From the NCBI RefSeq assembly GCF_014640615.1, contig NZ_BMHH01000028.1, positions 1 through 36,113 of the forward strand: 36,113 nt of DNA, written 5' to 3'. The notes under the pieces were generated by a model. The model was not told the DNA's origin, searched no databases, and saw nothing but the letters and a program-made list of their open reading frames with translations. Within the stretch, counting starts at the first letter, position 1, and each line of letters starts with the position of its first letter. Of this stretch, positions 1-36,113 are shown in pieces. The DNA comes from Paramesorhizobium endophyticum. GTDB taxonomy: Bacteria > Pseudomonadota > Alphaproteobacteria > Rhizobiales > Rhizobiaceae. The position numbers and the translations under genes were made by a program.

Positions 1-61
1 TCTGAAAGCGAGTAGAATCAATGTCATGCACCTTGTCCAGAAATTTAAACCGGACAGCAGT

Positions 62-150
62 GGGCTTGTCCCGAGGATCTACCGTGGCTTAATCTGTCAG
101 GACGGTAACAGCTTATCTTTTTTCTTATGGCAGATCCTCGGGACAAGCCC
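62..150. repeat. Inverted repeat pair, intergenic
   Basis: Two 19-base arms (62-80 and 132-150) are exact reverse complements of each other, built on GGGCTTGTCCCGAGGATCT, with about 50 bases between them. The sequence type, a CCTCGGGACAAGCCCGAGGATGACG-like core, is common between genes in Brucella and Rhizobium relatives. The pair lies just downstream of the SDR gene on the minus strand and could fold in the transcript. No coding function is supported here. Confidence 0.7.
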
Positions 151-222
151 GAGGATGACGGCAGGATTACGCGCCTTTTTCTTCACAACGTTTCAGTTGA
201 GCTCTGACAGACTCTAGCCCCC

Positions 223-963
223 TTATTCCGGCATATGATAATCCAGAAACCTATCCTGCCGCACATCGAAGAGCTTGCCCGTCACATCCAATGCCGGATC
301 GGCGAGCTTGACGATCTTCTCCGCCACCTCGCGCGGGTGCGGAAGCGTCTCGGGGTCTTCGCCCGGCATGGCCTGTGCGCGCATGGCTGTACGCGTCGCG
401 CCGGGATTGACCGAATTGACGCGCAGCTTCATCTGCTTCGTTTCCTCGGCCCAGCTGCGCGCCAACACCTCGACAGCTGCTTTCGACGCCGCATAGGGCG
501 CCCAGAAGGCGCGTGCCGAATGAGCGACACCGGATGAAAGCAGGATCGCGCGGCCAGCATCCGACTCTCGCAACAGCGGATCCATAGAGCGGATCAGCCG
601 CCATGTAGAGGTGACGTTGACATTCATCACCTTCTCGAAGGTCTTCGCCTCGACATGCCCGATGGGCGAAAGCACGCCGAGAATACCCGCATTGGCGACC
701 ATGATATCGAGCTTGCCCCAGCGCTCATGGATCGAGCCGCCCAGCCGGTCGATGCCGGTCATGTCGGTAATATCCAGCGGTACCAGCGTGGCGCTGCCGC
801 CAGCCAAGCGGATTTCATCGTCCAGTTCTTCCAGCCCGCCGGTAGTGCGGGCGACCGCGATAACATGCGCGCCGCGCTTCGCCAGTTCCAGGCTCAGGAA
901 ATAGCCGATGCCGCGCGATGCGCCGGTGACCAGCGCCAGGCGGCCGCTAAGATCGATAGTCAT
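223..963 (-). CDS. Short-chain dehydrogenase/reductase (SDR)
   Basis: A cytoplasmic NAD(P)-dependent oxidoreductase of the classical SDR family; the substrate cannot be told from sequence. The 246-residue length is typical. Visible motifs are the cofactor-binding TGASRGIG (residues 13-20), NAG (91-93), the catalytic serine in LLSSG (143-144) and the YAASK pair Tyr157/Lys161. A late PG motif (NPGATRT) follows, as in the family. It is the last gene on the minus strand after purF, with a 95-base gap that holds a small palindrome, so cotranscription with purF is possible but not shown. No link to purine synthesis is implied by the family. Confidence 0.9.
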   Translation of the reverse strand: MTIDLSGRLALVTGASRGIGYFLSLELAKRGAHVIAVARTTGGLEELDDEIRLAGGSATLVPLDITDMTGIDRLGGSIHERWGKLDIMVANAGILGVLSPIGHVEAKTFEKVMNVNVTSTWRLIRSMDPLLRESDAGRAILLSSGVAHSARAFWAPYAASKAAVEVLARSWAEETKQMKLRVNSVNPGATRTAMRAQAMPGEDPETLPHPREVAEKIVKLADPALDVTGKLFDVRQDRFLDYHMPE

Positions 964-1018
964 TTACAGAATCCCCCGTTTGTCGATTACCAAGCGCCCC
1001 GCCCATGCCGCGCATCGC

Positions 1019-1047
1019 GTCATTCTCGAGACAAGCCCAGGAATGAC
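1019..1047. repeat. Short palindrome, degenerate copy of the 62-150 repeat
   Basis: GTCATTC (1019-1025) and GAATGAC (1041-1047) are exact inverted arms around a core reading ACAAGCCCAG. The core resembles the ACAAGCCCGAGG core of the repeat at 132-150 with a few changes. It sits between purF and the SDR gene and may form a hairpin in the transcript. There is no T-tract typical of a strong terminator. Confidence 0.5.
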
Positions 1048-1058
1048 GACGGAAACAA

Positions 1059-2549
1059 TCACCCATTGCTCGCCATCAGCGGCAAGGTGTGCACATTGTT
1101 GGGGCCGTCCTGGTCGACGAGGCGGGTGGGATAGTCGCCGGTGAAATAATGGTCGGTGAATTGGGGCGCTTGCGGATCACGCGGCTTGCCGCCCACGGCC
1201 CGGTAGAGCCCGTCGATGGAGAGGAATTCCAGCGAATCCGCGCCGATATAACGGCACATGGATTCCAGATCCTTGTGCTGGTTGGCGAGGAGCTTGTCCG
1301 CCTCGGGCGTGTCGATGCCGTAAAAATCCGGATGATAGATCATCGGGCTGGCCACGCGCATATGAACCTCGCGCGCACCGGCATCGCGGATCATCTGCAC
1401 GATCTTGAGCGAGGTAGTGCCGCGCACGATGGAATCATCCACCAGCACCACGCGCTTGCCCTGGATTACCGCGCGGTTGGCGGAGTGCTTCAACTTTACG
1501 CCGAAGGCACGGATCGATTGCGTCGGCTCGATGAAGGTGCGCCCGACATAATGGTTTCTGATAATGCCGAGCTCGAACGGAATGCCGCTCTCCTGCGCAT
1601 AGCCGATCGCCGCGGGTGTACCACCATCGGGCACGGGTACCACCACATCGGCGGCAACGGGGGCCTCCTCGGCGAGGTTGATGCCCATGTTCTTGCGCAC
1701 GGAATAGACGTTGCGCCCGCCGACGACCGAATCGGGCCGGGCGAAATAGACATATTCGAACAGGCAGAGGCGTTCCGGCTTCTGATTCTGCGGCTTGATC
1801 GACTCGGTCGTGATCGAGCCATCGGCCTGGATCTCGCAGATCACCACTTCGCCATTCTCGACGTCGCGGATATATTTCGCGCCGATGATGTCGAGCGCGC
1901 AGGTCTCCGAGCAGAAGATCGGCTTGCCGTCGAGCTCGCCCATGACAAGCGGGCGAATGCCGATGGGGTCGCGGGCGGCGATGAGCTTGGTGCGCGTCAT
2001 GGCGAGCATGGAATAGCCGCCCTCGACATGCCTGATGGCGTCGACGAAGCGGTCGCTCGACGATGGGAAGCGCGAGCGGGCGATGAGGTGCAGCACCACT
2101 TCCGTGTCTGACGTGGACTGGCAGATCGCACCTGACGCGATGAGCTGGCGGCGCAGCGTCAGGCCGTTGGTGAAATTGCCATTATGGGCGATGGCGATGC
2201 CGCCAACTTCCAATTCCGCGAACAGCGGCTGCACATTGCGTAGCGCCACTTCGCCTGTCGTGGAATAGCGGGTATGGCCGATGGCGATGTAGCCGGGCAG
2301 CTTCGCCAAGGTCGCTGGATCCGTATAATGATCGCCGACGAGGCCCATGCGCTTTTCGGTATAGAATTGCTGCCCGTCATAGGAGACGATGCCGGCGGCT
2401 TCCTGCCCGCGATGCTGGAGCGCATGGAGCCCAAGCGCCGTCAGCGTGGCGGCGTCCCGGTGTCCCAGAATGCCGAAAACCCCGCACTCTTCATGCAAGG
2501 AGTCATCGTCCAAGGAAAAATGCGTCTCATTGCCGGAAAGATCGGTCAT
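1059..2549 (-). CDS. purF: Amidophosphoribosyltransferase PurF
   Basis: Catalyses the first committed step of purine synthesis, transferring glutamine amide nitrogen to PRPP to give 5-phosphoribosylamine. The protein has 496 residues. An N-terminal propeptide ends before EECGVFGI, so Cys22 is the expected mature nucleophile of the class II glutaminase domain. The PRPP-binding loop reads VVLVDDSIVRGTTS near residue 370. The Bacillus-type enzyme carries a [4Fe-4S] cluster held by cysteines in a PCFYGID segment and a C-terminal CGQC-like segment. Here these read PDFYGID and PQFTDHYFTG, so the cluster is probably absent although the propeptide is kept. The upstream gene is cvpA, as in many proteobacteria, but a terminator lies between them, so a separate promoter between about 2550 and 2675 is likely. 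Confidence 0.97.
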   Translation of the reverse strand: MTDLSGNETHFSLDDDSLHEECGVFGILGHRDAATLTALGLHALQHRGQEAAGIVSYDGQQFYTEKRMGLVGDHYTDPATLAKLPGYIAIGHTRYSTTGEVALRNVQPLFAELEVGGIAIAHNGNFTNGLTLRRQLIASGAICQSTSDTEVVLHLIARSRFPSSSDRFVDAIRHVEGGYSMLAMTRTKLIAARDPIGIRPLVMGELDGKPIFCSETCALDIIGAKYIRDVENGEVVICEIQADGSITTESIKPQNQKPERLCLFEYVYFARPDSVVGGRNVYSVRKNMGINLAEEAPVAADVVVPVPDGGTPAAIGYAQESGIPFELGIIRNHYVGRTFIEPTQSIRAFGVKLKHSANRAVIQGKRVVLVDDSIVRGTTSLKIVQMIRDAGAREVHMRVASPMIYHPDFYGIDTPEADKLLANQHKDLESMCRYIGADSLEFLSIDGLYRAVGGKPRDPQAPQFTDHYFTGDYPTRLVDQDGPNNVHTLPLMASNG

Positions 2550-2640
2550 TGCCGCCTGGCCTTTCTATTGGGCATGTCCACGATATATGGGATCGCAGCG
2601 ATCAAAATTCAAAACCGTGATCGGGTTGAGTTCTCCTGCC

Positions 2641-2674
2641 GCATGATCTTGTCCAAAAAGTTTTGGGATCATGC
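2641..2674. repeat. GCATGATC-type palindromic repeat
   Basis: A 34-base imperfect palindrome between purF and cvpA. It starts GCATGATCTTGTCC and ends TTTTGGGATCATGC, so the outer GCATGATC/GATCATGC arms are exact. Related pieces occur at 10879 and 13826. Elements with these ends are widely scattered between genes in Hyphomicrobiales genomes. It lies in the purF leader, beyond the cvpA terminator. Confidence 0.7.
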
Positions 2675-2675
2675 A

Positions 2676-2707
2676 ATAAAGAAAGCGGGAGAATGATCAG
2701 CTCCCGC
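2676..2707 (-). terminator. Rho-independent terminator after cvpA
   Basis: On the minus strand the transcript reads GCGGGAG, a nine-base loop, CTCCCGC, then a T-rich tail (TTTCTTTATT). The seven-base GC-rich stem with a U-rich tail is a classical intrinsic terminator. It lies about 70 bases beyond the cvpA stop and before purF, so it should end, or partly attenuate, transcription of the dnaB-cvpA run. Confidence 0.75.
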
Positions 2708-2775
2708 CCTTCACCGCGTCGTCTAGCACAAATGATGCGCTCGTTCAAAGCGCCACCATTGTCGCGCCGATCAAA

Positions 2776-3348
2776 TTATTCCGCAGGCGCGTTATCCGCC
2801 GGCGCTTCCTGATTGCCGCCTTGTCCCGGCGCCGTGTCGCTCTTCGGAGTGATCTTGCTCGAAACGGTCGGCTCCACTTTCTCCACAAACCCCATCAGTT
2901 GCTGCCCCAGTGCATCGAGCAGAGGCTTGGACTTGGCCTCGGTAATCCAAGCCGGCTGAGCTCCGGCAACGAGCCAGTTGAAGAACAGCATCGCCACGAC
3001 CACCAGCAGCACGCCGCGCGCAGCGCCGAAGACGAAGCCCAGCGTGCGGTCGAGCGCGCCGATGCGGCTGTCGATGATGAAATCGGCGATCTTCATGGTG
3101 ATGATCGAGACGATGATCAGCGTGACGATGAAAACCGCGCCCACCGCCGCGATCTTGGCGATGGTTTCATTGCTGATATAGGGCTGCACCAGCGGCACGA
3201 CCGGAGTGTAGAACAGATAGGCGACAATGGCCGCGATGGCCCAGGAGGCGACCGAAAGCACCTCGCGGGAAAATCCGCGCACCATGGCAAGCACAGCGGA
3301 AATGAGCGTGATCCCGAGAAGAATTCCGTCAAGCAGCGTAATCGGCAT
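2776..3348 (-). CDS. cvpA: CvpA family membrane protein
   Basis: An integral inner-membrane protein of the CvpA family (colicin V production protein), which in several bacteria supports envelope homeostasis. About four hydrophobic segments are visible in the first 130 residues, followed by a polar Pro/Ala/Glu-rich tail. The frame can be read from an upstream TTG, but the ATG at 3348 (MPITLLDG) is preceded at seven bases by GAGGTGGG, so I chose it; this gives 190 residues. It lies between radA and purF on the same strand, the usual cvpA-purF neighbourhood. A terminator follows the gene. Confidence 0.9.
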   Translation of the reverse strand: MPITLLDGILLGITLISAVLAMVRGFSREVLSVASWAIAAIVAYLFYTPVVPLVQPYISNETIAKIAAVGAVFIVTLIIVSIITMKIADFIIDSRIGALDRTLGFVFGAARGVLLVVVAMLFFNWLVAGAQPAWITEAKSKPLLDALGQQLMGFVEKVEPTVSSKITPKSDTAPGQGGNQEAPADNAPAE

Positions 3349-3536
3349 CTTGCCCACCTCGATCAAAGCGATTCCTATGGAACCGCTCTATTTCTTTATT
3401 TTTTCGCATTATGCAACGCCGGATGATTCCATGCGGCTGCAAACGCACTGCCTCGCCAGACATGATCGTTTACGGGAAATCTGTCAACTTTTAGCGATTG
3501 GGTTTCCAATGCGAGATTTGAAAGGCTGAAGAAGAA

Positions 3537-4931
3537 CTATTCTCTTCCCCGCTTCCCCGGCCCCGATGCAGCAATGCGTGCGACGAGGTCCGGCAGGGAT
3601 TGGGTCTCCGTCAGTTGGAAATTCAGCCCCTTCAGCAGTTCTCCGCTGCCGCCGGGCAATACCGCTTGGCGAAAGCCGAGTTTTTCCGCTTCTTTCAGCC
3701 GCTGCACCGCATGGGCGACGGGGCGGATGGCTCCGGAAAGGCTGGCTTCGCCGAAATAGACGCAGTCGGCGGGAAGCGGGAGACCGGCAATGGAGGATAC
3801 CAGCGCCGCAGCGACGGCGATGTCGGCGGCGGGCTCGCTGATGCGGTAACCTCCAGCAACGTTGAGATAGACGTCGTGCTGGCCGAAGCGGACGCCGCAA
3901 TGGGCTTCCAGCACGGCGAGGATCATCGAGAGGCGGTTGCCGTCCCATCCGACGACGGCGCGGCGCGGGGTGCCGAGCGTCGAGGGAGCGACCAGCGCCT
4001 GGATTTCGACGAGCACAGGCCGCGTGCCTTCCATCCCGGCGAAAACGGCGGCGCCGGGAGCTTTCTCGTTGCGCTCGCCGAGGAAGAGCTCGGAGGGGTT
4101 GGAGACCTCCCGCAAGCCCACATCCGACATTTCGAACACGCCGATCTCATCGGTCGGGCCGAAACGGTTCTTGACCGTGCGCAGGATGCGGTAGTGATGG
4201 CCGCCCTCGCCTTCGAAATAGAGCACCGCATCGACCATGTGTTCGACGACGCGGGGGCCTGCGATCTGCCCTTCCTTGGTGACATGACCGACGAGGACGA
4301 CCGCCGCACCCGTCTGCTTGGCGAAGCGGATCATCGCCTGCGCCCCGGCGCGCACCTGCGTGACCGTGCCGGGGGCGGAATCGGCCATGTCGGTCCAGAG
4401 CGTCTGGATGGAGTCGATGATGACGAGATCCGGGCGGCGGGCTATCGAGATCGTCGCCAGAATGTCCTCGACATTGGTTTCGGCGGCGAGTTCCACCGAC
4501 GTGTCGGCGGCCTGCAATCGCTGCGCGCGCAGGCGAATCTGCGCAACCGCCTCCTCGCCCGAGACGTAGACAATGCGGTTGCCGCGCCGCGCGAGCGCTG
4601 CGGCGGCCTGCGTCAGGAGCGTCGATTTGCCGATGCCGGGGTCGCCGCCGACCAGCAACGCCGAGCCGCGCACGAAGCCGCCGCCCGTCACCCGATCAAG
4701 CTCCGCAATGCCGGACTGGATACGCGGCGCGTCCTCAATATCGCCCGAAAGAGTGGTCAGCGCCACCGCGCGGCCCTTGCGCGGCGCCTTGCCCGGCCCG
4801 CCGCCAATGCCGCCTGAGGTGCCTTCCTCGATAAGCGTGTTCCACTCGCCGCAGGCATCGCACTTGCCCGCCCAGCGGGTGTGAACGGTGCCGCAATTCT
4901 GGCAGATGAATTGGATTCGGGATTTAGCCAT
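3537..4931 (-). CDS. radA: DNA repair protein RadA
   Basis: RadA (Sms) is a RecA-like ATPase and branch-migration helicase acting in recombinational repair. The 464-residue protein has the full domain order. A C4 zinc finger comes first (Cys10, Cys13, Cys24, Cys27). A RecA-type ATPase follows with Walker A GGDPGIGKST (95-104) and Walker B DLVIIDS (168-174), then the RadA signature KNRFG (254-258). A C-terminal Lon-protease-like domain lacks proteolytic function in this family. It lies 68 bases after alr and about 190 bases before cvpA on the same strand, so it is probably part of a dnaB-alr-radA-cvpA transcription unit. Confidence 0.97.
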   Translation of the reverse strand: MAKSRIQFICQNCGTVHTRWAGKCDACGEWNTLIEEGTSGGIGGGPGKAPRKGRAVALTTLSGDIEDAPRIQSGIAELDRVTGGGFVRGSALLVGGDPGIGKSTLLTQAAAALARRGNRIVYVSGEEAVAQIRLRAQRLQAADTSVELAAETNVEDILATISIARRPDLVIIDSIQTLWTDMADSAPGTVTQVRAGAQAMIRFAKQTGAAVVLVGHVTKEGQIAGPRVVEHMVDAVLYFEGEGGHHYRILRTVKNRFGPTDEIGVFEMSDVGLREVSNPSELFLGERNEKAPGAAVFAGMEGTRPVLVEIQALVAPSTLGTPRRAVVGWDGNRLSMILAVLEAHCGVRFGQHDVYLNVAGGYRISEPAADIAVAAALVSSIAGLPLPADCVYFGEASLSGAIRPVAHAVQRLKEAEKLGFRQAVLPGGSGELLKGLNFQLTETQSLPDLVARIAASGPGKRGRE

Positions 4932-4999
4932 GCGATCTGTTCGCTTTTAGATGGAGACGCTGGCAGGACAGAGGGGGGCGCCTAGAACCAACGGGGCCA

Positions 5000-6172
5000 T
5001 TAGAGAGGTTTTCCCCCACCCACATACCGCCGGTGATACCGCCGCCCGAGATTGGTCAGCAGTTCATAGCCGACTGTGCCGGACGCGCGGGCCACATCGT
5101 CTATTACAATGTTCGGCCCGAAAAGCTCGATATGGCTGCCGGCGCGAATCTCATCGACCGGCACATCCGTCACGTCGAACGAAGTCAGGTCCATGGTGAC
5201 ACGACCGAGGACCGGGACCGCCCTGCCCGCGATAAAGCCATATGCGCCCGTCGCCACATTGCCACGCAGCGGAACGCCCGAGCCGGACGCGGAGCGCAGA
5301 TAGCCATCGGCATAGCCGGTGGAGACGATGGCTATGCGCGTATCCCGGGTCAGGATCGCCGACGCGCCATAGCCCACCGGCTCGCCCTGCCGCGCATGGC
5401 GTATCTGCACGATCCGCGCTTCGGCGGTGGCGACCGGTTTCATGGGATTCGCCACCTCATTGACCGCCTCGCCGCCATAAAGCGCGATGCCGGGCCGGGT
5501 GAGATCAAACAGAAAATCACCGCCCATGAACACGCCCGCCGAATTGGCGAGGCTCGTTTCGATATCGCCAAAGGCGGCGCGGACCGCCTTGAAGGCTTCC
5601 AGTTGGCGGCGGTTCATTTCATGCGAGGGGCTGTCGCCGCAGGCGAGATGGCTCATCAGCAGCACTGGGCGCACGGATTTCGCTTGTCCGGCAAAGGCGA
5701 TTGCCTCTTGCGGCGTCAGGCCCAGCCGGTTCATGCCGGTATCGACATGAATGGCGCAGGGCTTTCTTCTGCCATGCTTGGCCCAAATCGCGATTTCATG
5801 GTCGGAGCCGAGCACGGGAATCAGATCAGCGTCGGTGAAGGCCGGGGCAGCGTCATCGAAGAGGCCATTCAGCACGAAGATACGAGCGCGCGGCGCGGCA
5901 TGGCGCACACGCAACCCCTCCTCCGGCAGCGCGACGAAAAACGTATCACAGCCCGCCTTGGCCAGCGCCGGAACCACTTCGGCGATCCCGCAACCATAGG
6001 CATCCGCCTTGACCACCGCCGCCGCCCTCCCGGGCCGCGAACGCGCGTCGAGCGTACGCCAATTATCGACGATGGCGTCCAGATCGATGATGAGCCTGCC
6101 GCCGGCCAGAAGCCGGTCCGCGCTGGTGACCAGCACCGGCTGTTCGACAGGAAGAGTGATCGGCTTATTCAT
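5000..6172 (-). CDS. alr: Alanine racemase
   Basis: A PLP-dependent enzyme interconverting L- and D-alanine and supplying D-alanine for peptidoglycan. The protein has 390 residues. The PLP lysine is Lys55 in AVVKADAYGCG, and the second catalytic base is Tyr268 in EPVGYGAS. The C-terminal beta domain contains the conserved GRVTMDL segment. The start codon overlaps the end of dnaB by eight bases, suggesting translational coupling. An anabolic Alr is the likelier assignment because the gene is embedded in a housekeeping operon, not next to a D-amino-acid dehydrogenase. Confidence 0.95.
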   Translation of the reverse strand: MNKPITLPVEQPVLVTSADRLLAGGRLIIDLDAIVDNWRTLDARSRPGRAAAVVKADAYGCGIAEVVPALAKAGCDTFFVALPEEGLRVRHAAPRARIFVLNGLFDDAAPAFTDADLIPVLGSDHEIAIWAKHGRRKPCAIHVDTGMNRLGLTPQEAIAFAGQAKSVRPVLLMSHLACGDSPSHEMNRRQLEAFKAVRAAFGDIETSLANSAGVFMGGDFLFDLTRPGIALYGGEAVNEVANPMKPVATAEARIVQIRHARQGEPVGYGASAILTRDTRIAIVSTGYADGYLRSASGSGVPLRGNVATGAYGFIAGRAVPVLGRVTMDLTSFDVTDVPVDEIRAGSHIELFGPNIVIDDVARASGTVGYELLTNLGRRYHRRYVGGGKPL

Positions 6173-7676
6173 AGCGCTCCGGCAGGTGGGATTCCTCGGC
6201 GAGATCCGTGAAGCGCGTGTACTCCGCCTGGAAGGCCAGCTTGACGGTGCCTGTCGGTCCGTGACGCTGCTTGGCGATGATCACCTCCGCCTTGCCGCGC
6301 CCGTCCTCCATCTCCGCCTGCCATTTGAAATACTCTTCCGTCCCCGGTTTTGGCTCTCGGTTTTTGATATAGTATTCCTCGCGAAACACAAACAGCACCA
6401 CGTCGGCGTCCTGCTCGATGGAGCCCGATTCACGCAAGTCCGACAATTGCGGGCGCTTGTCGTCGCGGCTTTCCACCTGGCGCGAGAGCTGCGACAGCGC
6501 GATGATGGGCACATTCAGTTCCTTGCCCAGCGCCTTGAGGCCGGTGGTGATTTCCGTGATCTCCTGCACGCGGTTCTGCGCGGAAGCCTTGGACGAGCCG
6601 GTCATCAGCTGCACATAGTCGATGACCAGCACGTCGAGGCCGCGCTGGCGCTTCAGCCGCCGCGCGCGGGCGGCAAGCTGGGCGATGGAGATGCCGCCGG
6701 TCTGGTCGATATAGAGCGGGATCTTCTGCATCATATGCGAGCAGGCAACGAGCTTCTCGAAATCCGTCTCGGTGATCTCGCCGCGGCGGATTTTCGAGGA
6801 AGAAATCTCCGTCTGCTCGGAAATGATACGGGTGGCGAGCTGCTCGGACGACATTTCGAGCGAGAAGAAGCCGACCACCCCGCCATTGACCGCCTTGATG
6901 GAGCCGTCCGCCTGCTGCTCGCCCTGATAGGCGGCGGCGATGTTGAAGGCGATGTTGGTGGCAAGCGAGGTCTTTCCCATGCCGGGGCGTCCGGCGAGAA
7001 TGATCAAGTCCGAGGGCTGCAAGCCGCCCATGCGCCCGTCGAGCGTGTGAATGCCGGTGGAGATACCGGAGAGATGCCCGTCGCGCATGAAGGCGGCGTT
7101 GGCCATGTCCACGGCGCTCTTGACCGCATCGTTGAAGGACTGGAAGCCGCCATCGTAACGGCCCGTCTCGGCCAGTTCGAACAGGCGGCGTTCCGCATCC
7201 TCGATCTGCGCTTGCGGGGCAACGTCCACCGGGGCGTCATAAGCGATGTTGACCATATCCTCGCCGATGCCGATCAGCGCGCGGCGCGTGGCCAGATCGT
7301 AGATCGCCCGGCCGTAATCTTCCGCGTTGATGATGGTCACGGCTTCCGTGGCAAGCCGCGCCACATATTGGAAGACCGTCATGTCGCCGACCTTTTCCTC
7401 CGCGGGGAGGAAGGTCTTCATGGTGATGGGATTGGCCGCCTTGCCCATGCGAATCAAATCGGAGGCGACTTCGAAGACCTTGCGATGCAGGGGCTCGTAG
7501 AAATGCGCGGGCTTCAGGAAATCCGAAACGCGATAGAACGCATCATTGTTGACGAGGATCGCGCCCAGCAGCGCCTGCTCCGCCTCGATATTGTTCGGCG
7601 CCTCGCGATAGAGCGCGCCGCGTCCACCACCGCCGCCTCGCGTCTCATCGATCTTGCGTACCGCCGCTTCTGCCAT
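6165..7676 (-). CDS. dnaB: Replicative DNA helicase DnaB
   Basis: The hexameric 5'-3' helicase that unwinds DNA at the replication fork. The N-terminal all-alpha domain (about 25-130, beginning NNIEAEQALLGAIL) is followed by a linker and a RecA-like domain with Walker A GRPGMGKTS (229-237) and Walker B VLVIDYVQLM. The frame extends to a TTG three codons upstream; I prefer the ATG at 7676 (MAEAAV), giving 503 residues. A glycine run (GGGGG) near residue 15 is an unstructured N-terminal feature. No intein is present. In many relatives rpsF-rpsR-rplI lie upstream of dnaB; here cobT does. Confidence 0.97.
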   Translation of the reverse strand: MAEAAVRKIDETRGGGGGRGALYREAPNNIEAEQALLGAILVNNDAFYRVSDFLKPAHFYEPLHRKVFEVASDLIRMGKAANPITMKTFLPAEEKVGDMTVFQYVARLATEAVTIINAEDYGRAIYDLATRRALIGIGEDMVNIAYDAPVDVAPQAQIEDAERRLFELAETGRYDGGFQSFNDAVKSAVDMANAAFMRDGHLSGISTGIHTLDGRMGGLQPSDLIILAGRPGMGKTSLATNIAFNIAAAYQGEQQADGSIKAVNGGVVGFFSLEMSSEQLATRIISEQTEISSSKIRRGEITETDFEKLVACSHMMQKIPLYIDQTGGISIAQLAARARRLKRQRGLDVLVIDYVQLMTGSSKASAQNRVQEITEITTGLKALGKELNVPIIALSQLSRQVESRDDKRPQLSDLRESGSIEQDADVVLFVFREEYYIKNREPKPGTEEYFKWQAEMEDGRGKAEVIIAKQRHGPTGTVKLAFQAEYTRFTDLAEESHLPERYE

Positions 7677-7894
7677 GATTCTCAAGCACCCCTGTTCTCT
7701 CTCACCGAGCTAGCGCCGGAATGCCCTGGAGGGCAATGCGCGACTCAAACCAATTCGTTGGAGAGCCGGAAGCTATACCATGATTCACAAGGATTCACAG
7801 TTTCGCGGGCGCAGGCGAATTGCGGGATTGACTCTGAAAAAATTGGGAGGGCCGCAAACCACCTGATCCAGCGGGAATCGCAATATCGAAGAGT

Positions 7895-8917
7895 TTAGTT
7901 CGTCTTCCCGCTCACGCCCGCCTGCTCGAAGGTGGCCATGCCGGTGTGGGTGAGCGCGGCGGCCTTGACGATGCCGGCGGCGAGCGCGGCGCCTGTTCCT
8001 TCGCCCAGCCGCATGTCGAGATCGAGCAGCGGCTTCTTGCCCATTTTTTCCAGCACTTTGCGATGGCCCGGCTCCGCCGAGACATGGGCGAAGAGGCAAT
8101 GGTCCACCGACGCCGGGCTCGCCGCATGAAGCACTGCAGCCGCTGCGGTCGCGACATAGCCATCGACGATGACAGGCACCTTCTCCATCCGCGCGGCGAG
8201 AATCGCGCCCGCCATCGCGGCGATTTCGCGTCCGCCGAGGCGGCGCAGCAGTTCAAGCGTGTCTTTCAGATGGCTGCGATGGAGTTCCACCGCCGCCCGC
8301 ACTGCCGCGACCTTGCGCTTCAGCCCGTCGCCGTTCGATCCCGTGCCGGGGCCGACCCATTCCTCCGCCGTGCCGCCATAAAGGCCATGGCAGATCGCTG
8401 CCGCGATGGTGGTGTTGCCGATGCCCATCTCGCCGATGCAAAGCAGATCCGTGCCGCCCGCAATCGCCTCCATGCCGAAGGCCATGGTCGCGGCGCAGGT
8501 CTTCTCGTCCATTGCCGCTTCCTCGGTGATGTCGCCGGTCGGGTATTCGAGCGCGAGGTCGAAGACCTTGAGGCCCAGATCATAGGCAATGCAGAGCTGG
8601 TTGATGGCCGCGCCGCCGGCGGCGAAATTCTCCACCATCTGCGCCGTCACGCTCGAAGGAAAAGGCGACACGCCCTTGGCGGTCACACCATGATTACCCG
8701 CGAAGACGGCGACGAGCGGCCGCGTCACCTGCGGCTGCGCCCTGCCCGTCCATGCGGCGAGCCAGACCGCGATTTCCTCCAGCCGCCCGAGCGAGCCGGC
8801 GGGCTTCGTCAGCACCGCATCGCGCTCGCGCACCGCCTGGGCCGCCCGTTCGTCCGGTCCCGGGAGGTTACGGATCAGTTCACGGAAATCGTCGAAAGGG
8901 AGGCCGGTCGTGGTCAT
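7895..8917 (-). CDS. cobT: Nicotinate-nucleotide:dimethylbenzimidazole phosphoribosyltransferase CobT
   Basis: Makes alpha-ribazole phosphate from nicotinate mononucleotide and dimethylbenzimidazole for the lower ligand of cobalamin. Family motifs are VFAGNHGV, GEMGIGNTT and the C-terminal RLGEGTGAALA, whose Glu is the expected catalytic base. The frame can be extended 46 codons upstream, but that segment has no family similarity. The ATG at 8917 (MTTTGLPFDD) gives about 340 residues, the usual family length. The gene is isolated from other cobalamin genes in the window, lying between recJ and dnaB on the same strand. The 218-base gap to dnaB shows no gene. Confidence 0.95.
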   Translation of the reverse strand: MTTTGLPFDDFRELIRNLPGPDERAAQAVRERDAVLTKPAGSLGRLEEIAVWLAAWTGRAQPQVTRPLVAVFAGNHGVTAKGVSPFPSSVTAQMVENFAAGGAAINQLCIAYDLGLKVFDLALEYPTGDITEEAAMDEKTCAATMAFGMEAIAGGTDLLCIGEMGIGNTTIAAAICHGLYGGTAEEWVGPGTGSNGDGLKRKVAAVRAAVELHRSHLKDTLELLRRLGGREIAAMAGAILAARMEKVPVIVDGYVATAAAAVLHAASPASVDHCLFAHVSAEPGHRKVLEKMGKKPLLDLDMRLGEGTGAALAAGIVKAAALTHTGMATFEQAGVSGKTN

Positions 8918-8997
8918 TTCTGGGAATCCTGAAACTTGAAATCGTGCGCGTTCTATAAGCGCTTGGCCCCAAATTTCAAATGACGCTGCCGTTATAT

Positions 8998-10836
8998 TTA
9001 GACGGCGATTGCAGCATCCATGATACGGAATTGCGTCGAGGCTGAGCCGTTCCAATGATTGAGCGAGAGATTACCCGCGACATGGATAGTCCGGCCCGAT
9101 TGGCTCAGGAGAAAATCGCCAAGAGCGCTTCCAGCGGCGCGGAAGGCGATGGCGTTGATGCGCCTGCCATCAGCCCCAGCGAGCGTGGCGCGGACGTGAT
9201 CCTTGCCAACGACGCTCGCCCCGGCCAGACGGTGATGCGGCAAGGCCAGCACGGGCTGCGGATGGCCGGAGCCGTAGGGACCGGCTTTTTCCAGCGCCTC
9301 ATAAAGCGCGATCGTCGCGCCCGCCGCCGAAAGCGCACCGTCGATGGCGAGGCTGTGGTCGCCGCGCAGCTTCGCCACCGCTGCCCCTGCGACCTCTTCG
9401 AAATAGGCGCGCAAAGCCCCCAGCTTCTCGCGCTCCACCGTGATGCCCGCCGCCATGGCATGCCCGCCGCCCTTGACCAGCAGGCCTTTTTCCACCGCGC
9501 CACGCACGATGCGGCCAAGGTCGAAGCCGGTGATCGAGCGGCCGGAACCGGAGCCGACGCCATTCTGGTTGAAGGCGATGGCGAAGGCCGGACGGCGCGT
9601 GCGTTCCTTCAGCCGCGCCGCTATCAGCCCGACAATGCCCGGATGCCAGTCGTCGCTTGCCGTGACGACAATAGCCGGCCCCTCCCCGCCGCGCATTTCC
9701 ATGGCGGCTTCGGCTTCCGCCTGGGCGAGCATCTGTATTTCCATCGCCTGGCGTTCCTGGTTGAGCCGGTCAAGCTCCTGCGCGATCCGCTCCGCCTCAA
9801 CGGGATCATCGAGCGTCAAAAGCCGGCTGCCGAGCCCTGCATCGCCGATGCGCCCACCGGCATTGATGCGCGGGCCGATGAGGAAACCCAGATGAAAACT
9901 GTTGAGTGGCTCGCCGATGCGTGACACCCGCGCCAAGGCAGCCAGCCCGGCATTCTGCTGCGCACGCGCCACCAGCAGCCCCTTCACCACGAAGGCGCGG
10001 TTGACGCCCTTGAGAGGCACTACGTCGCAGATCGTCGCGAGCGCCACCAGATCGAGGAGACTTAAAAGGTCCGGCGCGCTGATCTCGCTCGCGATCCGCC
10101 GCTCGCGCAAGGTCCGAAGCACCTGAACCAGCGTCAGGAACACCACTCCGGCCGCGCATAAATGGCCCTGCCCCGAAATATCGTCCTCGCGATTGGGATT
10201 GACGATGGCGAAGGCTGCCTGCGGCAGGGCTCCGCCCACCTGATGGTGATCGAGTACGACCACATCGCTGCCCGCCTCCACAGCCGCCTCGATGGCGGTC
10301 GCGCTATTGGTGCCGCAATCGACGGTGACGATCAGCGTCGCGCCCTTTTCCGCCAGATCGCGCATGGCCTGTGGATTGGGCCCGTAGCCCTCAAAGATAC
10401 GGTCAGGAATGTATATGGCATTTGCGATGCGGTATTGGGTGAGGAAGCGCGACAGCAGCGCCGCCGAACAGGCGCCGTCCACGTCATAATCCCCGAAGAT
10501 CGCCACGCGCTCGCGTCTGGCGATGGCATCCGCAATTCGCCCTGCCGCCCGCTCCATATCGGTCAGGAATACGGGATCGGGCATCAGCGACTTGATGGTC
10601 GGCTCGATGAAGGAAGGCGCATCGTCGAGCGAGACGCCCCGCCCCGCCAGCACCCGCGCCACCAGATCCGGCATGCCATGGTTTTGCGCAATCGCCAGCG
10701 CGGTATTGGCCTCGCGCGGGCCCAGCCGGTCAACCCATCGTGATCCGGTAACGGACCGGCTGACGCCGAGGAAGAAACGTTCCTGAATAAGGGTGGCGGA
10801 GCTTGTCATGCTCCGTTCAAACATGTGAGGCGACAT
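8998..10836 (-). CDS. recJ: Single-stranded-DNA exonuclease RecJ
   Basis: A 5'-3' single-strand-specific exonuclease in recombination and mismatch repair. DHH phosphoesterase motifs are FGDYDVDG (114-121), TVDCG (171-175) and LDHHQ (195-199). The DHHA1 motif GGHAMAAGIT lies further on, followed by the C-terminal OB-fold region. At 612 residues it is near the family length. Starts at Met1, Met5 or Met10 are all possible because none has a strong ribosome site; I kept the longest. It follows glpX on the same strand. In many Hyphomicrobiales the order is hom-glpX-recJ, so this pair is the expected one, although hom lies elsewhere here. Confidence 0.95.
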   Translation of the reverse strand: MSPHMFERSMTSSATLIQERFFLGVSRSVTGSRWVDRLGPREANTALAIAQNHGMPDLVARVLAGRGVSLDDAPSFIEPTIKSLMPDPVFLTDMERAAGRIADAIARRERVAIFGDYDVDGACSAALLSRFLTQYRIANAIYIPDRIFEGYGPNPQAMRDLAEKGATLIVTVDCGTNSATAIEAAVEAGSDVVVLDHHQVGGALPQAAFAIVNPNREDDISGQGHLCAAGVVFLTLVQVLRTLRERRIASEISAPDLLSLLDLVALATICDVVPLKGVNRAFVVKGLLVARAQQNAGLAALARVSRIGEPLNSFHLGFLIGPRINAGGRIGDAGLGSRLLTLDDPVEAERIAQELDRLNQERQAMEIQMLAQAEAEAAMEMRGGEGPAIVVTASDDWHPGIVGLIAARLKERTRRPAFAIAFNQNGVGSGSGRSITGFDLGRIVRGAVEKGLLVKGGGHAMAAGITVEREKLGALRAYFEEVAGAAVAKLRGDHSLAIDGALSAAGATIALYEALEKAGPYGSGHPQPVLALPHHRLAGASVVGKDHVRATLAGADGRRINAIAFRAAGSALGDFLLSQSGRTIHVAGNLSLNHWNGSASTQFRIMDAAIAV

Positions 10837-10878
10837 GGATGCAATGCCGCCTCATGGAATAATCCCCCGTTTTTTAGC

Positions 10879-10918
10879 GCATGATCTTATCCGAAAGTCT
10901 GCAACTCCAGGGATCGTG
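10879..10918. repeat. GCATGATC-type repeat, one arm decayed
   Basis: Starts GCATGATCTTATCCGAAAG and ends in GGATCGTG, a one-base variant of the expected GGATCATG arm. It is related to the element at 2641-2674. It lies between glpX and recJ, directly after the glpX stop codon on the minus strand. Confidence 0.5.
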
Positions 10919-10920
10919 TT

Positions 10921-11907
10921 CTAAAACTTCGACATATCCTGATGGCGGGCCTTGATCTCGCGTACGGTCTGCGAGTGGGCGCGCATGACGATGGTGTGTG
11001 TCTGGATATAGTCGCGAGCGAATTTCACGCCGGAAAGCATGTTGCCATCGGTGACGCCGGTCGCGGCGAAGAGCACGTCGCCCTTGGCCATTTCCTCCAT
11101 CGTATAGACCTTCTTCGGGTCGGAAATTCCCATCTTGGCGGCGCGGGCGATCTTCTCGTCGGTATTGAGCTGCAGCCGCCCCTGCATCTGGCCGCCGATG
11201 CAGCGCAGCGCCGCCGCCGCAAGCACGCCTTCCGGAGCGCCGCCGATGCCAAGATAGATGTCGATGCCGGTCTCATTGGGATTGGTCGTGTGGATCACGC
11301 CCGCCACGTCGCCGTCGCCGATCAACCGGATCGCCGCGCCCGTGGCGCGGACTTCCTCGATCAGGCGCGCATGGCGCGGGCGGTCCATGATGCAGGCGGT
11401 GATTTCATTGACAGGAACACCCTTCGCCTTGGCGATGGCGTGGATATTGTCTGTCGGAGAAGCATCGATATCGACCACGCCCGCCGGGTAGCCGGGACCG
11501 ACGGCGATCTTTTCCATATAGACATCAGGCGCGTAGAGCAGATTGCCTTTTTCGGCGATGGCGATCACCGCCAGCGAATTGGGCAGGTTCTTGGCGCAGA
11601 TCGTCGTGCCTTCCAGAGGATCGAGCGCGATATCGACCGCCGATCCCTCGCCGGTGCCGACTTCCTCACCGATATAGAGCATCGGCGCCTCGTCGCGTTC
11701 GCCCTCGCCGATGACCACGGTGCCGTTGATCGGCAGGCGGTTCAGTTCCTGGCGCATGGCGTCCACCGCCGCCTGGTCTGCCGCCTTCTCGTCGCCGCGC
11801 CCGCGAAGCCGTGCCGCAGCCACCGCTGCGCGCTCCGTCACGCGCACCAGTTCGAGCGTCAGGATGCGGTCGAGGCCATGCGAGGTCTGCTCTTCGGTTT
11901 TTACCAT
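10921..11907 (-). CDS. glpX: Class II fructose-1,6-bisphosphatase GlpX
   Basis: Hydrolyses fructose-1,6-bisphosphate in gluconeogenesis, in a metal-dependent, Li+-sensitive phosphatase fold. The 328-residue length is typical. Metal and substrate motifs are GEGERDEAPML (67-77) and DPLEGTT (96-102), with the later GGAPEGVLAAAAL segment also conserved. It lies 84 bases upstream of recJ on the same strand. The roughly 145-base leader before the start holds no further gene. Confidence 0.95.
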   Translation of the reverse strand: MVKTEEQTSHGLDRILTLELVRVTERAAVAAARLRGRGDEKAADQAAVDAMRQELNRLPINGTVVIGEGERDEAPMLYIGEEVGTGEGSAVDIALDPLEGTTICAKNLPNSLAVIAIAEKGNLLYAPDVYMEKIAVGPGYPAGVVDIDASPTDNIHAIAKAKGVPVNEITACIMDRPRHARLIEEVRATGAAIRLIGDGDVAGVIHTTNPNETGIDIYLGIGGAPEGVLAAAALRCIGGQMQGRLQLNTDEKIARAAKMGISDPKKVYTMEEMAKGDVLFAATGVTDGNMLSGVKFARDYIQTHTIVMRAHSQTVREIKARHQDMSKF

Positions 11908-12053
11908 AACGGAAAGTCCTATCTGGATGTGGTAGCTGCAGGTTCCCCCATAGGAGACCTATACCCGAGTTTTGCAAACCTTTTGTCAAAGGCCCCTCCT
12001 CCCTGCAAGAGCCTCAGAACAAAAAATGTTGCAGGTTCAAATACTTAATCGAT

Positions 12054-12540
12054 TTAGTGTTCGTCAGCGCCGCCGATGCTGGCAAAGAAGGCGTCCGGGC
12101 TGTCGATTTCAACCAGTCTTTTCCTTTCGATCAGCCAGAAACGATTGCCGACATTGCGCACGAAGCTGCGGTCATGGAAAACGATCAAGCTGGTCGCTTC
12201 GTTGCACAGAAGTTCGACTTCAAGCGCTTCCTGCCATCGATGTGGAGATGGTTCGTGGGCTCGTCCAGAATGTAGAAATTCGGATTGGTTAGCCGCAGCA
12301 GCAGCATGGCAAGCCGCGCCTTCTTTCCGCCGGATAGGCGCTCGACCGGTTTTGCCTGCATTTCCAACGTCATGCCCGCGCCGGCCAGCAGGGATCGCGC
12401 GCGCTGGTCGCCGATATCGAAGCGGCGATTAATCGTCTCGAAGGGCGTCCAGTCTAGGCAAAGCTTCGAAAGGGCCTGATCGCTGTAACCGAGCACAAGC
12501 GATGGTGTCGTCTTGACGGTCGCCGGCACGATGCAAAAAA
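12054..12540 (-). pseudogene. ABC-F ATPase remnant (5'-truncated, frameshifted)
   Basis: The minus-strand frame encodes the second half of an ABC-F family ATPase: a helical region (LGYSDQALSKL), the ABC signature LSGGKKARLAMLLL, Walker B FYILDEPTNHLHIDG. At about 12,235 the frame breaks. One inserted base restores sense (QEALEVELL, then the H-loop region VFHDRSFVRNVGNRFWLI), ending at the TAA at 12,054-12,056. The N-terminal ATPase domain is absent, and upstream of about 12,540 similarity stops. The first copy of the H-loop reads FHDRS where SHDR is usual. This is a dead fragment of a translation-associated ATPase such as an antibiotic-resistance or EttA/Uup type; which type cannot be said. 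Confidence 0.8.
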
Positions 12541-12651
12541 TGCAATCCTGATCGCGCGTCCGACGCCGAGCCGAAAAGGTAGGCTGTCCTCTCAGAGATA
12601 TGCCGATCGCCCTCTGTGGTTCGATAGGTTTGTCGTGAGGGCTGCCGTCGA

Positions 12652-13740
12652 TTACCGCCGCGCCACGCAGCGCCAGTTCCAATCGCGCTCGGGGCCGATA
12701 TCCACATGCACGGAATCTGTATGGCAATAGGTGCCTACGCCGCCGCGGCCGGGCAATTTCCGCACGAAATTGGCGATTTCCCATTTCGACACGCCCTGCA
12801 CCACGATATCCGCCGCCTCGCAGAGCATGTGCCGGGAACGCGGCGCGCCACGCACAAGGCGGTTATAGGATGGGCTGCGGTAGCCCGAGGTGATCATGAC
12901 GGGCCGGCGGAAATGCTGTTCCACCGTCTTCAATATGGTGAGAAGCTTTGGCTTGAGGCAGGCGGTTTCCACCGATGCGCGCTGTTTTTCAAGCCCGCGC
13001 GGCAAGAGACGGCCAAGCCCGCCGGCGGAGGCGAGTTGAACGGGGAATGAGCCGTCCTCCTCGTTCGCGTCGATGTCACCGTCATCATCCAGGCTTCTGC
13101 GGCGTTTGATCTCCAGGCCGAGATTTTCCCGTACGCCCGGCAGGGCATAATTATAGTCGCGCGTGGATTTCTTCGGCGCTTCCAGCCTTTTTTCGCGCTT
13201 CTTCGAGGGATTGTCGACAAAGAGGCGCATGACGGAGCCGTCTTCCACCGAATCGACCGCTGGGGTGGCCAGTTCCATGGGGCGCGCCGCGCCGGTGTAG
13301 GCGACCATCTGCACGCCCTTGGGCGGCGATTGCGTCGTTTCCTCCGCCTTGCCGGTTTCGTCATCGGCTTTCGCGACAGCAGGCAAGGGCGCGGGGACGG
13401 GGATGGCGGAGGAACTCGCGTTTTCGGCCGAAGCCGCCTGCGCCGCTGCTACGGTCGGGCCCTGCAAAAGATTCTGCGCGGCGGGATTCGCAGGCGTGGT
13501 AGCGGCCATGGCCAGCACCGGAGCGCCCTCGACGGTCGTGGGCGTGGTGGACGCGGCTTCAGCCGTCGTGCCTTGCGATTGCGCCGCGGCGCTGGCAAGA
13601 GTTTCCGCGACAAGGCTGCCGCCCTGCTGGGATACGCCGGAGCCGGTGGTGCAAGCGGCAACCGAAATCGCCAGCGTCGCAACCGCCCACACAAAATGGC
13701 GGCCCTTGCCGGCCCCCGTGCTTTTTTTCAGTCCTCTCAA
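12652..13740 (-). CDS. Lipoprotein with C-terminal peptidase M15A-like domain
   Basis: Probably an envelope-anchored peptidoglycan hydrolase or binding protein. A signal peptide ends in a lipobox VAAC, with Cys30 as the lipidated residue. A long Ala/Thr/Pro-rich low-complexity linker (about 31-150) and a charged segment follow. The C-terminal 85 residues match the M15A/YcbK type: SGYRSPSYN, SRHMLCEAADI and VHVDIGP place the zinc ligands at His304, Asp311 and His345, as in D-Ala-D-Ala carboxypeptidase-type folds. Two cysteines (309 and the one near 339) could pair. Brucella relatives carry proteins of this design. It is followed by the ABC-F remnant and preceded by a 266-base gap with a palindrome. 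Confidence 0.8.
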   Translation of the reverse strand: MRGLKKSTGAGKGRHFVWAVATLAISVAACTTGSGVSQQGGSLVAETLASAAAQSQGTTAEAASTTPTTVEGAPVLAMAATTPANPAAQNLLQGPTVAAAQAASAENASSSAIPVPAPLPAVAKADDETGKAEETTQSPPKGVQMVAYTGAARPMELATPAVDSVEDGSVMRLFVDNPSKKREKRLEAPKKSTRDYNYALPGVRENLGLEIKRRRSLDDDGDIDANEEDGSFPVQLASAGGLGRLLPRGLEKQRASVETACLKPKLLTILKTVEQHFRRPVMITSGYRSPSYNRLVRGAPRSRHMLCEAADIVVQGVSKWEIANFVRKLPGRGGVGTYCHTDSVHVDIGPERDWNWRCVARR

Positions 13741-13825
13741 CGCATCCCCCGGCTTTTATTTCCGGGCGGCTGGACCGATCCGGACGGGTTGTTTTTTGAG
13801 GGCAAAAACCCTTTCGACTCTGCTT

Positions 13826-13850
13826 CGCATGATCTTTGTCGCGTCATGCG
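13826..13850. repeat. Palindromic repeat upstream of the M15 gene
   Basis: CGCATGA (13826-13832) and TCATGCG (13844-13850) are exact inverted arms around TCTTTGTCGCG. The left side, GCATGATCTTTGTC, matches the GCATGATC-type elements at 2641 and 10879. It lies in the 266-base gap between phaC and the M15 gene; nothing else is recognisable in that gap. Confidence 0.5.
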
Positions 13851-14006
13851 TGATTCCGAAAACCTGAACCGATTCCCGGATTTCCATGCTTCACGAGGAG
13901 GCAAATTATCGGGGTTATTAACGGTTTTTAAATCAGTTCGCAACCTGCCGGGGAAAGGTGCGGTTGCTGACAGCAAGGAACTCAAGACGATCCGGCATTC
14001 TTTGGC

Positions 14007-15839
14007 TCATATTCTCATCCGCACATAAGCCCCAGGCGCATCATCGATAATATCCGGATCGCCTTCCATAAAATGGCGCGGGCCTGCTTTCTCCTGGCTC
14101 CGCGCGCCGATCCATTCCTGCCAGTGCGGCCACCACGATCCGGGGTGTTCTTCGGCCTTCCCAAACCAGTCGTCATAGGCCCCTTCAGGCTTTTCCCCTG
14201 TCCAATACTGATACTTCCGCCGCTCGGGCGGGTTGACGACGCCGGCGATGTGGCCGGAGCCGGCGAGGACGAAGGTGACGTCGCCGCCGAAGCATTGGCT
14301 GCCCGTGAAGACCGAGAGCGCGGGTGAGATGTGGTCGTCCCGGGCGGCGAGGCTGTAGAGGGGGATGTCTATGTCGGCAAGCGAAAGCTTGTGTCCCGCC
14401 AGTTCCATCTCGCCGCGCGAGAGGCGGTTTTCCAGATAGCAGTTGCGGAGGTAGAAGGAATGGTTGGCCGCGCTCATGCGGGTCGCGTCGGCATTCCAGT
14501 AAAGAAGATCGAAGGGGACGGGTCCCTTGCCTTTCATGTAATTGTTAACGACATAAGGCCATATGAGATCACTTGACCTCAACATATTGAAAACGCTAAG
14601 CATTTTCGTTCCATCTAGATAGCCGTTCTTGCGCATGGCCTCTTCCAGCGCGCGCACCTGCTCCTCATCGACAAAGACCTTTAGATCTCCCGCATGCTCG
14701 AAGTCCACCTGCGTTGTCAGCAGCGACGCGGTGCGGATGCGGTTATCGCCTCGCTTCGCCATCAGGGCGAGCGCAGCCGAAAGCAGCGTGCCGCCGACGC
14801 AATAGCCGATGGCGTTGATCGCTTGCTCGCCGGTTCGCCTTTCGATCGCGTCGAGCGCGAAAAGGACGCCTTCTTCGATATAGGCGTCCCAGTCCTTGTG
14901 CGCGTGGCGCGCATCGGGATTGACCCAGGAGATGACGAACACCGTATGGCCCTGCTCCACCAGCCAGCGGATGAAGGACTTTTCCGGCGTCAGGTCGAGA
15001 ATATAATATTTGTTGATCCAGGGCGGGCAGATGAGGAGAGGGCGCTTGAACACCTCGTCCGTGGCAGGCGCATATTGAATGATTTCCGCCAGCTCGTTGC
15101 GCGCCACCACCTTGCCCGGCGTCACCGCAACGTTCTCGCCCAGCCGGAAATGGCCGTGATCCGCCTGGCGCAGCCGCAGATCGCCATTGCCGGCGATGAT
15201 ATCCTCGGTCAGCATTCGCATGCCGTTGACGAGGTTCATGCCGCTGGAGGCGACCGTTTCCTTGAAGAGCTCCGGATTGGTGAAGACAAAATTGGCGGGC
15301 GAGGCAGCGCTGACGAACTGGCGCACATAGAACGCCGCCTTGCGCTTCGTGTGTTCGTCCAGCCCTTCGGTCTTTTCGACGAGGTCGGCGGCCCATTTGC
15401 CGGTGACGAGCCAGGCCTGTTTCAGGAAATCGAAGAAGGCGTTCCGTGACCAGTCCTCGTCCTGAAAGCGCTTGTCGCGGGGATCGGGCGTGGCGACGGG
15501 CTCGACGGTTTCGCCCGCCATGCGCCGGATCGAATTTGTCCAGAGGGTGAGGAACGTGGAGAAGAGGAGCGTCTGAGCTTCGAGCGTTCTCGCCGGGTCG
15601 GCGAGCCAATATTCAGAGAGCTTCGAAAGCGTCCTTACCATATCGCCCAGCGGCTCGCCGGGGTCGTCGCTGCGCAAGCCGTTTTCGCGCGGCTCGATCC
15701 AGGCGGAGGCGGCTTTTCCCGCCTGCTCCACCATGCGCGCGAGATTGAGCGTGAAGCCGCCGAAATCCTTGATCATATATTCATTGAAGGCAAATGCGTC
15801 AGCCGAATGATTGTCGCCGCGATTCCCGGTATCAGCCAT
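14007..15839 (-). CDS. phaC: Class I poly(3-hydroxyalkanoate) synthase PhaC
   Basis: Polymerises (R)-3-hydroxyacyl-CoA into storage polyester at the granule surface. The 610-residue length is standard for class I. The N-terminal PhaC domain is followed by an alpha/beta-hydrolase fold. The lipase-like box is GYCVGG with nucleophile Cys347, the catalytic aspartate is in ARDDHISP (about 501-502) and the histidine is His530 in GSGHIAGVVNPP. No phaA, phaB or phasin gene is adjacent. The divergent small lipoprotein gene starts 107 bases upstream, so their promoters share the gap. Confidence 0.96.
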   Translation of the reverse strand: MADTGNRGDNHSADAFAFNEYMIKDFGGFTLNLARMVEQAGKAASAWIEPRENGLRSDDPGEPLGDMVRTLSKLSEYWLADPARTLEAQTLLFSTFLTLWTNSIRRMAGETVEPVATPDPRDKRFQDEDWSRNAFFDFLKQAWLVTGKWAADLVEKTEGLDEHTKRKAAFYVRQFVSAASPANFVFTNPELFKETVASSGMNLVNGMRMLTEDIIAGNGDLRLRQADHGHFRLGENVAVTPGKVVARNELAEIIQYAPATDEVFKRPLLICPPWINKYYILDLTPEKSFIRWLVEQGHTVFVISWVNPDARHAHKDWDAYIEEGVLFALDAIERRTGEQAINAIGYCVGGTLLSAALALMAKRGDNRIRTASLLTTQVDFEHAGDLKVFVDEEQVRALEEAMRKNGYLDGTKMLSVFNMLRSSDLIWPYVVNNYMKGKGPVPFDLLYWNADATRMSAANHSFYLRNCYLENRLSRGEMELAGHKLSLADIDIPLYSLAARDDHISPALSVFTGSQCFGGDVTFVLAGSGHIAGVVNPPERRKYQYWTGEKPEGAYDDWFGKAEEHPGSWWPHWQEWIGARSQEKAGPRHFMEGDPDIIDDAPGAYVRMRI

Positions 15840-15867
15840 GACGTCCCACTTCCTCAGACCCCTCTTA

Positions 15868-15896
15868 TTGACATAGTATGTTGAGTTGCGGATACC
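15868..15896 (+). promoter_or_regulatory. Candidate sigma70 promoter for the small lipoprotein gene
   Basis: A perfect -35 TTGACA (15868-15873) is followed after 17 bases by GATACC (15891-15896), which matches only the central ATA of a -10 box. It is about 50 bases before the lipoprotein ATG, a sensible distance. The strong -35 and exact spacing are the support; the weak -10 lowers confidence. Confidence 0.4.
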
Positions 15897-15945
15897 GATT
15901 CAACACTGAAAAATTAGGCCGCCATCGTTACAGGGGTAAGATATC

Positions 15946-16290
15946 ATGTCACGGCACATCAGGCTGTCCGGCCGCTTCATTCTGATATCCCTCGTGCTGG
16001 CGGGGCTTTCGGCCTGCGCGCGCGGGCCCGAGTTTGAAGGGGCACCGCAGGCCGGCGCTTCGAACACCGGCACATGGCCCACTTTCGCCAAGCCGCCGCA
16101 GGGCGCAACCACGCAATTCTCGACGCAGGATGTGCAGAACCTGAAATCGCAGCTCGAATCGGAGCAGAGCCATCAGCAACGCATGCCGGCTCCGCCACCG
16201 GTAAACCAGGCGCAGGTGGACGCCCAGCGCAAGCAGGCGCAGGAAGAGGCGGCACAGACGCTCAAGGAAATCGAGACGGAGAGCAATTAA
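15946..16290 (+). CDS. Small lipoprotein of unknown function
   Basis: A 114-residue secreted lipoprotein. A basic N-terminus and hydrophobic core end in the lipobox LSAC, with Cys24 lipidated. The mature part is hydrophilic and Gln/Ala/Pro-rich, with a C-terminal stretch (about 85-112) likely to be a charged helix or coiled coil (QRKQAQEEAAQTLKEIE). A good ribosome site, AGGGGTAAG, precedes the ATG. No enzyme motif is visible. It is divergent from phaC and upstream of the aminotransferase on the same strand, with a GC-rich hairpin directly after its stop. Confidence 0.75.
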   Translation: MSRHIRLSGRFILISLVLAGLSACARGPEFEGAPQAGASNTGTWPTFAKPPQGATTQFSTQDVQNLKSQLESEQSHQQRMPAPPPVNQAQVDAQRKQAQEEAAQTLKEIETESN

Positions 16291-16312
16291 GCGGGAGATC
16301 ACATCATCCCGC
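16291..16312 (+). terminator. Hairpin after the lipoprotein gene
   Basis: GCGGGA (16291-16296) and TCCCGC (16307-16312) form a six-base GC-rich stem immediately after the stop codon. There is no T-tract after it, so it is a weak intrinsic terminator at best or an mRNA-stabilising hairpin. Confidence 0.35.
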
Positions 16313-16462
16313 AAGTCGCATGATCGCTGCCTCTGGCATATTATTGCGGTATTGCCACTTCTCGTGAAATAATCGTTCCCCTTACGATCAACAGATCGAC
16401 CCTTTCCGCGAACGGGTGTATAGCCGGTTCGTATTTTTCAACCCGCACCGGAACCAACGACA

Positions 16463-17683
16463 ATGTCTGAAGAGTTTCACAAAATCCGCCGCTTGCCGAC
16501 CTACGTCTTCGAACAGGTGAATCGCCTGAAGGCCAGTGCGCGAGCCGCCGGTGCAGACATTATCGATCTGGGAATGGGCAATCCCGATCTGCCGACGCCG
16601 AAGGGCATTGTCGACAAGCTTTGCGAGGCGGTGCAGGACCCGCGTACGCACCGCTACTCGGCTTCGAAGGGCATCCCCGGCCTTCGCCGCGCGCAGGCGC
16701 AATATTATGCGCGCCGCTTCGGCGTGAAGCTCAATCCCGATACGCAGGTCGTCGCGACGCTCGGCTCCAAGGAAGGCTTCGCCAATATGGCGCAGGCGAT
16801 TACCGCGCCGGGCGATGTCATTCTCTGCCCGGATCCGACCTATCCGATCCATGCCTTCGGCTTCATCATGTCCGGCGGCGTCATCCGCTCGATCCAGGCG
16901 AAGCCGGACGACAATTTCATCCCGACGCTGGAGCGCGCCGTTCGCCATTCGATCCCGAAGCCGCTGGCGCTGATCCTGAGCTACCCGTCGAACCCGACCG
17001 CGCATATCGCCACGCTCGATTTCTACAAGGATGTCGTGGCCTTCGCGCGCAAGCATGACATCATCATCCTTTCCGACCTTGCCTATTCGGAAATCTATTT
17101 CGACGACACGCCGCCCCCCTCGGTGCTGCAGGTGCCGGGCGCGATGGATGTGGCCGTCGAATTCACCTCCATGTCAAAGACCTTCTCCATGCCGGGCTGG
17201 CGCATGGGCTTCGCTGTCGGCAATGAGCGGCTCATCGCAGCGCTGACGCGGGTGAAGTCCTATCTCGATTATGGCGCGTTCACGCCGATCCAGGTGGCGG
17301 CGACCGCTGCGCTCAATGGCGATGGCACCGACATCGCGGAAGTGCGCTCCATCTACAAGCGCCGCCGCGACGTGCTGGTGGAAAGCTTCGGCCGGGCAGG
17401 ATGGGACATCCCGTCCCCGGCGGCAACCATGTTCGCCTGGGCGCCGATCCCTGAGCGCTTCCGCAAGATGGGCTCGCTCGAATTCTCCAAGCTGCTGATC
17501 GAACTGGCGGATGTGGCGGTCGCGCCCGGCGTCGGCTTCGGCGAGCATGGCGACGATTACGTCCGCATCGCGCTGGTCGAGAACGAGCACCGCATCCGGC
17601 AGGCGGCACGCAGTATCAAGCGCTTCCTTGCAACCAAGGAAGAAAATCTGCACAACGTCATTCCGCTCGAGGCGCGCCGCTGA
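16463..17683 (+). CDS. alaC: Class I/II PLP-dependent aminotransferase, AlaC-like
   Basis: Fold-type I aminotransferase, most like the AlaC (glutamate-pyruvate) and LL-diaminopimelate aminotransferase group. The protein has 406 residues. The PLP lysine is Lys239 in SMSKTFSMPGWRMGF, with the family ligands Asn177 (SNPT), Asp205, Tyr208 and Arg247. It begins MSEEFHKIRRLPTYVFEQVN, as do homologues that precede hom in alphaproteobacteria. Hom lies 50 bases downstream on the same strand, suggesting an operon for alanine and aspartate-family amino acids. The substrate assignment is from family resemblance; diaminopimelate aminotransferase annotation is the main alternative. Confidence 0.85.
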   Translation: MSEEFHKIRRLPTYVFEQVNRLKASARAAGADIIDLGMGNPDLPTPKGIVDKLCEAVQDPRTHRYSASKGIPGLRRAQAQYYARRFGVKLNPDTQVVATLGSKEGFANMAQAITAPGDVILCPDPTYPIHAFGFIMSGGVIRSIQAKPDDNFIPTLERAVRHSIPKPLALILSYPSNPTAHIATLDFYKDVVAFARKHDIIILSDLAYSEIYFDDTPPPSVLQVPGAMDVAVEFTSMSKTFSMPGWRMGFAVGNERLIAALTRVKSYLDYGAFTPIQVAATAALNGDGTDIAEVRSIYKRRRDVLVESFGRAGWDIPSPAATMFAWAPIPERFRKMGSLEFSKLLIELADVAVAPGVGFGEHGDDYVRIALVENEHRIRQAARSIKRFLATKEENLHNVIPLEARR

Positions 17684-17733
17684 TCGCGGCGCACCATACC
17701 GATACTTAAGAGAATAGTTTCAGAGGCACGATC

Positions 17734-19050
17734 ATGACTGATGCATTGCGGATCGGCGTTGCCGGGCTCGGCACCGTGGGCGGTTCGGTTTTGCGCATTT
17801 TGCGCGACAAGGCCGAGATGCTGACCCGCCAATGCGGTAAGGAATTGGTCGTGACTGCTGTTTCTGCGCGCGACCGCTCGCGCGACCGCGGGATCGATCT
17901 TTCCGCCGTCGAGTGGTTTGAGGATCCGGTCGCGCTGGCCAATTCCGATGGCATCGATGTGTTCGTCGAGCTGATCGGGGGCGAAGACGGCCCGGCCAAG
18001 GCGGCGGTGGAAGCGGCGCTCAAGGCCGGCCATCATGTGGTGACGGCCAACAAGGCGCTGCTCGCCAGGCACGGCGTTGCGCTCGCCAAGATCGCCGAGG
18101 ACAAGGGCGTGCTTCTCAATTTCGAGGCGGCGGTGGCGGGCGGCATCCCCGTCATCAAGGCGATGCGCGAATCGCTGACCGGCAACACCGTGTCGCGCGT
18201 CTATGGCATCATGAACGGCACCTGCAATTACATCCTGACGCGGATGTGGGACGAGGGAATTTCCTTCGAGGAATGCCTCAAGGATGCGCAGGAGTTGGGC
18301 TACGCTGAGGCGGATCCGACATTCGACATCGAGGGCAATGACACGGCGCACAAGCTGGCGCTGCTGACGAGCCTCGCCTTCGGCACGCAGATCGCCGCCG
18401 ACGATATCTATCTCGAAGGCATCAGCAACATCTCACTTGCCGACATCCATGCCGCCGACGAACTGGGCTACCGCATCAAGCTCCTGGGCGTCGCGCAAAA
18501 GACCGACACCGGCATAGAGCAGCGCGTCCACCCCACCATGGTGCCGACCTCGTCGGTCATCGCTCAGGTCCATGGCGTGACCAATGCGGTGGCGATCGAG
18601 ACCGACCTTCTGGGCGAGCTTCTCCTCTCCGGCCCGGGCGCGGGCGGCAATGCGACTGCCTCAGCCGTGATCGGCGATATTGCCGACATCGCCAAGAGCC
18701 GCCCCGGTTTCCAGCACGGCCCGGTGTTCGGCACGCCGGCCAAGGCGCTGAAGCCTTATCAACAGGCGCAGATGCGTTCCCATGCCGGCGGCTATTTCAT
18801 CCGCCTGACGGTGGAAGACCGCACCGGCGTCTTCGCCGCCATCGCCAAGCGCATGGCCGAGAACGACATCTCGCTCGAATCCATCGTCCAGCGCCCGCCG
18901 ATGGAAGCGGCGGACAAGAACACCAAAACCGTGATCCTCGTGACGCATGAGACGACGGAAGCCGCGGTGAAAAAGGCGCTCGACGCCATCCTTGACGATG
19001 GCCATCTGGTGGATAAGCCGCAGATGATCAGGATCGAGCGGGCGGGCTAA
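17734..19050 (+). CDS. hom: Homoserine dehydrogenase
   Basis: Reduces aspartate semialdehyde to homoserine for threonine and methionine synthesis. The Rossmann motif GLGTVG is at 11-16. The central catalytic region contains NKALL, NGTCNYIL and the conserved ELGYAEADPTFDIEGND segment. A C-terminal ACT domain (from about residue 350, GGYFIRLTVEDRTGVF) gives feedback control, usually by threonine. At 438 residues it is a monofunctional enzyme with no aspartokinase fusion. A GAGG ribosome site lies upstream. In many relatives glpX follows hom; here it does not. Confidence 0.96.
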   Translation: MTDALRIGVAGLGTVGGSVLRILRDKAEMLTRQCGKELVVTAVSARDRSRDRGIDLSAVEWFEDPVALANSDGIDVFVELIGGEDGPAKAAVEAALKAGHHVVTANKALLARHGVALAKIAEDKGVLLNFEAAVAGGIPVIKAMRESLTGNTVSRVYGIMNGTCNYILTRMWDEGISFEECLKDAQELGYAEADPTFDIEGNDTAHKLALLTSLAFGTQIAADDIYLEGISNISLADIHAADELGYRIKLLGVAQKTDTGIEQRVHPTMVPTSSVIAQVHGVTNAVAIETDLLGELLLSGPGAGGNATASAVIGDIADIAKSRPGFQHGPVFGTPAKALKPYQQAQMRSHAGGYFIRLTVEDRTGVFAAIAKRMAENDISLESIVQRPPMEAADKNTKTVILVTHETTEAAVKKALDAILDDGHLVDKPQMIRIERAG

Positions 19051-19613
19051 GGGCCTCTTTTCGCGCCGCTTGTCACGCTTTTGCGGGGGAAGAATCTCGC
19101 AAGTTTATGGAAGCGACAAGAAAAGGAAGCTGTGCAGTGTATGTGACTCGTCACGATCACCCGCGTCAGCATGGTCCCGATTTCGCCCTGCATAGTAATT
19201 TGTGCAGGGCGGAAAAGGATGACATCGCTCATTTTTTCTGCCTTTTCTGAAGGCGCGGCTGATGCCGTTGCCGGACATTTCGCCAGCACGGCTGCTCGAG
19301 CAGTTTGGAAACCGGACAGCCATGCCTGGCAGAATCGGGCAGATTGCCATGTCTCTTGTTTCCATCCAGAATCTTTCGCTTACCCTTCATGCTCCTTATC
19401 TCCCATCTCGACTTCGTCATCGGTGAAGGCGAGAGCCCGTTCCCGGGGCAAGCGCCGCCAGGGACAGCGATATCGTGATCGCAATAGCTTTCATTCGAGG
19501 ATTCCACGCCGTCCGGGTTGCTCGGATAGACGCTTGGGCGCATCGGAAAGTTGCGCGGCTCGCTCCCTTTTCGCGCCGCTTCGAAATTTTTTCCGAAAAA
19601 TCCATTTTAGCTG
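19051..19613. other. Intergenic stretch between hom and the tRNA-Glu promoter
   Basis: About 560 bases without a convincing intact gene. The minus-strand frame beginning at 19,229 (MSDVILFRPAQ, about 60 residues) has only a weak AAGGCAG ribosome site and no recognisable family. A frameshifted small secreted peptide at 19,380-19,494 is listed separately. No terminator with a T-tract was seen after hom. Confidence 0.5.
19380..19494 (-). pseudogene. Possible small secreted peptide, one-base frameshift
   Basis: The ATG at 19,494 opens a classical signal peptide (MKAIAITISLSLAALAPG) that runs out of frame after 25 codons. Removing one G from the run in ACGGGCTCTC gives PGTALA, a good signal-peptidase site, then a short acidic tail FTDDEVEMGDKEHEG and a TAA at 19,382-19,380. 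The 37-residue result looks like a real exported peptide, but no homologue is known to me and the ribosome site (GTGGA) is weak. It may be a decayed gene, a sequencing error or chance. Confidence 0.35.
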
Positions 19614-19642
19614 TTGCGGGAGAAAAAGTTCCTCTCTATAAG
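19614..19642 (+). promoter_or_regulatory. Promoter of the tRNA-Glu gene
   Basis: TTGCGG (19614-19619) and TATAAG (19637-19642) are separated by exactly 17 bases, and the tRNA begins 16 bases after the -10 box. The hexamers, spacing and position all fit a housekeeping-sigma promoter driving a stable RNA. Confidence 0.7.
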
Positions 19643-19657
19643 CCCACTCACTCGCGG

Positions 19658-19732
19658 GCGCCCATCGTCTAGCGGTTAGGACAGCGCCCTTTCACGGCGC
19701 AGACAGGGGTTCGATTCCCCTTGGGCGTACCA
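19658..19732 (+). tRNA. tRNA-Glu (anticodon UUC), CCA encoded
   Basis: A 75-base cloverleaf. The acceptor arms GCGCCCA and TGGGCGT pair with one terminal G-U. The anticodon stem GCGCC/GGCGC holds the loop CTTTCAC with anticodon TTC. The T arm GGGG-TTCGATT-CCCC is canonical, and the discriminator A is followed by an encoded CCA. It has its own promoter upstream and is read toward sfsA. It is not the attachment site of the island, which begins 2.4 kb further on inside radC. Confidence 0.95.
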
Positions 19733-19826
19733 ATCTTTTCAATGCCTTAGACGCCCGCGAGTTTCTTCCTTCCCGACATCGAAGCGAGAATTGTGCCAGC
19801 CCCATGGGCTATGCTAATGGCGCTTC

Positions 19827-20534
19827 ATGCAGTTCATTCTTCCCATGGTTTCCGGGCGGCTGGAACGCCGCTACAAGCGCTTCCTCGCCGATGTCACGCT
19901 GGATGACCGGCGGTTCATCACCGCATCCGTGCCGAACACGGGTTCGATGCTGGGGCTGAGCGCGCCCGGCTCCCGCGTCTGGCTCAGTATCACCGAAGGC
20001 GGCGCGCGCAAATATCCGCACACGCTGCAAATCGTCGAGGCGGATGGAACATTCGTCGGCATCAACACCGGCCTTCCCAACAAAATAGCCGAAGAAGCGA
20101 TTCTGGCGGGCCTCCTCCCCTCGCTCTCCGGCTATGCCACCTTGAAGCGCGAGCAGAAATACGGGCGGAACTCCCGCATCGACCTTCTCTTGTCCGATGA
20201 ATCGCGCCCGCTCGCCTATGTCGAGGTCAAGAATGTGCATTTCATGCGCGAGGCCGGCCTCGCCGAATTCCCGGACACGGTGACGGCGCGCGGCGCAAAA
20301 CATCTGGAAGAACTGGGCGACATGGTGGAAGCTGGCCACCGGGGTGTTATGCTCTTCGTCATCCAGCGTGGCGATTGCGGAAGATTCCGTCTTTGCCACG
20401 ATCTCGACCCCGCCTATGTCAGGGCATTCGAACGGGCGCGCGCACGCGGGGTTGAGGCTTATGCAATTCGATGCCAAATATCGCCTGAGGGTATTGTCGC
20501 GGAATGCGCGGTGCCGATCGACGGAATGGATTGA
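19827..20534 (+). CDS. sfsA: SfsA family DNA/RNA nuclease-fold protein
   Basis: SfsA (sugar fermentation stimulation protein A) is a conserved protein with an OB-fold plus a PD-(D/E)XK nuclease-like core. Its cellular role is poorly defined. The 235-residue length is standard. Family motifs are PNTGSM (about 36-41), HTLQIVE, RIDLLL and VEVKNV (nuclease core, about 118-137), and [13 protein letters not shown]. The ribosome site is weak. The map start codon is five bases after the sfsA stop, so the two are likely cotranscribed. Confidence 0.93.
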
Positions 20535-20539
20535 GACCA

Positions 20540-21376
20540 ATGGTTACCTATCTCGACGCGGCAAGCGCGCCTTTGAAATTCACCGGCCAGATCCGCCTTT
20601 ATGACGCGGAAGCCTTCGAGGGCATGCGCAAGGCCTGCCAGTTGACGGCGCGCTGCCTGGACGAGCTCAATTCCATCGTCCGGCCTGGGCTGCCGACCAA
20701 TGAAATCGACCGTTTCGTCTATGAGTTCGGCGCGGATCACGGCGCGATTCCCGCCACACTCAATTATCGCGGTTACACCAAATCCGTCTGCACCTCGATC
20801 AACCATGTGGTCTGCCACGGCATTCCCGACGATAAGTCCCTACGCGAGGGCGATATCGTCAATATCGACGTGACCTATCTGCTCGACGGCTGGCATGGCG
20901 ATTCCAGCCGCATGTATGCGGTGGGCGAGATCAAGCGCGCCGCCGAGCGCCTGCTGGAAGTAACCCATGAATCGCTGATGCGCGGTATCGCCGCCGTCAA
21001 GCCCGGCGCGCGCACCGGCGCCATCGGCGCGGCCATCCAGACCTATGCCGAGGCCGAGCGCTGCTCCGTGGTGAGGGATTTTTGCGGTCATGGCGTGGGC
21101 CGGCTGTTCCACGACGCGCCGAACATCCTCCATTACGGCACGCCGAACGAGGGCGTGGAGATACGCGAAGGCATGATCTTCACCATCGAGCCGATGATCA
21201 ATCTGGGCAAGCCGCATGTGAAGGTGCTCTCCGATGGCTGGACGGCGGTGACGCGCGACCGCTCGCTCTCCGCACAATACGAGCACACGGTCGGCGTGAC
21301 GAAAGATGGCTGCGAGGTTTTCACGCTGTCGCCCGCCGGAATATTCGGCCCCCAATCTACGCGCGAAAAAGAATAG
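20540..21376 (+). CDS. map: Type I methionine aminopeptidase
   Basis: Removes the initiator methionine from nascent proteins. The five metal ligands are visible as Asp110, Asp121, His184, Glu217 and Glu248, a constant offset of 13 from the E. coli enzyme, with the catalytic His93 in VVCHGIP. I chose the ATG at 20,540 (MVTYLDAA) over an upstream in-frame start inside sfsA, because the extra residues match nothing and GGATTGAG precedes this ATG. This gives 278 residues. It lies in the sfsA-map-radC order seen in relatives. Confidence 0.95.
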   Translation: MVTYLDAASAPLKFTGQIRLYDAEAFEGMRKACQLTARCLDELNSIVRPGLPTNEIDRFVYEFGADHGAIPATLNYRGYTKSVCTSINHVVCHGIPDDKSLREGDIVNIDVTYLLDGWHGDSSRMYAVGEIKRAAERLLEVTHESLMRGIAAVKPGARTGAIGAAIQTYAEAERCSVVRDFCGHGVGRLFHDAPNILHYGTPNEGVEIREGMIFTIEPMINLGKPHVKVLSDGWTAVTRDRSLSAQYEHTVGVTKDGCEVFTLSPAGIFGPQSTREKE

Positions 21377-21401
21377 CCACAGGATAGATAAAAAAGAGGA
21401 G

Positions 21402-21433
21402 TTGACCGGAGCCAAGCTTATTTGGCTTATACT
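21402..21433 (+). promoter_or_regulatory. Weak candidate promoter and hairpin before radC
   Basis: TTGACC (21402-21407) and TATACT (21428-21433) resemble -35 and -10 boxes but are 20 bases apart, longer than ideal. Between them AGCCAA and TTGGCT (21410-21427) form an inverted repeat that could be an operator or a short hairpin. Confidence 0.25.
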
Positions 21434-21477
21434 CAACTACGCATAAATTCATTCTGCGGTGCGGGGGACGACAAGGA

Positions 21478-22143
21478 ATGGCGGGCGATAAAGATCGCAA
21501 GCACGGCTTTCGTGAGGAAAGCACGCCGGCCGAATTCGCGGAGGCCGTCGAAACTTCCGTCGTCAAGGCATCCCGCCCGCATTATGAGGGCCACCGCGAG
21601 CGGCTGCGCCGGCGCTTTCGGGAAAATGGCGGCGACGCGCTGGCCGATTATGAATTGCTTGAGCTTCTGCTGTTCCGCTGCGTACCCCGCGCCGACACCA
21701 AGCCGCTAGCCAAGGCGCTGCTGGCGCGGTTCGGCTCCTTCGCGGAAGTACTGGGCGCGCCGGAGCGACTCCTGACAGAGGTGCCCGGTTGCGGTCCAGC
21801 CATCGCGACGGATCTCAAGATCATCGCAGCTGCGGCTCAGGCCATGGGCCGTGCCACCATCAAGGGGCGCGAGGTGCTGGGTTCCTGGAGCAAGGTCATC
21901 GAATATTGCACCACGGCGATGGCCTATGAAGACCGCGAGCAATTCCGCATCCTGTTTCTCGACAAGAAGAACGGTCTTATCGCCGATGAGGTGCAGCAGG
22001 TCGGCACGGTCGACCATACGCCCGTCTATCCACGCGAGATCATGCGCCGGGCGCTGGAGCTTTCCGCCTCGGCCATCATCCTCGTCCACAACCACCCCAC
22101 TACCCTCCTCTCGATCACGGTCGATCACGCTGAAGCACAATGA
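21478..22143 (+). pseudogene. radC: radC, 3' end replaced by island insertion
   Basis: RadC is a JAMM/MPN-fold protein of unclear function, once linked to repair. The N-terminal UPF0758 domain and helix-hairpin-helix ([10 protein letters not shown]) are intact, and the JAMM domain runs normally to HNHP (residues 204-207). The family continues HNHPSGDPTPS; here it continues [14 protein letters not shown] and stops. The frame therefore leaves radC at about base 22,098, losing the second metal-ligand segment (Ser and Asp of SxxxxxD) and roughly 35-40 residues. The product of 221 residues should lack the metal site. The integrase gene starts about 190 bases downstream, so this is an integration breakpoint. 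Confidence 0.88.
22111..22129. repeat. Tandem short direct repeat at island left border
   Basis: TCGATCACG occurs at 22111-22119 and again at 22121-22129, ten bases apart, one helical turn. Weaker ATCAC copies follow (GAATCACAAGC). Phased short repeats beside an integrase gene fit integrase arm or excisionase binding sites; this is inference. Confidence 0.5.
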
Positions 22144-22235
22144 ATCACAAGCATTTTCTGGCTTGCGTACAGGGGACGGTTTTGGCAAACTGGGGGCTGT
22201 TGAAGGGGTAGCAAACGGCTTCCAGCTCCCGAGCA

Positions 22236-22268
22236 CCGATCCCAGTTTCTCCTCTTCCGATCCCAGTT
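22236..22268. repeat. Direct repeat before the integrase gene
   Basis: CCGATCCCAGTT occurs at 22236-22247 and 22257-22268, with starts 21 bases apart, two helical turns. The second copy ends 19 bases before the integrase ATG. Such phasing suits cooperative protein binding, such as integrase arm sites that also autoregulate the gene. Confidence 0.55.
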
Positions 22269-22287
22269 GCGGAGCAGGAGGAACGCT

Positions 22288-23541
22288 ATGTCGAGCCTTA
22301 CCGACACCGCCATCCGGCAAGCGATGAAGCGGGTGGAGCTCACAAGGAAACAAGAGAACCTCGCCGACGGCGAAGGGCGCGGCACCGGCCGGCTTGTTCT
22401 CGTTCTCAAGCCAATGCCGAAGCGCGTAACCGCCGATTGGATGGCGCAGCAATGGCGTGACGGGAAACGCGCGAAAAAGAAACTCGGCTCGTATCCCTCG
22501 ATGTCCCTCGCGCAAGCGCGTGAAATTTTCAAACGCGACTTCGCCGATGTGATCCAGAAGGGTCGCAGTATCAAGATCGCGGCTGATACTCGACCGGGCA
22601 CCGTCGCCGATCTGTTCGAGGGCTACGTCGCCGCGCTGAAAGCTGCCGGCAAGCCCTCCTGGAAAGAGACGGAAAAAGGCCTCAATAAGATTGCCGATAC
22701 GCTCGGACGCAATCGCCTCGCCCGCGAAATCGAGGCCGAAGAAATCGTCGAGCTAATCCGGCCGATCTATGAGCGCGGCGCCCGATCGATGGCTGATCAT
22801 GTCCGTTCCTATATCCATGCCGCCTTTAGCTGGGGAATGAAATCGGACAACGATTATCGGAACACATCTCCTCGCCGCTTCCGGATTCCCTTCAACCCGG
22901 CCGCCGACATCCCCACCGAACCCAAGGTCCAGGGCACCCGCTGGCTTAGTGAGGATGAGTTTGTCCAGCTCTATCGGTGGCTCGAGTGCCCTGACACTCC
23001 TGTCCACCCCTCGTATCCGCGCGCCGTGCAGCTCATCATGCTCACCGGCCAGCGCGTCGAGGAGATCGCGCGGCTGCATGTCGATCAGTGGGACGCCGCC
23101 GAGCGGATCATCGACTGGTCGAAAACGAAGAACCTGCAGCCGCACGCGGTTCCGGTCCCGTCGCTCGCAGCGGAGCTCATCGAGTCGATCAAGCCGAACG
23201 AATACGGCTGGTTCTTCCCTTCGGCGAAGGACCCTTCGAAACCGGTCAGCCACGGCACGCTTTACAGTTTCGTCTGGCGGCAGCGCGACCGCGGTGTCAT
23301 CCCTTATGCGACCAATCGCGACCTTCGGAGGACGTTCAAGACACTCGCCGGCAAGGCGGGTGTCCCGAAGGAGATTCGGGACCGCCTCCAGAATCACGCG
23401 CTGCAGGACGTTAGCTCCAAGAACTATGATCGCTGGCATTACATGCCGGAGAAGCGCGCCGGCATGGCGCGCTGGGATAAATTCGTCCGTGCGCTCCTGA
23501 AAAAGAAGAAGGGCAACAGCACGTTGAAGGCTGCCGCGTGA
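22288..23541 (+). CDS. Tyrosine-type site-specific integrase (P4-like)
   Basis: Catalyses integration and excision of the island. The 417-residue protein has an N-terminal arm-binding domain (DUF4102 type, about 1-100, with KKKLGSYPSMSLAQAR), a core-binding domain (about 105-200) and a catalytic domain. Catalytic residues are Arg256 (TGQRVEEIARL), Arg347 (DLRRTF), His370 (LQNHA) and the Tyr380 nucleophile (NYDRWHY). The box II histidine usual in HDLRRT is Arg344 here. An upstream TTG is possible, but the ATG at 22,288 follows AGGAGG perfectly. Position beside the broken radC makes it the likely agent of integration. Confidence 0.93.
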   Translation: MSSLTDTAIRQAMKRVELTRKQENLADGEGRGTGRLVLVLKPMPKRVTADWMAQQWRDGKRAKKKLGSYPSMSLAQAREIFKRDFADVIQKGRSIKIAADTRPGTVADLFEGYVAALKAAGKPSWKETEKGLNKIADTLGRNRLAREIEAEEIVELIRPIYERGARSMADHVRSYIHAAFSWGMKSDNDYRNTSPRRFRIPFNPAADIPTEPKVQGTRWLSEDEFVQLYRWLECPDTPVHPSYPRAVQLIMLTGQRVEEIARLHVDQWDAAERIIDWSKTKNLQPHAVPVPSLAAELIESIKPNEYGWFFPSAKDPSKPVSHGTLYSFVWRQRDRGVIPYATNRDLRRTFKTLAGKAGVPKEIRDRLQNHALQDVSSKNYDRWHYMPEKRAGMARWDKFVRALLKKKKGNSTLKAAA

Positions 23542-23957
23542 GCCACTGGTCTTTCCTTCCCGCCGGCATGCTTGTCTTCTTCTGTTCAATCGCGCCCGCC
23601 ATTGCTGACCCGTGCAAAGCCCCCCTGCCCGCCCAAGCAGGTACGCGGTTCTCCGGCACGGTCCAATACGTTGGCGATGGAGACGGCCTTTGCGTCGGCA
23701 GGACGGTCGACCCCAACGAGTGGATCGAGGTTCGCCTTGCTGATTTCGATGCGCCCGAGGTTCATCAACCCGGCGGCGCGGCGGCTAAGGCGGCGCTTGA
23801 GCACATAGCCCTACATCGCGAGGTCACATGCACCGTGAAGCGCGGCCGCAACGGCCGTGTCGTCTCATTCGACCGCGTGATCGCGCGCTGCCAAATCGCC
23901 ACCGACAGCATCGGAGACATTCTCCGCCAGGTCGGTATCGCCGCGGGTGGCAACTGA
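23538..23957 (+). CDS. Exported SNase-like (thermonuclease-fold) protein
   Basis: A 139-residue protein with a signal peptide (cleavage likely after AIA-D, about residue 24) and a staphylococcal-nuclease-like domain. The motif EVRLADFDAPEVHQPGG carries the family's first Arg and Glu, and FDRVIARC carries the second Arg. Three cysteines remain in the mature part. It begins at a GTG that overlaps the integrase stop (GTGA), so translation is coupled to int. It may be a periplasmic nuclease or a degenerate fold relative. Such genes often travel beside integrases in alphaproteobacterial islands, which is from general experience, not checked here. Confidence 0.75.
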   Translation: MSHWSFLPAGMLVFFCSIAPAIADPCKAPLPAQAGTRFSGTVQYVGDGDGLCVGRTVDPNEWIEVRLADFDAPEVHQPGGAAAKAALEHIALHREVTCTVKRGRNGRVVSFDRVIARCQIATDSIGDILRQVGIAAGGN

Positions 23958-24002
23958 TGCCTGACACATTGACCCTTGACCCCGACATAGCCTGGAGGCT
24001 AT

Positions 24003-24446
24003 ATGAACTGGGACGTCAGACTGCATGACGCCTTCGAGGCGGAGTTTCTGGTTTTCGAGCGCGGGGTCCAGACCGAATTGCTGGCCGTCGCGAAGCTGCT
24101 CGCCGAATACGGCCCGCAGCTCGGTCGGCCCTATGTCGACACGCTCAAGGGCTCGAAACACACCAACATGAAGGAGATGCGTTTCTCGGCCGCCGACGGC
24201 GAATGGCGCGCAGCCTTCGCGTTTGACCCGGAACGGAAGGCTATTCTCCTGGTCGCGGGTGACAAGTCGGGCGTTAGCCAGAAGCGCTTCTATAAGCAGC
24301 TTATCGCAAAGGCGGATAGCCGGCTTTCCGACCATCTGGAAAACCTGAGATCCGCAAAGAAGGGATGGTCCTATGGGACGGAGCATCGATCAGGTTATAG
24401 CTTCCCTGCCCCACGACCAGCAGGAGCAGATCGAGGCGCGCTATGA
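24003..24446 (+). CDS. higB: HigB-like (RelE/ParE superfamily) toxin
   Basis: Expected to be a ribosome-dependent mRNA endonuclease of the phage-derived Gp49-like/HigB family. Matching segments are LKGSKHTNMKEMRF, RAAFAFDPERKAILLVAGDK and SQKRFYKQLIAKAD, followed by HLENL. GGAGG lies five bases before the ATG. The core ends near residue 120, but the frame runs on for about 27 residues (GWSYGTEHRSGYSF...) through the start of the antitoxin gene, giving a 74-base overlap. That tail has no family match and may be read-through after loss of the usual stop. The toxin-first order is that of HigBA loci. Confidence 0.9.
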   Translation: MNWDVRLHDAFEAEFLVFERGVQTELLAVAKLLAEYGPQLGRPYVDTLKGSKHTNMKEMRFSAADGEWRAAFAFDPERKAILLVAGDKSGVSQKRFYKQLIAKADSRLSDHLENLRSAKKGWSYGTEHRSGYSFPAPRPAGADRGAL

Positions 24447-24750
24447 CGAACTCCGGCAGGAGGTCGAAGGACTCCGCGAGCTACGTCAGATCGTGGGCAA
24501 GGCCCAGGAAGATGTCGCTGGTGCCTTGAACATCAAACAGCCCTCGGTCTCAAAGATCGAAAAGCAGGCCGATATGTATCTATCGACGTTGCGCAGCTAC
24601 GTTGAGGCGATCGGCGGCAAGCTTGAACTCACCGTGAAGCTGCCGTCGCATCCGCCCCTCAAGCTTCACAGCCTGGGCGACGTGATTGCATCGAATACGC
24701 CCACGCGCGCCCCCGCCCGCGTGCGGAAAGCCGCCAGAGCCCGCTCTTGA
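24373..24750 (+). CDS. higA: HigA-like XRE-family antitoxin
   Basis: A 125-residue helix-turn-helix protein that should neutralise the upstream toxin and repress the shared promoter. An N-terminal helical region (SLPHDQQEQIEARYDELRQE) is followed by the HTH (about 43-75): VGKAQEDVAGALNIKQPSVSKIEKQ. Then comes the family's MYLSTLRSYVEAIGGKLEL segment. The basic C-terminus (RAPARVRKAARARS) is unlike most short HigA proteins. The ATG follows AGAAGGGA. Its stop overlaps the next ORF (TGATG), tying the antitoxin to the following genes. A direct repeat TTGACCC-TTGACCC at 23,969-23,982, ahead of the toxin, is a candidate operator. Confidence 0.9.
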   Translation: MGRSIDQVIASLPHDQQEQIEARYDELRQEVEGLRELRQIVGKAQEDVAGALNIKQPSVSKIEKQADMYLSTLRSYVEAIGGKLELTVKLPSHPPLKLHSLGDVIASNTPTRAPARVRKAARARS

Positions 24751-25598
24751 TGCTTCAGTTCGACGGCAATTGGCGGTTCGACAGTCCCGGCGCGATAGAG
24801 CCCGTCGTACAAGAGGGCTTTCGCGACCTTATCAACCGCATCAGCGCACAAGGGCATCGGAAGGCCATTTTGGAGCATTTCAAAGCGCGATTCTGCGCGA
24901 CCGCCAGCGCCGAGTATTGGCCGAGCACCAACGAGCGGTTCGCCTCCGAAGATCTCGACCGAGACATGGAACGCGCCGGTGAGAATGCTCCGGTCTTCAT
25001 CGAAGCGTTCTGGGACGCATGCCAGGAACTTCGGGCTCGCGATCCGGCGATGGTGATACTGGAAGCTGGGAGGATCAATCGCATCCTCGCCGACGCCAAC
25101 GTCGGCTATCAGCTGAATCCTCCGATGCTGGTCGCCACCCGCGTCCACATTCCGATCACCGTTCCGGACGCGCCCCCGTCCCTCGATGTCCAGGCGCGAG
25201 CCCTCATCCACGAGTCCCTCGACGCGTCTCAGCGGTTCCTGAGCGAGGGCAACGGCCGTCAGGCTGTCCAGGAAGTGTTCTGGCTTCTGGAAACCATCGC
25301 AACCGCCTTTAGGGGCCTCGACGTTGCCGATGGAAGCATCCAAGGCCGCTACTTCAACAAGATCATCCTCGAATTGCGCCAGCGCGGCCGAGGGCACCAA
25401 GAGCAGATCCTGAACTGGATGATGACGCTGCATGGATACCTGTCGTCGCCCACAGGCGGCGGGGTGCGTCATGGCGTCGATCTTAAAGAGGGCCTCGCTC
25501 TCGGCATCGACGAGGCGCGTCTTTATTGCAACCTCATCCGCAGCTACCTGACGTTTCTGACCGCGGAGCACGAACGCGTCAGCCGAGGCGTCGTGTAA
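24750..25598 (+). CDS. AbiJ/Abi_C-like protein, probable defence function
   Basis: A 282-residue soluble protein starting at the ATG that shares bases with the higA stop (TGATG). The N-terminal third (FGxxF-like region with SEDLDRDMERAGENAPVFIEAFWDAC) recalls AbiJ-type N-terminal domains. The C-terminus (GYLSSPTGGGVRHG, then EARLYCNLIRSYLTFL) recalls the abortive-infection C-terminal domain, with its R-H-G turn and final helix. These resemblances are from pattern memory, not a search. No enzyme motif is certain. Coupling to a toxin-antitoxin pair suggests joint regulation, and a role in abortive infection is the leading hypothesis. Confidence 0.55.
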   Translation: MLQFDGNWRFDSPGAIEPVVQEGFRDLINRISAQGHRKAILEHFKARFCATASAEYWPSTNERFASEDLDRDMERAGENAPVFIEAFWDACQELRARDPAMVILEAGRINRILADANVGYQLNPPMLVATRVHIPITVPDAPPSLDVQARALIHESLDASQRFLSEGNGRQAVQEVFWLLETIATAFRGLDVADGSIQGRYFNKIILELRQRGRGHQEQILNWMMTLHGYLSSPTGGGVRHGVDLKEGLALGIDEARLYCNLIRSYLTFLTAEHERVSRGVV

Positions 25599-25616
25599 AA
25601 CTCAAAAGAGAAGATC

Positions 25617-26549
25617 GTGACCCGCATTTTCGACTTCGATGGACCAAACCTTGATCGTGGCTTCATCAACCTCAGGACGGCTGACCATCCAGTCGAGAAG
25701 GAATTGCACGACCTCATCGAGCGAATGTGGGAGCGCTACGAGCCGTATGCCGATCCGGATTTCCGCCATGGCTTTGCGCGCGACGTCGACGGCCGTTTTT
25801 GGGAAATTTATCTTGGCTGCGCCCTCCTCGACGCCGGCCGCAGCCTGCTGCCGGTTTCCGAACGCTTGCGCGAGGGTGGTCAACCCGACCTTTGCGTTCT
25901 AACGGACGAAGGCCGAATCTGGATCGAAGCCATCGCGCCAGACGAAGGTGACCCTGGCCCCGATCAGGTGATCCGGCCCGTTCCAATGAACGACGGCGGT
26001 GGCCTCAGCGCCGCACCAATCCGTCAGGCGCAACTTCGCACCACCAGCGCTTTCTGGACCAAATTCCGGATAGTTCGGCACTACCTACGAGAGGGTGTGA
26101 TCGGCGAGAATGACGTTCGCATCATTGCGATCAGCGCGAGCCGGTTTGGGGTTTATGTGCCCGAGCACCCACCGCTGATTATGACCTCCCTGTTCCCGAT
26201 CGGCGACGCCTACATCACCATCGATCGCGAGACGGACGAAGTGGTGGATCAAGGTTTTCACGCCGCGCCGGAGATCGCGCGTCAGGGCGGGCCGATCCCG
26301 CGCACCGCCTTCCTCGATCCGGCTTTTGCCGATGTCTCCGGCGTTTTATGGTCTCGCGTCAGCCTGGGCAATCTCTCCCGCAGGGCCAGGCCGCTGACCT
26401 ATGTCCACAACCCTCTCGCTACGCATCCGTTGCCGGTCCGCTGGGGTGTCTGGGACCGAGAATTCGTGACTGTGGTCGATGGCGAGAATTGGCAAGCCAC
26501 CGACATCCTCGCACCGGAGCCAGAAACCGAACCATCGGCGGCCGAATGA
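25617..26549 (+). CDS. Unknown protein with degenerate PD-(D/E)XK-like core
   Basis: A 310-residue protein starting at GTG (25617) with AGAGAAG before it. Residues 60-108 look like a restriction-nuclease fold: FWEIYLGCALLDAG (Glu63 on a helix), GQPDLCV (Pro90-Asp91 on a strand) and IWIEAIAP (Glu104). The canonical lysine of ExK is Ile106, so the site may be inactive or use another basic residue. I know this WIEAxAP pattern from uncharacterised proteins in bacterial accessory regions. The rest of the protein is mixed alpha/beta without recognised motifs. It lies 18 bases after the Abi-like gene, in the same transcription unit. Confidence 0.5.
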   Translation: MTRIFDFDGPNLDRGFINLRTADHPVEKELHDLIERMWERYEPYADPDFRHGFARDVDGRFWEIYLGCALLDAGRSLLPVSERLREGGQPDLCVLTDEGRIWIEAIAPDEGDPGPDQVIRPVPMNDGGGLSAAPIRQAQLRTTSAFWTKFRIVRHYLREGVIGENDVRIIAISASRFGVYVPEHPPLIMTSLFPIGDAYITIDRETDEVVDQGFHAAPEIARQGGPIPRTAFLDPAFADVSGVLWSRVSLGNLSRRARPLTYVHNPLATHPLPVRWGVWDREFVTVVDGENWQATDILAPEPETEPSAAE

Positions 26550-26626
26550 GCACGACGCCGATCGACGTGTGGAATATCGGGATGGCCTTTCTCGTCGAAA
26601 TCAGGGCTTTGAGCGCCGATGGCTAA
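26546..26626 (+). CDS. 26-residue coupled small ORF
   Basis: The ATG overlaps the preceding stop (ATGA at 26,546-26,549), and the TAA overlaps the start of the next gene (ATGGCTAA, next ATG at 26,619). The peptide begins MSTTPIDVWNIGMAFLVEIR and ends ALSADG. It fills the gap exactly, which suggests it passes ribosomes to the next gene. It could be a functional small protein or only a coupling ORF. No family is recognised. Confidence 0.45.
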   Translation: MSTTPIDVWNIGMAFLVEIRALSADG

Positions 26627-27392
26627 GACACTCGACGAGGACGCCATCGAACGCCACCAGGAGGCGCTGATCGAGCCGGCAGCCACCCTGTATGCTGTCC
26701 AGAAGGTTTTCGGAGAGCAAGCCAAGGCCAAGTCGATGGCCGCATACGGACGGCTGATCGACGCCCACATGTTGGCGACCGGCGTACTCGCAAGCGGCAT
26801 TTTGCGTATCAATGGCGCCGTCGTTGAGGGCGATCAGACCACCTTCGAGCGCGACGCACTGTTCGCCGCCTTCATCATCGGCCTTGAGGCCTGTGAGCGA
26901 GCCATCGCCGAGGCCCGCTATCTGCAGGCCCACGCGTTGCTGCGCCAGGAGCTCGAGATCCTCGCCCAGCTCAAGGCGGTTGGTGCAAACCGGCGAAAGC
27001 CCAACGGCGCTCCGAACGTCGCAGCTCTCGAACAATCGCTTGGCCGTCTCTATGGCGGGCTTTCCGCAGCCGCCCATGTGTCCAGGCATGACATCGTTCA
27101 GAGCGCGACCGCGTGGGACGGCGAACTGGACGGCTTGCCCGGCCCGACAAACATGACCCGCTATTTCCCGGAGACGGAAGAAGGGCTCGCAAGACGATCC
27201 TACGCCCTCCACATTTACATGATCATCCGCCTCGTTGAGGAATTGAGCGTTGATCTTGACGCTCGGCATAAATCAGCAGCGTTTACCGACGCGGAATACA
27301 AGGCGCTGAATCTTGCAATAGACTTGATGGCGGCGGAAGGAATGCTTGAGATCGTCACTAACGCCGATTCGAACAGCAATACTGATAATTAG
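26619..27392 (+). CDS. Helical protein of unknown function
   Basis: A 257-residue, mostly alpha-helical protein with no signal peptide. The central part (FAAFIIGLEACERAIAEARY, then ALLRQELEILAQLKAVG and LYGGLSAAAHVSRHD) resembles helical DUF5677/HEPN-like proteins, in which a YxxLSxxxH motif recurs; this is weak pattern evidence. There is no clear catalytic motif, although SAAAHVSRHD could be a HEPN-type RxxxH relative. The start overlaps the small upstream ORF, so it is the last member of the coupled block that begins with higB. The C-terminus is Asn-rich (NADSNSNTDN). Confidence 0.5.
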   Translation: MAKTLDEDAIERHQEALIEPAATLYAVQKVFGEQAKAKSMAAYGRLIDAHMLATGVLASGILRINGAVVEGDQTTFERDALFAAFIIGLEACERAIAEARYLQAHALLRQELEILAQLKAVGANRRKPNGAPNVAALEQSLGRLYGGLSAAAHVSRHDIVQSATAWDGELDGLPGPTNMTRYFPETEEGLARRSYALHIYMIIRLVEELSVDLDARHKSAAFTDAEYKALNLAIDLMAAEGMLEIVTNADSNSNTDN

Positions 27393-27455
27393 TGGATTGC
27401 CGCGTCGTTCGATCGCTCGTCCGACGCATGACGATCAATACGCTTGGGGGAGCAA

Positions 27456-28595
27456 ATGCCAGCAACTGCATTTTCCGTGAAGTTCGAGCGCGAACTGGAT
27501 GTCGACCAACTCGCGATCCTGATGACCGGCACACAGCCGACGCAGGACCACGATGGGGCCGAACTTCTCAGCATGTTCAGCGATGCGATCCGTGCAGACG
27601 TTCAATGCTCATCCTGCGGTAAATTCGGCGCTCACATCGTACGGCCCGCAAAGTCGCGAGCATCCAAGGCAGTCCTCCGGCAAGCCCACTTCAGGTTTGT
27701 CGATCCGAATGGCGGCGACGCCCACCATCCATTCTGCGAATTCCACGGGAACGACGAAACTCGTTCGACCCAAGATGGCCTCCTTGACTTCGGATCGGAA
27801 AAAAGCGCTGAAACGAGAGCCATACGGCTCCTGGTATGTAAGGGCATCGAGCAAGGCATATTTGACCAGCGTCGTATCCGGGACATGCGGCAGTGGTTCT
27901 TCGAACTTAAATCCGCCACCCGCTTCACGGTATCGATGCCCTTGGAGGCTATCTCTTGGGCCCATGCACTTCAGCGCCATCCCCACCACCAGCGCTGGCA
28001 GTTCCACCCATCCCAAGCAGAGATGCCCGCCTTCGATTGGAAAGCCGCCGCAAAAAAGCAGTTCACCGAAGAGCACCTTCATCTGTTCGAACTGGTGAAG
28101 GGCGGATTGCTACCGTTCGAGGAAGCGACGTGGCGGCAAGCGAGCGAACTCGCCCAGAAAAATCATGGGCGCGAGGTGTTCGACGTCACCAAGCTGCAGC
28201 CGTACTACGAGGCCGCGATCTCGCTTTGCACTTTCGTCGTCGCGAACGGCGGCATCGATTTCGGCAAGCGGCAGCCCGAAATTTATCGATGGAAAGGCGC
28301 GCCAACGGCATTGCTTGCTCTATGCGCGCTGATGTTGTTCGTCTCCGATTGGGACATGAACGCTGCGATCGCAGCGTTCGCCAAGCTGTTGTCCACGCCG
28401 GAACCTAGCGACCTTGCGCTCGGCAACGTCATCGGACTCAATCCCTTTCACGAGTACGGCGCGTGGCGCCTCATTATCGCGTCCGCCGAAGTCGCCGCCA
28501 ACAGCCCGAACGGACTGGATTACAGCGCCCGGCTCGCCGCAATCGAGACTGCACTGCGCGAGCAACATCGGCAGTGGAAGGAACACCAGCCCTAG
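27456..28595 (+). CDS. Unknown protein with Cys/His zinc-binding-like motif
   Basis: A 379-residue protein. The frame extends to a TTG at 27,444, but the ATG at 27,456 (MPATAFSVKF) has GGGGGAG just ahead and was chosen. Residues 51-54 (CSSC) and 94-97 (CEFH, after HH) form a C-x2-C...C-x2-H set that could bind zinc. A hydrophobic stretch (TALLALCALMLFV, around 285-300) lies in the C-terminal half and may be a buried helix. No known family is recognised. It stands 63 bases after the higB block and converges with the helicase gene 35 bases away. Confidence 0.6.
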   Translation: MPATAFSVKFERELDVDQLAILMTGTQPTQDHDGAELLSMFSDAIRADVQCSSCGKFGAHIVRPAKSRASKAVLRQAHFRFVDPNGGDAHHPFCEFHGNDETRSTQDGLLDFGSEKSAETRAIRLLVCKGIEQGIFDQRRIRDMRQWFFELKSATRFTVSMPLEAISWAHALQRHPHHQRWQFHPSQAEMPAFDWKAAAKKQFTEEHLHLFELVKGGLLPFEEATWRQASELAQKNHGREVFDVTKLQPYYEAAISLCTFVVANGGIDFGKRQPEIYRWKGAPTALLALCALMLFVSDWDMNAAIAAFAKLLSTPEPSDLALGNVIGLNPFHEYGAWRLIIASAEVAANSPNGLDYSARLAAIETALREQHRQWKEHQP

Positions 28596-28596
28596 A

Positions 28597-28622
28597 GTCG
28601 GCTCAGAAACGTCGAAGCCGAC
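28597..28622. terminator. Hairpin between convergent genes
   Basis: GTCGGCT (28597-28603) and AGCCGAC (28616-28622) form a seven-base stem with a 12-base loop, exactly between the two convergent stop codons. No T-tract follows on either strand. It could act as a weak bidirectional terminator. Confidence 0.4.
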
Positions 28623-28630
28623 CGAACCGC

Positions 28631-30538
28631 TCAGGCGATTAGTTCTATCTCGCCAGGCTCGAACCATTCCTGCCGTATCATCGTGTCGCGTGCCAGCGTC
28701 GGATCAGCAGTGTAGTAAACGACTGCGAGGCTTTGCTCGGCGCGGCTGCAGGTCACATAGAATAGTCGCCGCGTCCGATCGATGGTCGTCTCCTTCCCTG
28801 CCGCTTCATTCTCAAGATCCGTCTTGCTCATCGCCTTCGTCTCGAAAAGCTTGTCATAGGCGAACATGAAACCGCGGGCTTCATGATCGCTAACGACAAC
28901 CATTACCCTTGGAAATTCCAGCCCTTTTACCCCCTGGTGCGTGTCGAACTGCGATACGCCACGAACGTAGCTATCATATCGCTCGATCTGGTCGAAGGGC
29001 GCCTCAAGTGCCAACCGCCAACCGCCCAACTCGCTTTTGACATCGACTTCCTCTTCCTGATCGACGGCGTCACCGGCTGCGTCAATCTCGCCTTCCGCGA
29101 TGACGGCATCGGGGGCTGAAAACGGGACCAACACTTCGGGGATGGTGAAGAGGTTAGTTTCGGCGACATAGCGCAGGACCGAGCGCGCAGTCGGCTTCTC
29201 ATCGGCGTTTACCAAGGCCAGCAGGCCATTGCAGGCAGCCCTGACCTTGCTGAGAATCTCGATCTGCTTCTCGCCGGCGGCTTCGAGCGTTTTGCGATCG
29301 AGGAGTGGCGATGTGCGCCGAACGACTGCGGCGACGGCAAATGGATCTCCCGCACGCAGGGCCGCGACCAGCGGCAATATCTCACGGGTGAAAAGGCCGA
29401 TGCCCGCGCCTGTCCCTTGCAGAAAGCTCGTGCGGATGCGCTCGACCGCGTAGAGAGGCTCGAAGAACTGTTCGAAGCCAAAGCGGCGCGCGGACATTAG
29501 GTGCTCCAGCGCCAGCGTCTTGACCGCTTCGGCTCCCTCCGCCCAGCTTGGGTCCCCGGTGATCTCCGCCATTCGTGCACCTACGGTGGCCTCGGCTGCG
29601 CTCTTGTCGGCTATCGACTGCGAGACGACGAACAGCCGAACAACGCCCTCCTCTGCATCGCTCCGTGGTTGCTGTTCCTCGCCATCCTCATCTCGTCTAA
29701 TTTTGTTTATCAGCGTAATGACTCGTGTGGGACAACGATGGTTCATCCGCTTCCTCGGCTTGGCCCAGGCCTGCGGGATGGCCTCGGCCAAACGCTCCTT
29801 ACCATCGGCGTAGATGCGCTGCATCGTGTCGCCGAAAAGTCCGAGACAAAAGGCGTCGCGATATCCCGCCTCGACATCGAGCAGCGCGTCCATGAGCCTC
29901 CGGCTGGTGTCCTGGCTCTCGTCGATAAGCAGAATTGGAAAGCGGGTTACTAACAGCCGGCGCAAACCAGGCTTTGCGGTGAGAAAATCGGCGGTCATCG
30001 CAATGACCTCCGCATGGCTGAGAGAGTCCCGCGTACGGTTGTCGCCGGTGGGACTGTAAACGAATCGCGTAATTTCGGCGAGGTTCGCACGGCGTCTCCG
30101 CTTGCTTTCGATCGAGCGAGCGCGATCCAACGCGGCTTTGCTGTTTGCCCGTCCCTTCGCCTGTGCTTCTTCCAGTTCGGCGATATCCTCAAGGAGCCTG
30201 GTCGATAGCCACCCTCGAATATCTCCGTCATAGCCAGCAATCAGCGACCATGCGAAAGCGTGGATGGTCGAAACCTCCACGCGTGGATCGAACTCGAGCC
30301 GCTGTTTGATCTCGTCGCAGGCGGCATTGGTGTAGGTGATCACCCCGATCTTCTGACCGGATAGCGATAAACACCGGCCCTGCTCCTCACACACAGTTCG
30401 GATCGCCTCAACGAGGGACCGCGTCTTGCCCGATCCGGCGCCAGCGTAGAGAAAGAAGCTTCTTGGCTTCTCGATGTTCAGGCAAGCGAGGATCGCTTCG
30501 TCGGCATCGGAATCAAACTTGTCGTCAACCGCGCTCAT
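28631..30538 (-). CDS. UvrD/PcrA-type helicase, GajB-like
   Basis: A superfamily 1A DNA helicase of 635 residues, partner of the OLD-type nuclease encoded just before it. Motifs are Walker A AGAGSGKT (32-39), Ia TYTNAACDEI, II LLIDESQD (203-210), III GDTMQRIY, V THQGVKGLEF and VI RLFYVTCSRA. The frame runs further upstream inside the nuclease gene, but the ATG at 30,538 overlaps the nuclease TGA (ATGA) and starts MSAVDDKF, so I chose it. The product is longer than the founding GajB (about 494 residues). Order and coupling match Gabija gajA-gajB. Confidence 0.8.
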   Translation of the reverse strand: MSAVDDKFDSDADEAILACLNIEKPRSFFLYAGAGSGKTRSLVEAIRTVCEEQGRCLSLSGQKIGVITYTNAACDEIKQRLEFDPRVEVSTIHAFAWSLIAGYDGDIRGWLSTRLLEDIAELEEAQAKGRANSKAALDRARSIESKRRRRANLAEITRFVYSPTGDNRTRDSLSHAEVIAMTADFLTAKPGLRRLLVTRFPILLIDESQDTSRRLMDALLDVEAGYRDAFCLGLFGDTMQRIYADGKERLAEAIPQAWAKPRKRMNHRCPTRVITLINKIRRDEDGEEQQPRSDAEEGVVRLFVVSQSIADKSAAEATVGARMAEITGDPSWAEGAEAVKTLALEHLMSARRFGFEQFFEPLYAVERIRTSFLQGTGAGIGLFTREILPLVAALRAGDPFAVAAVVRRTSPLLDRKTLEAAGEKQIEILSKVRAACNGLLALVNADEKPTARSVLRYVAETNLFTIPEVLVPFSAPDAVIAEGEIDAAGDAVDQEEEVDVKSELGGWRLALEAPFDQIERYDSYVRGVSQFDTHQGVKGLEFPRVMVVVSDHEARGFMFAYDKLFETKAMSKTDLENEAAGKETTIDRTRRLFYVTCSRAEQSLAVVYYTADPTLARDTMIRQEWFEPGEIELIA

Positions 30539-32922
30539 GCGTCGGCCCCTTCGATTTCGACGACGACATCCTCTTCGAGCGGAGGGCTGACCTCTACCTC
30601 CTCCTGTGTCGGCGCCTCCTTCACCAGGGACAAAACCTCGACCTGCTTTTTCTTGAGCTGTGCGAGCAGCCACTCGAGTCCCTCGGCGATGTAGCGCGGC
30701 ACGATGATCGTGTCGAAGTTCTCAACCTCAATCAGGTCAAGCGCAAACTCGGCCTTCTTGCCGTTCTTGAGGGCGAGGTACATTCGCTCGCCGATAGCGG
30801 CCGCGCCGCCGCCACTCGCGATCGCATCGCGAAACTTACGGACCAGGCCCGTGCCATCCTGTTCGGAGAAGAAGCTGAGGTTCTCAAACGCCAGCGCGTC
30901 CTCAAACGTATACGGATATGCGATCTCCGGCCCTACGATACCCGGCGACGTCACACCCAAAGGCATTTGATATGCGGCCCGCACGGCGAATAGCTGGTCG
31001 TCGTCCTCATGCAGCGTCCTCGTCCGGGCATCAGCCCGCATGAGCTCATCGACGTCGTCGAGCTTTGGTACCCAGGTCTTCAGCGTCGCATTGTTGGTTT
31101 TCTGGCCAGCGCCCTTCGCGGGTTGGACGGAGGCGCCGCCCGTTCCATCCAGCGTGTCCAAATCAGTGATAATCAGGGTCAGCAAACCGAGGTGATCAAT
31201 CAAGGGCTTGAGACGGTGCGCGTGACTTCCTCCGATTTCAAGCAATGTGATGTAGCACTGATTGAGCTCGTCGTAGTGCGTGCGGATGAAATTCGGGACG
31301 AGCATGCGTTCGGCCGGGCCCTCCACCAAAATAGCCGCGTCGGCGAAGAACAGATCGGCGTGTTGGGCTCGAAGATATCGAGTCACGAAACGCTCGGTCT
31401 CACTACCTGGGCCAAAAACCTCCGACAAATTGATGACTGTGGAGACTGGCACGTTCGCAGCCATACCTGCAGGCAGTCGCCGAAAGTAGCGCAGACATGA
31501 GAACGACGTCTCATGCGTGACGTGACTCGAGTGGGTGCTTACCACCAATTGGGTGCGCAGCTTTCGGCTGTCGCCGAGGTCCTCGTGCGCACGCAGCACC
31601 GAATATGCCTTCTTTATGAAGACTTGCTGGACCTGTGCATGCAAATGCGCCTCCGGTTCCTCGACCAGGACGAGATGGAGAGGTTCAATGGCGGTCACCG
31701 TCACGCCTGTTGACGCCTTCCCGACACGCATCCAAGCGTCACGAAAGCTCATCAACCGGAATATCATCGATATCAGGTTTTGATAACCGAGGCCGTTATT
31801 TGATTCCGGCAATCGCAACACAGGGGTCGTCGCGCCGTCCTCAGCAACGACATCCACCTCGAAGCTAATCGCCGCATTGTGGTTGAGACCGTCGATAGCT
31901 TTCAAGCGCGTCGAAATACGGGGACGCGGATCGGTCACCCCAGGGTATCCCATACCCTCGACCTCGGTGAAGGCTGCCTTGAAACTCTCGGCGAGCCGTT
32001 TGTCGAATGCGTCCTGCGCGGCTTCTATCGCTTGCAACGCGCCAAGGTCCTTCGGATCTGGGCCCTTCGTCGGGTCGAGGTGTTTGGCGTAGTAGCTTCT
32101 AAGTTGGTCGGACAGCCGACTGCCGCTCGCCGCCGCGGACGCATCATCATCCTCCGCGGCCTGCTGCTCCTCACCGAAGCCCCTTTGCGCCGGAATGTCA
32201 TGAACTCGGATCAGGCCACTCAATGGGTCGCCGTCGGTCGACCGAGATCCACTGGGAAGAACCTGCGGACGCGCCAGAGATTTGGCAGGAGCGACAAGCT
32301 GACCCGGATCCAACGAGTAGGCCCGAATGGTGAAGTGCGTCGACAAACGCTTGCTCAGAAAATCGATTAAACTCTCCGGCCAGATCCTAAGCTTGGGCGG
32401 AGTAGCCAGTGGATCAGCGTCGTCATTCTCTGCGGCGGTGGCTGCGACCGCCGCAGCCCTCATCGCCTCAGCGTCGCTCACCGAGCCCATGTATTCTTTG
32501 TACAAGAGCGCAAGGTCTTTCGGCTCGTAGCGCAGCCGAACGCCAAGCCTTCCCCCCTCCCAATCCAAGGTCGGGATGAGGTCACGGACGTAATGCATCT
32601 CTCCCGCCTCGACGTGCAACCACAGGTCCAGAGTCGGCAAGACGCTAACCCACGGGTCGACGATCAGGTCAACGACCTCCTCCGCGTTGCGGGCAGCTAT
32701 CCACGCCTCGCCTAGCTCGATGATCGTGGGCCAATGGCACAGCGTGAAATCGTGTATCTCGAATGGACAGCGGCGCGGTGACAGGAAGCGGCGTAGCGCA
32801 AGCATCGCCGACGTCTTGCCGCTGTTGTTTGCTCCAACGAAGAGTGTGGTAGTGCCCGAAAGGTCGACCCGCGTCGACAGTAACTTCCTGAAATTGGCGA
32901 TCTCTAAAAACTCTATATGCAC
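30535..32922 (-). CDS. Class 2 OLD-family ATPase/TOPRIM nuclease, GajA-like
   Basis: A 795-residue ABC-type ATPase with a TOPRIM nuclease domain. Walker A is GANNSGKT (30-37), the signature-like segment is LPESNNGLGYQN (371-382), Walker B is LHLVLVEEPEAHLH (415-428) and the H-loop is STHSSH (462-467). TOPRIM starts at ILVEGPAER (531-539) with Glu534, and TDLDTLDG (586-593) gives the acidic pair. An acidic C-terminal tail follows (EEVEVSPPLEEDVVVEIEGADA region). It begins at GTG with GGGGGA eight bases upstream. A UvrD helicase overlapping its stop defines class 2 OLD or Gabija. It is much longer than the first GajA (about 578 residues), with extra sequence around 140-330 and after the TOPRIM. 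Confidence 0.85.
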   Translation of the reverse strand: MHIEFLEIANFRKLLSTRVDLSGTTTLFVGANNSGKTSAMLALRRFLSPRRCPFEIHDFTLCHWPTIIELGEAWIAARNAEEVVDLIVDPWVSVLPTLDLWLHVEAGEMHYVRDLIPTLDWEGGRLGVRLRYEPKDLALLYKEYMGSVSDAEAMRAAAVAATAAENDDADPLATPPKLRIWPESLIDFLSKRLSTHFTIRAYSLDPGQLVAPAKSLARPQVLPSGSRSTDGDPLSGLIRVHDIPAQRGFGEEQQAAEDDDASAAASGSRLSDQLRSYYAKHLDPTKGPDPKDLGALQAIEAAQDAFDKRLAESFKAAFTEVEGMGYPGVTDPRPRISTRLKAIDGLNHNAAISFEVDVVAEDGATTPVLRLPESNNGLGYQNLISMIFRLMSFRDAWMRVGKASTGVTVTAIEPLHLVLVEEPEAHLHAQVQQVFIKKAYSVLRAHEDLGDSRKLRTQLVVSTHSSHVTHETSFSCLRYFRRLPAGMAANVPVSTVINLSEVFGPGSETERFVTRYLRAQHADLFFADAAILVEGPAERMLVPNFIRTHYDELNQCYITLLEIGGSHAHRLKPLIDHLGLLTLIITDLDTLDGTGGASVQPAKGAGQKTNNATLKTWVPKLDDVDELMRADARTRTLHEDDDQLFAVRAAYQMPLGVTSPGIVGPEIAYPYTFEDALAFENLSFFSEQDGTGLVRKFRDAIASGGGAAAIGERMYLALKNGKKAEFALDLIEVENFDTIIVPRYIAEGLEWLLAQLKKKQVEVLSLVKEAPTQEEVEVSPPLEEDVVVEIEGADA

Positions 32923-33308
32923 TGCCAGCGTCCCCCAAGCCTCGGTCTACGGTAACATCATCCCCATGTTGTTCCATACGTTATACTTTTCTGACCGATA
33001 ACGGCAGTCGCTTACGCGAACATTTCGTCCGGACCCAGTATGGAGCGCGCTGCGCCCCTACCAGCTTAGCGATACTCTCCGCTATCCACGATTTCTCACT
33101 CATGCGGCGCAAGCTTCCTACGCTGCTGAGCCGACTTGACTCTCCGTTACGAAGGTGCGAACAAATCAAGAACATAATACTGAACCCGTCCCACCAAGGC
33201 AAGAAGGAGCCTGCGCCCGAGTCCGCCATTGGAATCGTCGAATGCCTCAGGTGAGGAGCGGAGCGATTGAGAGGTTATCCCGGTCCGGGGTTAGGCGCGA
33301 ATCATAAG
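32923..33308. other. Intergenic region upstream of the OLD-helicase operon
   Basis: About 386 bases between the nuclease gene and the IS3 element. The only frame of note, minus strand 32,981-33,229 (82 residues), has no recognised family and no good ribosome site. The region should carry the promoter for the nuclease-helicase operon. It may also hold sequence scars from IS insertion. Confidence 0.5.
32980..32985 (-). promoter_or_regulatory. Candidate -10 box for the OLD-helicase operon
   Basis: TATAAC on the minus strand lies 58 bases before the GTG start. The expected -35 position reads CTGCCG, a poor match, so only the -10 supports this promoter. Confidence 0.25.
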
Positions 33309-33347
33309 TGAACCGCGCCGAGTTTTCCGGAGGCTGTTTGGTTTAAG

Positions 33348-34253
33348 TTATGCGGCCATTGCTGGCGCGTCCAGCATGGCGTAATATCGTGCCTCGGCTT
33401 CGGCTGGCGGTATATTCCCGATGGGCTCCAGAAGCCGTCGGTGGTTGAACCAGTCGACCCATTCGAGGGTGGCGAACTCGACCGTTTCGAAGTTCCGCCA
33501 TGGTCCTCGCCGATGGATGACCTCGGCCTTGTAAAGACCGTTGATCGTTTCGGCCAGAGCATTGTCGTAGCTATCGCCGACGCTTCCGACGGAGGGATCG
33601 ATGCCCGCTTCGGTCAGCCGTTCCGAATATCTGATCGACAAATATTGCACACCTCTATCGGAGTGATGGACGAGGCCGCCGCCCTGAACCGGACGCCGGT
33701 CATGGAGGGCCTGCTCCAGAGCATCGAGAACGAAGCCGGCATTCGCCGTCCGGCTCACCCGCCAGCCGACAATGCGGCGGGCGAAGGCGTCGATGACGAA
33801 GGCAACGTAGACGAAGCCGGCCCAGGTGGCGACATAGGTGAAATCCGAAACCCAGAGCCGGTTCGGCGCGGACGCCTTGAACTGACGGTTGACGCGGTCG
33901 AGCGGACACGGCGTTGCCTTGTCGCTGACGGTGGTGCGGACCGGCTTGCCACGGATGACGCCCTTGAGGCCCATCGATCGCATCAGCCGGGCTATGGTGC
34001 ATCGGGCAACCTCGAAGCCCTCCCGCTGCAATTGCCGCCAGACCTTGCGCACGCCATAGACGCGGAAGTTCGCCTCGAATACACGGCGGATCTCGATCTT
34101 CAACGCGATATCGCTGCGCCCGCGAGCTGACAGCCGGCCCACGTCCTCACGCTTTGCGACATGCTCATAATAGCTGGAGGGGGCAATCGGCAGCAGCCTG
34201 CAGATCGGCTCGACCCCGAACACCGGGCGGTGCTCATCGATGAAGGAGATCAT
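33348..34253 (-). CDS. IS3-family transposase OrfB
   Basis: The DDE catalytic part of an IS3 transposase, 301 residues. The triad is Asp137 (LWVSDFTYV), Asp199 ([10 protein letters not shown]) and Glu235 ([12 protein letters not shown]), with 35 residues between the last two, as expected for the rve integrase core. The start ATG overlaps the OrfA stop (ATGA). In this family a -1 frameshift usually makes the OrfAB fusion; the slippery site was not identified with confidence. The frame is intact, so the element may be active. Confidence 0.93.
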
Positions 34254-34576
34254 CGCTTCAATGGGCGGTCGAGCTCCGCCATCGCGAAATATGCAGATGC
34301 TTTGCGCAAGATTTCATTGGCCTGGCGAAGTTCGCGGTTCTCCCGCTCCAGAGCCTTCATCTTCTCGGCCATGTCGCTGGGGATACCGGCGCGTTGGCCG
34401 CTGTCCACTTCCGCCTTCTTGACCCATTCATGCAGCGTATGCGCCGAACAGCCGATCTTGGCCGCTATCGACGAAACCGTCGCCCAGCGCGATGGATGCT
34501 CAGCTTCATGGTCCAGAACCAGCCGCACCGCGCGATCCCGAACTTCAGGTGAAAATTTGTTGGTCGTCTTGCTCAT
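34250..34576 (-). CDS. IS3-family transposase OrfA
   Basis: The DNA-binding N-terminal protein of the IS3 transposase, 108 residues. It starts [20 protein letters not shown] and carries a helix-turn-helix ([22 protein letters not shown]). A leucine-zipper-like coiled coil ([20 protein letters not shown]) for oligomerisation follows. It overlaps OrfB by four bases. Confidence 0.92.
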
Positions 34577-34682
34577 CTCGGCTCCACTGTCTCACAAGTT
34601 GGAGCCTCCGGCAAACCCGGCGCGCGTGTGGATGCCCCCGGTTTGGCAAGAAGATTTTGTCGTCCGTGAAGAATGAGGCGGG

Positions 34683-36035
34683 TTAAACTGCCGATGCTTT
34701 TTGCGCGAAGGCGAGCCATGCAATCAGCAGCCACGCCAAGCTCTTCAGCCATTTGATGATGAGAGAGAAGTTATAGCCTGCGGCGGCGAGAACGGCGTTG
34801 ATGGCATCGCCATGTTTGCCGGCCAGATAGTTGCGGTCCATGCGGTGTTCGGCTTTGATATGGCCGATGACCGGCTCGACGGCGGAACGTCGCCGCATCT
34901 GGCGCTTGATGGCCGGGGTGACATTGCGCTTCTGACCAGCGGTGAAGACCCGGAGCTTGTGGCTATCCGGTGCATTGTGGCCGCGATAGCCGGCATCGGC
35001 GAGGATGCGTCCGATCTCATTGCCGATGGTCTTTTCCATGTCGGGAATGACGGCTGCCAACGTATGGCCGTCATAAGGATTGCCGGGCAAGGCTTTTGCA
35101 TGCAGGGCGAACTGGCCGCCCTTTGATCGCTTCAATGTGGTGGCGACCGAGACTTTGACGCCGAACTCATAAGGCCGGTGTGCCTTGCCTTTGCCGATAC
35201 ATTCGACCTCCGGCGCATGCAGGCTGTAAATCTTGCGGCCACGCTGGCGCTGGCGTTGCTCCAGCACCGTGTTGGCCTGATGCAGCGGCCAGAGGAAGAC
35301 GGAACGCAGCGCTTCGTCCTCGCCAATCCGGCGCTGGATGTCGCGGATGGTGCGGCCCAGATAGGTCTTGAGCGTCCGTAGTGCCTTCCTCGCCCGCTTG
35401 AACTGCTTGGCATGAGCGTAACGCTGGTGCTGGATCAGCGCCAGCTTTCCAACCCGGACATAGGTCTGACGTAACGTCATGCCGTTCTTCTTCGCCAGTT
35501 TCACCAGCCGCTCGCGCGCCCGGTTGAGGAGCTTGGCATCGGTGGGAAACATCACATTCTTCGGCTGGACGGTCGTATCGACGATGACCTGTCGCGTATC
35601 CTGCGGCTGCATCGCTCCGGTCTTGACCGCCACCGCCAGGCTTTCCTGCAACAGCGCGCTCACGCGATCCTCGCCCATGCGATTGCGCCACCGCGTCATC
35701 GATGAACGGTCGAAGGGGAGCTTATGACAGAAGAACTCTTCGCCGCACAAATATTGGAAATAAGGATTCTCCAGCCAGCGGACGCACAGTTCCTCATCCG
35801 ACAGATTGAAGGTGTGCTTCAAGATCGCCAGCCCGGCCATCAGCCTTGTGGGAAGCGGCGGCATGCCGGGGCGGTCGGAATAAACCTCGCCGAAGCGCTG
35901 CTCCAGATGCGGCCAGTCGATCTCTCGCGCCAGCCGCACCAGTTCGTGCTTCATGTTGAGGATCTGATCCAGCCGGGAGCGGAACAAATCCTGCTCTCCC
36001 GTCTCGCGCCGCTCGCGTGGTCTCGACATCGCCAT
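34683..36035 (-). CDS. IS5-like transposase (DUF772 plus DDE domain)
   Basis: A 450-residue DDE transposase, probably of an IS5-related element. The N-terminal DUF772 region (GLAILKHTFNLSDEELCVRW) is followed by the DDE core: Asp153 (VIVDTTVQPKN), Asp347 (ILADAGYRGHN) and Glu387 (SAVEPVIGHIKAEHRM). The start could be Met1 at 36,035 or Met3 at 36,029, which is better spaced from GGAG. The reading frame is intact. The element's ends were not found with confidence: the right end may lie beyond the window, and the gap to the IS3 element (34,626-34,682) contains no gene. Confidence 0.9.
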   Translation of the reverse strand: MAMSRPRERRETGEQDLFRSRLDQILNMKHELVRLAREIDWPHLEQRFGEVYSDRPGMPPLPTRLMAGLAILKHTFNLSDEELCVRWLENPYFQYLCGEEFFCHKLPFDRSSMTRWRNRMGEDRVSALLQESLAVAVKTGAMQPQDTRQVIVDTTVQPKNVMFPTDAKLLNRARERLVKLAKKNGMTLRQTYVRVGKLALIQHQRYAHAKQFKRARKALRTLKTYLGRTIRDIQRRIGEDEALRSVFLWPLHQANTVLEQRQRQRGRKIYSLHAPEVECIGKGKAHRPYEFGVKVSVATTLKRSKGGQFALHAKALPGNPYDGHTLAAVIPDMEKTIGNEIGRILADAGYRGHNAPDSHKLRVFTAGQKRNVTPAIKRQMRRRSAVEPVIGHIKAEHRMDRNYLAGKHGDAINAVLAAAGYNFSLIIKWLKSLAWLLIAWLAFAQKASAV

Positions 36036-36113
36036 TCTCCGGTTTGTCGTAAGCGCTTTCCCGCTGCCCTCCTGCCGCGGGAGATGTGAGCGTGCGAAGA
36101 AGGCTCCGGTTAG

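Follow-up and report, generated by a model that had tools for sequence, protein, structure and literature searches.

The window, that is the whole stretch of 36,113 nucleotides analysed, carried a block of genes headed by a toxin-antitoxin (TA) pair, higB and higA, between the left end of an island and a Gabija system. The features are given below by coordinates, strand and description.

21478-23957, + strand: left island end, with a truncated radC (21478-22143), a tyrosine integrase (22267-23541) and an SNase-like gene (23538-23957)
23987-24002, no strand assigned: candidate HigA operator ATAGCCTGGAGGCTAT, directly before higB, with 7-nt perfect arms
24003-24446, + strand: higB, RelE-type toxin (Gp49/DUF891), 147 aa
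24373-24750, + strand: higA, HTH antitoxin, 125 aa
24750-25598, + strand: p5, 282 aa, possible abortive-type effector, no Pfam family
25617-26549, + strand: p6, 310 aa, PD-T7-1/PD-T7-5-type nuclease domain
26546-26626, + strand: 26-codon ORF, probably a spacer
26619-27392, + strand: p7, 257 aa, helical protein, occasional partner of p5
27456-28595, + strand: p8, 379 aa, flanking gene from a family carried on plasmids
28631-32922, - strand: Gabija gajB and gajA (PADLOC GajB 8.3e-250, GajA 1.7e-278)

The ORF coordinates agreed with the genes and junctions first described in a sequence-only reading of this DNA, all on the + strand. The higB and higA frames overlapped by 74 bases, and higA was joined to p5 by TGATG, a 1-nt overlap with the p5 ATG at 24750 (an in-frame TTG was also present at 24747). 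The p5 stop at 25598 was separated by 18 bases from the GTG start of p6 at 25617. The p6 stop at 26549 formed an ATGA junction with the 26-codon ORF beginning at 26546, and the end of that ORF at 26626 overlapped the p7 start at 26619. Pairwise omega (dN/dS) among the window and three close copies was 0.06-0.16 for p5, 0.08-0.21 for p6 and 0.11-0.27 for higA, and that of p7 was 0.15-0.25 (window and two close copies). Because these values were low, higA, p5, p6 and p7 were taken as real genes, and the main genes of the block are under purifying selection. The 26-residue ORF was rejected as a conserved small protein, with omega of 0.27-0.79 over 26 codons and a shortened frame in one island copy (L021); it is probably a spacer and not convincingly a gene.

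The island setting was examined on both sides of the block. At the left end, the SNase-like gene scored 14.7 bits, whereas the Pfam cut-off is 21, and the remaining part of radC was located on another contig. Transposases and unrelated cassettes were also seen around the block. On the right, p8 matched phrog_12525 (E 6.9e-66) and had a match in 265 PLSDB records. It was rejected as a member of the unit, being 63 nt away and having a dS of 0.71 between the window and island copy L023 versus 0.11-0.27 for p5 to p7; p8 is a flanking part of the island. Gabija is a separate defence system adjoining the block, and was absent from the available stretch of L023. Its presence next door bore out the earlier placement of the block in a defence island.

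Both genes of the TA pair were assigned by Pfam, higB to PF05973 (E 3e-20, 72.5 bits versus a cut-off of 23.9) and higA to PF13744 (32.9 bits versus a cut-off of 27), and higA also matched a solved HigA2 structure (phmmer 8.9e-8). The pair had the type II HigBA order, with the gene for a RelE/HigB-fold toxin first and that for an HTH antitoxin second, and an antitoxin-type palindrome (the candidate site) at the operon head. The 74-base overlap noted earlier is present in the window but private to it. In the three other island copies (L021-L023) the last residues of the higB frame were ...KKG or ...KEG, the L023 frame closing 4 nt short of higA, and the window higB continued for a further 26 codons, its C-terminal 26 aa being private to the window copy. 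Since higB of the relatives is shorter, the overlap was ruled out as a functional feature. Moreover, higB was frameshifted in two of these three copies (L021 and L022), both of which kept p5 and p6 open. The palindrome, written as ATAGC-N6-GCTAT, had its sole exact match in the 36 kb window at 23987-24002. The site also precedes higB in L021-L023, as it does, at a distance of 47-49 nt, in two loci without p5, p6 or p7 (L018 and L148), the block-less higBA loci with the palindrome being from Asticcacaulis and Novosphingobium. Four more distant higBA pairs (L144-L146 and L149) and L147 lacked it in their stretches. Terminator-like sites in the block were no more frequent than in shuffled sequences, and a scan of the + strand from 23500 to 28700 found no consensus promoter. 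Since the palindrome is the only exact match in the window, expression of the block is probably driven from a promoter that HigA autorepresses. The regulation by HigA suggested earlier is therefore probable, in that a single operator-like palindrome common to the HigBA subfamily stands at the head, with no terminator or promoter above chance inside the block, and control of the block probably lies with one HigA-type antitoxin acting at the head promoter.

The proteins encoded downstream were compared with known families. The p5 model was two-part and helical (AlphaFold pLDDT 83.5, pTM 0.49), and conservation in a 69-row alignment revealed a C-terminal motif, GYLSSPxGGGVRHG. The Abi_C/AbiJ label previously given to p5 did not hold: the only Pfam match was AbiJ_NTD4 at E 0.097, with 13.6 bits versus a cut-off of 34, and among eight family members AbiJ_NTD4 appeared at E up to 0.1 in two and Abi_C in none. 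No match to p5 was found in PADLOC or PHROG, and its profile gave three matches to solved structures (best E 0.029), which were taken as chance. A relationship to TIGR02391 proteins (hhalign probability 0.2%) or to p7 (1.1%) was rejected. In Pfam, p5, p6 and p7 had no SecB match, and p5 no peptidase match. We consider p5 a possible abortive-type effector.

The nuclease-fold label for p6 fared better, as it is backed by homology to PD-T7-1 and PD-T7-5. In the p6 family, PADLOC identified PD-T7-1 in all five members and PD-T7-5 in four of the five, and p6 aligned with PD-T7-1 homologues at an hhalign probability of 98.2% (E 5.9e-14). The best stretch covered positions 138-232 of the 452-position PD-T7-1 model, short of the full-length architecture. 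Invariant residues over 10 rows were E63, P90-D91, W102-x-E104 and K149. Classical PD-(D/E)XK nucleases have an ExK lysine motif; in none of 5 rows did p6 or its relatives have a lysine at the second residue past the E, and K149 was invariant instead, to which we infer that the lysine migrated. Judged from these residues and homologies, p6 is probably a PD-(D/E)XK-type nuclease, with nuclease activity predicted. PD-T7-1 and PD-T7-5 have been labelled nucleases (in the available part of PMC10952713), but the available part of another report notes only a low-probability RmuC-like domain (PMC10270631), so the putative nuclease activity of that family is itself unproven. One p6 homologue was located directly downstream of PrlF-YhaV. 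For p7, no match was found in Pfam, NCBIfam, PADLOC or PHROG, its AlphaFold model was poor (pLDDT 43.9), and 101 pattern matches in viral contigs included no relative.

We further investigated the distribution of these genes. A further 396 genomes of the order yielded p5 in 5, p6 in 14 and p7 in 2, with no genome having two of them; the first 5 or 6 candidates per genome were scored, several of the 14 p6 matches were short or weak (to E 2e-6), and the three scans were taken as covering the same 397 genomes from their equal counts and identifiers. The whole block appeared only as close island copies, in 3 of 79 distinct p5 loci drawn from the best 80 of 81 relatives, with exact peptide patterns needed for the contig scan; 71 of the 79 had at least 1 kb of upstream sequence. 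Because p5 served to find these loci, the surroundings of p6 and p7 are under-sampled among them. In the other 76, tblastn found no intact relative of the window HigBA pair, with a HigA remnant in two and a different HigA in one. Outside the close island copies, all 13 p6 loci read together with flanking sequence (L012-L015, L120-L126, L131 and L132) were without a HigBA, p5 or p7 relative by tblastn. In a 14th (L129), p6 was present only as fragments, next to a p8 gene, and this locus may be what is left of the block. Among the island copies, identity was highest in the p5-p6-p7 stretch, which is also expected from transfer as one unit.

One fixed six-gene system regulated by HigA, close to what had first been proposed, would explain the block order preserved in three close island copies and the p7-p5 adjacency in two other genomes; we judge it very unlikely, since p6 occurred without the block in 13/13 loci elsewhere, higB or p7 was broken in island copies, and 0/396 genomes had two of p5, p6 and p7. 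Conserved co-occurrence likewise failed to appear, the parts being found mostly without HigBA and without one another. A partial exception to separability may lie in p5 and p7, which may be linked because in L033 and L035, from two other genomes, p7 precedes p5 by 6 nt. At the other extreme, the neighbours could have come together by accumulation in an ordinary defence island, without shared control or function. This would fit the Gabija genes, integrase, transposases and unrelated cassettes around the block, and the finding of p5, p6 and p7 each elsewhere without the others. It is nevertheless unlikely given same-strand junctions of -1 and 18 nt, the single palindrome at the block head, and different TA modules having the same 1-nt junction to p5.

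These TA modules were traced in a p5 tree built by a quick method, with support by SH-aLRT only. In the clade of 11 rows (SH-aLRT 95), the upstream gene was HigBA in four, AbiE in three, HigA or its remnant in three and another in one, so that one of the first three kinds was present in 10/11. The HigBA branch was sister to two AbiE rows (SH-aLRT 99), and the TGATG 1-nt junction to p5 was identical in the HigBA rows and two AbiE rows. Across the family, only 16 of 89 p5 loci had a TA-type gene ending within the 60 nt upstream of p5. These are not 16 independent working cases, because L005 and L025 are two copies of the Ti-plasmid type and in-frame stops interrupt p5 in L005, L025 and L062 (3/11 AbiE cases). 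In the five p5 genomes of the order sample, four of them loci already among the 79, tblastn found no HigBA, AbiE or PrlF-YhaV relative beside p5, and one had a HigA remnant. From this rate, the interrupted p5 genes and the TA-less p5 loci, a TA module at the head is typical of one part of the p5 family and not of the whole.

A tripartite TA of HigB, HigA and p5, similar to PD-lambda-2 or a toxin-antitoxin-chaperone system, in which p5 senses phage or tunes HigA, HigB kills, and p6 and p7 are passengers, appears rather unlikely. The TGATG coupling of higA to p5 favours it, as do HigBA or its remnant beside p5 in 6/11 clade rows and another HigA in a seventh, and PD-lambda-2 is described as needing a third gene for defence (PMC9519451, available part). 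However, higB was broken in 2/3 other copies with p5 still open, sister p5 genes had AbiE instead of HigBA, and p5 was neither SecB nor a peptidase by Pfam.

We favour, at a probability of roughly 0.55, a composite, modular, TA-headed defence operon on a mobile, radC-inserted island, the downstream genes being separable cassettes. Direct support comes from the gene structure, purifying selection, the shared palindrome, the modular distribution, and the variety of TA modules that precede related p5 genes. What we infer is promoter activity together with HigA binding and derepression, as well as what HigB, p5, p6 and p7 do; the scheme is as follows. HigA would repress its own promoter at the candidate site 23987-24002, and the message from this head promoter would run through p5, p6 and p7. 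Loss of HigA, whether because a phage takes over the host or because the island is lost, would free HigB to cut translated mRNA and would also open the promoter, raising p5, p6 and p7. Of these products, p6 would then probably be a nuclease of the PD-(D/E)XK type that attacks nucleic acid, while p5 would probably act as an abortive-infection effector. The TA pair would supply an antitoxin-repressed promoter and addiction, and could be swapped for another, as when AbiE takes the place of HigBA ahead of p5, or be left without its toxin, the downstream genes staying open.

The AbiE operon is also described as autorepressed by its own antitoxin (PMC3985639, available part), so HigBA and AbiE heads would supply the same control. 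We tentatively put forward, as a less likely reading, that p5 could form the conserved output stage of a plug-in immune circuit, in which unrelated autorepressed TA modules (type II HigBA and type IV AbiE) would be exchangeable upstream triggers, coupled translationally by the same 1-nt overlap, with antitoxin loss switching on p5. If so, the TA module would be mainly a sensor-promoter, and immunity could survive the decay of its toxin. In defence islands generally, TA modules may be killers, addiction elements or switches for their neighbours. The switch hypothesis is directly testable, because related p5 genes have HigBA in one branch and AbiE in its sister, and natural copies with broken higB exist.

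No named system of this composition was met in the literature searched, which is no proof of absence; the known systems are compared here as far as the available parts of the cited texts describe them. PD-lambda-2 consists of HigB, a HigA-peptidase and a third gene needed for defence (PMC9519451), and resembles the block in having a HigB-like gene first, a HigA-like gene second and further gene(s) on the same strand in a defence context. It differs in the peptidase domain of its HigA, the window HigA being HTH only (125 aa, HTH_37 the sole Pfam match above cut-off), apparently in its third protein, which is related to the P4 antitoxin whereas p5 is a 282-aa helical protein with no family match, and in the further nuclease-type gene, p6, of the window block. 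Toxin-antitoxin-chaperone systems (CmdTAC, MqsRAC; PMC9519451) also combine a TA pair with a third gene in phage defence, but the window block has no SecB-like gene. PD-T7-1 and PD-T7-5 (PMC9519451, PMC10952713) share with p6 the nuclease domain (E, PD, WxE, K) and the LDPxFA and HNPLA segments, whereas p6 is 310 aa and placed in a HigBA-headed operon. AbiE has other toxin and antitoxin families and is described as bicistronic, but is likewise an antitoxin-autorepressed two-gene TA (type IV; PMC3985639), and in other genomes it occupies the HigBA position upstream of p5. Finally, the ptuXYZ and hicA-viperin operons of Gerdes comprise other gene families, with no HigA among those described, but similarly join RelE/YoeB- or HicA-type toxins to nuclease or other defence genes (PMC11980606, PMC10865869).

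The window is the entire contig (36113 bases), and its six ORFs on one strand, together with their junctions, all agreed with the sequence-only reading. The features concerned, in order, are:

21478-22143: truncated radC, followed by a tyrosine integrase gene
23538-23957: SNase-like gene (score under the Pfam cut-off), sharing 4 bases with the end of the integrase gene
24003-24446, forward strand: higB, toxin
24373-24750, forward strand: higA, antitoxin
24750-25598, forward strand: p5, 282 aa
25617-26549, forward strand: p6, 310 aa
26546-26626, forward strand: 26-codon ORF
26619-27392, forward strand: p7, 257 aa
27456-28595: p8, 379 aa, family phrog_12525
beyond p8: Gabija on the opposite strand, then two transposases

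A different contig of this genome carried the rest of radC (G000:C2:334903-335055), and the break point of both parts was the HNHP codons. The gene was uninterrupted in the same-genus genome G682, the one of five in which the break region was read, and radC residues 1-208 were matched in all five. The island splits radC at the HNHP codons, and radC looks to be where its integrase inserts. The SNase-like gene was found in all three other island copies, and 265 PLSDB records, most of them enterobacterial plasmids, matched the p8 family. The tRNA-Ile called by ARAGORN at 34821-34905 lies within a transposase gene of opposite strand and is probably a false call.

The sequence-only reading had suggested one joint HigBA-headed system, and the distribution of its genes argued against this. 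Searching genome_contigs (84,980 species) with the p5 alignment yielded 79 distinct loci, from the best 80 of 81 relatives, and the HigBA, p6, and p7 block was present, with some genes broken, in three of them (L021, Phyllobacterium YR531; L022, a Hyphomicrobiales MAG; L023, Rhizobium sophorae). Among the remaining 76, p7 was directly upstream of p5 in two (L033, L035), and a p6/PD-T7-1-type gene lay in the flanks, non-adjacent to p5, in three (L068, L073, L087); a p7 remnant of ~33 codons was kept in L032. None of thirteen p6 loci read together with their flanks (L012-L015, L120-L126, L131, L132) had a tblastn match to HigBA, p5, or p7. In an order sample of 397 genomes that included the window's own, p5 was found in 5 others, p6 in 14, and p7 in 2 (E limits 1e-10, 1e-5, and 1e-5), and none of these held two of the three. 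Plasmid records matched p5 (47), p6 (4), and p7 (11), and no accession recurred between these sets in the records listed (for p5, 40 of its 47). In L129, p6 fragments adjoined p8, and this locus may be what is left of the block.

We further examined what stands upstream of p5. In 45 of 89 loci, an ORF 60 aa or longer ended within 60 nt upstream. Toxin-antitoxin (TA) type neighbours accounted for 16 of the 89 (AbiE 11, HigBA 3, another HigA 1, PIN-like DUF4411 1); others were DUF6602 (6), p7 (2), EcoRII-like (1), and type I specificity (1), the remainder being ABC-three-component-like, TIGR02391, unnamed, or chance ORFs. Three of the 11 AbiE loci (L005, L025, L062) had a p5 interrupted by in-frame stops; in two Agrobacterium copies (L005:6004-6840, L025:7001-7837) the stop was at codon 33. 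A tree of 75 p5 proteins contained a clade of 11 (SH-aLRT 95) with HigBA (4), AbiE (3), HigA or its remnant (3), or one other neighbour (L028) upstream; the HigBA rows were sister to two AbiE rows (support 99), and starred branches required the AbiE label to change at least 3 times. L083 and L027 matched the HigA end upstream of p5 at 40-41% (E 4e-7 and 0.002). The TGATG junction was common to HigBA-p5 and to AbiE-p5 in L004, L005, L024, and L025, and the clade's third AbiE row (L029) had a 38-nt gap. Different TA modules are thus found upstream of p5, and some have decayed there while p5 was kept. The pattern should not be over-read, since the five p5 genomes of the order sample had no tblastn relative of HigBA, AbiE, or PrlF-YhaV near p5; four were already among the 79 loci, and one (G488) was the L027 locus with its HigA remnant.

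Family matches identified higB as a Gp49/DUF891 RelE-type toxin and higA as an HTH antitoxin, the latter resembling solved HigA2 (phmmer E 8.9e-8). In L023, higB stopped 4 nt before higA; the window higB extended 26 codons further, hence the 74-base overlap. The palindrome ATAGCCTGGAGGCTAT stopped exactly where the higB start codon starts. ATAGC-N6-GCTAT without mismatch occurred once in the window and 8 times across 1.56 Mb of fetched loci: four ended at the higB start (L002, the window's own copy, and L021-L023), two (L018, L148) were 47-49 nt before higB, with an imperfect copy closer to the gene, one was 275 nt before an annotated higA with no higB match there (L019), and one was elsewhere (L026). 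It was absent from L147 and from four remoter higBA pairs (L144-L146, L149), in which other short palindromes preceded higB. The examined stretches of L018, L019, and L144-L149 had no p5, p6, or p7 match. Given this distribution, the palindrome fits a candidate HigA operator that evolves together with its HigBA subfamily and is a feature of HigBA rather than of p5.

Comparison of the window with its close copies gave omega (dN/dS) values of 0.06-0.16 (p5), 0.08-0.21 (p6), 0.15-0.25 (p7), 0.10-0.14 (p8), 0.11-0.27 (higA), and 0.27-0.79 (26-codon ORF). Frameshifts were present in higB (L021, L022) and p7 (L021), and p5, p6, higA, and p8 were open in 4/4 island copies. DNA identity to L021-L023 was 71-82% over the integrase and SNase, 80-88% from higB into the first part of higA, and 90-97% from the last part of higA through p7; it was 78-96% over Gabija in L021 and L022, and in L023 fell to 79-85% in p8 and was lost beyond it. 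This profile shows recent sharing of the p5-p6-p7 stretch, with exchange of the other ends.

The nuclease-fold label of p6 was supported by homology: PADLOC called PD-T7-1 in 5/5 and PD-T7-5 in 4/5 family members, and hhalign to PD-T7-1 homologues gave 98.2%. Invariant residues were E63, P90-D91, E104, K149, and HNPxA (10 rows). PD-T7-1 and PD-T7-5 are classed as PD-(D/E)XK nucleases in PMC10952713; PMC10270631 mentions only a low-probability RmuC-like domain for them. At L013:5038-6801 a PrlF-YhaV pair directly preceded a p6 homologue, with 19 nt between the YhaV toxin gene and the homologue. This makes PrlF-YhaV a second type of TA module at the head of this nuclease family. Outside the island, the four closest relatives of p6 (67-72%; L120, L121, L131, L132) were followed by a 471-484 aa protein, mutually 81-91% alike, and in L120, L131, and L132 by a 307-aa gene (79-85% alike); L131, the one profiled, had a full-length PD-T7-1 homologue and a Lit/peptidase U49-like gene. 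The trio recurred in one genome and two viral contigs, and L121 had its first two genes, with none of the 307-aa kind at that position. It is possibly an unnamed combined defence unit.

AlphaFold predicted two helical parts for p5 (about 1-130 and 145-278; pLDDT 83.5, pTM 0.49), and E42, K45, D68, E181, Y201-F202, W223, and R240-H241 were invariant in 69 rows; its context makes p5 a putative abortive effector. The p7 prediction was helical, with low confidence. A 295-aa protein directly followed p5 in seven loci (L026-L029, L031, L083 by clustering, L035 by tblastn) and is another recurrent p5 partner. A 339-aa ORF overlapped its end in 4 of the 7, and the L026 copies of both had no Pfam or PADLOC match.

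In HigBA families, HigA is lost under phage attack and HigB cleaves mRNA. Here, HigA probably shuts its own promoter, and its loss would probably free HigB and open the operon, whereupon p6 would probably cut nucleic acid and p5 stop the cell. The locus is probably a TA-led defence operon, with a downstream p6 of known kind and p5 and p7 without library match. The alternative head, AbiE, is likewise antitoxin-autorepressed (PMC3985639). A defence of HigB-HigA with a third gene exists in PD-lambda-2 (PMC9519451); PD-lambda-2 carries a peptidase on HigA, whereas the window HigA does not, and the locus is therefore not a member.
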